From Chloroflexota bacterium (GTDB lineage Bacteria; Chloroflexota; Anaerolineae; Anaerolineales; UBA11858), in NCBI GenBank assembly GCA_018648225.1, contig JABGRQ010000029.1, forward strand, positions 1 to 55,081: a stretch of 55,081 nucleotides of DNA, read 5' to 3'. Below, one piece after another: positions 1 through 55,081 of the stretch (the stretch's first letter is position 1; each line of letters opens with the position of its first letter). Position numbers and translations under genes: made by a program. The notes beneath the pieces were generated by a model that saw only the letters and a list, made by a program, of their open reading frames with translations, ran no database searches and was not told the origin of the DNA.

Positions 1-2
1 CC

Positions 3-179
3 GATATTCAAAGACGAGCCGCTGAATTGGTAAATGGACGAGAAATAATGAACCGTTCTGCCAGACAAGCCGTTTACAAGCAACTCCGCGCTGAGTTTGG
101 AATCCTGGATAATACGCCCTTTCGTGCTGCTGTGTCGCTGTCCGTTGTGAAAAATCGCAAGAAACCCAGTGATACCTAA
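3..179 (+). CDS. C-terminal fragment of an unknown element protein (5' end outside window)
   Basis: An open frame enters from the left edge and ends at TAA 177-179, giving about 58 residues rich in Arg, Lys and Ala with no motif I recognise. The true start is outside the window. The tail is basic (VKNRKKPSDT), which would suit a DNA-associated protein, but this is only an impression. It ends 9 bases before the next ORF, so the two are probably co-transcribed within the element. Confidence 0.45.
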   Translation, partial: DIQRRAAELVNGREIMNRSARQAVYKQLRAEFGILDNTPFRAAVSLSVVKNRKKPSDT

Positions 180-188
180 AAAATACGC

Positions 189-443
189 ATGATGAGCGCA
201 AAAACTACTCTACAGCTAATTAATGAGGTTTTCCCGATCCCTGCCAGCCTTAACCCTGAAGAAAATTACGCGGATGCCTTGAGCCTTGCGAGGCAGGCAG
301 GCTTATCGGTAGAGGAGCGACCTGACAGTTTGTACGGAACGCTTTTGGTTGTAAGAAACCAGCGAGGCCAGGAGTTTCGCACAAGTATAAAAACGGCCTC
401 CAGCGTGACAAATCTGATCATGAACGCACTTAGACAAGTTTAG
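189..443 (+). CDS. hypothetical element protein, 84 aa
   Basis: Small ORF starting with two consecutive ATG codons (189 or 192) and lacking a clear Shine-Dalgarno sequence. The product is soluble, with no Cys clusters, signal peptide or membrane segment. The pattern (ADALSLARQAGLSVEE, then TLLVVRNQRGQEFRTS, then TASSVTNLIMNAL) suggests a small alpha/beta fold, but I do not recognise the family. It lies in the same-strand gene train of the element. Confidence 0.5.
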   Translation: MMSAKTTLQLINEVFPIPASLNPEENYADALSLARQAGLSVEERPDSLYGTLLVVRNQRGQEFRTSIKTASSVTNLIMNALRQV

Positions 444-530
444 ACTTTCCGCTTTTGATCGCTGCGCCTGTGTAGGGATGTTCGCAAGCACCTCTACACA
501 GGCCCGGTAATGAGCAGCGGAGACACAACC

Positions 531-1112
531 ATGACTACAACTACTGCACCGCCACCAATGAATGTCGTAATGAATATCACGAACCGCGTCAGTAACGTCC
601 TGCGCGAGCCCAATGCAACTAGCCAAGGGCGTCATTACCTGGCTGGCATTGGCGATCACCTGTTTACACTCAGTGGCAGGCCGGTTTCGATGGCAGAGTT
701 AGACACAATGGTGAGTAACTTTGCTGATCGAGGGATGCGGGTTTGTATTTTGGATACTACCGGCGAAATATTCCCCGCAAAATTGCCCGCAGAAGAACCT
801 CCAATGACACCTGACCACCTGGTTTTGTTGAAATTGCACGATACCGCCATGCAGAACGACAGCAAACGGGTTTTTCGCGATCTGCCCTCGCTTGGTGCGC
901 GCGTCTACTTCAAAGTGCATCATACATATTATCTCGACATCGGTCTGTTGAAACCTGACCGCTACCCCACAAAAGACGAATGGGGCAAGGTCACGCAAAT
1001 GATTGAGGCGTTGAGGATCGTGTTGCCGTCACTGTATACATTCGGGCGATCCGTGCGGGAGCGTCAATACTTTTTATATCGGAATAATCTCATGATTGCT
1101 CGTTGGAGGTAA
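531..1112 (+). CDS. hypothetical element protein, about 193 aa
   Basis: Soluble protein of unknown family. An upstream in-frame ATG exists at 510, but the ATG at 531 is preceded by GGAG at about 8 nt spacing and is preferred. The N-terminus is Thr/Pro-rich (TTTTAPPP). The middle has the alternating hydrophobic pattern of an alpha/beta domain (MRVCILDTTGEIFPAKL), followed by basic and aromatic stretches near the C-terminus (SVRERQYFLYRNN). The stop codon overlaps the ribosome-binding region of the next gene, which suggests translational coupling. No function can be assigned. Confidence 0.6.
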   Translation: MTTTTAPPPMNVVMNITNRVSNVLREPNATSQGRHYLAGIGDHLFTLSGRPVSMAELDTMVSNFADRGMRVCILDTTGEIFPAKLPAEEPPMTPDHLVLLKLHDTAMQNDSKRVFRDLPSLGARVYFKVHHTYYLDIGLLKPDRYPTKDEWGKVTQMIEALRIVLPSLYTFGRSVRERQYFLYRNNLMIARWR

Positions 1113-1114
1113 GC

Positions 1115-1843
1115 GTGAAATCCACCAGGACACATCGAAATTCACAAGCCGAAAACCGAAAAGCACAGCGGCCTGTTAAGTGGCAAGCCGCTTCCCGGCC
1201 ACAAGGCCAGCGACAGCCACAGTCACAAACACCTGTTCCGGCGTTGCGCCGCCGTACATCGGCATCCTACTGGATTTGGAGCATGTCCGACCTGGGTACG
1301 CTATACCGGATGGCGGAGATATGGATTACGAACCTGACCGATCCGGGTACGACAGCGTTCTATGCAGGCGGGATGGCTTTGCTCACGGTTGGGGCTGGCT
1401 TCCTGACCTGGGGGCTGGACATCAATCCCAGCCTGATCTTTGGTCAGCACCTGGCAACACAGCTTGTTAGCGAATGGACCAGCCAGCGTATTTTAGTCAT
1501 GGTCGTTTTCTTGTTCAGCATTATGCCCAACCTGATGGAATTATTTGCGGTCGGATTGGCTGCGCACGGCAATATTGTGGTGGATATTGCGATCAAAGCC
1601 ACGTTGCTGTTTGATGCAGCCACGGACTCCCCGATGGCGTTCTCGATTGCGCAAGCCATTGTACGCTTTTTCCTGCCTGATGGTACTGCCGCATCCTTGA
1701 TCTTGTCTGGCCTCGTGGCTATCCCCGTGTTGGCGCTGGCAACGATTATTGTTGAGATTTTATTTCTCAGCTTCCTGGTGGCGACGGTCTTGCTGGTGCG
1801 GCACTCATTCAGCCTGCGTAGAAACAATCGTTTTGGACGGTAG
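1115..1843 (+). CDS. polytopic membrane protein of the mobile element
   Basis: I prefer the GTG at 1115, which follows GGAGGT at 1105-1110; the frame also opens at a TTG at 1103. The first 60 or so residues are basic and Gln/Pro-rich and probably cytoplasmic. About four hydrophobic segments follow (around FYAGGMALLTVGAGFLTWG, ILVMVVFLFSIMPNL, ASLILSGLVAIPVLALA and VEILFLSFLVATVLLV), and the protein ends in a basic tail. It sits directly upstream of the element's membrane-anchored ATPase, so it could be a partner in a DNA-transfer or membrane complex. That role is inferred only from position. Confidence 0.65.
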   Translation: MKSTRTHRNSQAENRKAQRPVKWQAASRPQGQRQPQSQTPVPALRRRTSASYWIWSMSDLGTLYRMAEIWITNLTDPGTTAFYAGGMALLTVGAGFLTWGLDINPSLIFGQHLATQLVSEWTSQRILVMVVFLFSIMPNLMELFAVGLAAHGNIVVDIAIKATLLFDAATDSPMAFSIAQAIVRFFLPDGTAASLILSGLVAIPVLALATIIVEILFLSFLVATVLLVRHSFSLRRNNRFGR

Positions 1844-1852
1844 AGGATCAAC

Positions 1853-3424
1853 ATGAAAGACAACATGATCGTATATGACACCGAAATGCCGAATTGGGTG
1901 CGCGGACTGGCCGAAATTGACGCGATTGACACAATTATGGTCATGGTCGGCTATCCATTCTCCTATGCCGCGGGTGGTATTTCTGGCCTCGTACTCTGGT
2001 CTGGGGCAATTGCAAGCGTTACGGTTCTGCGGAAAACGCCGATTCTTCCAGCCACGGGGCGACTGATTTACAACCTCATTAATCAGCCTGATATCTTGAT
2101 TGGAGAATTCCGGGATGTGGTTTTGCCCGTATTGCGGGAAGACCCGCCCAATAATGTTCAGCCCCCTGCGCCTGCGCCTCGCCCCACCTCGGTGAATGAC
2201 ACCCATCCGATTCATGTGCAACCACAAACGGAAGCGCATATCGAATCGGTGTATGCCAGGGATATGGCAGCGCAGACCGTATCGTTCGAACCGGTGAATT
2301 CGGTGCGCGCCCTGACGCAGGCATATAAACGGCTAAATGAACTGCCCGCGCTTCCCGGTAGACACGTCGCTATTTTTGGCCCCACAGACAGCGGCAAGTC
2401 AACCATCATCAAGATTATGGTGCGCCACCATCAGGATGCTGTCGTCATCATCGGTGATCCGCACTATGAACCCGGCAACTGGCCTTCCCGCGCGTATGTA
2501 GTTGGCGCTGGTCGGAATTTTGGCGAAATTGCGTCCACAGTTGACGCGCTGGTAACGGAGATGGCCCGGCGTTACGCTGCTGCTGCCCGCGGGGAGCTTG
2601 TTTTGCAAGATGCGCAAACGATCTATTTTGTCACGGATGAACTAAGCGCCATTGCATCCAATGAGCCGGACGTAATGATTGGAATCACGGCTTTGGCGCA
2701 AGAAGGGCGCAAGGCGCGTATCTTTGTCATCATAACGCCCCACGGGGAGCAGGTATCTGCAATGGGGCTGGAGGGCAAAGGTCAGGTTCGTGAAAATTTT
2801 GCCTTCATCGCCGCCCGGAGTGTACCTGATAATCTCAAGCGCCTTCCAAGAATTGTAAAAGTCACGCTTGGGCCGCCGAAAAATAAGGCCAGCCAGAATT
2901 TAGGTTACTTTGTTGTCCCGCCTCCCCCGGTCTACACCGGAACGCCCTATTTTGGTCTGCCTCAATTCCTGCTGGAGCGTGTGCCTGAGTTGGAAAAGGG
3001 TGTGCCTGAGCATGTGCCTGACAAAGCCCAACGTGTGCCTGAGTGTGTGCCTGAGAACGGTTTTCAGCGTGTGCCTGATGCTGGGCACACCCCAGGCACA
3101 GGGTTTTCGACCCGATTCGGACGTGATTCTGACGCGACGCATTCGCTGGCCGCTTACCTTGCCCAATATGGATTTGGAATTCGCAAGATTGCGAACTTCC
3201 TGCCTTTTGCAAACGATGATGCCCGCCAGATTGCCAACCTCGCGTTGGCTGAACGAACCGAATTGCCCAAACGTCCCGATCCGGGCAGTTCCGATGAAAT
3301 CGATCTGGTGCGCTACCTCCATGTTGAGTGTGGTGCGCCCATCGAGCGAATTGCCTCGCTGCTGAATGGGAACAAATGGGAGAACCTGGCGCGTATCCAG
3401 AACTACGGCAAGGATGGCAAGTAA
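1853..3424 (+). CDS. membrane-anchored FtsK/HerA-like P-loop ATPase of the element (possible coupling protein)
   Basis: A 523-residue protein. A hydrophobic segment near residues 30-60 is followed by a Pro-rich linker and a RecA-like ATPase core, with Walker A GPTDSGKST at about 176-184 and a Walker B strand IYFVTDE at about 258-264. This layout resembles conjugative coupling proteins and HerA/FtsK translocases. Residues about 376-410 carry a run of VPE/VPD repeats. The last 90 residues contain two HTH-like units (YGFGIRKIANFL and CGAPIERIASLL), possibly a DNA-binding tail. The likely role is an energy source for DNA transfer or partition. No relaxase is seen nearby, so calling it a true conjugation protein is inference. 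It overlaps the next start by one base (TAATG). Confidence 0.7.
   Translation: MKDNMIVYDTEMPNWVRGLAEIDAIDTIMVMVGYPFSYAAGGISGLVLWSGAIASVTVLRKTPILPATGRLIYNLINQPDILIGEFRDVVLPVLREDPPNNVQPPAPAPRPTSVNDTHPIHVQPQTEAHIESVYARDMAAQTVSFEPVNSVRALTQAYKRLNELPALPGRHVAIFGPTDSGKSTIIKIMVRHHQDAVVIIGDPHYEPGNWPSRAYVVGAGRNFGEIASTVDALVTEMARRYAAAARGELVLQDAQTIYFVTDELSAIASNEPDVMIGITALAQEGRKARIFVIITPHGEQVSAMGLEGKGQVRENFAFIAARSVPDNLKRLPRIVKVTLGPPKNKASQNLGYFVVPPPPVYTGTPYFGLPQFLLERVPELEKGVPEHVPDKAQRVPECVPENGFQRVPDAGHTPGTGFSTRFGRDSDATHSLAAYLAQYGFGIRKIANFLPFANDDARQIANLALAERTELPKRPDPGSSDEIDLVRYLHVECGAPIERIASLLNGNKWENLARIQNYGKDGK
2980..3100 (+). repeat. TGTGCCTGA repeat cluster in the ATPase gene
   Basis: TGTGCCTGA at 2980, 3001, 3013, 3034, 3046 and 3070, spaced 21, 12, 21, 12 and 24 bp (so a 33-bp higher-order unit). 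A near-inverted copy, CCAGGCACA, lies at 3092-3100. All forward copies are in frame and encode VPE or VPD. It may be a protein repeat, a DNA-binding cluster, or both. Confidence 0.6.
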
Positions 3425-3684
3425 TGACGGCTATTCTTACGCGCCACGATTGGAACCGGGCTAAATGGGGCCGCTTGAAGCGCGATGAACCCGAATTAGC
3501 AGCGGAGCTACGGAAGAATATTCTGAAAGGATATACCCCTGAGTTTTTGGAGATGGCAATTGAACGTATTGTTGGCTGCTCAAATCTTGCCAAAGACATC
3601 CGCTATGCGGCTGAGTATTTGTGGAAAGAACTGTATGGCGAAGCTGGAAGCCCCGCCGATTCAGCCGGTCAGGTGAAACCATGA
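3424..3684 (+). CDS. hypothetical small element protein, 86 aa
   Basis: The ATG at 3424 shares its first base with the stop of the ATPase gene, so translational coupling is likely, and this start is preferred over an upstream in-frame ATG inside the ATPase gene. The product is charged and probably helical (TRHDWNRAKWGRLKRDEPELAAELRK, split here only by description as two charged helices) and has no motif I recognise. Its position suggests an accessory partner of the ATPase. Confidence 0.6.
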   Translation: MTAILTRHDWNRAKWGRLKRDEPELAAELRKNILKGYTPEFLEMAIERIVGCSNLAKDIRYAAEYLWKELYGEAGSPADSAGQVKP

Positions 3685-3935
3685 AATATAACCATTTTCT
3701 ACTAACCCTGGCATTTTTTATGAGCTTCACCATGCTGGGCGCAATCTGGGTGGGCGTAATGTCGCTAACGAATAGTGGCTCAGGGGCCAGTATCGTAACC
3801 CTGATGCTTGCTCTACCTGTAGCGGCTACGCTGGTTTTTTTGGTGAATCTATCCAGGAAAGCTTATCAACACCCAGCGCCGCGACCGCGAAGTGCGAAAA
3901 GATGTCCTCTCGCGGCATTTGAAAGTCGTCTTTGA
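3681..3935 (+). CDS. small two-segment membrane protein of the element, 84 aa
   Basis: Starts at ATG 3681 inside the overlapping ATGA with the previous gene. Two hydrophobic segments are visible, at about residues 5-28 (FLLTLAFFMSFTMLGAIWVG) and 38-58 (IVTLMLALPVAATLVFLV), followed by a basic C-terminal tail. This resembles small membrane accessory proteins of transfer systems. There is no sequence-level assignment. Confidence 0.6.
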   Translation: MKYNHFLLTLAFFMSFTMLGAIWVGVMSLTNSGSGASIVTLMLALPVAATLVFLVNLSRKAYQHPAPRPRSAKRCPLAAFESRL

Positions 3936-3953
3936 CTCACAAAAGGAATCAGC

Positions 3954-4436
3954 ATGACAGACAATGGACACAACGATATGAAAAATATCACCCGAATCGA
4001 CAATAAGCCAAAATGTACCTACGGGTGGTTGGTGCGCATTTATCGGCGAGGGGAGGTATTTCGGAAGTTCTTTAGCGACAATCCGCACGGCGGCAAGGAA
4101 GCCGCTCTGGAAGCTGCCCTGACGTGGCGTGACGCGATGTATATCCAGCATCCAGTCGAAGATGTCCCCTTCCGCACACACCCGATGCGCTCCAACACGA
4201 CCGGCATACAGGGCGTCTCGGAAACCTTTCACCGGTCATCGAGTGGAGCAAAGCTGCTTTGTTTTTCTGTCTTTTGGACGCCTCGGAGAGGCAAACGCAG
4301 GACAAAGCGATTTTACTTCCATCATTTTGACACGCGCGAGGACGCGCTGGAAGCTGCTGCCGCGTTCCGCAAAGAAAAAGAAAACGAAATCCGCCGCCGT
4401 TATCAGGCGGGGAAATATGAACCCCAGAAAGGATAA
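3954..4436 (+). CDS. AP2/ERF-like DNA-binding protein with two tandem domains
   Basis: A 160-residue protein with two similar units, residues about 10-65 and 75-145. Each has three strands followed by a helix with EAAL.AA..WRD or DALEAAAAFRKEKE, matching the AP2 fold. The second unit has the typical NTTGIQGVS lead-in. AP2-like domains occur in bacteria mainly in phage and mobile-element proteins, often homing endonucleases or DNA-binding accessory proteins. No nuclease motif is present, so a pure DNA-binding or regulatory role is likely. It lies just upstream of parA. Confidence 0.65.
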   Translation: MTDNGHNDMKNITRIDNKPKCTYGWLVRIYRRGEVFRKFFSDNPHGGKEAALEAALTWRDAMYIQHPVEDVPFRTHPMRSNTTGIQGVSETFHRSSSGAKLLCFSVFWTPRRGKRRTKRFYFHHFDTREDALEAAAAFRKEKENEIRRRYQAGKYEPQKG

Positions 4437-4441
4437 ACAAT

Positions 4442-5212
4442 ATGGCAACGAAAATTATCACAATCGCCAATCAAAAAGGCGGCGTAGGCAAAACCACCAC
4501 GGTTATCAACTTGGCGCATGGTCTGACGCTGAACGGTAAAAGCGTACTGGTAATCGACCTTGACCCGCAAGGGCATTGCGCCCGGTCGCTGGGTGTGAAA
4601 TCCGAGGGTGGCGCAAACTACCTGCTTTCGATGGGCCTGGGGCAAGCCGAGACCGAATTCATCAAACAACAGGTTCGTAACACCAACCGTAAAAATCTCT
4701 GGCTCATTCCGGGCGATGTGAGCACCAATCACGCCCAGACAACGATCAATTCCGCCAGCTATCCGGTTTCGTGGATACGGGAAACTCTGGAACGCTTCAC
4801 CGGCAATGGGTTGGACTATATCATCCTGGACACGGCTCCCAGCGTTGGCGGTATTCAGGAGCGGGCATTGTGGGCCGCTGACCTGCTGGTGATCCCGACT
4901 TCGGCTGAGTTTTTAGGAACAGATGGCGTGCGGAATATTTCCCAAATGTTGGTCAAGCTGCAAAAAAATCTGGGATGGCGAGGCTCTTTGCTGGGTGTGC
5001 TGCCCACAATGTTCATGGAGCGCATTCGGGAACAGTCGGCCTCCCTGGGCGACCTGGAGCAGGCTTTTCCTGGAAAGGTTCTGATGCCGATCCACCGGGC
5101 GGCTACGCTGAGCGAATGTCCGGGGATGGCCCAGACCATCTTTGAGAAAGACCCGACTTCACGCGCCGCTGAGGAGTACGGTGCATTTGTGAAGGAAGTT
5201 TTACGGTATTAG
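4442..5212 (+). CDS. parA: ParA-family partition ATPase
   Basis: A 256-residue protein opening with the deviant Walker A box NQKGGVGKTT at residues 9-18, followed by DLDPQGH (A-prime) and LDTAPS (Walker B). This is the ParA/Soj/MinD signature. ParA ATPases position or segregate replicons by dynamic DNA binding together with a centromere-binding partner. There is no N-terminal HTH, so it belongs to the short ParA type. The next gene may encode the partner. Its presence argues for a stage in which the element replicates or is maintained autonomously. Confidence 0.9.
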   Translation: MATKIITIANQKGGVGKTTTVINLAHGLTLNGKSVLVIDLDPQGHCARSLGVKSEGGANYLLSMGLGQAETEFIKQQVRNTNRKNLWLIPGDVSTNHAQTTINSASYPVSWIRETLERFTGNGLDYIILDTAPSVGGIQERALWAADLLVIPTSAEFLGTDGVRNISQMLVKLQKNLGWRGSLLGVLPTMFMERIREQSASLGDLEQAFPGKVLMPIHRAATLSECPGMAQTIFEKDPTSRAAEEYGAFVKEVLRY

Positions 5213-5279
5213 AAAGACAGAAGACCGGGGACTGGTGACGGAAGATAAACACTGGTTCTCAGTCTGAACAGGAGTAGTT

Positions 5280-5975
5280 ATGGGACGCCGCAGCGCATTT
5301 TTTGATGATGAACTAGAACCGACTGAAAACAGTCAGTCATCGGATAGCAACGGCTTTGGGTTTGGTAATGATGCACCCGCGCCAGGTATCCAGCCGGAAC
5401 GCCCGGCCTCGATTCTGGATCAGCTGCGCGTGGCAACACCCAAGAAAAAGGTGGTGCGCGATCGCTCTTGGGAGGAAGGCAATCCAACCAAAACCTATCG
5501 CAAGGTACACAGCGATATTCGCGATGCGATCAATGATATTGCCATCGACTATAACTACAATGCCAGCCAAATTGCGCAGGCGTTTCTGGAGTATGCCTTG
5601 ATGTGCTATCGCCGGGCGGATTTTGCGCTGGAACTGGAACTCGATTCCCGGCACGGTTTGACGCTTATGCCAGGAGGTTGGTCGGACGAGAAAAAACCCA
5701 TCTGGGCGGAGAATGCCTGGGGTAAGCAGCCTCCCCAGAAGAAAAAGCGGAAGAAGAAAGACGAAACGCCACTGTATAAAATGTTTGTCGGCTATCGCCT
5801 CACCCCGCACATTGTCGCCGAAATTGACGCGGTATGTGAGACGCGCCGCTTCCCGGATGGAAACATCATCAGTCGCAAATACCATGACGGTGAGGTTGTG
5901 GCGCGTTTTTTGACCTTCGCCATTGAAGCCTACAACAGCGGAAAATTGGCCTTGCGGGACGCTGAAAATGAGTAG
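5280..5975 (+). CDS. hypothetical protein after parA, possible partition partner with two related halves
   Basis: A 231-residue protein starting after GGAG (5268-5271). Two segments share a pattern: about residues 76-120 (HSDIRDAINDIAIDYNYN, then FLEYALMCYRRADFAL) and about 165-222 (TPHIVAEIDAVCETRRF, then FLTFAIEAYNSGKLAL). A very basic linker (KKKRKKKDE) separates them. This resembles a duplicated small DNA-binding unit, perhaps ribbon-helix-helix. It is not ParB-like in sequence. Position after parA and before a repeat array suggests a centromere-binding role, which is inference. Confidence 0.6.
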   Translation: MGRRSAFFDDELEPTENSQSSDSNGFGFGNDAPAPGIQPERPASILDQLRVATPKKKVVRDRSWEEGNPTKTYRKVHSDIRDAINDIAIDYNYNASQIAQAFLEYALMCYRRADFALELELDSRHGLTLMPGGWSDEKKPIWAENAWGKQPPQKKKRKKKDETPLYKMFVGYRLTPHIVAEIDAVCETRRFPDGNIISRKYHDGEVVARFLTFAIEAYNSGKLALRDAENE

Positions 5976-6207
5976 TCCAAAAATCGAACCTGTGAATTTG
6001 GTGCAAATTTCAACTTTTTTTGAGCCAAAAAATCGTGCCGCTCACGTTGACGCTCACGCACCGCTCACGCACCGCTCACGCACCGCTCACGTTGCCGCTC
6101 ACGTTGACGCTCACGTTGACCTTTCAAAATGTCCGGAGAGCGATTTATTTGCCCCCACAGATATGCTCGGATGTCTGGAAAATATCGCCCCGCAGAAACG
6201 CTCCTGA
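5968..6207 (+). CDS. small ORF containing a DNA repeat array, coding status doubtful
   Basis: A 79-codon ORF that overlaps the end of the previous gene. Its middle is low-complexity (AHVDAHA type) because it reads through seven 11-12 bp direct repeats. Three consecutive units are 11 bp and so not codon multiples, which argues that the DNA sequence rather than the peptide is conserved. It may simply be the region between two genes that holds a binding array. Confidence 0.3.
   Translation: MSSPKIEPVNLVQISTFFEPKNRAAHVDAHAPLTHRSRTAHVAAHVDAHVDLSKCPESDLFAPTDMLGCLENIAPQKRS
6039..6119 (+). repeat. iteron-like array: seven direct repeats of 11-12 bp, core CGCTCACG
   Basis: Units start at 6039, 6051, 6062, 6073, 6084, 6096 and 6108. 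Each begins CGCTCACG and ends either TTGA/TTGC (12 bp) or CAC (11 bp). Near-helical spacing puts all copies on about the same DNA face. Lying just after parA and its neighbour and before the putative initiator gene, it is a good candidate for a parS-like centromere or a replication-protein binding array. Confidence 0.7.
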
Positions 6208-6239
6208 CGATTTGTATGAGAAAGTTTTAGGAAATTCAA

Positions 6240-6605
6240 ATGCTGCTCAAAATTGACCCAAAATCGGCTGCTCAGTTTAGCCTCATCCACGAAACTCCCG
6301 GTGAGATCATCGCTATCGATCACCGCCGCTATTACGTTGCCACCGGCGACCGGCTGGCGCTGCTGGTCTTGCGCAACGGCCTTGACCTGGCAACGATCAC
6401 CGGCCAGGTGGTGGATGCCAGGCTAGGGTGGGATCATGCGGTCGAGCAATTCGCACCGGAGGCTGATGTCGGCTTGCGCCGTACCAAGATCAGCGTTTAC
6501 CGCCGTGTCATCAATGCTCACCCGAATGGGCCGATGGGCGGCATCAAGTTCTTATCCACCATTTTGAAATCCGCTTCAAAACGAACATCGAGGAATACAC
6601 CATGA
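6240..6605 (+). CDS. hypothetical element protein, 121 aa
   Basis: A soluble protein whose stop overlaps the next start in ATGA (6602-6605), so it is probably translationally coupled to the DnaA_N-domain gene. The N-terminal half is predicted beta-rich (GEIIAIDHRRYYVATGDRLALLVL) and the C-terminal half more basic (ADVGLRRTKISVYRRVI). No family recognised. A role in the same replication or maintenance module is suggested by the tight overlap only. Confidence 0.55.
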   Translation: MLLKIDPKSAAQFSLIHETPGEIIAIDHRRYYVATGDRLALLVLRNGLDLATITGQVVDARLGWDHAVEQFAPEADVGLRRTKISVYRRVINAHPNGPMGGIKFLSTILKSASKRTSRNTP

Positions 6606-8908
6606 AAGCCACACAAGCCTGGCAAGCCGCCCTCGGCCAACTCCAGTTGGAGATGCCGAAAGCCGCCTTCGATACCTGGGTACGTGATACCGAGTTCATC
6701 CGATTTGACGATGTAACCGGCATATTTACCGTTTGCACAAGGAACGCCTATGCCCGCGACTGGCTCGAAGATCGGCTGACCAGTACGGTACAGAAGTTGT
6801 TATCCGGGATCATGAACGGAGACGTTAGAGTCAAATTTGTGGTTGCGGAAACTGCACCGCAACCTCCGGGGGGACTTGGTTTCTCGATGGACGATTACCA
6901 GATGGCGATACCCGATGAGCGAACCGATGATCCAGAGACAGCCTGGGAGATTATTCTAAGCACACTGCAAAAGACGGTCAGGAGAGCGGAATTTGAAACC
7001 TGGATCAGCGATACGCGGTTTAGGAATTTGGGGGATGATGGTGTGTTCGTTGTTGAGCAAACACACAGCTATGGGCGGAAATGGCTCGAAATGCATCTCG
7101 GGGGGAAACTGGATGATGCACTTTCTGCGGTGCTTGGTCAAAGCGTTACTGTTATTTTTGCACAAGATCACGATTGCCCACCTGATGGAACTACACCAGA
7201 AGCGGACGCAGTCATCAATGTCGAAGTTATTTACGAGAGTTTCCAGAAGGTAATCACAAAGCCCAGAACAGCCGTGCGTGTTCCTGGCTACATGCGGCGC
7301 TGGATACCCTATTGGGGGCCATCACTTAGCTGGATGTATGTAGGTTTGGCACAAATTGCATTTTTTAGCCGCGTGAGTACTGGCGAATCATTCAAGGCGA
7401 CGCTGCGCAATATTGCCTTGTGGTCAGGATTGGGCCCCCAAACAGTTATGCGACAACTGAATAGCCATCAAGCAGAATGGTTTCTTAGGTCGGCTGAAGA
7501 TATGCACTACAGCATGTTAGCTTATATGCCTTTCACACCCGGCGATATTGAATTGATTGAAGAATTTCTCTCTGAACTTGGTGTCAAGGATAATCCTGTA
7601 AATGCTCTCGAAAAGGCGCTCATGGTGCACCGTCGAGACATACTACCCTTTCCGGTTTCTACACCAAAACAAATGCATCTTGAAATGTCACCCAATCCGC
7701 GTCCACCGGTAGAAACGATCCTTGATATTTGTCGCCCTTATCCTGCTTCTGATGCGGTAGAGATAAAGACATTAGCAGAACTGCTAGTAGCTCATTTGAT
7801 GCCGGTACCTGACGAGTTGCATATCCCATTGTATTTCATCAGGTCACACTTGAAGCAACTGAGGAGTGGTCCCGGTTGGCTTGTCGCGTTACTCCGAGAC
7901 GAGAGTTTTATTAGCAGGACTGAAGGTTACAAAAATCCCTTTTTTGTTATCGGTGGAGCGAAGGCGTTAGCGCAATGGTTAGGTTTTGCCGTAGATCGGG
8001 GTTATAAAAACCGGGTAACAGAATGGTTGTCTGATAGCGCTCGTGGAAAAGATTACCTGAAGCAATTTGTCAGCCACAAAGGGGGAGAATGGTATTCTGT
8101 TGTCCCGCAAGATTTGGAAATTCTTTCACCAGATGATGCCCATAAATGTGCAATGATGACGGAGTTTGTGGAAATCTTTGTCACTCACAAGGCGGGTGAT
8201 TTACTGACTTTGTTGATGCAGGACGACAAAATAGAAAGCCTTGTTGAGCGCATTCATGAGTACCCAGGATTTCCGGCGCGAATGGAACAAGCAGCGAGAC
8301 GAATTGAACAAAATCCGGCGCGAATGGAACAAAACCCCCGAAAATCCGGCGCGAATGGAACAAAATCCGGCGCGAATGGAACAAAACCCGGCGCGAATGG
8401 AACAATATTAACACTCTTTAAATACCTTAAAACCACCTTTAAATACTATGGTATTACCACCCCACAAATTCAAGCCTTTTTAGCTGACGCTAAACAGCAT
8501 CAGAATGACAAGATTGCGATAATGGGTGGTGGTGAGATTTCATCTTGGGGGTTGGGTGATTTATTGCGTAAATCTGGAATAAAAAGCACAAAAATGCGCA
8601 ACCAGATTCGGGAAACGATTTCGGCAGTTGAGTTTGTTGCTGCCACACTTTATGCTGTGGCTCAGTCAGATGATTCCGTAAGTGGGTTGTTGGCCAGCGT
8701 TTTGACAAATCCTGATGGAGTGCAATTGGATCAGAGTTACCGTGACTTGGCAAACCTGCATCCCGGTAAATTAGCGAAGTTGATCCAAGAAGCCTACGAG
8801 TTTGGCGGGATCACTGAAAATCCAGTTTGGAATGGCGCTATGCAATCGATCAAGCAAAGCCAACTTGAAGATTTGGCTGAACGATTGTTGTTGACTCAAA
8901 ATAGCTAA
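6602..8908 (+). CDS. putative element replication initiator with two tandem DnaA N-terminal (domain I) modules
   Basis: A 768-residue protein. Residues about 1-80 and 112-190 each match the DnaA domain I pattern: W..AL..L, then F.TW or FETW followed by I.DTRF, then an aromatic/Arg segment with DWLE or KWLE, ending VKFVV or VTVIF. In DnaA this domain binds the replicative helicase and other partners. No Walker A/B is visible, so the AAA+ motor is missing. Residues about 228-287 look like a helical DNA-binding unit. Residues about 558-602 are low-complexity and come from a 21-bp DNA repeat array. The likely job is recruiting host helicase to the element's origin, which is inference. Most of the gene is more AT-rich than its upstream neighbours. 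Confidence 0.65.
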   Translation: MKATQAWQAALGQLQLEMPKAAFDTWVRDTEFIRFDDVTGIFTVCTRNAYARDWLEDRLTSTVQKLLSGIMNGDVRVKFVVAETAPQPPGGLGFSMDDYQMAIPDERTDDPETAWEIILSTLQKTVRRAEFETWISDTRFRNLGDDGVFVVEQTHSYGRKWLEMHLGGKLDDALSAVLGQSVTVIFAQDHDCPPDGTTPEADAVINVEVIYESFQKVITKPRTAVRVPGYMRRWIPYWGPSLSWMYVGLAQIAFFSRVSTGESFKATLRNIALWSGLGPQTVMRQLNSHQAEWFLRSAEDMHYSMLAYMPFTPGDIELIEEFLSELGVKDNPVNALEKALMVHRRDILPFPVSTPKQMHLEMSPNPRPPVETILDICRPYPASDAVEIKTLAELLVAHLMPVPDELHIPLYFIRSHLKQLRSGPGWLVALLRDESFISRTEGYKNPFFVIGGAKALAQWLGFAVDRGYKNRVTEWLSDSARGKDYLKQFVSHKGGEWYSVVPQDLEILSPDDAHKCAMMTEFVEIFVTHKAGDLLTLLMQDDKIESLVERIHEYPGFPARMEQAARRIEQNPARMEQNPRKSGANGTKSGANGTKPGANGTILTLFKYLKTTFKYYGITTPQIQAFLADAKQHQNDKIAIMGGGEISSWGLGDLLRKSGIKSTKMRNQIRETISAVEFVAATLYAVAQSDDSVSGLLASVLTNPDGVQLDQSYRDLANLHPGKLAKLIQEAYEFGGITENPVWNGAMQSIKQSQLEDLAERLLLTQNS
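8273..8405 (+). repeat. 21-bp direct repeat array inside the putative initiator gene
   Basis: Core CCGGCGCGAATGGAACAA occurs at 8273, 8315, 8346, 8367 and 8388, with a decayed copy (13 of 18 matching) at 8294. Spacing is 21, 21, 31, 21 and 21 bp. The 31-bp step shifts the reading frame, so copies encode ARMEQNP before it and SGANGTK after it. Because the DNA is conserved in two frames and spacing fits two or three helical turns, this looks like an iteron-type protein-binding array. Confidence 0.75.
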
Positions 8909-8910
8909 GG

Positions 8911-9849
8911 ATGGTCATCATGGATACAAAAATTCAAGAAAAGATTCGAGAAATCCAAGACGTTACTGGTTCGAACAACGACAGAGTAAAAGCACGCATA
9001 TTGGTTACTGAACTTTTTTCTGGGTTGCTTGAAGATTCTGACGGCTTGGTCACCGATGAAATATTGGATGTGGCTGATGAATTGTACATGAGCTACAACG
9101 CGAATCATTTAGCAGAATTGTTAGGGCTGCGGATAGGTGATTTACGCCTTGCTTTACGGCGCGAGCGTCCTTGTAAATGCCCCAGATGCGAAGCGGAATT
9201 TACGCGTGAACTCATGCCTAATAAACAACCACACACCTGGTTACGGAATGGCTTTCACATAATGCACTGCGTAGCTTGTGAAAAAGAACTTCAAGAACAA
9301 GCCAAAGCAGAAGATAACAAAGCCGATTTTGAATGGGAACAAGAAAGAGCTTTTTGGCGCGAACAAATGCTGAAAGAGTTTGCCCCTTATCAGGCTACGG
9401 CGAGATTGATTTTCATAGCTTGCCTGGAAAAACAAGACTTGTGGGATATTGTTGAGTACAAAAAGCATATCCGTAGTTTTGGTCAGTGGTGGGTTTTTGG
9501 ACAACGATCAAACGCACTTTTTCAGATGCGGCAGGCGAAATATTCGGGCTGTATGGTTTGTGGCTCTGAGCCGATAGCGCTTTGTTTGGTATCACACGAT
9601 GCGGAAAAAGAACATTTTTTCTGGGGGGGCATGGGGCGAGATGGGACTGTTGGAAAAATGCTCACCAACGACAATGTTGATTATGCTCATGAAGCTCTAT
9701 GGTGGTTAGAGCCATCTGCCTATTTCGGTTATGCCGAAGATCTTCCGCTCTTGCGTAGACCACTATTGTGTCTCTGTGGCCATTGCAAACAAGCGTTAGC
9801 TGAATCTTTCCCCCTTGTATATCCTGGGCAGTTCAGCCCTACAAGTTAG
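8911..9849 (+). CDS. hypothetical protein with several Cys-pair zinc-binding motifs, 312 aa
   Basis: Starts two bases after the previous stop. Cysteine pairs occur at about residues 87-93 (CKCPRC) with 118-121 (CVAC), then about 213-216 (CMVC) and about 285-290 (CLCGHC), suggesting two structural zinc sites. The middle is rich in Glu and Lys and helical. An internal HTH-like stretch (YNANHLAELLGLRIGDLRLAL) lies before the first zinc motif. Probably a DNA- or RNA-associated accessory protein of the element; the family is unknown to me. Confidence 0.55.
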   Translation: MVIMDTKIQEKIREIQDVTGSNNDRVKARILVTELFSGLLEDSDGLVTDEILDVADELYMSYNANHLAELLGLRIGDLRLALRRERPCKCPRCEAEFTRELMPNKQPHTWLRNGFHIMHCVACEKELQEQAKAEDNKADFEWEQERAFWREQMLKEFAPYQATARLIFIACLEKQDLWDIVEYKKHIRSFGQWWVFGQRSNALFQMRQAKYSGCMVCGSEPIALCLVSHDAEKEHFFWGGMGRDGTVGKMLTNDNVDYAHEALWWLEPSAYFGYAEDLPLLRRPLLCLCGHCKQALAESFPLVYPGQFSPTS

Positions 9850-9853
9850 CACC

Positions 9854-10015
9854 ATGAGCTACCAAGATTACTGCCTTGCTCTCGGCATACAGAACTGTGT
9901 TTGCTCCCTGATGCGAATATGGTTTCGGAAGGTATTTCGGATTTGCCCGGATTGTGACAAGCCGCACTGGTGGAAACCCGCTGCTCATAGTGAATGCTTC
10001 CCGTTTGGTCTTTGA
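9854..10015 (+). CDS. small Cys-rich protein, 53 aa
   Basis: ATG at 9854 lies 4 nt after the previous stop; an upstream in-frame ATG inside the preceding gene is less likely. The product contains CVC and CPDCDKPHWW, with further Cys and His residues, resembling a short zinc ribbon. It is followed 3 nt later by the next ORF. Function unknown. Confidence 0.45.
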   Translation: MSYQDYCLALGIQNCVCSLMRIWFRKVFRICPDCDKPHWWKPAAHSECFPFGL

Positions 10016-10018
10016 GTT

Positions 10019-10261
10019 ATGCCGATGAAATTTTCCGAAAAACAAACTTATATTTTCGACTTCATGCTTTTGGGTAAGCAAATTGCCATGGTTGGCGGTA
10101 ACAGGATTCTAATTTGGCATGTAGACAAAGGCCCAGCCAGTACGATCTGCGCGCTGGAACGCAAGGGACTGGTAGAGCAGTTTTGGCCTGAAAGCCCAGA
10201 AGAATATCGCACATATAGCAAATTTAGATACTATCGAGCCGCACAAGCAGCGATTGAATAA
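10019..10261 (+). CDS. small hypothetical protein, 80 aa, possibly winged-helix-like
   Basis: Compact soluble protein. The pattern FSEKQTYIFDFMLLGKQ, then STICALERKGLVEQFWP, followed by basic and aromatic residues, resembles the recognition helix plus wing of a small winged-helix protein (compare xALxxKGLV). This is only a fold-level impression. It sits in the small-gene cluster before the excisionase-like gene. Confidence 0.45.
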   Translation: MPMKFSEKQTYIFDFMLLGKQIAMVGGNRILIWHVDKGPASTICALERKGLVEQFWPESPEEYRTYSKFRYYRAAQAAIE

Positions 10262-10281
10262 TATAGCGAGAAAAAGACAAC

Positions 10282-10521
10282 ATGACACAACACGATGTAC
10301 TCAAACCCTCTGAAGCCGCCGAATACCTGCGTATCGGCCAATCCACCATTTACAAACTGTTGACGAATGGGGATTTGCCCGCCCGGAAGATTGGCGGCAG
10401 CTGGCGTATCTCGCGCACCATTCTTGACGAATGGCTGCGAGAAAGCGCCGTGACAAACCCGGTGCCGCAGATCGGCCAAGCTGTCGCGATTGCAGCAGGA
10501 CAAACGGCTGCCGATGAATAA
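10282..10521 (+). CDS. excisionase-family HTH DNA-binding protein (MerR-like)
   Basis: A 79-residue protein with the typical pattern LKPSEAAEYLRIGQSTIYKL, then GDLPARKIGG.WRI and a C-terminal LDEWL. This is the winged-helix fold of the excisionase/AlpA/DNA-binding domain family. Such proteins bend DNA for excision or regulate mobile-element genes. It supports the view that this region is an integrative element, although no integrase is present in the window. Confidence 0.8.
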   Translation: MTQHDVLKPSEAAEYLRIGQSTIYKLLTNGDLPARKIGGSWRISRTILDEWLRESAVTNPVPQIGQAVAIAAGQTAADE

Positions 10522-10717
10522 CCGCAGACTATTAGGACCACGCCCTGATCCCGGCCCGGCCAGGTACAAGCCCGCGCGCAGAACTCCGTATGTGCCGAAG
10601 CCGCAACCACCCCCGCGACCGGCTCCAAAAGAGCCAATGAGCCTATTCAAGATACTCGCATGGGCTATGATTGTACCGATTTGCCTTATATGCTGTTCGT
10701 TACTCTATTCGTTGTGA
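10514..10717 (+). CDS. small Pro-rich single-pass membrane protein, 67 aa
   Basis: ATG at 10514 overlaps the end of the excisionase-like gene. The first 45 residues are rich in Pro and Arg. A hydrophobic C-terminal segment (FKILAWAMIVPICLICCSLL) would make a tail anchor. Function unknown. The overlap supports coupled expression. Confidence 0.45.
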   Translation: MNNRRLLGPRPDPGPARYKPARRTPYVPKPQPPPRPAPKEPMSLFKILAWAMIVPICLICCSLLYSL

Positions 10718-10858
10718 GGCTTGCAATATTGGTGAATAGTTGAAAAAATGCAAAACATCGCATTTTATCATTCACGTTTGCGCTAGGCACTCCGTATTGA
10801 CGAATCTATGGTAAATACTACGCAGGATTTGGATTGCTACTGGATTGGATGGTGAAAT

Positions 10859-11269
10859 ATGGCATTGAATGTTTATGCGGTTGCCGGTGAGGATGGCGGG
10901 AATTCGGCACAGCTTTCTGGCTGGATTTACGTGGAAAGCGTGGTGGATGTCCCCATGAAAGGTAAGGGCGAACAGAAGGCGCTGAGTTGTATACTGTTCA
11001 CCAAGCGCCCGCCAGAGATCAGCAAGATTACACCCCGGCATCTTGCACTTGGGTATCGTGCGATCTTGGCTGGCGGTACGATGTTGGCATTTCTGGACAA
11101 AATACGACAGGACGATGAGATGCGCGGCCTACGAGGATTGGACAAAAGCAAAACGCTCCCCAGAGTTGTCATTCGGGGGCCGCTGAAGCACTTTCGGAAC
11201 GGGACCTGCCAGGAAACCGTCATCGAGGTCAAGTTCGTGGACTTCATGGATATTTCCACTGGCAGTTAA
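10859..11269 (+). CDS. hypothetical element protein, 136 aa
   Basis: Soluble beta-rich protein. The N-terminal half (GEDGGNSAQLSGWIYVESVV, then KALSCILFTKRPPE) and the C-terminal half (PRVVIRGPLKHF, then TVIEVKFVDFMD) could form an OB-like or beta-sandwich fold. No catalytic motif is visible. A 141-bp gap precedes it; nothing clear is seen there beyond an AT-rich stretch, so a separate promoter is possible but not identified. Confidence 0.5.
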   Translation: MALNVYAVAGEDGGNSAQLSGWIYVESVVDVPMKGKGEQKALSCILFTKRPPEISKITPRHLALGYRAILAGGTMLAFLDKIRQDDEMRGLRGLDKSKTLPRVVIRGPLKHFRNGTCQETVIEVKFVDFMDISTGS

Positions 11270-11604
11270 GACGACAGCCCTTTCCTGGCTTATCTTGCGG
11301 CGTAAAAATGGGCCGGGGGCCTCTTCAGGCCTCGAACAGGCGCTACGCCCTGCGGCTCGACGCGATGGCCTCATGGCCTTGCGCCCGCCATCCGGCAGTC
11401 ATTTCTGACTACCTCTTGTCCCCTGCAGGACTGCGTGGCAAGCGCGTACGGCCTCCGTAGGCCAGATAAACACACAAGCGAAGCGGCCACAAGCTGCTTC
11501 GTGCCGTACTTGCTCATGGGAGCGAAGCAAAAGCCTTTCGCCCTGCGGCTCGGTAGAGAAAATCAAAATTATTATGCAGAAGAAGAACAACGGAGAAAAA
11601 TCAC
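11270..11604. other. GC-rich structured non-coding region, candidate transfer or replication site
   Basis: No convincing gene in 335 bp. CGCCCTGCGGCTCG occurs twice as a direct repeat (11346-11359 and 11539-11552). Several short dyads are present, including CGAAGC at 11479-11484 with GCTTCG at 11496-11501, and repeated GGCCTC/GAGGCC-type blocks around 11318-11380. Dense dyads plus a direct repeat in the middle of an element suggest an origin of transfer, a recombination site or a structured RNA. None can be decided from sequence alone. Confidence 0.35.
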
Positions 11605-11670
11605 ATGAAATTCAGCAAACAGCTACGAGCGAATGTGAACCCATTGGGTACAGGTGGTGAGGCCGGATGA
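11605..11670 (+). CDS. 21-residue leader ORF coupled to the next gene
   Basis: ATG 11605 is preceded by GGAG at about 9 nt (11592-11595) and the ORF ends at TGA 11668-11670, which overlaps the next start in ATGA. The peptide begins MKFSKQLRAN. Good ribosome-binding sequence and overlap suggest a translated leader that couples initiation of the downstream gene. A second example exists at 13152. Confidence 0.4.
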   Translation: MKFSKQLRANVNPLGTGGEAG

Positions 11671-11981
11671 AGAAACCAGGAATCGCAGATGCACGCATAG
11701 AATTTCGTTGGCGCTTAGCACAAATGCGTCGCCGTGTACGGCGTGCGTACTTGAAACGCTTTGATCCCGAAACTCTGGCAAGGGAACTTGCCACGGAGCA
11801 AGCCATACAAGCAGCGTATGACGAAATGTTCCGCGACTCACGCAAGTACTTCATAGACAAATCCTTGCGCTCTGTGCTTATCAACCAATCCCCGTCGCTG
11901 ACCCCTGCCGAGGTCCGCGCGTTATGCTCATCGGTTTTCCTGGGTTCTCTGACCGAACCCGATGACAAGGTCAAAAACTAA
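11667..11981 (+). CDS. hypothetical basic helical protein, 104 aa
   Basis: Starts within the ATGA overlap with the leader ORF. The N-terminal half is very basic and helical (EFRWRLAQMRRRVRRAYLKR), consistent with nucleic-acid binding. The remainder is mixed helical. No family recognised. It ends 5 nt before the peptidase-like gene, so both probably share a transcript. Confidence 0.5.
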   Translation: MKKPGIADARIEFRWRLAQMRRRVRRAYLKRFDPETLARELATEQAIQAAYDEMFRDSRKYFIDKSLRSVLINQSPSLTPAEVRALCSSVFLGSLTEPDDKVKN

Positions 11982-11986
11982 CAATC

Positions 11987-12991
11987 TTGGAGATCATCAA
12001 CTGCACCAAGAAGCCGGTAGAAGATCGGATATTTGATGCCTGTGACCAAGTCCTGGATATTTTCAGGTTCGCGGGGATCGCCGACATCGAGGAAATCTTC
12101 GATGCCATCGGCCTGAGGATTGTCTACGATCCAGAGAATGAATCCGGGTATGTAAAAGCAGAGGGCAGGGGTGCATACCTATGGTCTTCCCATGCGGTCT
12201 ACACCGGGGATGCCGGGATAAACGTGTCGTTGATGCACGAATTTCTGCACGCTCTGGATACTGAAGCCGCACCAACCCCGGAACAGTTTTTGCCAGTATT
12301 TTCGAAGCGGAAGGCGTTTGTCCCGTGGATACACAGATCCGTGTGGATTATCAACGGCGTATCGGGTGACTGGTTGGGTGAGGCTGACACATTAGAGCGA
12401 TTGTTTTTTGAAGAAGCAATCATGTCCCCGCTCGTTACTCTCAATGGGTTTAATGCCAGTCTCCAGAATGTTGATATATTCCAGCTTCCGCAAGCTGAAA
12501 TTGCTAAATTCGTGCGATATGCGATTGACCAGGACGCAACCCCAGCCCTAAGCGCGGTCAGGAACACAAAGAAAAAGTCGGTTGAGTTTGTGGCAGAACG
12601 CTTTGTTGACCTGGTTGATTATTTTCTGGCGCTACGGCAGCAACAAGCGGGAATGCAACCATACGGTTTCCCGATGAGTTATTATGCCCAGGAAGAAACA
12701 TTCTGGATGCCTGAATGGGTGGAATACCATCAAGAAAAAATTGTCAAAATGCTCACTGCGCGGGTTGAAATTATTCGAGGCAGAATTGCTGACGGCTCGT
12801 TGGCTGATATGCATGAATACCAGAAATCAGTAATCGAAGTGATTAATCCGGGTATTTACATGTACCCGGATGACGTACTGGTCGAAAAATGCAAAACAGC
12901 ACTAATGAATATTGATCGCAATAGCCCGTGGCATTGGCGGCATTTTGTAGAGCATATTCATTCGCTTACGGCTTCCGGTGACGTTTCGTGA
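11987..12991 (+). CDS. putative zinc metallopeptidase with HEFLH motif (ImmA/IrrE-like context)
   Basis: A 334-residue ORF with TTG as the only plausible start, since no in-frame ATG precedes the active-site motif. It carries LMHEFLHALD at about residues 82-91, matching the HExxH zinc-binding helix of zincins. In mobile elements such proteins are often ImmA/IrrE-type peptidases that cleave a repressor during induction. The rest of the chain (about 240 residues after the motif) is longer than a typical ImmA and is not recognised. No partner HTH repressor is adjacent, so the regulatory role is inference. Confidence 0.6.
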   Translation: MEIINCTKKPVEDRIFDACDQVLDIFRFAGIADIEEIFDAIGLRIVYDPENESGYVKAEGRGAYLWSSHAVYTGDAGINVSLMHEFLHALDTEAAPTPEQFLPVFSKRKAFVPWIHRSVWIINGVSGDWLGEADTLERLFFEEAIMSPLVTLNGFNASLQNVDIFQLPQAEIAKFVRYAIDQDATPALSAVRNTKKKSVEFVAERFVDLVDYFLALRQQQAGMQPYGFPMSYYAQEETFWMPEWVEYHQEKIVKMLTARVEIIRGRIADGSLADMHEYQKSVIEVINPGIYMYPDDVLVEKCKTALMNIDRNSPWHWRHFVEHIHSLTASGDVS

Positions 12992-13128
12992 CAATCCTGC
13001 GCAATATCCAGCTCCGCTCTGTCACGACAGAGTAGCCCCCAGGTGTACTGTATTGGCGATTGGGTAGACAAGTTTTTCGTGACAAGATAGCCGCAGGCCC
13101 GCGCTGGATCGGGCGATACACTGTCACG
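12986..13128. promoter_or_regulatory. two inverted pairs of TCGTGACA sites, possible operator array
   Basis: TCGTGACA at 12986-12993 faces TGTCACGA at 13020-13027, and TCGTGACA at 13077-13084 faces TGTCACG at 13122-13128. Site 13020 also lies in the perfect dyad TCTGTCACGACAGA. Four copies of an 8-mer in 143 bp upstream of two small ORFs suggests a repressor-binding region. The factor is unknown. Confidence 0.4.
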
Positions 13129-13151
13129 GGTTTTGCAAAAGTGGAGGAAAG

Positions 13152-13214
13152 ATGAAAATAAAAAAAACGGATGTATTTGGCCGATCGAGAACGGCGGATG
13201 GTGAATCCCTATGA
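13152..13214 (+). CDS. 20-residue leader ORF coupled to the zinc-ribbon gene
   Basis: ATG 13152 follows GGAGGAAAG (13143-13151), a strong ribosome-binding sequence. The peptide starts MKIKKTDVFG and ends at TGA 13212-13214, overlapping the next ATG (13211) as ATGA. Its arrangement mirrors the leader at 11605. Confidence 0.4.
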   Translation: MKIKKTDVFGRSRTADGESL

Positions 13215-13411
13215 CCTCATCATCGCAAAAACAAATTTCTAAATCTGACCGCCACATCACTTGCAATCGCTGTGATTATCAGGGCATGGCAACGGTGACT
13301 GTCTACGAGCAAGCCCCTGGTCAGCGGTTTATCGGCTGGGAATGTCCAAAATGTCAGGCTGGACATATGAGGTCGCTGCTCCAGAAACCAGTTGTGGAAA
13401 AACCTGATTGA
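13211..13411 (+). CDS. small zinc-ribbon protein, 66 aa
   Basis: Two Cys pairs, CNRC at about residues 18-21 and CPKC at about 46-49, make a clear zinc ribbon. The N-terminus is Ser/Lys-rich and the C-terminus basic. It is translationally coupled to the leader ORF. Probably a small regulatory or nucleic-acid-binding protein at the right end of the element. Confidence 0.5.
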   Translation: MTSSSQKQISKSDRHITCNRCDYQGMATVTVYEQAPGQRFIGWECPKCQAGHMRSLLQKPVVEKPD

Positions 13412-13439
13412 CCTGTCGGTTTTGTTTGCCGGAAAAACC

Positions 13440-13550
13440 TTGACGCAACCAGAATATATTTGCTAGAATAGCTGTGTGCAGGCTGCCCCCCTCAGTTTGC
13501 ACGCCTAACGAATGCAAGCCCGCCGCTCCCTCGGTGGGCTTGTGTTTTTG
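13440..13550 (+). ncRNA. candidate small RNA with promoter, C-rich loop hairpin and terminator
   Basis: A promoter (TTGACG 13440-13445, 18 bp spacer, TAGAAT 13464-13469) is followed by a 10-bp hairpin 13476-13485/13493-13502 (two G-U pairs) with loop CCCCCCT. A second hairpin, 13515-13524/13533-13542 with loop GCTCCCTC, ends in TGTGTTTTT, a typical terminator. The transcript would be about 75 nt with no ORF. C-rich loops could pair with G-rich ribosome-binding sites. It lies just upstream of the abiEi promoter. Confidence 0.5.
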
Positions 13551-13578
13551 TGGAAAAAAAAGACATCTATAAAAAACA

Positions 13579-13614
13579 TTGCAATTACTTACGTTGTGTG
13601 TCATAATCGAACTA
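13579..13614 (+). promoter_or_regulatory. abiEi promoter giving a likely leaderless mRNA
   Basis: TTGCAA (13579-13584), 17-bp spacer, CATAAT (13602-13607). The abiEi ATG starts at 13614, only 7 bp after the -10 box, so the start of transcription should fall at or next to the start codon. No Shine-Dalgarno sequence is present, consistent with a leaderless message. Confidence 0.55.
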
Positions 13615-14255
13615 TGCGATATTCACAAATTTTAGACACACTTGGCGACGAGACGCTTTTTGAAACTTCCCTATTTGCCGTCGGAGCTACCTCTCTCTAT
13701 CAAGCCCAGCGGCGATTGACCGATTGGACAAATACAGAAAAAATTACGCCATTGCGCCGGGGGTTGTATGTGCTTCCAAGGGAAAAACGAAAGATTGAGC
13801 CACACCCTTTCCGAGTTGCAAATCGCTTGATGGCGGGGTCATATGTTAGCCTGGAAAGCGCATTACGTTATCACAATCTCATCCCCGAACACGTTGCTGC
13901 TATCACATCGGTTACGACTGGTCGCCCAAGAGAGTGGGAGAATGAATTTGGCAGATTTTTCTATCGGCACATCCAACCTCGGTATTTCTTTGGAGTCGAA
14001 TATCGCTTGGTGCTTGGGCGGCAACATGCGTTTATCGCTTATCCAGAGAAAGCCTTGCTTGACCTGATCTACTTCCGAAAGGGGGGGGATGTACCGGAAT
14101 TTATTCAATCTTTACGTCTGCAAAACCTTGAAACGCTCAATTTGAAGCGGTTGCAACAGCTTGCAAGGCGTTTCAATAAACCAAAAATCCACCGAGCAAC
14201 AGCAACTATTGTTGAATTAGCCGAACGCGAACTACAGGAATACGAGTTGCTATGA
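13614..14255 (+). CDS. abiEi: AbiEi-family antitoxin and transcriptional regulator
   Basis: A 213-residue protein of the type IV toxin-antitoxin AbiEi family. The N-terminal winged helix (YQAQRRLTDW, then ITPLRRGLYVLP) is followed by the typical SLESALRYHNLIPE segment and AYPEKALLDLIYFR. The antitoxin represses its own operon and counteracts the AbiEii nucleotidyltransferase. ATG 13614 is chosen because an upstream in-frame ATG lies in the terminator of the candidate small RNA. Stop and next start overlap as ATGA, normal for abiE operons. Such systems protect against phage and stabilise mobile elements. Confidence 0.8.
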   Translation: MRYSQILDTLGDETLFETSLFAVGATSLYQAQRRLTDWTNTEKITPLRRGLYVLPREKRKIEPHPFRVANRLMAGSYVSLESALRYHNLIPEHVAAITSVTTGRPREWENEFGRFFYRHIQPRYFFGVEYRLVLGRQHAFIAYPEKALLDLIYFRKGGDVPEFIQSLRLQNLETLNLKRLQQLARRFNKPKIHRATATIVELAERELQEYELL

Positions 14256-14884
14256 AAGCCTATTTACGAAATCTTTGTGTCAATGCGGATACGCCTTTGA
14301 TTGCACAACATCTTGTGCGAGAATACTTGCAGGCACGTATTTTGCAGAGTCTTCAGCGTGTTGGGGCGATGCAAAGCATTGCCTTTCACGGGGGAACGGC
14401 ATTGCGATTTCTTTACGAGATCCCGCGTTATTCTGAAGACCTGGACTTTACTTTGGAACGTGCCGTCACTAGCTATGATTTTCGCAAGTATCTCCACCAA
14501 ATCGAGCAAGACTTCACACCAGAAGCCTACGCGCTTGATTTCAAGGTGAGTGACAAAGGAATTGTGCAAAAAGCTTTTGTGCGCTTCCGCGGTCTGCTAT
14601 ATGAGCTTGGGCTTTCGGCGCATAAATCCGAAGTATTGGCAGTGAAGTTGGAAATAGACACAAATCCCCCTGCAGGTGCTATATTGGCCGCAACACCCTT
14701 GAAGCGATATGTGGCGCTAAATTTGCAGCACCATGATCGGGCATCGCTTTTCGCCGGTAAACTTCATGCGGTATTGCAGCGCCTCGGCCAAATTTGTAGT
14801 CTGGATATTCGCTTCCCCGGCCAGATCAGCAATCGTGCGCGCCAGCTTGAGTACGCGATGATACGCGCGCGCCGAAAGCTGTAA
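14252..14884 (+). pseudogene. abiEii: AbiEii-type nucleotidyltransferase toxin, 3' end replaced
   Basis: Residues 1-177 match the AbiEii/AbiGii family: FHGGTALRFLYEI, YSEDLDFTL (the nucleotidyltransferase G[G/S]xxxR-ED.D motif) and FAGKLHAVLQR. Family members normally continue with a conserved YTKGRD-like helix and about 60-100 more residues. Here the sequence after 14782 is instead antisense comM DNA, and the ORF runs on to 14884 by chance. The toxin is therefore truncated. Catalytic residues are kept, but loss of the C-terminal domain probably inactivates it. Confidence 0.75.
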
Positions 14885-15243
14885 TTGCTGCATGGCCGTT
14901 TTCAGCAGCGCGCTGCCTGCCGCGTCGAGTTGGCAATACAGGCGCAAATCCGCCGGGCGCATATCTGCGTTACACAAAATCCCCCCCGTCGACTCGTTGA
15001 ATCGCACCCTTTGGTGTTCCCGCGCTGCCTCTACACGCGCCTGGATCGTCGCCGAATCTTCCCCCAGACGATCGTCGCTGAGTTTTTCGTACTCGACACG
15101 CGGCACCTCGATGTGGATGTCAATGCGGTCGAGCATCGGCCCGGAGATGCGCTTCTGGTAACGGGTGATGATCTGGTTCGAGCAGGTACACTCTTTGATG
15201 GAATCGCCCGCGTAGCCGCACGGACAGGGATACATACAACTGG
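14768..15243 (-). pseudogene. comM: comM (YifB, Mg-chelatase-like) C-terminal fragment
   Basis: The minus strand encodes PCPCGYAGD, then ITRYQKRISGPMLDRIDIHI, then LSARAYHRVLKLARTIADL and AEALQYR, the conserved C-terminal third of ComM/YifB ATPases. The Walker regions are missing, as is everything upstream of PCPCGY. The fragment is bounded at 14768-14782 by the AbiE junction and at about 15244-15266 by a palindrome next to rocD. An apparent ORF extends from 15265 to 14717 but both ends are foreign. comM is a known insertion hotspot for genomic islands in other bacteria. Confidence 0.75.
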
Positions 15244-15266
15244 CATGTTTTCTAAAGGAAAACATG
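15244..15266. repeat. perfect 9-bp inverted repeat at the rocD/comM junction
   Basis: CATGTTTTC, 5-nt loop, GAAAACATG. It lies 3 nt past the rocD stop and at the point where comM similarity begins. It could be a hairpin at the end of the rocD message, though no T-run follows, or a scar of recombination. Confidence 0.5.
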
Positions 15267-15269
15267 AGA

Positions 15270-16466
15270 TTATTCCAAAACTTCCTTGATCGTATTCACA
15301 GCCCAATCAACTTCATCTTGCGTGATGACGAGCGGCGGAGCGAAGCGGATGGTGTGAGTGTGGGTTTCTTTGCAGAGCAAGCCCTTTTTTGCGAGGGCTT
15401 TGACGAACGGCTTCGCGCCGCCCGCTTCCGGCTCGAACTCGACAGCGATCATCAGCCCGCGTCCGCGAATTTCCTTGATGTGTTCATTTTCAATGGTTTT
15501 CAAACCGTCGAGGAAACGTTCCCCCATCTTCGCGGCGTTCTCGACCAAATTCTCTTCGACCAAAACCTTGAGCGAGGTGCGCGCTACCGCCGCGGCGAGC
15601 GGATTGCCGCCAAAGGTGGAGCCGTGTTCGCCGGGGTTGAGCACGTCCATCACTTCAGAGTTGGAGAGAACGGCAGAGACGGGGTAAAAACCGCCGGAGA
15701 GGGCTTTGCCGATCAAGGTCAGGTCGGCTTCGATGCCTTCATGCTCTTCGGCGAGCAGTTTGCCCGTGCGCCCCAAGCCGGTTTGGATCTCGTCGAGGAT
15801 GAGCATAACATTGTTTTCAGTACAAATTTCGCGGACTTCCTTTAAGTAGCCATCGGGCGGGATGTTGACACCCGCTTCGCCCTGAATGGGTTCGACCATA
15901 AAGGCGACGGTATTGGGCGTGATGGCATTGCGCAAGGCTTGGGCATCGCCAAAAGGCACTTTCACAAAGCCCGCCGGGAAAGGCCCAAAGCCATTGCGAG
16001 AATCGGGGTCGGAGCTAAAACCGACGATGGCGATGGTACGCCCATGGAAGTTCTCATCACAAACAATAATTTCGGCTTTGTCTTCCGGCACACCCTTGAC
16101 CGTGTAGCCCCACTTGCGCACAACTTTGATAGCGCTCTCAACCGCTTCCGCGCCGCTGTTCATCGGCAGGACTTTGTGGGAATTAGTCAGTTCGCAGAGT
16201 TCTTTGTAGAAGAACCCTAACTGGTCATTGCGAAAGGCGCGCGAGGTCAGGGTCAGCTTTTCCATCTGCTCCTGCATCGTCGCCATGATCTTGGGGTGAC
16301 AGTGTCCCTGGTTGACGGCAGAGTAGGCACTCAGGCAGTCGAGATAGCGTTTGCCTTCCACATCTTCGACCCAAGCGCCATCGCCTTTGGTCAGGACAAC
16401 ATCGAGGGGGGCGTAGTTGTTTGCGCCGTACTGATTTTCGAGATCGATATAATCTTGCGTTTTCAT
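15270..16466 (-). CDS. rocD: ornithine aminotransferase
   Basis: A 398-residue class III PLP-dependent aminotransferase. Visible marks are the N-terminal [13 protein letters not shown], typical of ornithine-oxo-acid transaminases, [13 protein letters not shown] (cofactor phosphate site), [13 protein letters not shown] and the catalytic lysine in LIGKALSGG at about residue 254. It converts ornithine and 2-oxoglutarate to glutamate semialdehyde and glutamate, in arginine/ornithine breakdown or proline synthesis. A good ribosome-binding site (AAGGAGC) precedes ATG 16466. A terminator separates it from the DUF917 gene upstream, so it is likely a separate unit. Confidence 0.9.
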
Positions 16467-16493
16467 TCAACAGCTCCTTGGCATGAAAAAAGT

Positions 16494-16527
16494 TAAAAAA
16501 AGCCCGATTTTTTATAAAATCAGGCTT
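16494..16527 (-). terminator. rho-independent terminator after the DUF917 gene
   Basis: On the minus strand a stem AGCC.GATTTT pairs with AAAATC.GGCT (16501-16526 region, one mismatch), followed by a run of T (16500-16494). It ends the Opp-DUF917 operon before rocD. Confidence 0.7.
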
Positions 16528-16593
16528 TGCTCAGACTACAACGACGTTTCAGCTTCCTGTCGCAGGTCATCTTTTCAGAAAACAGGAAATACT

Positions 16594-17742
16594 TCACAAC
16601 ATTGAAACAAGCTCTTCTATTGGCGTGTAATCCATATCAAATCCAAAATGTTCTGGACCTCCCAAAGAGAGACCATACTCCGAGCGAAAGGCTTCGACGC
16701 CTTTATTGCCAATGACGGTGATTTCATCGCCCATCTGTAAATTGGAATTGTAGATTCCTTTCCCCCCATCGGTATAAAGGAATGTAATCAAATCAGGGCT
16801 GGTGATCCAGGGTTTATCATTCAGCCAACTGATATGGTTTTCGTTTTTGAACCAAACCTTCAAGGTGTCGCCTGCATTCTTCCCCTTGCCAGTGATCTCG
16901 ACAGTTCCGTAGTAATAGCCGCCCCGGTCTTCTGTCTCAAGGGCAGAAACTGTACCGTCAAACAGCCGCCAGGCTTGTGCGGTTTCGAGCGTAGCATCGA
17001 TTGGATCAACACCTTTTTCGCGGGCTTCCCGCAAAGATTTCCCGATCTGCAAGCAACGAGTTAGTGTGCCACGCACGACGATATCTTTCATTTCGGAGGC
17101 GATCAAGGGGGTTGTAGCGACTGCGATATTGCCGTAGGAAGCGAGGGCGAGCATTTTTGCCATCCGTTCAAGCATGTAAGTGCTGACAGCATGTTTGACG
17201 AAAACACTGTTGCCCCACATATCTACACCCGCAAAAAGATTGCTCTGTTTTCCATACAGACAGTAGGTGGATTGTAACTCTTCGGGGACGGCGCGCCCGA
17301 TATAGTCGCCATCTACGACCGAGATACCCAGCCGAGCGCCAACGGCGAGGGGAATAGCAACACTATCGGGTCCCAATTCTGCCGGGACCACGCAACCAAA
17401 CTCACGTCCAAGAGCGTTCCCGAGTTCCTTGGCAGCTTTGACCAGATACCATTCATCATCCACTTCGACCAGATTTTGGGCGCTAATCTCATCCAAAGCT
17501 TCCGCAGACATCGGCGCAATTGAGCCATGCAAGCCGATGGTGAATGTCCACGCATCGTCAGGGATGTTCTCGGCATTAATCCATTCTATGGTTCGTCCTT
17601 CGTTGATGACTTCGGCAAGAAGCTCAATGCCCTCCTGATAGCTGCCACCGCCGCCCGTACCGAGCCATACGGCACCTTCGAGCAGGTCTTCGCAATCTTC
17701 GATGGTGCGCAAAACAGTTTTTTGTGCTTCTTTGTGAGACAT
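16594..17742 (-). CDS. DUF917 family protein (hydantoinase/S-methyl-thiohydantoin desulfurase type)
   Basis: A 382-residue protein typical of the DUF917 family: an N-terminal VWLGTGGGGS loop, PMSAEAL, then VVDGDYIGRAVPE and a C-terminal region with FDMDY. ATG 17742 is preferred over an upstream in-frame codon because AAAGGA lies before it. Family members sit beside hydantoinase/oxoprolinase subunits or transporters and act on cyclic amide compounds; exact activity is unsettled. Here it is the last gene of an oligopeptide-transporter operon without a HyuA/HyuB partner, so a role in processing an imported peptide-like or hydantoin-like compound is inferred. Confidence 0.75.
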   Translation of the reverse strand: MSHKEAQKTVLRTIEDCEDLLEGAVWLGTGGGGSYQEGIELLAEVINEGRTIEWINAENIPDDAWTFTIGLHGSIAPMSAEALDEISAQNLVEVDDEWYLVKAAKELGNALGREFGCVVPAELGPDSVAIPLAVGARLGISVVDGDYIGRAVPEELQSTYCLYGKQSNLFAGVDMWGNSVFVKHAVSTYMLERMAKMLALASYGNIAVATTPLIASEMKDIVVRGTLTRCLQIGKSLREAREKGVDPIDATLETAQAWRLFDGTVSALETEDRGGYYYGTVEITGKGKNAGDTLKVWFKNENHISWLNDKPWITSPDLITFLYTDGGKGIYNSNLQMGDEITVIGNKGVEAFRSEYGLSLGGPEHFGFDMDYTPIEELVSML

Positions 17743-17755
17743 GTTTTTTCCTTTT

Positions 17756-18715
17756 TTAGACAAGATGACAGGCAACAGAATCTTTCACGGGCGGTTCGCT
17801 TTGGCTGCATACGGGTTGCGCAACAGGACAGCGCGGATGAAAAGCACAACCCGATGGCGGATTAGCCGAATTCGGAACACTGCCTTGCAGGATGATTTGC
17901 TCGCGCTGCCTTTCTTTGGCAACCGTTGGCATGGCGCTGAGCAACGCCTGAGTGTAGGGATGTTTCGCCCCGCCACTGAAAATGGTTTTGGCATCGTTAA
18001 TCTCGACGACTTTGCCCAGATACATGACCGCCACCTGATCGCTGATATGCTGGACAACGCTCAGATCGTGGGAGATGAAGAGATAGGTTAGTTTTAGTTC
18101 GCGCTGCAAAGCCTGAAGCAGATTGAGAATTTGCGCCTGCACGGAGACATCCAGCGCCGAGGTTGGCTCATCGAGGACGATGAAGCGCGGGTTAGTCGCC
18201 AGCGCACGAGCGACAGCGATTCGCTGTAATTGTCCCCCGCTAAACTCGTGTGCGTAGCGATTCAGGATATTGCCAGGCATCCCGACCTGTTCCAAAAGTT
18301 CCCGCACCCGTTTGCGGAGGGGATCGCCTCGCAGCTTGGTGTGCGTGACCAGCGGTTCCGCCACGCATTGCAAAACGGTAAAACGCGGGTCAAAAGATGT
18401 ATACGGGTTCTGGAAAACCATCTGCGTCTCATGATAAAGACGCTTTATGGTCTTTTTATCCGCAGTAGCCGTATCCTGCCCATCAAAGAAAACCTGACCA
18501 GCAGTAGGCGGCGTCAGCCACAAGATCGCTCGTCCGAGCGTGGTTTTGCCACAGCCCGATTCGCCAACAACTCCCAAAGTGCTTTGTTCGGGAATATTCA
18601 GGCTAACACCATTTAGCGCATGAACCCTGATTTCTTGCGGACGCAGCCAACCCTGACGCGAGACGAAAACCTTGCTGAGGTTTTTAACTTCAAGCAATGA
18701 AGACGGATTAGACAT
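17756..18715 (-). CDS. oppF: oligopeptide/dipeptide ABC transporter ATP-binding protein (OppF/DppF type)
   Basis: A 319-residue ATPase with Walker A GESGCGKTT at about residues 50-58, Q-loop MVFQNPYTS, signature FSGGQLQRIAVARAL and Walker B FIVLDEPTSALD. It ends with the oligopeptide-type Cys motif CAFHPRCP, which binds an iron-sulfur cluster in some homologues. ATG 18715 overlaps the end of oppD by 8 bases and is preferred over an upstream in-frame codon within oppD. It pairs with OppD to power the permease encoded upstream. Confidence 0.88.
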   Translation of the reverse strand: MSNPSSLLEVKNLSKVFVSRQGWLRPQEIRVHALNGVSLNIPEQSTLGVVGESGCGKTTLGRAILWLTPPTAGQVFFDGQDTATADKKTIKRLYHETQMVFQNPYTSFDPRFTVLQCVAEPLVTHTKLRGDPLRKRVRELLEQVGMPGNILNRYAHEFSGGQLQRIAVARALATNPRFIVLDEPTSALDVSVQAQILNLLQALQRELKLTYLFISHDLSVVQHISDQVAVMYLGKVVEINDAKTIFSGGAKHPYTQALLSAMPTVAKERQREQIILQGSVPNSANPPSGCAFHPRCPVAQPVCSQSEPPVKDSVACHLV

Positions 18716-19703
18716 TGGCGCCCTCCCCATACAAATGACAGGCGACAATATGCCCATCATCTTCCATTTGAACTTGTGCAGGTTCCTTGATACTGCAAAT
18801 CTCCATCGCATCGCTACAACGGGGATGAAACGGACAGCCAGCGATAGGGCGCAAGCCATCAGGCACGGCGCCTTTGATCATTTGCAGAGGCTGACCATGC
18901 TGAACCGAATCGGGCAAAGCCGCCAACAACCCCCGTGTGTAGGGGTGCTTGGGCGCATAAAGCACGCTGTCCACCTGCCCCGTTTCCACCACTCTGCCAG
19001 CATACGCGACCGCCACTCGCTCACAAGTTTCGGCAACCACGCCCAAGTCGTGTGTTATCAACAAGATAGATAAATTCTCTTTTTCGCGCAACTCCGCCAG
19101 CAGAGCCAAAATTTGCGCCTGAATGGTCACATCCAAAGCGGTGGTTGGCTCGTCGGCGATCAAAAATTCTGCGCCGGATGCCAGCCCCATGGCAATCATC
19201 ACCCGCTGTTTCATGCCGCCGCTGAGTTCGTGCGGGTATGCGCTAAATATTCTTTTTGGATCAGGTAAACCGACCCGCTCAAAAAAGTCGAATGCGTGTT
19301 CCTCGGCTTCCTTCCTGCTCCGGGCGCTGTGTTGGCGCACCTGACGAAGAATTTGGTTGCCGATCGTAAACACAGGATTCAGCGAGGCAGTTGGATCCTG
19401 AAAAATCATCGCAATCCGACCGCCGCGCAGCGATTGCATCTGGGCTTCATTTTTCTGGAGAATATCTTCCCCATTAAAAAGCACACGTCCGTTTTCAATT
19501 TTACCTGGCGAGGGGATAGCGTTCATGAGCGCCATCCCAGTCACCGACTTACCGCAGCCGGATTCGCCGACCAAGCCAAACATCTCGCCCCTCTGTATCT
19601 CGAACGAGATCCCGTTTACCGCGTGGACGGTTCCGGCGTAAGTTTCAAAGCGGATGTGCAAATCGTCAACTTGCAGGATCGTGTCAGTCATCGCGTCACC
19701 CAT
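18708..19703 (-). CDS. oppD: oligopeptide/dipeptide ABC transporter ATP-binding protein (OppD/DppD type)
   Basis: About 331 residues. Walker A GESGCGKSV, Q-loop MIFQDPTASLNP, signature LSGGMKQRVMIAM, Walker B FLIADEPTTALD and the C-terminal CPFHPRC motif are all present. ATG 19703 overlaps the end of the permease gene, with AGGA about 9 nt upstream; ATG 19691 is an alternative. It forms the ATPase pair with OppF. All four membrane and ATPase genes and the binding protein are intact, so the transporter should be functional. Confidence 0.88.
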   Translation of the reverse strand: MGDAMTDTILQVDDLHIRFETYAGTVHAVNGISFEIQRGEMFGLVGESGCGKSVTGMALMNAIPSPGKIENGRVLFNGEDILQKNEAQMQSLRGGRIAMIFQDPTASLNPVFTIGNQILRQVRQHSARSRKEAEEHAFDFFERVGLPDPKRIFSAYPHELSGGMKQRVMIAMGLASGAEFLIADEPTTALDVTIQAQILALLAELREKENLSILLITHDLGVVAETCERVAVAYAGRVVETGQVDSVLYAPKHPYTRGLLAALPDSVQHGQPLQMIKGAVPDGLRPIAGCPFHPRCSDAMEICSIKEPAQVQMEDDGHIVACHLYGEGANV

Positions 19704-19704
19704 C

Positions 19705-20631
19705 CTATCGTCCTGCACTCACAGAGCGGCGCGTACGCGGATCGGCGGCATCCCGAAGCGCATCCCCTAGCAAATTGAAAGCCAAAACGACGAGGAAGAT
19801 TGCCGCGCCCGCCGAGCCAGCGTACCAGGGACGCTCCAGAAAGTAAATCCTGCCAACGCTGATCATGGTGCCCCAATCCGCAGTGGGCGGTTGCACCCCC
19901 AGCCCGATAAAACTGATTGATGCTCCGACCAGAATTGCCGAGCCGAGATCCATCGTAGCTTGCACCATCACGGGCGTCATCACGTTAGGTAAAACGTGCG
20001 TGAGAATGATTTTCCAACTGGGAACGCCGATGCTACGGGCTGCCTCGATGAAGCTGCGTTCTTTCAGTGAGATGGTTTGGGCGCGAACAAGGCGAGCATA
20101 CCAGGGCCACCAAGTGAAGGAGATGGCGATCATCGTATTGGTGAAGCTGGGACCCAGCGCAGCCGCAAGAGCGATGGCGAGCAAGAGTGGTGGAAAGGCG
20201 AGGAAAATATCTGTGATACGCATCAGCAAATTGTCGATCCAGCCACCGTAAAAGCCTGCTATCGCCCCCAGCGGAACGCCGATCAGCACCGCAACAAAGA
20301 CGACCAAAAAGCCAATCGAAAGGGAGCTTCTGCCGCCATAAAAGATGCGGGCTAAAACATCCCTGCCCAGATAATCTGTTCCCAAAAGGTGGGCTTTGCT
20401 GGGCGGGTTGAATTTTTCAAGGATGTTCGGATCGCCCTGCCCCTGTGCGGCGTAGGGAGTCAGGAAAGGTGCGAAGATCGCACCAAAAATAAAGATCAAC
20501 AGAATAACCAAACTCAACACGGCCAGCGGATCGCTCCGAAAGGCGCGCCACATGAGAGATAACTCTGAAATATGCCCGTCATGCGGGATTTCGTCAGCGG
20601 TAATTTCCAGTTCAGAAAAAGTTGTGGTCAT
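19705..20631 (-). CDS. dppC: oligopeptide/dipeptide ABC transporter permease (DppC/OppC type)
   Basis: A 308-residue permease with a cytoplasmic N-terminus, a first membrane segment LAVLSLVILLIFIFGAIFAPF, the family motif LLGTDYLGRDVLARIFYGGR, and the BPD_transp loop EAARSIGVPSWKIILTHVLPN, which contacts the ATPases. About six membrane segments are seen. It follows dppB by 12 nt. DppC pairs with DppB to form the channel. Confidence 0.9.
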   Translation of the reverse strand: MTTTFSELEITADEIPHDGHISELSLMWRAFRSDPLAVLSLVILLIFIFGAIFAPFLTPYAAQGQGDPNILEKFNPPSKAHLLGTDYLGRDVLARIFYGGRSSLSIGFLVVFVAVLIGVPLGAIAGFYGGWIDNLLMRITDIFLAFPPLLLAIALAAALGPSFTNTMIAISFTWWPWYARLVRAQTISLKERSFIEAARSIGVPSWKIILTHVLPNVMTPVMVQATMDLGSAILVGASISFIGLGVQPPTADWGTMISVGRIYFLERPWYAGSAGAAIFLVVLAFNLLGDALRDAADPRTRRSVSAGR

Positions 20632-20643
20632 CAGTAAACTTGC

Positions 20644-21666
20644 CTATTGTAGCGTCACGCGTGGATCAATGATTGCTTGAATAATATCCAGCAGGAGATT
20701 GATCAGGATATAAAAAACGGTCATGACCAAGGTCACCGAAACGATCACGGGAAAATCGACACTGAGCACGGCATTGGTAATATAGGTGCCCAGTCCGGGC
20801 CACGAGAAGATGATTTCGATCAAAATGGCTCCCGTAAGCGAGTAGACAAAAGCCAAGCCCAGAGCGTTCAGGGTCGGCACAATGGCGTTCTTTAGCGCCA
20901 ACACGAAGAAAATCGTTCGCTGACGGATGCCGCTTACCTTCGCCGCCATAATATATTTTTCGCTGAGTACTTCGATGATCGTGGAGCGGGTCATGCGGAT
21001 TGCCAAACCGACAGGGTACGTCGCGAGGGCAACGGCAGGCAAAATGATATGTTTTAGCGCATCCTGGAAAGCAACCCAATTCCCCGTCAAGGCTGAATCG
21101 AGCAGATAGATGCCCGTGATGGTTTCTATTGGATTGAACAAAGAGACTTCGGTCGAAATGCGTGCCCCCAACGGTAAAAGACCCAAATAACGGAAGAATA
21201 ATAGCTGAAGTAATAAGCCAAAAAGGAATGCAGGCATGGAAACGCCAGCAATTGACACAAGACGTGTCAGATGATCGAGCCAGCTACCCCGATATGCCCC
21301 AGAAAAGACCCCCAGTGGAATGCCAATCACAATCGCAATCAACATGCCAGCAATCACGAGTTCCAGGGTCGCTGGCAGGAATGTACGCACATCTGTCAAA
21401 ATGGGTTGGCGGGTGGTGATCGAAGTGCCCAGATCGCCTTTGATGATTCCATCCATGTAGCGCAGGTATTGGGTAGTAAGCGGCTTATCCAAACCAAGTT
21501 CGATGGTGGCTTTTTCGATCTGCTCTCTGGTTGGATGGGGACCAACCCAGGCGGCGGCTGGGTCAGACGGCACAACCCGTGCAATGATGAAGGTAAAAAA
21601 GGAAACGCTCAATAGCACGAAGAGCGCCATCACCAGTCGTTTCAGGATGTAGTCGAAGCGTTGCAT
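20644..21666 (-). CDS. dppB: oligopeptide/dipeptide ABC transporter permease (DppB/OppB type)
   Basis: A 340-residue permease starting with the classic DppB layout: first membrane segment (LVMALFVLLSVSFFTFIIARVVPSD, a 25-residue stretch described here by its start and end), a periplasmic-side loop with PTREQIEKATIELGLDKPL, then five further segments. The EAA-like loop is YIMAAKVSGIRQR. It forms a heterodimer with DppC. The preceding binding-protein gene is separated by a hairpin, consistent with lower expression of the permease. Confidence 0.9.
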   Translation of the reverse strand: MQRFDYILKRLVMALFVLLSVSFFTFIIARVVPSDPAAAWVGPHPTREQIEKATIELGLDKPLTTQYLRYMDGIIKGDLGTSITTRQPILTDVRTFLPATLELVIAGMLIAIVIGIPLGVFSGAYRGSWLDHLTRLVSIAGVSMPAFLFGLLLQLLFFRYLGLLPLGARISTEVSLFNPIETITGIYLLDSALTGNWVAFQDALKHIILPAVALATYPVGLAIRMTRSTIIEVLSEKYIMAAKVSGIRQRTIFFVLALKNAIVPTLNALGLAFVYSLTGAILIEIIFSWPGLGTYITNAVLSVDFPVIVSVTLVMTVFYILINLLLDIIQAIIDPRVTLQ

Positions 21667-21692
21667 GATTTTCTAAATGCCTTCAGTTTTTT

Positions 21693-21731
21693 ATAAAGGT
21701 CGCTGCCTGCTCAAGAGACAGCGACCTTTAT
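21693..21731 (-). promoter_or_regulatory. intercistronic hairpin between binding-protein and permease genes
   Basis: A perfect 13-bp stem, ATAAAGGTCGCTG pairing with CAGCGACCTTTAT, in the 73-bp gap after the binding-protein stop. On the minus strand no T-run follows, so it is more likely an mRNA-stabilising or partial-attenuation hairpin that raises binding-protein over permease expression than a full terminator. Confidence 0.65.
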
Positions 21732-21739
21732 CTTGGAAA

Positions 21740-23338
21740 TTATTTGTGCAGATCGTACACGAATACAACATGGGGATAGGCAGGGTTATCAACATAACCT
21801 TTGACATCTGTGCGTGCGAGATGTGTATTTCTCATATCGTAGAGGAAAAGCGAGACCGCATCATTGACGAGGATTTCCTGCGCTTCGATAAACATCGCCG
21901 TTGCTTCTTCACGATCAGTGCTCGAAATCGCATCTGCGATGTCGATCAACTCGTCAAACTCGGGATTGTTGTAGTACCCAAGATTGAAGAGCGTTTCCTC
22001 TTCGGAATGATACATACCGTACAGCCAACTAATCGGGGATACGTAGTCGGGCCACCAGTAAATCGCAAAAATGTCTTGTGCGTTTTCGGAACCAGACATG
22101 CCCAAATCCCATTGCGCTTCCCAGGTCATCGGGCGCAGCTCCAGCGTGATGCCCAATTTCGCTAACTCAGCTTTCCATAATTCGCCAGCTTGCTGCTCAT
22201 CGAGGTCGCCCGTTGCGAAAGTGTAGACCAATTCAAAGCCGCCATCGGGATAGCCTGCTTCAGTCAGCAACTCTTTTGCTTTATCCAGATCATAGCTATA
22301 TTGGAAGAGATCGTCGCTGTGTCCCCAAATCCCTGCGGGGATGGGACCGTGCGATTGGGTGCCGCGCTCACCAATGACGCCCTGCATGAATTGGTCGTAG
22401 GGGAAGGCGTAGGAAATCGCCTGGCGCACCAAGGGATCGTTCAAGGGTTCTTTTTGAGTGTTGAAAAGCCCAACCAGGTTTTGGAAAGCAGGATTGGCGT
22501 AGACAACGACGTCATCACGGGCATCTAACGTTGCCAAGTTGTCGGCAGGGACATCGTGGGTGAAGCTCGCAGTGCCCGCTTCGATCATTTGCTGGCGCAC
22601 GACCGGGTCTTCAACGATCTGGAATACGGCGGTTTGATATTGATTATCTGACCACTCCCCCCAATAATTTTCGTTTTGCGCCATCACAATGCGTGAACCA
22701 CGTTCGTAACTTTGAATGGTGTATGGACCTGTGCCAGCACAATTGCCTTCATTGAACCATTCATGCCCTTTTTCAGCATAAGCTTTCGGGCTATATATCC
22801 ATGCTGCGTAACCTGCTGCTGCAATGATGTCCAGCGGAGCGGGCCACATCAGGTTGAACTGCACGGTGTATTCATCCACAACTTCGATGGTCTCAACCGG
22901 TGCCCAGATATAGGATGCGCCTGCTTCGAGAGCAATGGTGTTATCAATGGCAGCTTTTACCGCTTCAGCATTAAAAGGCTCGCCATCCTGGAAGGTGACC
23001 CCTTCTCGCAGTGTAAAGGTCCAGACCATGCTATCGGCATCGCTTTCCCAAGCGGTTGCCAGTTTGGGGCTGAGGGTTTCTTCACTGCCGGGGGTGTTGT
23101 AGAAAGTTAGCGTTTCGTAGCAGTTTGCCATGATGAGCAGATCATCAGAAAAGCTGCTTGCCGGGTTTAGGTCGGGGAAGCCGGTATTGTGGGCGTAGAT
23201 AAAGACGTTGTTTTCAGCGGCAGCCGGTTCTGCTTCCGCTTCCGGGGCGGCAGCTTCGGGGGTGGTATTTGCACCACCACAGGCGGTTAGCGCCAAAGCC
23301 AGCACTAAGATGATGAGGATAGTTTTTCTTTTTTTCAT
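21740..23338 (-). CDS. family 5 extracellular solute-binding lipoprotein for peptides
   Basis: A 532-residue protein. ATG 23338 follows AAGGAGAAG and begins MKKRKTILIILVLALALTAC, a lipoprotein signal with a LTAC lipobox. An Ala/Glu/Pro linker then leads into the SBP_bac_5 fold (LSPKLATAWES, FTLREGVTFQDGEPFNAEAV and NPEFDELIDIADAIS patterns). It would capture peptides or related compounds on the outer face and deliver them to DppBC. As the first transporter gene it follows the ferredoxin-nitroreductase gene. Confidence 0.9.
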   Translation of the reverse strand: MKKRKTILIILVLALALTACGGANTTPEAAAPEAEAEPAAAENNVFIYAHNTGFPDLNPASSFSDDLLIMANCYETLTFYNTPGSEETLSPKLATAWESDADSMVWTFTLREGVTFQDGEPFNAEAVKAAIDNTIALEAGASYIWAPVETIEVVDEYTVQFNLMWPAPLDIIAAAGYAAWIYSPKAYAEKGHEWFNEGNCAGTGPYTIQSYERGSRIVMAQNENYWGEWSDNQYQTAVFQIVEDPVVRQQMIEAGTASFTHDVPADNLATLDARDDVVVYANPAFQNLVGLFNTQKEPLNDPLVRQAISYAFPYDQFMQGVIGERGTQSHGPIPAGIWGHSDDLFQYSYDLDKAKELLTEAGYPDGGFELVYTFATGDLDEQQAGELWKAELAKLGITLELRPMTWEAQWDLGMSGSENAQDIFAIYWWPDYVSPISWLYGMYHSEEETLFNLGYYNNPEFDELIDIADAISSTDREEATAMFIEAQEILVNDAVSLFLYDMRNTHLARTDVKGYVDNPAYPHVVFVYDLHK

Positions 23339-23421
23339 TTTCTTCTCCTTGCTTCTTTTAAAAGACAATTTTTATAAGAACTGTTTTTGTTTTACGAGCG
23401 CGCCTCCTTTGGTCAGTAACC

Positions 23422-24318
23422 TTACTCATCAATCCAGCGAACTTTTGCCTCTTTACGCCCCACCAACCTGCGAAAGCGGATTGCGGGGTAACCCAGCACA
23501 AAGGACATCAAAATGTCGTTATCAGGGGGAATATCAAGGAGTTCTCGAATTTCAGGAGATTCATTCCCGAACTCATAGAGGTTGCCAACATAACAAGAGC
23601 CTAATCCCAGACTTAGGGCGACCAAGATCATTTGGTAGGAGGCGATGGTGGCGTCTTCCGTCGGGCAGGAGGTAATGGTCATGTCAGCGTGGGTGATGAC
23701 CAAAACAGGCGCTTGATAGAAAAAGGGATCCTTGCCTGCTTCATAATCCGAGACCACCCCTTTGTAAAAGGGGATATCCGCTTCTATACGCCGAGCAAAC
23801 CTCGGGTCCAGGTGCGATAGCGCCCCCTCTTCCTCGAAGCGAGCTGCTTTTTCTCGAAAGAGATCAACCCCAAGGGCGGCAAGCCGATCCATCAAATCCC
23901 GATCTGTGATGACAATATGCTCAAGGCTTTGGGCATTGGAGCCGGTCGGCGCATAGCGGGCAGAGTCGATGATTTTTTCGATCAGTTCCCTGCGCACGCT
24001 GCGTTTTTGGTTGTAAAGGCGGATGGAGCGGCGTGATCTCATGAAGCCGATCAAGTGCTCAGGGTTGAGTTTGGTTTCCGGGCTGGGGCGGGTGAATGTT
24101 TCCAAAGGCTCAAGCCCGGTATGCGTGATGGCATCGGAGGGGCAAATTGCCAAGCACTGCCCACAGGAAAAACAGGCTTCGGGATGGACGATATTGGGAA
24201 ATGCTTTTTTTTCTTTTTGCTCGAAAATATCTTCTACACAGGCAAGAACACATAGCCCCTCTTTGTCACAGCGTTCGGGATCGATTTTGATAGTGGGGAT
24301 AAATTCCTGCTTATACAT
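23422..24318 (-). CDS. ferredoxin-nitroreductase fusion protein
   Basis: A 298-residue protein. Residues 1-70 form a two-cluster ferredoxin-like domain. The second Cys set is complete (CFSCGQCLAICP). The first (CDKEGLCVLAC) lacks one of the usual four Cys. Residues about 90-298 are an FMN nitroreductase domain (MRSRRSIRLY, SARYAPTGSNAQ, LGLGSCYVG). Such fusions reduce small organic or nitro-type substrates, taking electrons from ferredoxin. The gene abuts the lrp gene and precedes the peptide transporter, suggesting reduction of an imported compound; the substrate is unknown. Confidence 0.8.
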   Translation of the reverse strand: MYKQEFIPTIKIDPERCDKEGLCVLACVEDIFEQKEKKAFPNIVHPEACFSCGQCLAICPSDAITHTGLEPLETFTRPSPETKLNPEHLIGFMRSRRSIRLYNQKRSVRRELIEKIIDSARYAPTGSNAQSLEHIVITDRDLMDRLAALGVDLFREKAARFEEEGALSHLDPRFARRIEADIPFYKGVVSDYEAGKDPFFYQAPVLVITHADMTITSCPTEDATIASYQMILVALSLGLGSCYVGNLYEFGNESPEIRELLDIPPDNDILMSFVLGYPAIRFRRLVGRKEAKVRWIDE

Positions 24319-24795
24319 TTAGACCTTTGGTAATTTTTCAGGGAAAGCCCAATCGCAGCTTTGTTTGAGGATTTTTGTGAGGACGTAGGTTTTTGTTTTC
24401 GTGACGCCTGGAATGGTGTGCAGCTTGGTGGAAATAAATTCCTGCAAAGCGCCCATGCTGACGGCAACCGTAGATGCCGATATGTCGGTATCGCCGGTCG
24501 TCATGGCGACATAGAAGACTTCATCGAGTTCAGCCATTTTATTGGCAACATGCTCAATTTCGCCCGGCTCAACGTCAATATAAATGTCGGCGCTGATGGG
24601 GAAGCCCAGCCTTTCGGGGACAGCACCAGCGGTAATGGCGATGAATCCTTCTTCAACAAGCCGGTCAATTCTGTTGCGAACCGCTCGTGCGGTGATGTGA
24701 CCCAGGCGGCGAGCAATTTCAGATGCGGGCATTCTGGCATCTTCTCGCAGGCAATCAAAAATTTCTCGGTCGAGGTCGTCTATTCTTGGCTTCAT
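24319..24795 (-). CDS. Lrp/AsnC family transcriptional regulator
   Basis: A 158-residue regulator: an N-terminal HTH (LDREIFDCLREDARMPASEI, then ARAVRNRIDRLVEEGFI) and a C-terminal RAM effector domain (IYIDVEPGEIEHVANKM, then ISTKLHTIPGVTKTKTYVL). Such proteins sense amino acids or related ligands as octamers. It is the first gene of the minus-strand unit with the nitroreductase and peptide transporter and probably controls it. Upstream, TATGAT on the minus strand is a possible -10 box, with no clear -35. Confidence 0.88.
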   Translation of the reverse strand: MKPRIDDLDREIFDCLREDARMPASEIARRLGHITARAVRNRIDRLVEEGFIAITAGAVPERLGFPISADIYIDVEPGEIEHVANKMAELDEVFYVAMTTGDTDISASTVAVSMGALQEFISTKLHTIPGVTKTKTYVLTKILKQSCDWAFPEKLPKV

Positions 24796-25184
24796 GATTT
24801 TTCTCCTTTACATCATACTTGAAAATTTCCGTTATTTTCTTTATTTTATCAAAACTATTCCGTTTCAGAAGCAAAACATTCCTTTTTCGTTGTTTTTAGC
24901 AAAAAAATATGAGTTTTCGTTTTTGACGGATATCAAAAGAAGCTTCTTCGCTGATCTGCCTTTAAAGCAAAAACTCCCCATATCGCATGATGTGAGGAGT
25001 GTGGCATGGTAATTTATCGGAACAGAGCAATAAAATCACCTCTGTATCTAGGGAAAAGTACGCTATACGTTTATTTCATCCTTTATGTTGTGGGTATCAA
25101 TCCGATCGGACGAAATTTATACCCGTATATTTGATTTATACCGCACTGAACTAGTAACTGTGATGTCGTAAAGTGTTGTGGCTA
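24796..25184. other. AT-rich intergenic region between lrp promoter and lut operon end
   Basis: 389 bp with no gene. It holds the lrp upstream region on the left and, at 25109-25129, one copy of a dispersed motif (GACGAAATTTATACCCGTAT) that recurs at 50386 and in part at 50687. The motif lies downstream of the last gene of a minus-strand operon in both places. No convincing terminator with T-run is seen for lutC. Confidence 0.5.
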
Positions 25185-25817
25185 TTATTTCCTCACCATC
25201 CAAACATACAGATCCTTCGGCCCATGCACACCGAGGGCAGTCGTCAGCTCAATGTCCGCTGTGCGGCTGGGGCCGGAGATGAAGACCATGTAGCTATTCC
25301 CCTTCCCTTCAGCAAAAACCTGATGAAGGTCGGGGCGCAGCATGTCGGGGGTAGTGAGGGCGAGATGCACGCGCGGCAACAAAGATGTGGCTCTCGGCAT
25401 TTCGGCAGAGGCGTGCAGGACGATGGTGCCCGTTTCGGGCAGGATGTAGTCCGCTTCGGTGACGCCGAGGTCGCAGTGAGCAAGTTCGGTTTTAGGGGCA
25501 TTTTCGGGGACGAGCTCCACGCCGAGGGAGCGGAGCATCTCTTCGATGCCGAGTTTTCCGATCAGCGGGGTGTGCCAGAGAGTTGCCTTTTTGATTTCTT
25601 GGGTTTCGACCAGTTCTTTTAGTTTGGCAGCAATGTCAGCAGGGTTGACTACTGCGCCTACGCCAGCCAGTTTTTGCAACTCGTCGAAGAAGAGCGAGAG
25701 TTCTGCGTCCACTGTTTGGGGCTGCCGAGGGGTATAGATAGCGGGACGCAAGCCGACAGGAGAGCGATCCGTTCTGCCGAGGGAGCGGCGAATATTTTCG
25801 AGTACGGGATTGGTCAT
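25185..25817 (-). CDS. lutC: LutC-type LUD domain protein, lactate oxidation
   Basis: A 210-residue LUD-domain protein (GVTEADYILPETGTIVLHAS, then PRVHLALTTPDML and FISGPSRTADIELTTALGVHGP). ATG 25817 overlaps the lutB stop as ATGA, so the far upstream in-frame start is rejected. LutA, LutB and LutC form a membrane-peripheral complex that oxidises L-lactate to pyruvate. It is the last gene of the rhamnose operon. Confidence 0.88.
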   Translation of the reverse strand: MTNPVLENIRRSLGRTDRSPVGLRPAIYTPRQPQTVDAELSLFFDELQKLAGVGAVVNPADIAAKLKELVETQEIKKATLWHTPLIGKLGIEEMLRSLGVELVPENAPKTELAHCDLGVTEADYILPETGTIVLHASAEMPRATSLLPRVHLALTTPDMLRPDLHQVFAEGKGNSYMVFISGPSRTADIELTTALGVHGPKDLYVWMVRK

Positions 25818-27217
25818 TTTGCGCCATCCTTTCGGGATTTCCACCATCCCCTGAATTTTGCAGAGAAGGCAGGCAGCGGGCGGATTTTTGTCCAACGAGT
25901 GAGGGGATAGGGTTGGATAATGGATGTGACCGTTAGCAGGATTTTTGACCCCAAACGATAGAGCCACGCTTGAGAAAGGGCAAAGGATGTGACCCCAGCG
26001 GCTGCCCGTATGGAGGCTGGCATACTCGGCTCGGCGAACTCGTCGCCTTCTGCAACTCGGCGGCGCAGATGACGCAGAATGTCGGGAATGGGGATTTTGA
26101 CGGGGCAGACATCGCCGCAAGCGCCGCAGAGCGTGGATGCGAAGGGCAGCTCACGGGCGGCTTGGGTATCGAGAATTTGGGGCGTGTAAATGGCGCCGAT
26201 GGGACCCGAAATAAACCAGCCATAGGCAAAGCCGCCGACATTTTGGTAAACGGGGCAGTTGTTGGCGCAGGCGCTGCAACGGATGCACTTGAGTACATCC
26301 CGTCCAACGGGGTCTTTGAGAATTTTGGAACGTCCGTTGTCGATGATGACGATGTGGAACTCTTTGGGGCCACCTTCGTCATCGCTGCGGCGGGGACCTG
26401 TGATGAATTGGGTGTAGGTGGACATTTTCTGCCCTGTGGCAGAGCGGGCGAGTAGCTTCAGGAAGATGGTGAGCGATTCCCAATCGGGGATGATCTTGTC
26501 GAAGCCAACGATGGCGACCTGTAATTCGGGCATGGTCGAGACCATGCGTCCGTTGCCCTCGTTGGTGACCATGACGAGCGTGCCTGTTTCAGCGATCAGG
26601 AAATTGCCGCCAGAGATGCCCATATCTGCTTTCAGAAATTCGGCACGCAGAGTCTCACGAGCAATGCGGGTCAGTTGTTGCGGGTCGGGCGGGGCATCCA
26701 CACCGAGCTTTTCGGTGAAAATATCAGCGATCTCTTCCTTTTTGAGATGGACGGCGGGGGCAAGAATATGGGAGGGTCCCGTACCTGCGAGTTGGATGAT
26801 GTATTCGCCGAGGTCGGTCTCGATGGCTTGGATGCCCGCTTTTGCGAGGGCGTCGTTCAAGCCGATCTCTTCGGTCGCCATTGACTTGGATTTGACAGCG
26901 GTTTTGACGCCGTGTTCTTTGGCGATGTCGGTGACAATTTGGCAGGCGTCTTTGTCGGTGGCGGCGAAATGGATTTGTCCACCTGCGGCGGTGAAGTTTT
27001 GCTCGAATTTCGTCAGGTAGGCATCCATGTGCTGGATGGTGTGCGCACGAATATCGGATGCGATCTGGCGCAGTTCTTCCCATTCGGGGAGTTCGGCAAC
27101 ACGGGCGGCGCGTCCGCCTGCGAGGCGAGCGGTGGCGAGTTGGACAGCGGCAGGGATGCTCGGCGGGACGTTTTCGGTGTAGCCTGCGAAATCAACGTAA
27201 ACTGGACGTCCGCTCAT
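25814..27217 (-). CDS. lutB: LutB-type iron-sulfur LUD protein, lactate oxidation
   Basis: A 467-residue protein with an N-terminal LUD domain (DAYLTKFEQNF, GISGGNFLIAETGTLVMVTNE, here cited by its start) followed by two cluster motifs, CIRCSACANNCP at about residue 305 and LCGACGDVCP at about 355. This is the LutB/LldF layout. It overlaps lutA by ATGA. Together with LutA and LutC it passes electrons from lactate to the respiratory chain or another acceptor. Confidence 0.9.
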   Translation of the reverse strand: MSGRPVYVDFAGYTENVPPSIPAAVQLATARLAGGRAARVAELPEWEELRQIASDIRAHTIQHMDAYLTKFEQNFTAAGGQIHFAATDKDACQIVTDIAKEHGVKTAVKSKSMATEEIGLNDALAKAGIQAIETDLGEYIIQLAGTGPSHILAPAVHLKKEEIADIFTEKLGVDAPPDPQQLTRIARETLRAEFLKADMGISGGNFLIAETGTLVMVTNEGNGRMVSTMPELQVAIVGFDKIIPDWESLTIFLKLLARSATGQKMSTYTQFITGPRRSDDEGGPKEFHIVIIDNGRSKILKDPVGRDVLKCIRCSACANNCPVYQNVGGFAYGWFISGPIGAIYTPQILDTQAARELPFASTLCGACGDVCPVKIPIPDILRHLRRRVAEGDEFAEPSMPASIRAAAGVTSFALSQAWLYRLGSKILLTVTSIIQPYPLTRWTKIRPLPAFSAKFRGWWKSRKDGAK

Positions 27218-27951
27218 GCTGCACCTTCTTTCGTTGCCAGCAGGTCAATAATGTGCATGGCACGGATCGGGGACTCAGATTTGCGCAAGCCGCCAGCGAT
27301 ATTCATCAGGCAGCCTGGTTCGGTCGTGATGACCGTTTCCGCGCCACTGGCGATGATATTTTTGACCTTGTTGCCGACCATTGAGCCACTCACTTCAGGA
27401 TAGGTGACAGAGAAAGCGCCGCCAAATCCGCAGCAAGTTTCTTCTTCGTGAAGTTGGACAAACTCCAACCCTTGCACGGCATTGATAAGAGTCTTGGCTT
27501 CGGTTTTCAAACCCATCTCACGCAGATAATGACAGGAAGCGTGATAAGTGACTTTGTGCGGATACACAGCACCCAAATCAGTCTCCTTGAGCACGTTGAC
27601 GACATATTCCGTGAACTCGTAGATGCGAGATGTGATATCGAGCGCCTGTTCGTGTTCAGGTGTGCCTTCGGGGAAGAGTTCGAGATAGTGATGCTTGACC
27701 ATCCCGACGCAGGAGCCAGAGGGTCCCACGATGGGCGCATCGCTTTGTCCGAAGGAGCGCAGAAAGTTACGAGCAACGGCACGGGTTTTGTCTTCAAAGC
27801 CGTTGTTGAAAAGCGGCTGCCCGCAGCAGGTTTGCTCGGGCGGGAAGACCAACTCCACGCCGAGGCGCTCCAGCAGTTCGGTCATATTCTGGAGGGTCTT
27901 GGTGTAGAACTGATCTGCAAGGCAGGTGATGAATAGTTGGGCTTTTGGCAT
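27214..27951 (-). CDS. lutA: LutA-type CCG-domain protein, lactate oxidation
   Basis: A 245-residue protein with two cysteine-rich CCG domains: EQTCCGQPLFN at about residues 39-49 with GPSGSCVGM, and ASCHYLREMG with EETCCGFGG near residue 176. This matches LutA/LldE and heterodisulfide-reductase D-type cluster sites. It is the first of the lut genes, 219 bp after the aldolase, separated by an inverted-repeat element. Confidence 0.9.
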   Translation of the reverse strand: MPKAQLFITCLADQFYTKTLQNMTELLERLGVELVFPPEQTCCGQPLFNNGFEDKTRAVARNFLRSFGQSDAPIVGPSGSCVGMVKHHYLELFPEGTPEHEQALDITSRIYEFTEYVVNVLKETDLGAVYPHKVTYHASCHYLREMGLKTEAKTLINAVQGLEFVQLHEEETCCGFGGAFSVTYPEVSGSMVGNKVKNIIASGAETVITTEPGCLMNIAGGLRKSESPIRAMHIIDLLATKEGAA

Positions 27952-28016
27952 AGGGAGACCTTAGAGAGGAGAGAATAGAGAGTGGTAAGTTTGTTTTGCA
28001 AAATTATTATAGCGGA

Positions 28017-28137
28017 GGTTGAGTAACGAAAGCACAGTTTTACCGTGCTGTAGTGTATCGAAACCAGAGCGAGTTTTATGAAACAGACCCGCTTGGTTTC
28101 GATACGCCTGACGATAAGACTGTCAGGCTACTCAACC
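28017..28137. repeat. inverted-repeat element, copy 1 (GGTTGAGTA ... TACTCAACC)
   Basis: Ends GGTTGAGTA and TACTCAACC flank an inner inverted pair, TATCGAAACC and GGTTTCGATA. The flanks ATAGCG and CGCTAT extend the symmetry. About 121 bp, no ORF, lying between lutA and the aldolase gene. The same element occurs at 32854-33028 and 39385-39491. This fits a miniature inverted-repeat (MITE or REP-like) family. Confidence 0.75.
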
Positions 28138-28170
28138 AGCGCTATCCAGTTGATGTCAATTTCGTAATGC

Positions 28171-28782
28171 TTAGAACGTCTTATACCCTTCCGTCATACC
28201 ACGATACTCAATGAAGGGTTCATTGATGAGCTTGGCGGCAAGTTCCATTTGGGCGGATTCTTCGAGGGTTGAAGACCAGTGAAAGGCTTCTTCCAATGTC
28301 GAGCCGATGGCGAAGCTACCGTGTCCACGCAGCATGATAATCTTGTAATCTTTCAATGCGCCAGCGACGGTATTTGCCATTTGGGGCGAACCCGAGGCAA
28401 ATTCTTCGGTCACGACGGGAATCTTTTTCAGCAGATAGGATGCTTCGTTATCAATCGGCACAAGTGCATCACGAGAGAAGGAAAAAGCAACCGCCGTGCG
28501 GGGGTGGCAGTGACAGACCGCCAGCGCAGGCGTCTGTTGATAGATCGCACGATGGACGATCAGCTCAGTCGAAGCAAGCACCACGCCACTGTCATTTTTG
28601 TCGAGACGGGTTTCGATCAGGTCATGCGGTTTGAGTCTGCCTAGTTGGGCACCACGTCGTTTGATGATGATGCGGTCGCCGAGTCGGATGCTGAGATTGC
28701 CGCCGTGCGAGCTGATCATTTGGGCGCTATACAAGTCTTCGCCGATCTCGCGAAACATTTCGTAAATTCGTTCGTCAACCAT
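28171..28782 (-). CDS. class II aldolase family protein (fuculose-phosphate aldolase type)
   Basis: A 203-residue class II aldolase/adducin-head protein. Zinc ligands are seen in CHCHPRT (about residues 89-95) and RGHGS (about 152-156), with the acidic residue in STELIVHRAIY. The size fits L-fuculose-1-phosphate or related aldolases, which release L-lactaldehyde or glycolaldehyde plus DHAP. A dedicated RhaD is present in the same operon, so this enzyme may act on a second deoxy-sugar phosphate, such as from fucose. AOR lies immediately upstream. Confidence 0.75.
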   Translation of the reverse strand: MVDERIYEMFREIGEDLYSAQMISSHGGNLSIRLGDRIIIKRRGAQLGRLKPHDLIETRLDKNDSGVVLASTELIVHRAIYQQTPALAVCHCHPRTAVAFSFSRDALVPIDNEASYLLKKIPVVTEEFASGSPQMANTVAGALKDYKIIMLRGHGSFAIGSTLEEAFHWSSTLEESAQMELAAKLINEPFIEYRGMTEGYKTF

Positions 28783-28811
28783 AATATTCTCCAGTTTATC
28801 CAGTTGTCCAG

Positions 28812-30605
28812 TTAGGCGGTTGCGGCAACCAGATCAGCCAAGCCAAGTTCTTCGAGTTTTGCCTGTGCCGGGACACCATTCTCGTCCCAGCCACGGCTGC
28901 GATAGTATTCTGCCAGCATCGGTTCGAGTTTGACGACCCAGCCCGCAGACGGACCTTCGGTCGGGGCGTCTTCGAGTAGGCGCGGCGGCAGGGTGTCATC
29001 GGCTGCGGTGAAGCCTTCACGCAGGTTGTACATGCGCTCCAGATTCCAGATGCGCTCACCAACCCGATGCAGGTCGCCCGTATCATACTGGATGCCTGTT
29101 ACGGCACTCAAGACACGAGCAAAATACTCATCTGCGACACCCATATTGGTGAACTTACACACTACCAGTGCGTCGATCGCTGCCGAGCCATTTTGGTGCA
29201 AGATCACAAAACTGGACTTTCCCTGAACCTGGAAGCGGTCGATCATTTTCGGCAAGCCGAGCACTTCGGGACCGACCATGTTGCCACGCATGTGACAGCC
29301 GCCACGGTTGGACGTGGCGTAGAGCAAACCCTGTCCCTGCATACCGCGCGGATCGTAGGCGGGCATTTCCATCCCTTTGGCGGACATCGAAAGTTCGGGA
29401 TGACCGTATTTCTTCGCTAAACGGAGGCTGCCATCGGCGAGATCGGAGCCGACCCCTTCTCGGACTGCCATCGCTTCTAACGTGGAAGCAAGTTGGTCGG
29501 CACGTCCGAAGCGGAGTTCTGAATCCATATAGCCTTTTTCGCTCAATTCCATCGCACAGGCGATTGTCGAGCCAGCGGAGATGGTATCCAATCCCAGATC
29601 GTTGCAAATGGCGTTCGCTTCAATGATGGCGGGCAGATCGTCGATGCCGCACTGCGCACCGAACGCCCAGGTAGACTCGAACTCAGGCCCCTCGCCCTCG
29701 ACCTTTTCGGTTTGGCTGATGCGGGTGCAGCCGATGGGGCAGGCCCAGCAAGCCTGATTTTTGACGAGATATTTCTCGGTGAGGGCTTCGCCAGAAATGG
29801 CTTCGGCGCCTTCAAACTGGGTCTGCTGGTGGTTGCGAGTGGGCAGGGCGCCGATGTTGTTCATGATATTCATCAGCACAACGGTGCCAAACTCAGGCAG
29901 CGCCTGACTGGTGAGCGGGCTGGCTGCCAGCAGCTTGCGGGTTTCGTAGAGTAGAAATTTGAAGCGATCCTTGTTCTCGATCTCCGTGCGTTTTTTGCCC
30001 TCCACGACAATCGCCTTCAAGTTCTTGCTGCCCATCACAGCGCCAGGACCGCCACGCGCCAGCGCACGTTCACGGTCGTTCATGATCGCCGCCACACGGC
30101 TCAAGTTCTCTCCCGCAGGACCAATGCAAAGCACGTTGCGTTTGTTATTATCCTGTCCGAGTTTTTCGGTCAGGTCAAAAACCCGCATGCCCCACAGATT
30201 ACTTGCATCGTGGAAAGTAATTTCTTCATTTTTAATTTCAATCCAAATCGGCTGCTCAGCTTTGCCACGCACAATCATCACATCGTAGCCTGCCTTTTTG
30301 AACTGCATCCCCCACCAGCCGCCAGAGTTGGCGTCCAGCACGGTGCCCGTCAGCGGGCTTTTGGTGGTCACCGAAAAACGGTTGCTGGTCTGGTAGCCCG
30401 TGCCCGTCAGGGGCCCGTTCGTAAAAACGAGTACGTTTTCGGGGTCTAGCGGGTCAACATCGGGACCGACCAAGTCCCAAAGCAGGCGCACGCCCAAGCC
30501 ACGCCCACCAATAAACTGGCGAGCCATTTCCATATCCAGCGGATAGGTTTCGTACGTTTGTGCCGAAAGGTCAATATCCAGCACTTTATTATTCCAACCG
30601 TTCAT
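28812..30605 (-). CDS. aor: aldehyde:ferredoxin oxidoreductase (tungsten-type)
   Basis: About 597 residues. ATG 30605 is chosen because AGGAG lies 5 nt before it. The N-terminal AOR domain is clear (FIGGRGLGVRLLWDL, TNGPLTGTGYQTSNRFSV, SPLTGTVLDANSGGWWG). The cluster motif CWACPIGC is at about residues 284-291, with a later Cys in LVVCKFTNMG. The family oxidises aldehydes to acids with a tungsten-pterin cofactor and ferredoxin. In this operon the obvious substrate is L-lactaldehyde from RhaD, giving L-lactate for LutABC; this is inference from context. A MoaD-like protein gene directly precedes it. Confidence 0.88.
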   Translation of the reverse strand: MNGWNNKVLDIDLSAQTYETYPLDMEMARQFIGGRGLGVRLLWDLVGPDVDPLDPENVLVFTNGPLTGTGYQTSNRFSVTTKSPLTGTVLDANSGGWWGMQFKKAGYDVMIVRGKAEQPIWIEIKNEEITFHDASNLWGMRVFDLTEKLGQDNNKRNVLCIGPAGENLSRVAAIMNDRERALARGGPGAVMGSKNLKAIVVEGKKRTEIENKDRFKFLLYETRKLLAASPLTSQALPEFGTVVLMNIMNNIGALPTRNHQQTQFEGAEAISGEALTEKYLVKNQACWACPIGCTRISQTEKVEGEGPEFESTWAFGAQCGIDDLPAIIEANAICNDLGLDTISAGSTIACAMELSEKGYMDSELRFGRADQLASTLEAMAVREGVGSDLADGSLRLAKKYGHPELSMSAKGMEMPAYDPRGMQGQGLLYATSNRGGCHMRGNMVGPEVLGLPKMIDRFQVQGKSSFVILHQNGSAAIDALVVCKFTNMGVADEYFARVLSAVTGIQYDTGDLHRVGERIWNLERMYNLREGFTAADDTLPPRLLEDAPTEGPSAGWVVKLEPMLAEYYRSRGWDENGVPAQAKLEELGLADLVAATA

Positions 30606-30618
30606 AAAATTCTCCTCG

Positions 30619-30876
30619 TTATCCACCAGCGATGGGTGGAAAGATTGCGATTACATCATCTTCCTGGATGTCCACTTCCAAACCTGTAGCAGCATGTCCA
30701 TTGATGTTGATAACAAAATGCGGACGGATCTGCCCGTCTTGGACAATAACGCCCTCCAAAGCTGGAATCTGCTCGACAAGCGCCGAAACGCTCGTGCGGA
30801 GGCTTGCTCCCGTTATGGACACTTCGGTTTGTCCCGCTTTTTTGCGCAAGCCAGCGTAGAGTTTGATCGTAGGCAT
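30619..30876 (-). CDS. moaD: MoaD/ThiS-family sulfur-carrier protein
   Basis: An 85-residue beta-grasp protein ending in PPIAGG, the Gly-Gly tail that is thiocarboxylated. MoaD supplies sulfur for molybdopterin, needed for the tungsten-pterin cofactor. It lies 13 nt upstream of the AOR start, a common pairing in anaerobes, so it is probably dedicated to AOR maturation. Confidence 0.85.
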   Translation of the reverse strand: MPTIKLYAGLRKKAGQTEVSITGASLRTSVSALVEQIPALEGVIVQDGQIRPHFVININGHAATGLEVDIQEDDVIAIFPPIAGG

Positions 30877-30882
30877 AATTTC

Positions 30883-31551
30883 TTACACCAAAAACTCAGC
30901 GACATGCACGTCGGTGAAATCACCCACAACCCGAATGACACCAGGCCATCCTGCGCAGATATCCCGATCCGTTGTGGTCGTCGCAAGTGCGACAACACGC
31001 ATCCCTGCACGCTGCGCCGCCAAACAACCCGAATATGAATCTTCAAAAACAACACAAATCTCCGCAGGAACGCCTAAATGCGTCGCCGCCGTGAGAAAAA
31101 TATCGGGATGCGGCTTGCTGTGCTTGGGCATATCCCCGCTGACCACCGCACCAAGGCGGGAAAACGGATTCAAGCCACCCAACACGAAATCAACATTGGG
31201 CGGGTCGGCAGATGTCGCCACCGCAAGCGGGATTCCTTTTTCTGCGGCTTCGTCCATCAAAGAGATTGCTCCAGGTGTGGATGCCAAATATGGAGCATAG
31301 ATTTCTCGATACAACGCTTCTTTTCTCAATGCGGCAGCTTCAGCTTCTTCAACAGTTAGCTTGTCGCCAAAGAGTTCACGGAAAATGAGCGGATTTGTCT
31401 TGCCATTCGTTCGTTCGAGAAATTCTTCTTCGGTAATGTCCAAGCCCAAAGGTCGCACAATCTGCATCCACGCTTGAAGGTGGTAAGACAGGTTGTTGAC
31501 CAAGGTGCCATCCATATCAAAAATAAATGCAAGTGAAGGGGAAAACATCAT
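30883..31551 (-). CDS. HAD-superfamily sugar-phosphate phosphatase or beta-phosphoglucomutase-like
   Basis: About 222 residues. Motif I FDMDGTLVNN lies at about residues 9-18, motif II near VATSADPPN, motif III in SKPHPDIFLTA and motif IV VFEDSYSG. The alpha-helical cap and length match the beta-PGM/phosphatase group. ATG 31551 (or 31548) is preferred because the upstream extension runs into rhaA. The role in the rhamnose operon may be removal of toxic sugar phosphates or an intermediate. Confidence 0.8.
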   Translation of the reverse strand: MMFSPSLAFIFDMDGTLVNNLSYHLQAWMQIVRPLGLDITEEEFLERTNGKTNPLIFRELFGDKLTVEEAEAAALRKEALYREIYAPYLASTPGAISLMDEAAEKGIPLAVATSADPPNVDFVLGGLNPFSRLGAVVSGDMPKHSKPHPDIFLTAATHLGVPAEICVVFEDSYSGCLAAQRAGMRVVALATTTTDRDICAGWPGVIRVVGDFTDVHVAEFLV

Positions 31552-31558
31552 AATGAAT

Positions 31559-32830
31559 TTAACTTCTTTGTGAGAGTACATCGTTCTCATAATTTCGAAT
31601 TTCATCCATGAAATCGAAACCAACGGGAACGTTATTCTGCATACAGTAATAGTCCCAAACAGCGCCGAAGGGCATACCCTTCAATTCTTCCATCATCGCC
31701 AAACGGGATGTGAAGTCGCTGCTCTGCTCGAAGGCTTTCATTTGCTCGAGGGGTTCGAGCATTGCCATCAACATGGCACGCAGCGCATTACGGGTGCCGA
31801 TCACCCATGCCGCCACACGATTGATGCTGGCGTCAAAGAAGTCCAGCCCGATATGTGTGCGGTTCAAATAACCACCCCGTACGATCTCCTGCATGATGGC
31901 TTGAAGCTCATCGGTCAGGGTGACGACATGGTCGCTGTCCCAGCGCACACCACGACTGACATGCAACAAAATTTCAGGGACAAAGAGTAACGCCGACGAA
32001 ATCTTGTCCGAGATCACTTCGGTCGGATGGAAATGACCCGCATCCAAAGTCAGCAGGGTCTGGTTTTGGACAGCATAGCCCATGTAGAACTCATGTGAAC
32101 CGACGACATAGCTTTCCGAACCAATGCCAAAGAGCTTTGCTTCGACTGCGTCCAGATTGAAGTCGGCGTGACTGATTTTTGCCGCAAAAACTTTATCCAG
32201 GCTCTCTTTGAGCAGTTCGCGGTGCTTGCTACGGTCGACGGGTGTGTCCTTGTATCCATCAGGGATCCAGACATTCGTCACGCAAGGATTATCGAGCGCT
32301 TTACCGATATATCCGCCGATCTCACGAGAGTTGATGCAGTGCTGTACCCAAAAATCTCGCACGTTCGCATCGAGGCTCGCCAGTGTAAAACCACTGTCTG
32401 CCATCGGGTGCGAGAAGCAGGTCGGGTTATAGTCGATGCCGTGATTGTTTGCCTTTGCCCACTCGATCCAGCGATCAAAGTGCTGCGGCTGCCAATCGTT
32501 GCGATCCATCTTACGGTCGCTATCGCCATAGATAGCGTGCAGGTTCAGGCGGTGATTGCCAGGGATCATGCTGTAGGCTTTGTCGAGGTCAGCACGCAAC
32601 TCGTCAGGGGTGCGTGCCTTGCCAGGGTAATTACCCGTCACAGCGATGCCGCCGCTCAGTCCACTGTCAGGGTTCTCGAATCCTCCGACATCATCGCCCT
32701 GCCAGCAATGTAGGGAAATGGCTTCTTTAGCGAGACTCTTCAAAATGGCATCGGTATCCACGCCAAGAGCAACATAACGTTCTTTGGCGACTTCATAGGC
32801 TTTCTGTACTTGTGCTGCGGTCGTGCTCAT
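31559..32830 (-). CDS. rhaA: L-rhamnose isomerase
   Basis: A 423-residue protein with the conserved RhaA blocks SLHCWQGDDVGGFENPD, TGNYPGKARTPDELRADLD, LNLHAIYGD, SCF-like TCFSHP, NVWIPDG, LFGIGSESYVVGSHEFYMGY and LDAGHFHPTEVISDKIS. It converts L-rhamnose to L-rhamnulose with a divalent metal, in the cytoplasm. It sits 199 bp after rhaD, with an inverted-repeat element between. Confidence 0.93.
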   Translation of the reverse strand: MSTTAAQVQKAYEVAKERYVALGVDTDAILKSLAKEAISLHCWQGDDVGGFENPDSGLSGGIAVTGNYPGKARTPDELRADLDKAYSMIPGNHRLNLHAIYGDSDRKMDRNDWQPQHFDRWIEWAKANNHGIDYNPTCFSHPMADSGFTLASLDANVRDFWVQHCINSREIGGYIGKALDNPCVTNVWIPDGYKDTPVDRSKHRELLKESLDKVFAAKISHADFNLDAVEAKLFGIGSESYVVGSHEFYMGYAVQNQTLLTLDAGHFHPTEVISDKISSALLFVPEILLHVSRGVRWDSDHVVTLTDELQAIMQEIVRGGYLNRTHIGLDFFDASINRVAAWVIGTRNALRAMLMAMLEPLEQMKAFEQSSDFTSRLAMMEELKGMPFGAVWDYYCMQNNVPVGFDFMDEIRNYENDVLSQRS

Positions 32831-32853
32831 AGTTGCTCCTTAGAAAGAAGGTT

Positions 32854-33028
32854 CAGCGGAGATTGAGTAGCGAAAGCACAGCTTTTCCGTGCTGTAGCGT
32901 ATCGCCTGTACCCGAATGGGTGAAATCGAAGCGGGCTATTGAAAACGCCGCTTGGTTTCGATACGGCTGACGCTTGCCCTGAGCTTAGTCGAAGGAATGG
33001 TGCCGTCGGCCTACTCAACCAGCGCTAT
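32854..33028. repeat. inverted-repeat element, copy 2
   Basis: Shares with copy 1 the start (AGCGGAGATTGAGTAGCGAA), the ...AAGCACAG/CGTGCTGTA hairpin, GGTTTCGATAC and the end CTACTCAACCAGCGCTAT. About 175 bp. It fills the gap between rhaD and rhaA and contains an additional GCCCTGAGC segment of the type common in bacterial intergenic repeats. Confidence 0.7.
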
Positions 33029-33029
33029 A

Positions 33030-33851
33030 TTAGAAGATATTCTGCTTCACACTAAACGTATCGCAAATCGTGCGGATTTCGTCAGCGCTCAAACCTTCGC
33101 CAACTTCGCCAATTTGCAGGTTCAGATATTCATATTTCGCTGCTGTCTCGGCATATTCAACCCGATCCGCTGCCCGCTTGACGGAAATATCCGAGCGGGA
33201 CATTACACCATGTTTTGCCCAGATGACAATGCGGTGTTCTCTTAAACAAGGTACGTTTGCTTCCATCAACGCTTGTGAACCAGGTATCTCAAAAGGCAGA
33301 AAACCGACGCCCTCAGGCAAGTTAACAATGGTCTCAGGCTGCCAACGTAGAATCTGCCGATTGAGATACATCTCATCCTGATAGCGGGGAATATGGCTCA
33401 AATAAGTCAGGTGCAGGGGTTGGGCATGGACGACCGCATGGAAATTCGTATCGGTCGTGGTCATTTGGTCATAGTGCACTGCCAAATGCGAATTAAATTC
33501 ACTGGTCACCTGCTCAAAGCGACGGTTGTAGGCGGTGAATAATTTCGCCGTCTCGCCACCTTCGTTAACGGTCAAACAAGCCAAATGCACGGGCGGATCG
33601 TCCCGTAATTCCCGCAGACGTCGTCCCGAGCCGCTGACGATGAAGGTCGCCCCAGCCAGTTCCGGCACGACTTGCGGCAGCACGAATTCGCTCTCCACAG
33701 GAAAACGGGTGCGTGGGTCAATCTGCCAGCGCAGGCAGACCGAAATATTCCCAGCCGCCCCTTCGCTGGCTTCGATCTCTGCCAGATGAAATCCAGCCTG
33801 ACCGATCATGTCTAATAAATCATCCAATTGTGGATAAGGTGTGTTTACCAT
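33030..33851 (-). CDS. rhaD: L-rhamnulose-1-phosphate aldolase
   Basis: A 273-residue class II aldolase with GNISVCL (phosphate loop), FIVSGSGRR, VVHAQPLHLTYLSHI, LPEGVGFLPFEIPGS and IVIWAKHGVMS. It splits rhamnulose-1-phosphate into DHAP and L-lactaldehyde. The zinc site reads HAQ where E. coli RhaD has HCH; the nearby His in PLH may replace it, as in other non-enterobacterial RhaD proteins. It lies 15 nt after rhaB. Confidence 0.88.
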   Translation of the reverse strand: MVNTPYPQLDDLLDMIGQAGFHLAEIEASEGAAGNISVCLRWQIDPRTRFPVESEFVLPQVVPELAGATFIVSGSGRRLRELRDDPPVHLACLTVNEGGETAKLFTAYNRRFEQVTSEFNSHLAVHYDQMTTTDTNFHAVVHAQPLHLTYLSHIPRYQDEMYLNRQILRWQPETIVNLPEGVGFLPFEIPGSQALMEANVPCLREHRIVIWAKHGVMSRSDISVKRAADRVEYAETAAKYEYLNLQIGEVGEGLSADEIRTICDTFSVKQNIF

Positions 33852-33866
33852 TTTTTCTCTCTTTCG

Positions 33867-35330
33867 CTATAAAAGCGTTAATAGTTTTTCGTACGCAGCA
33901 TCCCAGCCTTCAGGCTCTGCGGGATAATATTTCTCTACATCGAACGAATTGCGCACCACTTCACGGGCATCCGCCAGACTTTCAAGATGCCCCATGCCGA
34001 TGGCTTGCATGAGCACATTGCCGATTGCCGTCGCTTCGATGGGACCCGTCACGACCATGCGACCGGTCGCATTTGCCGCAAACTGGTTTAGCAGGCGATT
34101 TTGAGTCCCGCCGCCGATGATGTGGATGGGCGCAAACTCCCTGCCCGCCAGCTCTTCCAGCCGCCCCAGCGCCCAGCGATATTTGAGCGCCAGACTTTCG
34201 AGCGCCACCCGCAAAATTTCGCCGTGCGATTGCGGCACACGCTGTCCCGTTTTTTTGCAATAGGATTGGATTTTCTGCGGCATGTCGCCGGGATGGAAGA
34301 AGATGTCATCGTCGGGATTAATCACCGCAATGAACGGATCGGACTCAGCCGCCAGCTTGGTCATTGCATCATAAGAGTAGTCTTGTCCCGAGCTTTGCCA
34401 CGTTCTACGGCACTCCTGCACGATCCACAACCCCATGATGTTCTTCGACAAACGCCAGGTACCGAAAACGCCGCCTTCGTTGGTAAAGTTGTATTCAAGC
34501 GCTTTTTCGCCAAGCACAGGCTCTGTCACTTCTGCCCCCATAATCGACCATGTCCCCGAACTGAGCCAGGCGAAGTCCTGATTTTCAGCAGGGACAGCGA
34601 CGACCGCCGAGCCTGTATCGTGGCAGGCAGGCACGACAACTTGCACACCCTCTGCGCCCGTTTCTTCGGCAACGGATGGCTGCAATCCGCCAAGTACCGT
34701 CCCCGGTTCGGAGATGGGATTAAAAAGATGTTCCGGAATGCCCATCGCATCCAGCAAGGAGGACGACCATGCTTTGGTTTGGGGATTAAAGCATTGGGTG
34801 GTAGTGGCGTTGGTAAATTCGTTGGTCAGTTTTCCCGAAAGCCAGTAGTTGAGCAGGTCGGGAATAGTGAGGAAGGTTTTGGCGATTTCAAAAAGCGAGC
34901 AGTCGGCTTTGAGCATCGCCAAAAGTTGATAGAGGGTATTCAACTGCATGAACTGGATGCCCGTGTTGGCGAAAATCTCGCTGCGAGGCATTAGAACAAA
35001 GGCTTCTTCGAGCATCCCGTCCGTGCGGGCATCACGATAGTGGGTGGGATTAGCGAGCAGGTTGCCGTCTTTATCGAGCAGGACAAAGTCCACGCCCCAG
35101 GTGTCGACGCCGAGGCTGTCGAGTTGTACCCCATCTTTGACGGTTGCAGCAATCCCGGTCTTGATTTCTGCCCACAAACGGAGGATGTCCCAGTGGAGGG
35201 CATTGGGCAGCCGAACAGGTTGATTGGCAAAACGATGCGTCTCGTGTAGTACCAATTTTCCAGCCGAGAGCGTTCCGAGGATCGTCCGTCCGCTTTCTGC
35301 GCCGAGATCGATGGCGAGGTAGTTTGACAT
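33867..35330 (-). CDS. rhaB: rhamnulokinase
   Basis: A 487-residue FGGY-family kinase: AIDLGAESGRTILG at the N-terminus, LGVDTWGVDFVLLD, HDTGSAVVAVPAENQDFAWL (substrate and catalytic Asp region) and HIIGGGTQNRLLNQFAAN near the C-terminus. It phosphorylates L-rhamnulose at O1 with ATP. It starts 5 nt after the deoR-type gene. Confidence 0.92.
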   Translation of the reverse strand: MSNYLAIDLGAESGRTILGTLSAGKLVLHETHRFANQPVRLPNALHWDILRLWAEIKTGIAATVKDGVQLDSLGVDTWGVDFVLLDKDGNLLANPTHYRDARTDGMLEEAFVLMPRSEIFANTGIQFMQLNTLYQLLAMLKADCSLFEIAKTFLTIPDLLNYWLSGKLTNEFTNATTTQCFNPQTKAWSSSLLDAMGIPEHLFNPISEPGTVLGGLQPSVAEETGAEGVQVVVPACHDTGSAVVAVPAENQDFAWLSSGTWSIMGAEVTEPVLGEKALEYNFTNEGGVFGTWRLSKNIMGLWIVQECRRTWQSSGQDYSYDAMTKLAAESDPFIAVINPDDDIFFHPGDMPQKIQSYCKKTGQRVPQSHGEILRVALESLALKYRWALGRLEELAGREFAPIHIIGGGTQNRLLNQFAANATGRMVVTGPIEATAIGNVLMQAIGMGHLESLADAREVVRNSFDVEKYYPAEPEGWDAAYEKLLTLL

Positions 35331-35335
35331 CCGCT

Positions 35336-36109
35336 CTACTCCAATCCGCAGACGACCAGTTTGATGCCTGCTTCGTTGATCTTATGCACCCATTCGGGCG
35401 AAATCTCCGAATCGGTATAGAGCGATGCGAGCTGTGTGGGGTGAGCGACGGGGGTCAGGTCTTCGTGACCGAGCTTGTTTGAATCCATTAGGGCGATAAC
35501 TTGTTGTGCGGTTTGAATGGCTTTGCGTTTGAGTTGGGCTTCTTCGAGATGTACTTCGGTCAGCCCCCGCTCGATGGTAAAACCGCTGGCTGAGACGAAG
35601 GCTTTTTGCACATGCAGGTCTTGAATGGCTTGCTCGCTGAATAAACCTGTTAAAGAAGAGCCATCCTGACTGAGAATGCCGCCGATCAGGATGACGGTAT
35701 TGGACGGGTTTTTCGCCAGCAGACGGGCAACGTCCAAGCCGTTGGTGACGACTCGCAGACGTTGGCGGGTTTCGAGCGCAAGCCCCAAGTAATAGATGGT
35801 GCTGCTGGCATCGAGCAGGATCGAGTCGCCATCCTGCACGAGCTTGGCAGCCTGACGAGCGACAGCTTCCTTGGCGATAACATTTTCCCGATGACGTTCG
35901 GTAAAGGAGGTGCTGTCGATGTGCATTCGCTCCGCTAATACCGCCCCGCCATGTACCCGTTCAAGGCGACCGTCCGCTTCGAGGGCGTTTAGGTCGTTGC
36001 GCACGGTGCCTTCGGAAACATCCAGCATAGCGGCAATTTCGGGGACACGCATTCCAGGCTGGCGGCGAAGCAATTCGATCAGGGTTTGACGGCGTTCGTG
36101 TGTGGTCAT
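35336..36109 (-). CDS. DeoR-family transcriptional regulator, probable rhamnose regulator
   Basis: A 257-residue protein with the DeoR HTH (RVPEIAAMLDVSEGTVRNDL, then GRLERVHGGAVL) and a DeoRC sugar-phosphate sensing domain (DSILLDASSTIYYL, VTNGLDVARLL, VILIGG). First gene of the rha operon. Its promoter overlaps an inverted repeat (36143-36160), pointing to autoregulation and probably control of the full operon. DeoR-type rhamnose regulators are known in several phyla. Confidence 0.85.
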   Translation of the reverse strand: MTTHERRQTLIELLRRQPGMRVPEIAAMLDVSEGTVRNDLNALEADGRLERVHGGAVLAERMHIDSTSFTERHRENVIAKEAVARQAAKLVQDGDSILLDASSTIYYLGLALETRQRLRVVTNGLDVARLLAKNPSNTVILIGGILSQDGSSLTGLFSEQAIQDLHVQKAFVSASGFTIERGLTEVHLEEAQLKRKAIQTAQQVIALMDSNKLGHEDLTPVAHPTQLASLYTDSEISPEWVHKINEAGIKLVVCGLE

Positions 36110-36130
36110 AGGTCTAATTCCTTTGTGTTT

Positions 36131-36160
36131 ATTGTAGCCATTTGTTGAATTTTGTCAACA
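36131..36160 (-). promoter_or_regulatory. promoter and probable operator of the rhamnose operon
   Basis: Reading the minus strand: TTGACA (36158-36153), 16-bp spacer, TACAAT (36136-36131), then the deoR-type start at 36109. The dyad TGTTGA-N6-TCAACA (36143-36160) covers the -35 box and spacer. A second outer pair TTTGTTG/CAACAAA spans 36141-36178. Confidence 0.7.
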
Positions 36161-36217
36161 TTTAATGAAAACAACAAATTTAAGTCATATTTCATAGCGC
36201 AATTTGTCATTTTGTTA

Positions 36218-36268
36218 TTGACACTTGTTTGTTTTTTTGTATGATCTTTTTTATACACATTGTGTATA
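36218..36268 (+). promoter_or_regulatory. tetR promoter with a perfect 17-bp palindromic operator
   Basis: TTGACA (36218-36223), 16-bp spacer, TATGAT (36240-36245), followed at 36252-36268 by TATACACA-T-TGTGTATA. The palindrome falls at the expected transcription start, a typical TetR autoregulation layout. The start codon follows at 36300 after AGGAG. Confidence 0.75.
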
Positions 36269-36299
36269 TTTAGACGCTTCGTATATTTTTAGGAGTCCT

Positions 36300-36938
36300 A
36301 TGGCAACGATCTACACCACACATCGAGAAAACCAACGAGAGGGGATTTTGGATGCTGCCGAGTCCCTTTTTGTTGAAAAGGGCATTGACCAGGTCACGAT
36401 GAGCGAAATTGCTAAAAAATCCCGCCTAACCCGTGCAACGATCTATAAGTATTTTTCCAATAAGGAAGAAATTGCTGAAGAGATTTTCAAGACCATCACC
36501 AAAGGCTGGCGAGAACGCAACGAACGTGAAGTCTGGTCTTTTCAGGGAAGCGGTTATCAGCGGTTGGAAAAATTTATTACGTCATTTTTTGATTATTTAT
36601 TTGAAAACCCGAGCGAAGCCAGTTTTGTTGCCGAACTCAACTACCTATATGCAAAACACTGGTCAACAGATATGTTTGTGGGCACGATGCTTGAAAATCT
36701 GGAAGAAGACAAGCAATTTGTTTTGGACAGTATTCAAGCAGGCATCAGCGATGGCTCGCTGCGCACAGATATGGAATCGGCACTGATGCTGGCGGCATTT
36801 TTCAATTTCATCTCAGGAACGATCAGTCGCTTTGGTGAAATGGGGGAAAAGGTGGAAGCAGAGTTTGGGAAAAGTTCTCAGGAAATTTTTACGAAAATTT
36901 ACCGTATCTTTTTGGATGGGCTGAAAGCCCAGGCATAG
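36300..36938 (+). CDS. TetR/AcrR family transcriptional regulator
   Basis: A 212-residue protein. N-terminal HTH: ILDAAESLFVEKGIDQVTMS, then EIAKKSRLTRATIYKYFSNK. The C-terminal ligand domain is helical and of unknown specificity. ATG 36300 follows AGGAG and is preferred to an upstream in-frame codon lying in the promoter. It probably represses itself through the palindrome at 36252. Divergent from the rha operon and upstream of an ABC relict, so it may once have controlled that transporter. Confidence 0.88.
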   Translation: MATIYTTHRENQREGILDAAESLFVEKGIDQVTMSEIAKKSRLTRATIYKYFSNKEEIAEEIFKTITKGWRERNEREVWSFQGSGYQRLEKFITSFFDYLFENPSEASFVAELNYLYAKHWSTDMFVGTMLENLEEDKQFVLDSIQAGISDGSLRTDMESALMLAAFFNFISGTISRFGEMGEKVEAEFGKSSQEIFTKIYRIFLDGLKAQA

Positions 36939-37005
36939 AGCGGAGCGTTAAGCGCTCGCTACATTCCGCACCCGATTTAGGACGTTGAAAAACCGAGGCA
37001 GAAGC

Positions 37006-37671
37006 ATGGCAAAAGTTTTATCCAAAAAAAAAGAATTGATTTTTGAAGCCAAAGGGATTTGCAAGAACTTTGGTCCAACCGTTGCGCTGGATCAGGTTGA
37101 CCTTTTAGTGTATCGTGGCGAGATCACGGGCTTGATCGGCGAGAACGGCTCCGGGCAATTGACGCTTTCGTCGATTGCGACGGGGATGCAGCCAGCAAAC
37201 CGAGGTGAGATGTTCTTTTTGGGGCAGGCACACAAGCCCGGGTCGATGATTGACGGTGCAAAGGCGGGGATCGGGATGATCGTTCAGGAAATGGGAACAG
37301 TTCCGGGCATCAGCGTTGCGGAGAATATCTTTATCGGGGAAGAAGAAAAGTTTATAAAATTCGGTTTGATCAGTAAACGTCAAATGAATCAGGCTGCGAA
37401 GGATGCCTTAGAAGCAATTGGCTCTGATATTGCACCTGACCTGCCGATTGACCGCTTGGGGATGCAGGAACGTAAATTGGTCGAGTTGGCGAAGGTGATG
37501 TATGCCCGACCTGAGATGCTGATCGTTGATGAGACAACAACGGCGCTCTCGCATAAGGGGCAGGAAATTTTGTATAACGTGATGCGGAAGATGAAAGCTG
37601 AAAATAAGGCGGTCTTGTTTATCACTCACGATTTGCCTGAATTGCTGATGTTACGCAGTGATGAACAATAG
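37006..37671 (+). pseudogene. relict sugar ABC transporter ATPase (RbsA/MglA type), truncated
   Basis: About 221 residues covering only the first of the two ATPase domains found in the roughly 500-residue RbsA/MglA family. The Walker A reads GENGSGQLT, so the invariant Lys is Gln and the following Ser/Thr is Leu. The signature region is weak (LGMQERKLVELAKVM) and Walker B is LIVDETTTAL. It ends abruptly after the H-loop (LFITHDLPELL). No permease or binding protein of this class follows. ATP hydrolysis is very unlikely, so I call it a decaying gene. Confidence 0.75.
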
Positions 37672-37682
37672 GCTGTCATTTT

Positions 37683-37782
37683 CCCTCATCCTAACCTTCT
37701 CCCAAGAGGAGAAGGGATTAAGTCCCCTCTCCCTTTGGGAGAGGGCGGAGGCGTTGCCCTGAGCCTGCCGAAGGGGTGAGGG
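37683..37782. repeat. 100-bp palindromic intergenic repeat (CCCTCATCC ... GGGGTGAGGG)
   Basis: Contains three hairpin-forming blocks: CCTTCTCCCAAGAGGAGAAGG split around 37694-37714, CCCTCTCCCTTTGGGAGAGGG around 37725-37745 (named by ends) and a GCCCTGAGCCTGCCGAAGGG segment. Outer ends are complementary. Repeats of this form are common in bacterial intergenic DNA. It sits between the ABC relict and the small membrane protein gene. Confidence 0.7.
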
Positions 37783-37857
37783 CAGCCCCAAGGTTTGCCA
37801 AAAGCCTCTTTTTTCGTAACATCAGTAAAATAACGAAAGAAGATAGGAAGCTACATC

Positions 37858-38073
37858 ATGAACAAGAATAAATCTGAAATCACCAAAGCAGCCGTCATCG
37901 GCGGCATCATGGGATTAGTGCCCAGCTTTTTAATCAACTATTTTCTTGCCCCAATGCCCGAAACCCTGCTCGCAAATGCGCTCGGCAACGGCGTGAGCGG
38001 TCTCATCATTGGTTTCATGGGCGGCTTTATGGGCTTGTTCATATATTTCAAGCAAACAAGTAAAGTGGATTGA
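37858..38073 (+). CDS. small two-segment membrane protein of unknown family, copy 1
   Basis: A 71-residue protein. Segment 1 is AAVIGGIMGLVPSFLINYF and segment 2 GVSGLIIGFMGGFMGLFIYF, joined by a conserved LANALGNG turn; both segments are rich in Gly, suggesting close helix packing. A close paralogue (69 residues, the same segments with few changes) lies at 48670 between the rhamnosidase and beta-glucosidase genes. Not a known transporter subunit. Recurrence in one sugar locus suggests a membrane role tied to sugar uptake, which is inference. Confidence 0.7.
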   Translation: MNKNKSEITKAAVIGGIMGLVPSFLINYFLAPMPETLLANALGNGVSGLIIGFMGGFMGLFIYFKQTSKVD

Positions 38074-38123
38074 TCTTTATCTGGCTGGGGGATGCCTTAC
38101 TAACGCACAAAAAAAGCAAAGGC

Positions 38124-38169
38124 AACAACAAGGAATGGCAAGTTAAAATACCGTTCTTTGTTGTTTTTT
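38124..38169 (+). terminator. strong rho-independent terminator before lacI
   Basis: A 15-bp stem, AACAACAAGGAATGG with CCGTTCTTTGTTGTT (one or two G-U pairs), 12-nt loop, then TTTTT. It ends the unit containing the small membrane protein and stops readthrough into the lacI promoter that starts 2 bp later. Confidence 0.8.
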
Positions 38170-38170
38170 A

Positions 38171-38222
38171 TTGACAATCGAAAAAATCTTTGTATAATAT
38201 GAACCATCATTTACACGTGTAA
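38171..38222 (+). promoter_or_regulatory. lacI-type gene promoter and operator
   Basis: TTGACA (38171-38176), 16-bp spacer, TATAAT (38193-38198), then the perfect palindrome TTACACGTGTAA (38211-38222), whose central CG is typical of LacI-family operators. Its place just after the transcription start suggests autorepression. I find no second copy near the downstream transporter genes. Confidence 0.75.
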
Positions 38223-38259
38223 GCTGACACGAGTAACCCTATCATCAAAGGTCCTACGC

Positions 38260-39321
38260 ATGAATCGTCCCACACAAGTTGATGTTGCCAAACGAGCGGG
38301 CGTATCACGAGCGACTGTCTCGTATGTGCTCAATGGCGCCACGAACAAAGGCGTACCGATCTCCGCTGAGACCCAGCAGCGTGTTTGGGATGCAATCGAA
38401 GAATTAGGGTATGAACCCCACGCACAAGCACGTTCGCTGCGTTCCGGCGGGGCGACAAAAACAATCGGTATTTTGATTCCCGATGTGCGGAATCCACATT
38501 ATTGGGAGATGATGGAAGGGTTTGAACTTGAAGCGCGTCAGTGGGGTTATCATGTGATGATGTATAGCAGTGAACTCAGCGGGGAACGCGGAATCACGAT
38601 TTTGAGGGCGCTTGCTGGACGCCGAATTGATGGGATTATCATCATTGGTTCCTATGTTACTTATTCCAAAGAGGCACAAATCATCCTCAATCAACTGTTG
38701 AAACAACAATTGCCGATCGTGCTTGGCAATTTCGATTACGAGACCGACTGTTTGCACTCTGATTATCGCCACGCGACCACTGAGTTGCTGCATTATCTTT
38801 ATGGTCTTGGGCATCGTCAAATCAGTTTATTGTATGGCGTTGCTCCGGATGAGGAAGCGCTTGACCGTTTGGAGCCATATAAAGCTTTCTTGAATGAGCA
38901 TCAGTTGCCATTATTAGAGACATCTGTTATTGAGTGTGGACCTACAATTCGAGATGGCTATTTAGCGGCATGCCGGATTTTTTCAGTGGATTCTCCCCCC
39001 ACTGCATTAGTGTGTGTAAATGATTGGTTGGCGATGGGGGCAATCAGGGCTGCGCATGAGTACAACCTTCGCGTGCCGGATGATATATCTATTTCAGGAT
39101 ATGACGGGATTAATTTAGGTGAATATATGACTCCCAGCTTGACGACTGTTTCATGGGACACGATTAAATGGAGTCGGGAGGCATTTCGGTTTTTGGTGCG
39201 GCGGCTGGAGGATCCTAATGAAGATTATCAGAAAGTGACGATCCCTCACGAAGTGTTAATTCGAGAATCAACCGGAGCCGCTCCGCAGCTTCCTGCATCA
39301 ACATGGGAAGAAAGGAGGTGA
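38260..39321 (+). CDS. LacI-family transcriptional regulator
   Basis: A 353-residue protein with N-terminal HTH (TQVDVAKRAGVSRATVSYVL, hinge helix AQARSLRSG) and a periplasmic-binding-type sugar domain (TIGILIPDVRNPHYWEMMEG, DGIIIIGS, PTALVCVNDWLAMGA, ISGYDGI). It very likely senses a sugar derived from the rhamnoside substrate and controls the downstream importer and glycosidase genes. Its own promoter carries a perfect palindrome. Confidence 0.9.
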   Translation: MNRPTQVDVAKRAGVSRATVSYVLNGATNKGVPISAETQQRVWDAIEELGYEPHAQARSLRSGGATKTIGILIPDVRNPHYWEMMEGFELEARQWGYHVMMYSSELSGERGITILRALAGRRIDGIIIIGSYVTYSKEAQIILNQLLKQQLPIVLGNFDYETDCLHSDYRHATTELLHYLYGLGHRQISLLYGVAPDEEALDRLEPYKAFLNEHQLPLLETSVIECGPTIRDGYLAACRIFSVDSPPTALVCVNDWLAMGAIRAAHEYNLRVPDDISISGYDGINLGEYMTPSLTTVSWDTIKWSREAFRFLVRRLEDPNEDYQKVTIPHEVLIRESTGAAPQLPASTWEERR

Positions 39322-39675
39322 TAAGAAAAAATAATGCAAGTTGATTTCAAACGACCTGACACTTTGCTAAAAAGAACCATCGTTGGTTGAGTAGGCGACG
39401 CTTTTCGCCGTATCGAAACCAACAGTCAGGCAGAAAAATACTATTTTGTGGTTTCGATACACCCCGAAAAAGCACTCGGGGCTACTCAACCACCACCTAA
39501 AACAAAACTATCAGGTGGCTAAATTGATTTCAAGTTCCCAAAAAAAGAGATACCGACAGACCTGGCGGGACGCGGTATCTCTCAAAAAGGATGAGCAGAG
39601 CTTTTGGCATATCAGCCAAATTTCCCTGCCCGGAGCCTTTCCAATTCTACCAAAGATATAGGAGTGAGTAAAAAG
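39322..39675. other. intergenic region between lacI and the sugar-binding protein gene
   Basis: 354 bp without a gene. It contains the third inverted-repeat element (39385-39491) and, further on, a perfect 9-bp stem GAGATACCG/CGGTATCTC (39547-39555/39573-39581) with a 17-nt loop. The stem has A-runs on both sides, so it lacks a plus-strand terminator tail and may be an mRNA hairpin. No clear promoter for the transporter operon is seen, so it may be read from lacI or from a promoter I cannot identify. Confidence 0.55.
39385..39491. repeat. inverted-repeat element, copy 3
   Basis: Starts GGTTGAGTAGGCGACGC and ends GGGGCTACTCAACC, with inner TATCGAAACC and GGTTTCGATAC. 107 bp. Same family as the copies at 28017 and 32854; the middle differs, with separate short hairpins. 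Confidence 0.75.
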
Positions 39676-41013
39676 ATGAAAACGAAGAGCAAGTTACTTT
39701 TTGCGGTTATTTTGCTTGTGGCAATGGTGTTGAGTGCATGTCAACCCGCCGCCGAGCCTGTTGTGGAAGAAGCGCCACAACCCGCAGCCGAAGAGACTGC
39801 CGCTGAAGAAGAAACAGTGGTCGAAGAAGCGCCCGCCGCTGAAGAAGCTGAACCTGTGACCCTTGAGTTTTATCACTGGTTTGGCGCGGATATTGGCGAA
39901 ACGCTTATCAAAGAAATTAATGATCGCTTCCATGCTGAATACCCCAATATCACCGTTGAATTTGAGACGGCAGATACGGATACCTATGAGCAAGTAATGA
40001 CGACGCGCCTTTCGGCAAATGATGCCCCTGATGTATTTGGCGTTTTCCCCGGCACGAAGTTCCATCCCCAGGCAGAAGCGGGATATTTGATGGACCTGAG
40101 CAACGAACCCTGGGTTGGCAGCCTGTTTGATGGCGCCAAATTCGTTTCCACCTACAATGGCAAAGTGATGACCATGCCGGTAGACGCCAATGTGATCGGT
40201 GTGATCTACAATAAGCAGATTTTTGCCGATTTGGGCTTAGACGTTCCCGCAAACTGGGATGAATTCCTTGCGGTCTGTGAAACGGTCAAGGCTTCTGGTG
40301 TGGCGCCCCTAGCGCTTGGCTTGCAGGATGCCTGGGTAACACAATTGATCCCTTATGCGATGGCGCCTTCTGCGATTTATCGCGATAATATCGACTTTGA
40401 TGCCCAAATGTATGCAGGCGAAGCCACCTTTGTCGGCTCTGCCTGGGAAGGCATGATGGCGGATTACCTTGACCTTGAAGCCAAAGGCTACGTGAATGCA
40501 GATGCGTTGGGCACCGGCTACGAGCTGGCAAACGATCTGATGGCGAATGGTGAAGCTGCCATGTTGGTTCAGGGCAACTGGGCAATTGCCGCCTTGCGTG
40601 AAAAAGCCCCCGATGCTGAATGGGGCATGTTCCCACTGCCTTATGATGCCGGCGGCGATGTCTGGGTATCTTCCGCGATCGGGATCACGATCACTCTTTC
40701 TGCCGACACCGAATATCCCGAAGAAGCGAAGGCTTATTTAGACTTCTGGGCGCGCCCTGAGATTATGGACCTCTATTTGACCCAAAGAGGCGCTTTTCCG
40801 GCATCTGAAGGCATGAACCCGACCATTGACGAAGCGGCAGGGGAAATGCTGCCTTACCTTGAAGTTGGTTCATACCCCTTCCTTGACCAGAACTGGCCCG
40901 CTGGCGTGCAAGATGTAATGCTGGCAGGGATACAGTCTGTCTTTGCCGGCGAGATGACTGTTGAGGAAATGCTCCAGGAAATGGATGCCGCTTGGGCAAG
41001 TGCAACCAATTAA
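39676..41013 (+). CDS. family 1 sugar-binding lipoprotein of a CUT1 ABC transporter
   Basis: About 445 residues. ATG 39676 starts MKTKSKLLFAVILLVAMVLSAC, a lipoprotein signal described here by start and LSAC lipobox; it is followed by an Ala/Glu/Pro linker and the SBP_bac_1 fold (LEFYHWFGADIGETLIKEI, YEQVMTTRLSANDAPDVF, GVIYNKQIFADLGLDVPANW). It would bind oligosaccharides or glycosides on the cell surface. Two permease genes follow. No ATPase gene is present in this locus, so a shared MsiK/UgpC-type ATPase is likely. Confidence 0.9.
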   Translation: MKTKSKLLFAVILLVAMVLSACQPAAEPVVEEAPQPAAEETAAEEETVVEEAPAAEEAEPVTLEFYHWFGADIGETLIKEINDRFHAEYPNITVEFETADTDTYEQVMTTRLSANDAPDVFGVFPGTKFHPQAEAGYLMDLSNEPWVGSLFDGAKFVSTYNGKVMTMPVDANVIGVIYNKQIFADLGLDVPANWDEFLAVCETVKASGVAPLALGLQDAWVTQLIPYAMAPSAIYRDNIDFDAQMYAGEATFVGSAWEGMMADYLDLEAKGYVNADALGTGYELANDLMANGEAAMLVQGNWAIAALREKAPDAEWGMFPLPYDAGGDVWVSSAIGITITLSADTEYPEEAKAYLDFWARPEIMDLYLTQRGAFPASEGMNPTIDEAAGEMLPYLEVGSYPFLDQNWPAGVQDVMLAGIQSVFAGEMTVEEMLQEMDAAWASATN

Positions 41014-41252
41014 CTCTGGCGCTTTACACCTTACAGTAAACTCCTTCATTTGGGTGACGGGCACGGCAAGTGCCCGTCACCGAAGATGTAATTTCAAAAC
41101 CTTGGCGAAGTGACTGTCACCTGCGAAAACGCCATAAGAATCATCGTGACTGTTTTTCTTTAACGGCTCGCTGTGTCTACAGGTTCTGAAAGATGACAGT
41201 CACTTCTACTTTTACAACGCTTATTTATTCTCACTAGTAGACGGAGCATTCC
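41014..41252. other. hairpin-rich gap between sugar-binding protein and permease genes
   Basis: Contains a perfect 12-bp stem GGTGACGGGCAC/GTGCCCGTCACC (41053-41081) and a 13-bp inverted pair GAAGTGACTGTCA/TGACAGTCACTTC at the ends of a 100-bp segment (41107-41206). The first hairpin could protect the upstream message, giving more binding protein than permease. The second looks like a small inverted-repeat element. Confidence 0.6.
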
Positions 41253-42161
41253 ATGCAAGCAAAATCAGGGCGAAGCTTTTTTGTCGGTCGAGCGCGGTGG
41301 CGGGCTATCCTTGGAGACAGCCTCTTTGTCCTTCCTGCAGTAGTGATTTTCTCGGTTTTTTTTATTTATCCCGTCGCAAGCAGTTTTTACATCAGCCTGA
41401 CCAAGTGGAACGGTCTCAATCCGCAGCTTGATTTTGTCGGCTTGCAAAACTTTGCCAAAATTTGGGAAGATAAACATTTCTGGCAAGCGCTTGGCAACAC
41501 TTTTAAATACGCTTTTTTTGCGACCACCATTCAAAATATACTTGGAATGGTGCTGGCGCTCGCGGTTTCACATAAATCCTTCCGCGGTTTTCGCGTTCTC
41601 TTTCTTATTCCGCCTTTATTAAGCAGTATTGCACTTGGCAGTATCTGGAAATATATGTTTGCTCCCAACGGGGTAATTAACCAACTCTTGACCAATTTTG
41701 GACTGGAGACTTGGACACAAAGCTGGCTTGGCAACCCCGATATTGCCTTATACAGTCTCGTTGCCACCACGATATGGCGTTGGGTTGGCATGTCGATGAT
41801 TATTTACCTTGCCGGGCTGCAAGCCATCCCCGAAGTCATTCAGGAAGCCGCCAGCATCGATGGCGCCAATGCCTGGCAGCGATTTTGGTATATCACCTTT
41901 CCCCTCATCGCGCCTGCCTTCACCATTAACGTCGTTCTCTCAATGATCGGCTCTCTAAAAGAGTTCGACCTAATCTACATCATGACGCAGGGAGGACCCG
42001 GACGCGCCACCGAATCAATCACCACCTTTATTTTCCGGCAAGCCTTCGACTTCACCAAATTTGGTTATGGCACAGCCGTTGCGGTAGTTATGTTTGCCAT
42101 TATTCTGATCTTATCCTTAATCCAACTCACTTACCTCACTCGGCGGGAGGTGCAGCTATGA
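41253..42161 (+). CDS. CUT1 sugar ABC transporter permease (MalF/UgpA type)
   Basis: A 302-residue membrane protein with about six segments, starting FVLPAVVIFSVFFIYPVA after a basic N-terminus, and the EAA loop EAASIDGANAWQRFWYITFP that contacts the ATPase. The C-terminal segment has AVAVVMFAIILILSLIQLTY. It overlaps the second permease gene by ATGA. It forms the channel with the next protein. Confidence 0.9.
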   Translation: MQAKSGRSFFVGRARWRAILGDSLFVLPAVVIFSVFFIYPVASSFYISLTKWNGLNPQLDFVGLQNFAKIWEDKHFWQALGNTFKYAFFATTIQNILGMVLALAVSHKSFRGFRVLFLIPPLLSSIALGSIWKYMFAPNGVINQLLTNFGLETWTQSWLGNPDIALYSLVATTIWRWVGMSMIIYLAGLQAIPEVIQEAASIDGANAWQRFWYITFPLIAPAFTINVVLSMIGSLKEFDLIYIMTQGGPGRATESITTFIFRQAFDFTKFGYGTAVAVVMFAIILILSLIQLTYLTRREVQL

Positions 42162-42988
42162 GCCTTAAGCGACAGCAACTTTGGGGTAAAACGGTCTCTT
42201 TATTGATCGTCTTAACGTGGACAATCATCACAATTATTCCTCTTGCAATGATGATTTCCGCCGCAATTAAATCCCCAGCAGAGTTGGCGGAAAATCCCTT
42301 CGGATTCCCACAAGATATTCAATGGGACACCTTCAGCAGAGCGTGGAACGAAGCCAATTTAACTCGCGGCATGAAAAACAGTATCATCCTGACCTCCGTC
42401 TCGATTTTCTTTTTAATCGTTTTTGGCGCTTCCGCCGCATATCCCCTTGCCCGCCGCACCAAGTGGACGCCGATTTTCTACTTTTTTCTATCAGGCATCA
42501 TGGTGCCCTTCCAGCTTGCCATGCTGCCACTCTACCGTCTGATGAAAATGCTCGACCTGATTAATACCTACACAGGCATCATTTTCATTTACGTTGCAGT
42601 ATCGCTTCCAATGGTAATTTTTCTCTATACAGGATTCATCAAAGGCATCAACCGTGAGTTAGAAGAAGCCGCAATGGTCGATGGCGCGGGAAAACTCCGT
42701 ATATTTTGGCAAATCATTTTCCCCCTGCTCAAACCCGTCACATCCACCGTCATCATCATGAATATCATGTCCCTCTGGAATGATTTTTTCATGGTCTTAC
42801 TCTTCCTGCCCAAAAAAGAAATGCGCACACTGCAACTTTCCATTTTTACCTTTGTAGGGCAATATAATAGCAAACTAAATCTCGTCATGGCAGCCGTGAT
42901 TCTCTCCATCCTGCCCATGATAACGGTCTTTCTGCTGCTCCAAAAGCACTTTATCAAAGGTATGGCGGGCGGAGCCGTTAAAGGATAG
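42158..42988 (+). CDS. CUT1 sugar ABC transporter permease (MalG/UgpE type)
   Basis: A 276-residue membrane protein with a MalG layout: N-terminal segment SLLIVLTWTIITIIPLAMMI, FFYFFLSGIMVPFQLAML-like central segment, EAA loop EEAAMVDGAGKLRIFWQIIF, and C-terminal GMAGGAVKG, the typical tail that contacts the ATPase. It completes the membrane part of the importer. Confidence 0.9.
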   Translation: MSLKRQQLWGKTVSLLIVLTWTIITIIPLAMMISAAIKSPAELAENPFGFPQDIQWDTFSRAWNEANLTRGMKNSIILTSVSIFFLIVFGASAAYPLARRTKWTPIFYFFLSGIMVPFQLAMLPLYRLMKMLDLINTYTGIIFIYVAVSLPMVIFLYTGFIKGINRELEEAAMVDGAGKLRIFWQIIFPLLKPVTSTVIIMNIMSLWNDFFMVLLFLPKKEMRTLQLSIFTFVGQYNSKLNLVMAAVILSILPMITVFLLLQKHFIKGMAGGAVKG

Positions 42989-43044
42989 ATGGCTATTAGC
43001 AGCATTCCTTTTCTTATTTCATCACCCCATCTTTAGGAATAAAA

Positions 43045-45849
43045 ATGTCAAAAATACCTTCGGTAAATCTCTCCGTCGAACACCGCAGCGAAGCCTTCGG
43101 CATCGGCATGGCTGCCCCACGTCTTTCATGGCGTGTCGGAACAGACCTGCAAAACTGGCGCCAAAACGCCTACGAGATCGAAAAATACGCCGCTGATGGC
43201 AAACTGCTCGAAAAAACGGGACGAATTAATTCAGAGCAATCCCTGCTTGTGGATTGGATGTTTGCCCCGCTCCAATCCCGTGAACGTGTCTCGGTGCGGG
43301 TGCGTGTCTGGGGACAGGACGGCAGCGAATCGCCCTGGAGTGAACTTGTTTCCGTTGAAGCGGCTTTATTTCAACCCGAAGATTGGCACGCCAAATTCAT
43401 CACCCCAACCTGGGATGAAAACCCCGACCGATCAAACCCATCCCCCTACTTACGCCGAGAATTTGACCTGCGCTCTAACATCAAATCCGCCCGTCTCTAC
43501 ATCACCGCCCTCGGCGTTTACGAAGCCGAAATCAACGGGCAACTCGTCAGCGACCATGTTCTCGCCCCCGGCTGGACAGCCTACGACGAACACCTGCGTT
43601 ATCAAACTTTCGATGTCACCGACCTGCTCATATCAGGCAAAAACGCCATCGGTGCAATTTTGGGCGATGGCTGGTATCGTGGACGGCTTGGGTTTGGCGG
43701 TGGCAAGCGCAATATCTACGGGGACAAACTTGCTTTGCTTGCACAGCTTGAAATCCAATATGCCGATGGCTCAAAAGAAACCATTATCACCGACGAAAAC
43801 TGGCGTGCCTCCAAAGGCGCTATCTTGACGAGCAGCATCTACGACGGTGAAAGCTACGATGTTCGTCTCGAACCCGTTGACTGGACCAAGCCGGGCTTTG
43901 ACGATTCTGCCTGGCTGCCAACGACCACGCTCAGGCAGAGTCTGAATTCGCTGTCTGCTCCGCTTGGGGTTCCCGTCCGCCGTATCGAGACCCTGGCACC
44001 TGTGTCCATCACCACATCTCCATCTGGAAAGACATTGGTCGACTTTGGGCAGAATCTCGTAGGCAGAATCCAACTCAAGGTTACGGGCGAAGCGGGGCAG
44101 GTCATCACCCTGCGCCACGCAGAAGTGCTCGAAAACGGTGAACTCGGCACCCGTCCGCTGCGCATGGCAAAAGCCACTGACCGCTATATCTGCAAAGGCG
44201 AAGACGTGGAAATCTGGGAGCCGAGATTTACCTTCCACGGCTTCCGTTATGTCGAAATCAGCGGCTGGAATGGCGAACTCACCTTCGAAAACCTAAGCGC
44301 CATCGTCATCCACTCGGATATGGAGCGCACGGGCTGGTTCGAATGCTCTGACCCGCTGCTCAACCAATTGCATCAAAATGTAGTTTGGGGCATGCGTGGC
44401 AACTTCCTCGACGTCCCGACCGATTGCCCGCAGCGTGACGAGCGCATGGGCTGGACAGGTGATATTCAGGTCTTTTCGCCGACTGCTTCATTTTTATATG
44501 ATGCCAGTGGATTTTTGCAATCGTGGCTCAAAGATCTGGCAATTGAACAGCGTAAGCTGGGCGGCAGCGTCCCCGCTGTTGTGCCAAGTATCCTGCCTTT
44601 TGGCGCTGGCGCAGCCGCCTGGGGCGATGCGGCAACCGTCGTGCCCTGGGTCTTATACCAACGCTTTGGTGACGCCCACATTTTGGCAGATCAGTTCGAG
44701 AGCATGTGCAATTGGGTCGATTTCATTGCCACGCAGGCAGGAGAAAACCAGCTCTGGGATACGGGCTTCCAGTTTGGCGACTGGCTTGACCCGACCGCTC
44801 CGCCCGACAAACCCGCACAAGCCCGCACCGATAAAACAATTGTTGCCAACGCCTATTTTGCGCATTCTGCCGAGCTGGTCGCTCGCAGCGCTCAAATTCT
44901 GGGGCGCAAAGACACAGAAAAGAAGTACCGTATTTTGGCAGAAAAAGCCAAAAACGCCTTTGCCCGTGAATACGTCACCCCCACAGGACGCATGATGAGC
45001 GATGCCGAAACCGCTTATGCGCTCGCCCTGGTTTTCGACTTACTCCCCACTGTAGAACAACGCCAATATGCAGGCAAACGTCTAGCAGCGCTGGTGCTGG
45101 ATAGCGGCTATCGTATCCGCACGGGTTTTGTCGGCACGCCGCTCATCTGCGATGCTCTTTGTCAAACGGGACAGTATCGCACCGCCTATCGCCTGCTCAT
45201 GCAGAAAGAAAACCCATCCTGGCTTTACCCCGTCACGATGGGCGCCACCACCATCTGGGAGCGCTGGGACTCGATGCTGCCAGATGGCTCGATCAACCCG
45301 GGTGAGATGACCTCCTTCAACCATTACGCCCTCGGCGCAGTCGCCGACTGGATGCAGCGCACCATCGGCGGCATCGCTCCTGTGGAGGCTGGCTACCGCC
45401 GCATGGAAATTGCACCCCACCCCAGTGCCGGACTTACGCACGCCAACACCCAACATCGTACCCCCTACGGGTTGGCGAAAGTCTTCTGGACTATTGAAAA
45501 CGACACCTTCACGCTGGGTATTGTTATCCCGCCCAACACCAGCGCAGAAATCACCCTGCCAAACGGCGAAAAGCATGAAGTCGGCTCAGGCCAATGGCAT
45601 TGGTCGCAACCCTGGCAAGACCCTGATGCTGCCACGCCCTACACCGTTGACAACATCGTCGGCGAGATCATGTACGACCCCACAGCCACGGGCATCATCT
45701 TTGGTGTGCTGGATCGACTCGGCGCACCGGGCTTCATCAAAGGGATTTTGTCCAACGAGCGCAATATGCCCTTGCGGGAAGCGCTCAAAATGCTGCCCAA
45801 TTATGACCAAGCCGTTGAAACCATGAACGCCGCCCTCGCCAATCTCTAA
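43045..45849 (+). CDS. rhaM: alpha-L-rhamnosidase, GH78, copy A
   Basis: A 934-residue enzyme without a signal peptide, so cytoplasmic. Order: N-terminal beta domains (LSVEHRSEAFGIGMAAPRLSW), Bac_rhamnosid_N (ARLYITALGVYEAEINGQLV, DHVLAPGWTAYDEHLRYQTF), concanavalin-like domain, the catalytic alpha/alpha barrel and a C-terminal beta domain. The general-acid motif DCPQRDERMGWTGD starts at about residue 460, and TTIWERWD carries the second Glu at about 739. It removes terminal alpha-L-rhamnose from imported glycans or glycosides. The symbol is used loosely for GH78; another name may be preferred. Confidence 0.9.
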   Translation: MSKIPSVNLSVEHRSEAFGIGMAAPRLSWRVGTDLQNWRQNAYEIEKYAADGKLLEKTGRINSEQSLLVDWMFAPLQSRERVSVRVRVWGQDGSESPWSELVSVEAALFQPEDWHAKFITPTWDENPDRSNPSPYLRREFDLRSNIKSARLYITALGVYEAEINGQLVSDHVLAPGWTAYDEHLRYQTFDVTDLLISGKNAIGAILGDGWYRGRLGFGGGKRNIYGDKLALLAQLEIQYADGSKETIITDENWRASKGAILTSSIYDGESYDVRLEPVDWTKPGFDDSAWLPTTTLRQSLNSLSAPLGVPVRRIETLAPVSITTSPSGKTLVDFGQNLVGRIQLKVTGEAGQVITLRHAEVLENGELGTRPLRMAKATDRYICKGEDVEIWEPRFTFHGFRYVEISGWNGELTFENLSAIVIHSDMERTGWFECSDPLLNQLHQNVVWGMRGNFLDVPTDCPQRDERMGWTGDIQVFSPTASFLYDASGFLQSWLKDLAIEQRKLGGSVPAVVPSILPFGAGAAAWGDAATVVPWVLYQRFGDAHILADQFESMCNWVDFIATQAGENQLWDTGFQFGDWLDPTAPPDKPAQARTDKTIVANAYFAHSAELVARSAQILGRKDTEKKYRILAEKAKNAFAREYVTPTGRMMSDAETAYALALVFDLLPTVEQRQYAGKRLAALVLDSGYRIRTGFVGTPLICDALCQTGQYRTAYRLLMQKENPSWLYPVTMGATTIWERWDSMLPDGSINPGEMTSFNHYALGAVADWMQRTIGGIAPVEAGYRRMEIAPHPSAGLTHANTQHRTPYGLAKVFWTIENDTFTLGIVIPPNTSAEITLPNGEKHEVGSGQWHWSQPWQDPDAATPYTVDNIVGEIMYDPTATGIIFGVLDRLGAPGFIKGILSNERNMPLREALKMLPNYDQAVETMNAALANL

Positions 45850-45861
45850 GATAGGTTTTTT

Positions 45862-48642
45862 ATGTCTGCAAACATACTCGTCAACGATCTACGCTGTGAA
45901 AGTCTGCAAAATCCTATCGGCATCGACACGAAGCAACCACAACTCTCATGGAAACTCATCGCCAAACGTCACGGCGTGCTGCAAAGCGCCTATCAGGTTC
46001 AGGTCTCCAAAACAATCACCTGGGATGAATTTGTCTGGGATTCGGGCAAGGTGCTTTCCGACAATTCGATTGCGGTGAAATATGTGGGACAGGCGCTCGA
46101 ATCCCGCCAGCGTTATTTTTGGCGGGTGCGCATCTGGGATGAGAACGATTCGCCCTCAGGCTGGAGCATGGTTGCCTTCTGGGAAATGGGATTGCTCAAC
46201 CCCAACGATTGGGCTGCCCACTGGATCGAACCCGAACAGGATGCCGCTAAACCAGAGCCGCCCATCAACATGTTCCAAAACCTGGGAACGATCTCACCGC
46301 AACCTGACGCCGATTATGCCCGCCTTAACCCTGCCCAATATCTCCGCAAGGAATTTTCAGCGCAAAAAACGGTCGCCAAAGCCCGCATCTATGCCACAGC
46401 GCATGGCATTTATCAACTCTCCCTCAACGGCGCACGGATCGGCGATATTGAACTCGCTCCTGAAATCACCGCCTACGACAGCTACCTGCAATACCAAACC
46501 TACGATGTGACCAAAATGCTCGCCACTGGCAAAAACGTGCTCGGCGCCATCCTCGGCGACGGCTGGTATCGTGGTCGCATTGGTCTGCCTGGCGATAGCT
46601 GCCAGTACGGCGACAAGCTCGCTCTCCTGCTCAAACTCGAAATCGAATACGAAGACGGCAGCCGAGAAACGATCATCTCCGATGAGAGTTTCAAATCATC
46701 GACGGGCGCATTGGTCTACGCCGATCTCTTCATCGGCGAGCGTTATGACGCCACGCTCGAAAACACTGGTTGGGATCGACTTGGTTTTGAAGATTCTGCC
46801 TGGAAAAACGTCAACACCGCTAATTTTGGCTACAACAATCTCGTCGCTCAATATGGCGAACCGTTGCGAATCGTTCAAGAAATCAAACCCGTAGCGATCA
46901 TCAAAACCCCCAACGGCGAAACTGTTGTTGATTTGGGACAAAACATTCATGGCAAAATTCGCATGTCAGTGCAAGGGACAACCAAAACAGAGATCGTGCT
47001 TGATCACGCAGAAATGCTGGATGCCGATGGCAACTTCATGCAGCAGATTCGGGGACGCAACAAAGACCAGCGGGATGTCTATGTCTGCAAAGGCGAAGAC
47101 GTTGAAGTTTACGAACCCTTCTTCACCACGCACGGTTTTCGCTATGTGCGCATCACAGGCTATCCAGGCGAGCCAACGGTTGATGATTTTATTGGCTTGG
47201 TGATCGCATCCGATTTGCGGGAATCGGGCAGTTTCACCTGCTCGGATGAACGCATCAATCAATTACAGGAAAATATTCGCTGGAGTCAAACGGGAAACTT
47301 TGTCTCTATCCCTACCGATTGTCCACAACGGGAGCGGGCTGGTTTCACGGGCGATGCGCAGGTCTTCATCCCGACCGCCTGCTTCAATATGGACGTCCAC
47401 GCCTTCTTCACTCGCTGGCTGCGCAATCTGCAAATCGAACAGCGGGAAGATGGGCAAGTCCCCGCCACCGTGCCGTATTGGCGGAGTTATATCGAGATGT
47501 TCACGCCCATTCAGGGCGGGGCGCATACGTCGGCGGGATGGGGCGATGCCTGCATCATCATCCCGTGGACGCTCTATCAAAGCTACGGTGACGAGCGTGT
47601 GCTGGCAGAAAATTACGCCACGATGCTGCGCTGGTTGGATTATGTGCGGCAGGAAGCCGAGAGCGGCATCCCCGAACGGCTCGGCGAGTTGAGCGCAGAC
47701 GCTCGTGAGCGCCAAAAACATCTCTGGAATACGGGCTTTCACTTTGGCGATTGGCTCATCCCCAGCCTGACGGGCGGTTACAGCAATCCTTTCGACGCCG
47801 CCAACGCCACCAAGGAAGTCGTCGCCAGCGCCTTTTATGCCTACTCAACGGAACTGATGACACAGATTGCCGCCGTGCTTGGCAAAGAAGATGACGAACA
47901 GCGCTTTGCTGAATTGAACGAGAAAATCCGCTCCGCTTTTGCCAAAGAATATCTCGGCGACGATGGCAGTTTGCCCGCCCATTATCAGGGCATGTATGTG
48001 ATGGCGCTCAAAATGAAGTTGATGCCCGCCGAAATGCGACTGCCCGTCACCGAACAGTTGGTCGGCTTGATCGCCGAAAACGGCTATCGGCTGGACACGG
48101 GTTTTGTCTCCGTGCCCTATCTCTTGGACGTGCTCAGCGAAAACGGCAGGCAGGATGTTGCCTACAAGCTGCTTTTCCAAACCCAATGCCCCTCCTGGCT
48201 TTACGAAGTCGTTCGGGGCGCCACCACCATCTGGGAAACCTGGGATGCCATCGCCCCGAACGGCGAAGTCACGCTGGCATCCTTCAATCACTATGCCTTT
48301 GGCGCAGTCGGCGACTGGCTCTATCGCCATGTCGCAGGGCTAGACAAGGCGCAGGCAGGCTACAAACATATCGTCATCCACCCGCATCCCGATGAACACT
48401 TGACGCACACCAAAGCGACCTATCAATCCGTCTATGGCGAGATCGTTTCTGGATGGGAACTGGAAGACGGGCTGCTGCGAGTGGATGCAAAAATCCCGCC
48501 GAACACGACCGCCACCTTGCGCTTGGTCGGCGCCAACGGACAGTTGGTTGCCAGTGAACTTCCAACAACCCAATCTGGCAACGACCTGCTCGTGGAAGTC
48601 GGCAGTGGAACGTATAGATTTGAATACCCCTACTCTGTCTAA
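45862..48642 (+). CDS. rhaM: alpha-L-rhamnosidase, GH78, copy B
   Basis: A 926-residue GH78 protein, similar in layout to the previous gene but clearly diverged. Its acid motif is DCPQRERAGFTGD, with D at about 486, E about 491 and D about 498, and the second catalytic region reads TTIWETWD with Glu at about 792. The spacing matches the BsRhaB-type residues D567/E572/D579/E841. No signal peptide. Having two diverged rhamnosidases in tandem suggests different linkage or substrate preference. Confidence 0.9.
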   Translation: MSANILVNDLRCESLQNPIGIDTKQPQLSWKLIAKRHGVLQSAYQVQVSKTITWDEFVWDSGKVLSDNSIAVKYVGQALESRQRYFWRVRIWDENDSPSGWSMVAFWEMGLLNPNDWAAHWIEPEQDAAKPEPPINMFQNLGTISPQPDADYARLNPAQYLRKEFSAQKTVAKARIYATAHGIYQLSLNGARIGDIELAPEITAYDSYLQYQTYDVTKMLATGKNVLGAILGDGWYRGRIGLPGDSCQYGDKLALLLKLEIEYEDGSRETIISDESFKSSTGALVYADLFIGERYDATLENTGWDRLGFEDSAWKNVNTANFGYNNLVAQYGEPLRIVQEIKPVAIIKTPNGETVVDLGQNIHGKIRMSVQGTTKTEIVLDHAEMLDADGNFMQQIRGRNKDQRDVYVCKGEDVEVYEPFFTTHGFRYVRITGYPGEPTVDDFIGLVIASDLRESGSFTCSDERINQLQENIRWSQTGNFVSIPTDCPQRERAGFTGDAQVFIPTACFNMDVHAFFTRWLRNLQIEQREDGQVPATVPYWRSYIEMFTPIQGGAHTSAGWGDACIIIPWTLYQSYGDERVLAENYATMLRWLDYVRQEAESGIPERLGELSADARERQKHLWNTGFHFGDWLIPSLTGGYSNPFDAANATKEVVASAFYAYSTELMTQIAAVLGKEDDEQRFAELNEKIRSAFAKEYLGDDGSLPAHYQGMYVMALKMKLMPAEMRLPVTEQLVGLIAENGYRLDTGFVSVPYLLDVLSENGRQDVAYKLLFQTQCPSWLYEVVRGATTIWETWDAIAPNGEVTLASFNHYAFGAVGDWLYRHVAGLDKAQAGYKHIVIHPHPDEHLTHTKATYQSVYGEIVSGWELEDGLLRVDAKIPPNTTATLRLVGANGQLVASELPTTQSGNDLLVEVGSGTYRFEYPYSV

Positions 48643-48669
48643 ATCAAAAACAACATAGGAAAAGACAAA

Positions 48670-48879
48670 ATGAACAAATCTGAAATTATCAAGGCTGCCA
48701 TCATCGGCGGCGTGATGGGGTTACTGCCCAGCTTTTTACTCAACTATTTTCTCATTCCCATGCCCGAAACCGTGTTGGCAAATGCACTCGGTAACGGGGT
48801 AAGCGGACTGATCAGCGGGTTTATGGGCGGCTTTATGGGCTTATTTGTCTATTTCAAACAAACGGATAAAAGAAAATAA
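48670..48879 (+). CDS. small two-segment membrane protein of unknown family, copy 2
   Basis: A 69-residue paralogue of the protein at 37858. Both keep the pattern IIGG.MGLLPSFLLNYF, then MPET.LANALGNGVSGL, then GFMGGFMGLF.YFKQT. It lies 27 bp after a rhamnosidase gene and 17 bp before the beta-glucosidase gene, so it is part of the glycosidase operon. High conservation between copies suggests selection on the protein. Function unknown. Confidence 0.75.
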   Translation: MNKSEIIKAAIIGGVMGLLPSFLLNYFLIPMPETVLANALGNGVSGLISGFMGGFMGLFVYFKQTDKRK

Positions 48880-48896
48880 TCTTTTAGGAGACGAGC

Positions 48897-50129
48897 ATGA
48901 CTACATTCACCTTCCCGAAAAACTTCTTATGGGGCACCGCAACCGCTGCCCACCAGGTCGAAGGCAACAACATCAACACCGAAAGCTGGGTGCTGGAACA
49001 TTTACCTGAAACCGTCTATGCCGAACCATCAGGTGATGCCTGCGATCACTACCATCGTTACCCCGAAGATATAGCCCTGCTGGCTTCGCTGGGGTTCAAT
49101 GCCTATCGCTTCTCGCTGGATTGGGCACGCATCGAACCCGAAGAAGGCGAATTCTCCTATGCTGAACTCGAACATTACCGCCGCATGTTGGCGACCTGCC
49201 ACGAGAACGGCATTCAACCTGTCGTCACCTTTCACCACTTTACCACCCCTCGCTGGCTGATGCCCTACGGTGGTTGGGTAGACGAAGGCACGCCAGATCG
49301 TTTTGCCCGCTACTGCGAAAAAGCCGTCAATCATCTCGGCGATTTGATCGGCGTGGCTTGCACGGTCAACGAACCGAATATCCCCGTTTTGCTATCAAAG
49401 ATACTGCCCTTCAAAATGCAGGATACGCCCTTCTGGCAAAATGCCGCTCAAGCCTTTGGCGTGTCCCCAGAACGGCTCGGTCTTTTCCAGTTTGCAGGCA
49501 CGCCCGAAGCACGGAATGTGATCCTGGCTGCTCACAAAAAGGCGCTGAACGTCATCAAAGCGGGTCCTGGCGATTTTCCCGTTGGGCTGACAATGGCATT
49601 GGTCGATGTGCAGGCAGCCGAGGGCGGCGAAGAAAAAGCCGCCGAATATCAATATGAGATGAACGACATCTTCCTTGAGCAGCTCGAAGGCGATGATTTC
49701 ATCGGTGTACAGACTTACTCCCGTATGCTCGTGGGTCCGGATGGCATCATCCACCCCGGCGATGATATTGAAAAGAACCAGATGGGCGAAGAATACTATC
49801 CCGAAGCGCTGGGTGGCACTATCCGCCACGCCGCCAAAGTGACGGGGCTACCAGTTATCGTGACCGAAAATGGTTTCTCCAGTGAAGACGATACCCGTCG
49901 TTTGGAGTATTTCCAGCGGGCACTGCGTTCTGTCACTGAGACCCTGCAAGAAGGCATCGACGTGCGTGGTTATTTTGCCTGGTCTGCTTTTGATAATTTT
50001 GAGTGGGTCGCAGGCTACACACCCAAATTCGGCATCGTTGCTGTAGATAGAGCAACGCAAAAACGCACGCCCAAACCGAGCGCCTATTGGTTGGGGAAGA
50101 TGGCAAAAGAGAATCGCTATCAATATTGA
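48897..50129 (+). CDS. bglA: beta-glucosidase, GH1
   Basis: A 410-residue TIM-barrel enzyme without a signal peptide. It opens FPKNFLWGTATAAHQVEGNN, has the acid/base Glu in TVNEPN (about residue 159), the nucleophile Glu in VTENGFSSED (about 324) and YFAWSAFDNFEW near the end. It hydrolyses beta-glucosides, or possibly 6-phospho or fucosyl variants. After rhamnosidases remove rhamnose, it would free glucose from an aglycone or oligosaccharide, as in rutinose- or neohesperidose-type glycosides. Good ribosome-binding site (TAGGAGA). Confidence 0.9.
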   Translation: MTTFTFPKNFLWGTATAAHQVEGNNINTESWVLEHLPETVYAEPSGDACDHYHRYPEDIALLASLGFNAYRFSLDWARIEPEEGEFSYAELEHYRRMLATCHENGIQPVVTFHHFTTPRWLMPYGGWVDEGTPDRFARYCEKAVNHLGDLIGVACTVNEPNIPVLLSKILPFKMQDTPFWQNAAQAFGVSPERLGLFQFAGTPEARNVILAAHKKALNVIKAGPGDFPVGLTMALVDVQAAEGGEEKAAEYQYEMNDIFLEQLEGDDFIGVQTYSRMLVGPDGIIHPGDDIEKNQMGEEYYPEALGGTIRHAAKVTGLPVIVTENGFSSEDDTRRLEYFQRALRSVTETLQEGIDVRGYFAWSAFDNFEWVAGYTPKFGIVAVDRATQKRTPKPSAYWLGKMAKENRYQY

Positions 50130-50160
50130 GATCGGTACAAGAAACAAACGGTTTAAGGAA

Positions 50161-50202
50161 AAGACACTCCCCGCTTCAAAATGAAACAGGGAGTGTCTTT
50201 TT
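50161..50202 (+). terminator. rho-independent terminator after the GH1 gene
   Basis: Stem AAGACACTCCC/GGGAGTGTCTT (50161-50171/50189-50199) followed by TTTTTG. It ends the glycosidase operon 31 bp after the bglA stop. Confidence 0.85.
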
Positions 50203-50713
50203 GTCTCGTGGATTTATATGGAATTGCCCCCTTTCAAAGTTCGTGAAATAGAAACGGGGGAAACTAATAAGATACTCTCCATAGAAAAACCGCCGGTGGT
50301 TTCTGACTAGCGGTTTCCAAATTACGTCTGTAGGTGAGAAAACGCCTCTTTTTTGCCGCCTACGTTGCCGCCAACGCTAGCCGAGGACGAAATTTATACC
50401 CGTATACACGATTACTACCGCACCGGATTGATTTTGGCGACTTTGTAACTTGTTTGCCTACTGGAGCTTGAGATAATGGATATAAATCTTGATTAGATAT
50501 TACGTCCGTTGTCTAATATCAACAGGCGGATACAACATTAGCATGGTTGGGACAACAACCGGTATACTTTTCTATCAATTGAGAGCATGGAGTTATTGTA
50601 CCTGCTATCTCAATACCGTGGACAATAGCATCATATATTGTTTGGGCGTGACTATAAAAGCACATCACTGTATTACGGAATAAGGTGGGAATTTATACCC
50701 ACATACACGATTG
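50203..50713. other. intergenic region with dispersed GGGTATAAATT motifs
   Basis: About 510 bp with no gene I can support. A hairpin AACCGCC...GGTTTC-type block lies near 50289-50326. The motif GACGAAATTTATACCC is at 50386-50401 (same as 25109), and GGGAATTTATACCC at 50687-50700 lies just past the gntK stop. A 64-codon ORF at 50489 has no ribosome-binding site and looks random. Confidence 0.5.
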
Positions 50714-51250
50714 CTAACGCATTGAGATTGTCATGACTGTAGCGTAGTGTTTTTTTATCCTCTTGTTTCGCTTCACGATATAACTCACAATTTCGTTTAC
50801 GCTGACTGAAATGGGAACTGTTATCGCCATCTCTGGCTCCTCAAGCGCGTCGAACTGACTCTGGAGCATCTCTGGCTTCATATAGTGACTGCTGCGTGCC
50901 TGCATCCGCGACAAGATCAAATTGAAACTTCCCTTTAGATAAACAATCTGCACGTTTTCGTTATTTTTCAGCAATATCTCACGATAACTTTCCTTGAGCG
51001 CCGAACACGCCAAAACGCCAGGCTTTCCCTTTTCAAGAGAAGTAGAAATCAAATCATGCAGAACCACCAGCCAGGGATAGCGGTCAGCGTCATTCAGCGG
51101 TATCCCTGATGCCATCTTGGCGACATTTTCGGGCGGATGAAAATCGTCGGCATCGTAGAAATTCCAGCCGAGGCGCTCTGCCAGTGCTGTACCAACGGTC
51201 GTCTTTCCACAGCCAGAAACGCCCATGACGATGAAGAATTTGGTGTCCAT
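50714..51250 (-). CDS. gntK: gluconokinase
   Basis: A 178-residue kinase with Walker A MGVSGCGKTTVG at about residues 8-18, then FYDADDFHPPENVAKMASGIPL (start and end cited), the gluconate-site pattern LNDADRYPWL, ACSALKESYRE and FDALEEPE. It phosphorylates D-gluconate to 6-phosphogluconate. ATG 51250 lies 2 bp after the gnd stop and is preferred over an upstream codon inside gnd. A gnd-gntK pair is a usual gluconate shunt, but gnd here is damaged. Confidence 0.88.
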   Translation of the reverse strand: MDTKFFIVMGVSGCGKTTVGTALAERLGWNFYDADDFHPPENVAKMASGIPLNDADRYPWLVVLHDLISTSLEKGKPGVLACSALKESYREILLKNNENVQIVYLKGSFNLILSRMQARSSHYMKPEMLQSQFDALEEPEMAITVPISVSVNEIVSYIVKRNKRIKKHYATVMTISMR

Positions 51251-51251
51251 G

Positions 51252-53849
51252 CTATTGCCACTCTGTGTGGAAGGAGCCGTCTTTATCCACACGCCGATAG
51301 GTATGGGCGCCGAAATAATCTCGCTGCGCTTGTGTCAAATTAGCGGGCAGACGTGCGCTGCGATAGGCGTCAAAATACGCCAGCGCCGAACTGAACGCTA
51401 ATGCAGGGATGCCATTTTCGGCAGCCATCGCCACGACTTTGCGTAAGGCAGACTGTTTCGCATTCATCAGCTGTGAAAATTCCGGGTCGATCATCAGGTT
51501 TGGTAGACCGGGGTTGCGTATGAAGGCATCTCGAATATCGTTCAAAAAACGGGCACGGATAATGCAGCCGCCCCGCCAGATTTTTGCAATTTCGCCGTAT
51601 TTCAGTTTGTAGCCATACTCTTCGCTCGCCAGTTTCATTAGCCCAAAGCCTTGAGCATAAGAACAGATTTTTGCGGCATAAAGAGCATCTCGCACTAAGT
51701 TGATAATTTTTTCTGGTTCACCAGAAATTTTGGTTTCGGGTCCTGTCAAGATTTGAGATGCAGCCACACGCTCATCTTTATAGGCTGAGATAATACGACT
51801 TTCGACCGCCGCGTTGATCGTCGAGGTCGGAGCGCCCAGATCGAGGGCGTTTTGGCTCGTCCACTTGCCCGTCCCCTTTTGAGCGGCTTCGTCCAGAATC
51901 AGGTCAACCACAGCCGCACTGGTTTCGGGATCTTTTTTGGCAAAAATATCAGCGGTGATCTCGATCAGATAGGATGCGAGTTCGCCCCGATTCCACTCGG
52001 CGAAGATTTCATGCAGGCGAGCGTTCTCCAAGCCAAGCCCACGATGGAGGATGTCGTAGGATTCGGCGATGAGCTGCATATCGCCATATTCGATACCGTT
52101 ATGCACCATTTTGACGTAATGCCCGGCCCCGCGTGGACCGACATGCGCCACACACGGCTCGCCCTCAACCTGGGCGCTGATCGCCTCGAAGATGGGTCTA
52201 ACGAGCGCCCAGGCTTCAGCCTGCCCGCCTGGCATGATGGACGGTCCCCAGAGCGCCCCTTGTTCCCCGCCGCTAATACCAGCGCCAATGTAAATGATGC
52301 CTTTGGCTTCAAGCGCCTGCGAACGGCGTTCGGTATCCATAAAATGAGTGTTCCCGCCGTCGATCAGCAGGTCGCCAGAGAGTTTCCAACTCCGCCACAT
52401 CCAGGGGGCTATCGTGATAAAAAGAGTAAGCACCAATATCAGGGATGCCTTTAGAGATTTTCTCCATTCTTTTCCAAATATAAGCATAATCCCGGCGATG
52501 ATTGCAAAGGGCATCGCGAGCGTGTTATACCTGACCATGATTAAAACCCCAAGAATGCCGCCCAAAGGCAAAGCGTAGGCGAAATTCTTGCCAGACTCGC
52601 TATGCTCGCGCAACCAGAGAAATAGTAGCAATATCAGCGCAGCCATGCCTATTTTTGTTGGGAATTCGCTCAGGAGAAATCTAGAATGAGATAAATTCAG
52701 CCAGCCCCCAGAAGCAATCGCATTTAATTCCTGAATAATGACCAACCCTGCCAGGAAAATGCCTAAAAAACGACCGTGCATTATTTTTCCAATAAAAAAT
52801 ACAAGCACGGGGAAAATTGCAAATAAGGCAACTTGCAAACCCACCAAAAGCGCGTAATCTTGCCCCGCTAATAAATGCAGGAAGGCTAAAAACCCTATAT
52901 AGGCGTTATGCCCCACAGAGACATCCCCATTTGCAATCCCTTGTCCGATCAGCGCAAATTGGGCATAGATATCAAAAGTGGCGGCATCAGAGTAGGGGAG
53001 ATAGGCATTACCGGGAGGAAAAGGACCCGGTGCCCAAAAAGTATTTCTAGGCATAGGTGCTTGATTCCATAGAAAAGCTGCCAGCCCCCATATCCCTGCG
53101 CCCAACAGGATTATTAGCCATTTTGAGTGTTTTTCCTGGATGACAGAATATTTTCGCAAAATCCATGAAATCAGATGGGAGATTGCTGACGCGATGATGC
53201 CAACAAAAAGCATCTGGATGGCTAAAACCGGCACCCCGGTCTCATACCAATACGTCCGTGTATTGGGCTGGATACCAATTCCCGTGCGTGAGATTAGTCC
53301 CCAAATTCCCGCAAAAACCGCCAGGCAGCCTCCGCCAATCCACAGAGTTCTACGATGCGCGATTAATTCCCGCTTAAGAGCTTCCCAATCTAGGCATTGA
53401 TTTCTACGCAAGAAAATGATCGTCTGAAAACTGATTTGAGCAATATAAATCGCAAAGGGGCGCAGACGTTCAGCAAAGACCACAAACCCTGCAAATTGGT
53501 TAGAAGGAATTAGCAAAAATAGCCCAAATATAAAAAAGACTATGCCTGAAATGCTTAATCCCCATAAAGTAGTTTTTATCTCGCCGAAGAGCAATCTCTC
53601 TATTTTTTGCGCCCATCGCAGATTACGCCAAGATTTTAGTGCGAAATAGGCTGTGCTAATAATCGCGACGATGAAAAAAAATATCAATCCAAGCCGCGAT
53701 GAAGAGTACCCGAAAAGAATCTGGTTTTTGGGGTCAGATGGGATCGTCAATAGGTGATTTAACCCAACTAAAGCACCCAATGATGCTAAAGAAAAATACC
53801 CAAAAAGGTATTTTTGAAATGAGATTTTGTTATTTTGGGGTTCAGGCAC
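51252..53849 (-). CDS. gnd: chimeric ORF: truncated membrane glycosyltransferase-like protein joined to 6-phosphogluconate dehydrogenase lacking its N-terminus
   Basis: An 865-residue ORF of two unrelated halves. Residues 1 to about 490 are a polytopic membrane protein (at least ten hydrophobic segments; a large loop with [20 protein letters not shown]) resembling ArnT/PMT-type glycosyltransferases and cut off before their C-terminal domain. From [13 protein letters not shown] (junction about 52359-52378) onward it is 6-phosphogluconate dehydrogenase: [36 protein letters not shown] (catalytic Lys, Asn, Glu), [14 protein letters not shown] and the end [14 protein letters not shown]. About 95 N-terminal residues of Gnd with the GxGxxG NADP site are missing. 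The dehydrogenase cannot work as encoded. Either a real deletion fusion or an assembly joint. Confidence 0.85.
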
Positions 53850-54162
53850 TTATAAGTTATCCTATTGCTTGAAGTAAAGGGGTCTCAAAACTTGTTCAAC
53901 GATGAATATAAATTTATCACAATCTGAGTTTGAAACTTATTTTACTGCAAATATATGTCGCACAATATTTATTAAGACGACGGGCACAGCCTAGATCCTC
54001 AAAAACAACATTTATTGAGAGAACACATTCCTCTAGTAAAACCTAAATTCCCTTAGTAAACTCCTAAAGACAACCAAATAGCACTGCCTTTATCTCACCT
54101 GCGGAGGGGCAGGGAACTTTTGCGTTCCTTGTCCCTTTTGTTTTAAGTCTAAGGAGAAATCT
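53850..54162. other. AT-rich intergenic region before the 58-residue gene
   Basis: 313 bp. A terminator-like hairpin lies at 54106-54139. Upstream of it the sequence is AT-rich (53870-54060) and probably holds promoters for the divergent genes, but no box pair is clear enough to name. Confidence 0.45.
54106..54140 (+). terminator. terminator-like hairpin upstream of the 58-residue gene, possible attenuator
   Basis: A 12-bp stem GGGGCAGGGAAC/GTTCCTTGTCCC (54106-54117/54124-54135, two G-U pairs) with loop TTTTGC, followed by TTTTGTTTT. It lies 23 bp before the ATG at 54163, so it could regulate that gene by attenuation. Confidence 0.55.
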
Positions 54163-54339
54163 ATGTCCTGTGGCGGCAACCGTCATCACTATTTCATCCA
54201 CCAAGTCCAAGCACAAGGTGGGCAGAACCCGCTCATGGCAGCATTTGACAATAACGAAGGGAATATCTATTTCACCCACCATTTTTACAAAGACAATATC
54301 ATGCTCGAAGCCGATATTTACGTCGCATATAAAAAGTAG
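54163..54339 (+). CDS. 58-residue hypothetical protein
   Basis: Short ORF with a strong ribosome-binding site (AAGGAG, 54151-54156) 6 nt before ATG and a strong terminator after the stop. The peptide starts MSCGGNRHHYFIHQVQAQGG and ends IYVAYKK; it has several His residues and alternating hydrophobic residues (GNIYFTHHFYKDNIM), as in a small beta protein. No known family. Placement between hairpin and terminator argues that it is expressed. Confidence 0.6.
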   Translation: MSCGGNRHHYFIHQVQAQGGQNPLMAAFDNNEGNIYFTHHFYKDNIMLEADIYVAYKK

Positions 54340-54353
54340 AGCTGCATTAAATG

Positions 54354-54386
54354 AAGAAGCCGCCCAACTATGGGCGGCTTCTTTGT
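54354..54386. terminator. bidirectional terminator between the 58-residue gene and the sortase gene
   Basis: A perfect 13-bp stem AAGAAGCCGCCCA/TGGGCGGCTTCTT with loop ACTA (54354-54383). T-rich on the plus side (CTTTG) and A/T-rich on the minus side. The genes on both sides converge here. Confidence 0.85.
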
Positions 54387-54399
54387 AGTTGCGTCCAAT

Positions 54400-55080
54400 T
54401 TATTTCACACTCACCAAAACAGCCCTTACAGCCCGCCTGAAGAGATACTCTCCTGTGAAAGGGTTATAGAACTCGCAAGTGACGAGTGTAATCCAATCGT
54501 AATCTTCAGACTGAAAGGTTGTGTTGACATTTTTCTTTGTGACGAGTTTGGACTCGCGCACTTCGTAGGTGTAGATCTGGCTCCACGCCCGGATTTGAAC
54601 TTGGTCGCCGTATTTCAGGCTTTTGAGTTCAGCGAAAGAACCGGGCTGGTTGTACGCATCCCAAGCATGGCCGGTAATGACGGTGTTCCCTGCCCAAGTG
54701 GGAAAAGCAGAGCCAGATAAATAGCCCGCACTGTTGCCGAGCCAAGTCACATCCCAGCCATCTTCTGATTGCGGCACGCCGATAATGGGTATATTCACAC
54801 CGAGCTTGGGGATTTCGAGCAGCATCGCTGTTGCGGTGTAGGCTTTGGCGGCAGGCTGCTTGGGGAGCTGGGTAACTTCGCCATGACGGAATCCAGTTGA
54901 GGGCAAGGACGGTGCGGCAGGCTGCTTGGGGAGCTGGGTAACTTCGCCATGACGGAATCCAGTTGAGGGCAAGGACGGTGCGGCTGTCTGAACGGTGAAG
55001 TTGAGCGGGGAATCGCTGGTTCCACTATTTAATTTATTGCCTGAGAGGTCTTCTATCGATGTCGTTCCACAAACAAATAA
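54400..55080 (-). CDS. surface protein with LPSTG-like repeats and C-terminal sortase domain (5' end outside window)
   Basis: The frame is open to the right edge (at least 226 residues), so any start inside the window is artificial. Order from the edge: end of an Ig-like surface domain (TTSIEDLSGNKLNSGT, then LNFTV), two copies of a 22-residue unit containing LPSTGF and VTQLP, then a sortase fold. Catalytic residues are visible: His in VITGHAWD, Cys in TLVTCEFYNP and Arg in YLFRRAVRA. A sortase domain on the same chain as LPxTG-like motifs suggests self-anchoring or a surface display role, which is inference. Confidence 0.8.
   Translation of the reverse strand, partial: LFVCGTTSIEDLSGNKLNSGTSDSPLNFTVQTAAPSLPSTGFRHGEVTQLPKQPAAPSLPSTGFRHGEVTQLPKQPAAKAYTATAMLLEIPKLGVNIPIIGVPQSEDGWDVTWLGNSAGYLSGSAFPTWAGNTVITGHAWDAYNQPGSFAELKSLKYGDQVQIRAWSQIYTYEVRESKLVTKKNVNTTFQSEDYDWITLVTCEFYNPFTGEYLFRRAVRAVLVSVK
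54848..54979 (-). repeat. perfect 66-bp tandem duplication within the sortase protein gene
   Basis: Units 54848-54913 and 54914-54979 look identical base for base and encode the same 22 residues (APSLPSTGF...TQLPKQPA). Identity at silent positions shows the duplication is recent. Confidence 0.85.
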
Positions 55081-55081
55081 A

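Follow-up and report, generated by a model that had tools for sequence, protein, structure and literature searches.

A candidate replication origin inside the coding sequence of a putative initiator gene in a plasmid-like element of Anaerolineales

The DNA considered here (the window, meaning the whole stretch of 55,081 nucleotides that was analysed) carries partition genes followed by a gene that, judging from its DnaA domain I, its predicted winged helices and its position next to parA and the parB-like gene, looks like a replication initiator, as the original prediction had called it. The features, all on the forward strand, are as follows.

4442 to 5212, forward strand: parA, a partition ATPase gene (profile match)
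5280 to 5975, forward strand: parB-like gene, assigned by position and co-occurrence, without a profile match
6036 to 6118, forward strand: second repeat array, putative centromere (parS), seven copies of an 8-bp core resembling CCGCTCAC at steps of 11-12 bp
6602 to 8908, forward strand: putative replication initiator gene (rep), an open reading frame of 768 aa that hosts the iteron array
6602 to 6847, forward strand: DnaA domain I, copy 1 (aa 1-82), by Pfam DnaA_N and structural similarity to 4tps_B
6932 to 7165, forward strand: DnaA domain I, copy 2 (about aa 111-188), by Pfam DnaA_N and an AlphaFold2 model
7271 to 7516, forward strand: predicted winged-helix domain 1 (about aa 224-305), from structure models
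7814 to 8122, forward strand: predicted winged-helix domain 2 (about aa 405-507), from structure models
8129 to 8536, forward strand: disordered linker (aa 510-645; AlphaFold2 pLDDT mostly <50), which contains the iteron array and an AT-rich tract
8549 to 8905, forward strand: C-terminal helical domain (aa 650-768), from an AlphaFold2 model

The recognizable part of the protein is its N-terminus. Pfam returned two DnaA_N stretches and no other match, the best DnaA stretch in NCBIfam covers residues 7-84, and VIA-align places the domain at Z 14.3 to 4tps_B; neither the AAA+ domain III nor the DNA-binding domain IV of DnaA was found in the window Rep with Pfam or NCBIfam. Beyond the DnaA domain, the family matched no Pfam, NCBIfam, plasmid or phage family, including the Rep_3 profile (no match at E 0.1 in 35 family members) and the RepA_N and phage O profiles. 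That Rep contains winged helices is likely from the structure models. In VIA-align, residues 217-515 resembled plasmid F RepE at Z 7.1-7.5 over 180-187 residues with an rmsd of 4.2-4.5 (for 7sgc, 9yzg and 8ac8, 182-187 residues and 4.3-4.5), a similarity below Z 8 that could be merely a common arrangement. When the body was folded alone (pTM 0.78), it gave single winged-helix matches only, at Z 5-7 (CRP-like proteins 6.8; 5kbj and 4pta 5.2-5.5), the RepE structures were not among the matches and Foldseek returned no significant match with this model, so that a RepE-like arrangement of the winged helices was not confirmed. The tandem second DnaA domain I occurs in the window protein only, the other 15 aligned members having one or none (L043 has none). 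The Rep DnaA domain I is ~71-74% identical to that of the host's own DnaA (window 6602-6847 and L053), with the stretch QAWQAALGQLQLEMPKAAFDTWVRDTEFI identical, and a tree of 32 DnaA domain I sequences did not settle whether the domain was repeatedly captured from host DnaA.

Within the rep gene the unit TCCGGCGCGAATGGAACAAAA is repeated six times, five times clearly and once in decayed form, in an array that spans 8272-8407 and, together with the adjoining AT-rich tract, falls at about aa 557-620, inside the linker of the AlphaFold2 model.

8272 to 8292, forward strand: iteron copy 1, TCCGGCGCGAATGGAACAAGC, two mismatches to TCCGGCGCGAATGGAACAAAA, frame ARMEQ
8293 to 8313, forward strand: iteron copy 2, decayed, AGCGAGACGAATTGAACAAAA, mismatched at 5 of 17 core positions
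8314 to 8334, forward strand: iteron copy 3, exact TCCGGCGCGAATGGAACAAAA, frame ARMEQ
8335 to 8344, forward strand: 10-bp spacer CCCCCGAAAA, which creates the 31-bp step (three turns) and the frame switch
8345 to 8365, forward strand: iteron copy 4, exact TCCGGCGCGAATGGAACAAAA, frame GANGT
8366 to 8386, forward strand: iteron copy 5, exact TCCGGCGCGAATGGAACAAAA, frame GANGT
8387 to 8407, forward strand: iteron copy 6, two mismatches, frame GANGT, continuing into the AT-rich tract
8405 to 8463, forward strand: AT-rich, G-poor tract TTAACACTCTTTAAATACCTTAAAACCACCTTTAAATACTATGGTATTACCACCCC, a putative DNA unwinding element by composition and position

The copies start at 8272, 8293, 8314, 8345, 8366 and 8387, giving steps of 21, 21, 31, 21 and 21 bp. 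The original prediction had described the same copy number and spacing, which both the sequence and a genome scan bear out; its array stands, with the unit beginning one base earlier and the array extending to about 8407. It had also claimed that the 31-bp step switches the frame from ARMEQNP to SGANGTK, and the same two readings were found: copies 1-3 encode PARMEQ/ARRIEQ and copies 4-6 encode SGANGTK/PGANGTI, PARMEQN giving way to SGANGTK because the 31-bp step, with its CCCCCGAAAA spacer, moves the frame. Across the whole genome (4,024,287 bases, up to 3 mismatches), the only matches to the unit were the five clear copies of the window, and a reversed control pattern gave 0 matches. No inverted arms were found in the window iterons, which are direct repeats. 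When the codons of the window gene were redrawn among synonyms with the peptide kept (40 draws), the maximum was 5 copies and the mean 3.0, against 6 observed. Four features come in addition to the original prediction: the DnaA domains, the AT-rich tract at 8405-8463, the upstream second repeat array and the partition genes.

About 30 homologous Chloroflexota genes were compared, following its proposal that homologues be aligned, and they keep a DNA array in place while sequence, peptide and frame change. Direct repeats stand at the corresponding place in all 16 genes examined by hand, and in most homologues the repeat and its peptide differ and the array is usually read in two or three frames: ARNGQ/GAKWT in L036, IARMTP/RANDPI in L039, IARMRP/RANAS in L040, GATFS/ARLA in L044, YAKFS/FTRFA in L043 and DANGS/TQMEA in L052, with three frames in L037. 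Repeat sequence and peptide vary between clades, and a core like GCGCGAATG recurs in many. A blind repeat search in 31 genes, coupled with the codon-redraw control (40 draws), recovered arrays in most of them; L097, L084 and L085 were not above the control copy number and L036, L039, L043, L048, L079 and L115 merely equalled its maximum, so that this control provides moderate evidence for the arrays as a DNA feature. The distant members L084 (about 1450-1605) and L085 (about 1446-1600) have ~5 units, spaced mostly at 33 bp (three turns, 11 codons) and all in one frame.

The spacing follows the helix in most steps. Among 74 steps in the hand-checked set, 58 are 21-24 bp, eight are 29-33 bp, seven are 43-45 bp and one, the first step in L036, is 70 bp and out of helical phase. 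The suggestion that 21 and 31 bp correspond to about two and three turns extends to the relatives, where the steps other than one or two 2-turn units measure 29-33 bp, bar that one. The helical-phase resultant R is 0.73-0.77 for periods of 10.5-12 bp, a value that is not strong alone, as a high score is reached with every period that divides about 22; the steps of 29-33 bp are the informative part. Several clades alternate steps of 22 and 23 bp, which sum to a frame-keeping double unit of 45 bp or 15 codons, and this alternation could reflect a compromise between helical pitch and codons.

Aligned by codon, 18 relatives show a synonymous codon difference of 0.30 in DnaA_N, 0.35 in the body and 0.34 in the C-terminus (0.26-0.35 over all regions outside the segment), compared with 0.10 in the iterons, 0.10 in the AT tract and 0.06 immediately beyond it, a drop from ~0.33 to 0.06-0.10 over exactly the repeats and the AT tract. 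Amino-acid identity over these same three segments is 0.81, 0.84 and 0.73, no higher than the 0.76-0.88 seen elsewhere. In 25-codon windows, the difference is 0.07-0.10 across the segment and at least 0.22 away from the segment and its edges. The freezing agrees in six gene pairs from five clades; it is strongest in a clade of relatives and for the window rests on the one pair with L036, in which 26 of 37 codons are identical in the segment versus 137 of 304 elsewhere (P 0.003). The other pairs are L039/L040 (P 0.009), L042/L050 (P 0.003), L042/L041 (P 2e-5), L043/L044 (P 0.004) and L046/L052 (P 4e-4). Judged from these alignments, it is the DNA itself rather than the encoded peptide that is kept by selection in the array. 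Selection on mRNA structure would not explain in-phase repeats. The original prediction had argued that protein selection cannot account for DNA conserved across two frames, and the synonymous sites frozen over both the array and the AT-rich tract agree with it.

It could be argued that the repeats are a feature of the protein, namely a linker peptide tandemly duplicated by slippage, whose DNA identity reflects recent duplication. The window's identical copies may have arisen recently, steps of 21 and 24 bp preserve the frame, and the linker is disordered in the AlphaFold2 model; however, most members read the same DNA in two or three frames, the peptide is not conserved between clades, and the synonymous freezing extends to 18 genes with the AT tract included. 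A simple peptide-repeat reading is ruled out by frame use and synonymous freezing, and we regard this type of explanation as barely credible.

The tract next to the array has the lowest GC of any 60 bp in the window gene (0.27). An AT-rich, G-poor tract lies directly 3′ of the last iteron in all 16 hand-checked genes, where its 60-bp GC, taken at the best offset within 30 bp, ranks among the lowest 0.1-3.3% of windows per gene. Motifs common in the tracts of relatives are TTTAAA, CTCTTTAA and ACCACC, and motifs of the CTCTTT type stand in a reading frame that varies between genes. No perfect DnaA boxes (TTATNCACA) were found near rep; three lie far off, near chance level. A further possibility is that the repeats are operator or copy-control sites, acting through handcuffing or autoregulation, and that the true origin lies elsewhere, as Rep_3 plasmid iterons also serve copy control (PMC5703833). 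We find this improbable, given that the array sits ~1.7 kb downstream of the start codon and away from the promoter, that further copies are absent from the genome, and that the AT-rich tract following the array is frozen together with it.

A role in partition was also weighed. In the window, parA and the parB-like gene lie upstream of rep; about a dozen relatives have a parA homologue near rep, and in nine a parB-like gene follows parA. The repeats might be bound by ParB, as a partition centromere (parS) or a site of another kind, and be located in rep by chance, and the parA and parB-like genes adjoining rep in many relatives would fit. Against this, a separate parS-like array is found right after parB at 6036-6118 and also in L036 and L039, and iterons are present in L037 and L041 (G025, G185), on whose contigs of ~20 kb no ParA homologue was found; this account is, in our judgement, highly improbable. 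The second array, which lies between parB and rep in L036 (1931-2021) and L039 (2117-2199) as well, has the cores CCGCTCAC, CCGCTTGC and CCGGTGAC across the window, L036 and L039, with steps of 11-12 bp that run 12, 11, 11, 11, 12, 12 in both the window and L036. It probably serves as a partition centromere, with copies that change in concert in sequence and keep a constant spacing.

Very probably, then, an integrative plasmid-like Anaerolineales element has its replication origin (oriV) at positions 8272-8463, within the linker-coding part of the element's own initiator gene, the linker being disordered in the model. Several direct repeats of about two turns in phase, as expected of an iteron origin, are present with one 70-bp exception in a relative, and an adjacent AT-rich region is present by composition and position. 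The original prediction of an iteron-type origin inside the rep gene is supported by the homologue arrays, the frozen synonymous sites and the phasing; what is seen directly comprises the array with most of its steps in phase, the conservation of DNA and not peptide, the adjoining AT-rich tract, the domains of the protein and the gene order parA-parB-rep.

The layout of an origin within an initiator gene is already known from lambda O, pSK41 and the repC gene of repABC plasmids. The lambda origin has iterons and an adjacent AT-rich opening region inside gene O (PMC5043065), as in the window, but its iterons, to which O dimers bind, are inverted repeats of 19 bp rather than direct repeats, the window Rep has no O-family profile match, and helicase recruitment proceeds through protein P where the window would use DnaA domain I. 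In RepA_N plasmids such as pSK41 and pSK1, the origin likewise lies within the rep coding region, where the protein sequence is dispensable (PMC5703833), and the iterons are recognizable (PMC3155836); the window Rep differs in having no RepA_N profile match and in carrying DnaA domain I, although its winged helix 2 weakly resembles such initiators (5kbj, 4pta, Z 5.2-5.5). Rep_3 plasmids (F RepE, R6K pi, RK2 TrfA) share the direct iterons of about two turns in helical phase (PMC5043065) and the adjoining AT-rich tract, and have a tandem winged-helix initiator (RepE at Z 7.1-7.5, below Z 8), while the window iterons are inside the gene and its Rep has no Rep_3 profile match and carries DnaA domain I and a helical C-terminal domain in addition. 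In repABC plasmids, oriV is in repC and silent changes in its AT-rich part abolish replication (PMC3155836); the position inside the initiator gene and the operon with ParA/ParB-like partners are as in the window, but repC is without iterons (PMC3155836), and no RepC profile match was reported for the window Rep. Phage DnaA_N initiators (phrog_26369; Brevibacillus phage SecTim467) also join a DnaA domain I module to a replication protein, but there it takes up positions 278-346 of a profile of 347, its C-terminal end, and the remainder is not similar.

In the mechanism that we propose from sequence and models, the winged-helix domains of Rep would bind the iterons, all on one face of the helix, and the Rep-bound array would melt the adjoining AT-rich, G-poor tract. 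DnaA domain I recruits the replicative helicase in DnaA; the N-terminal domain I of Rep may recruit the host replicative helicase in the same way, without an AAA+ domain in Rep, and ParA with the ParB-like protein may segregate the copies of the element. A fuller version, to which we give about an even chance, would be an undescribed initiator family of Chloroflexota integrative elements in which a host-like DnaA domain I calls the host helicase to an origin in its own linker-coding DNA, the array geometry (21, 24, or 22/23 = 45 bp) compromises between helical pitch and codons so that one site is read in two frames, and the repeats for partition (6036-6118) keep their spacing fixed as their sequence changes in concert. 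The locus also allows a test of whether a helicase can be recruited by no more than DnaA domain I joined to another DNA-binding body.

The literature search, incomplete in coverage, found no description of the family (DnaA domain I with winged helices, in Anaerolineales elements), nor was one found of the origins of such Chloroflexota mobile elements within our searches. Of 400 genomes searched, 21 have a rep homologue at E 1e-5, and 14 of these, counting the window's own genome, belong to the same order; the homologues are in genomes of the genus and order, with weak matches elsewhere in the phylum. A contig search with the protein of a relative gave 18 named loci. Most come from MAGs assigned to Anaerolineales or Chloroflexota, and one record each bears the label Pseudomonadota or Candidatus Aquidulcis. 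The genome-contig scan with the full window protein gave no match, and neither PLSDB plasmids nor INPHARED phages nor a single IMG/VR scan yielded relatives. The module sits in a chromosome-size contig in G168 and G030, near a large serine recombinase (Resolvase and Recombinase domains) in G168 and a similar protein, judged by eye, in G030, and such modules may be excisable elements. Overlapping ends were found in 0 of 5 small contigs, and no circular form was seen. Since some homologues are in chromosomes, free replication may be rare or conditional. In G030, G113, G120 and G168, three of which carry the array on a chromosome-size contig, iteron-like sites cluster in rep genes only, with 0-2 single near-matches elsewhere.

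It is important to note what such a locus could offer. A bounded candidate origin of about 190 bp together with its initiator might serve as a basis for genetic tools in a tool-poor phylum, and the array is an unusually clean case of apparent DNA-level selection inside a coding gene, with the same site in two or three frames across lineages. Elsewhere in the window, an AbiEi/AbiEii-like toxin-antitoxin pair lies beside the element (13512-14884), a 523-aa ATPase (1853-3424) with a weak HerA/FtsK-like match is possibly a conjugation or DNA-translocation gene, and two perfect 66-bp tandem copies stand near the contig end (54848-54984).
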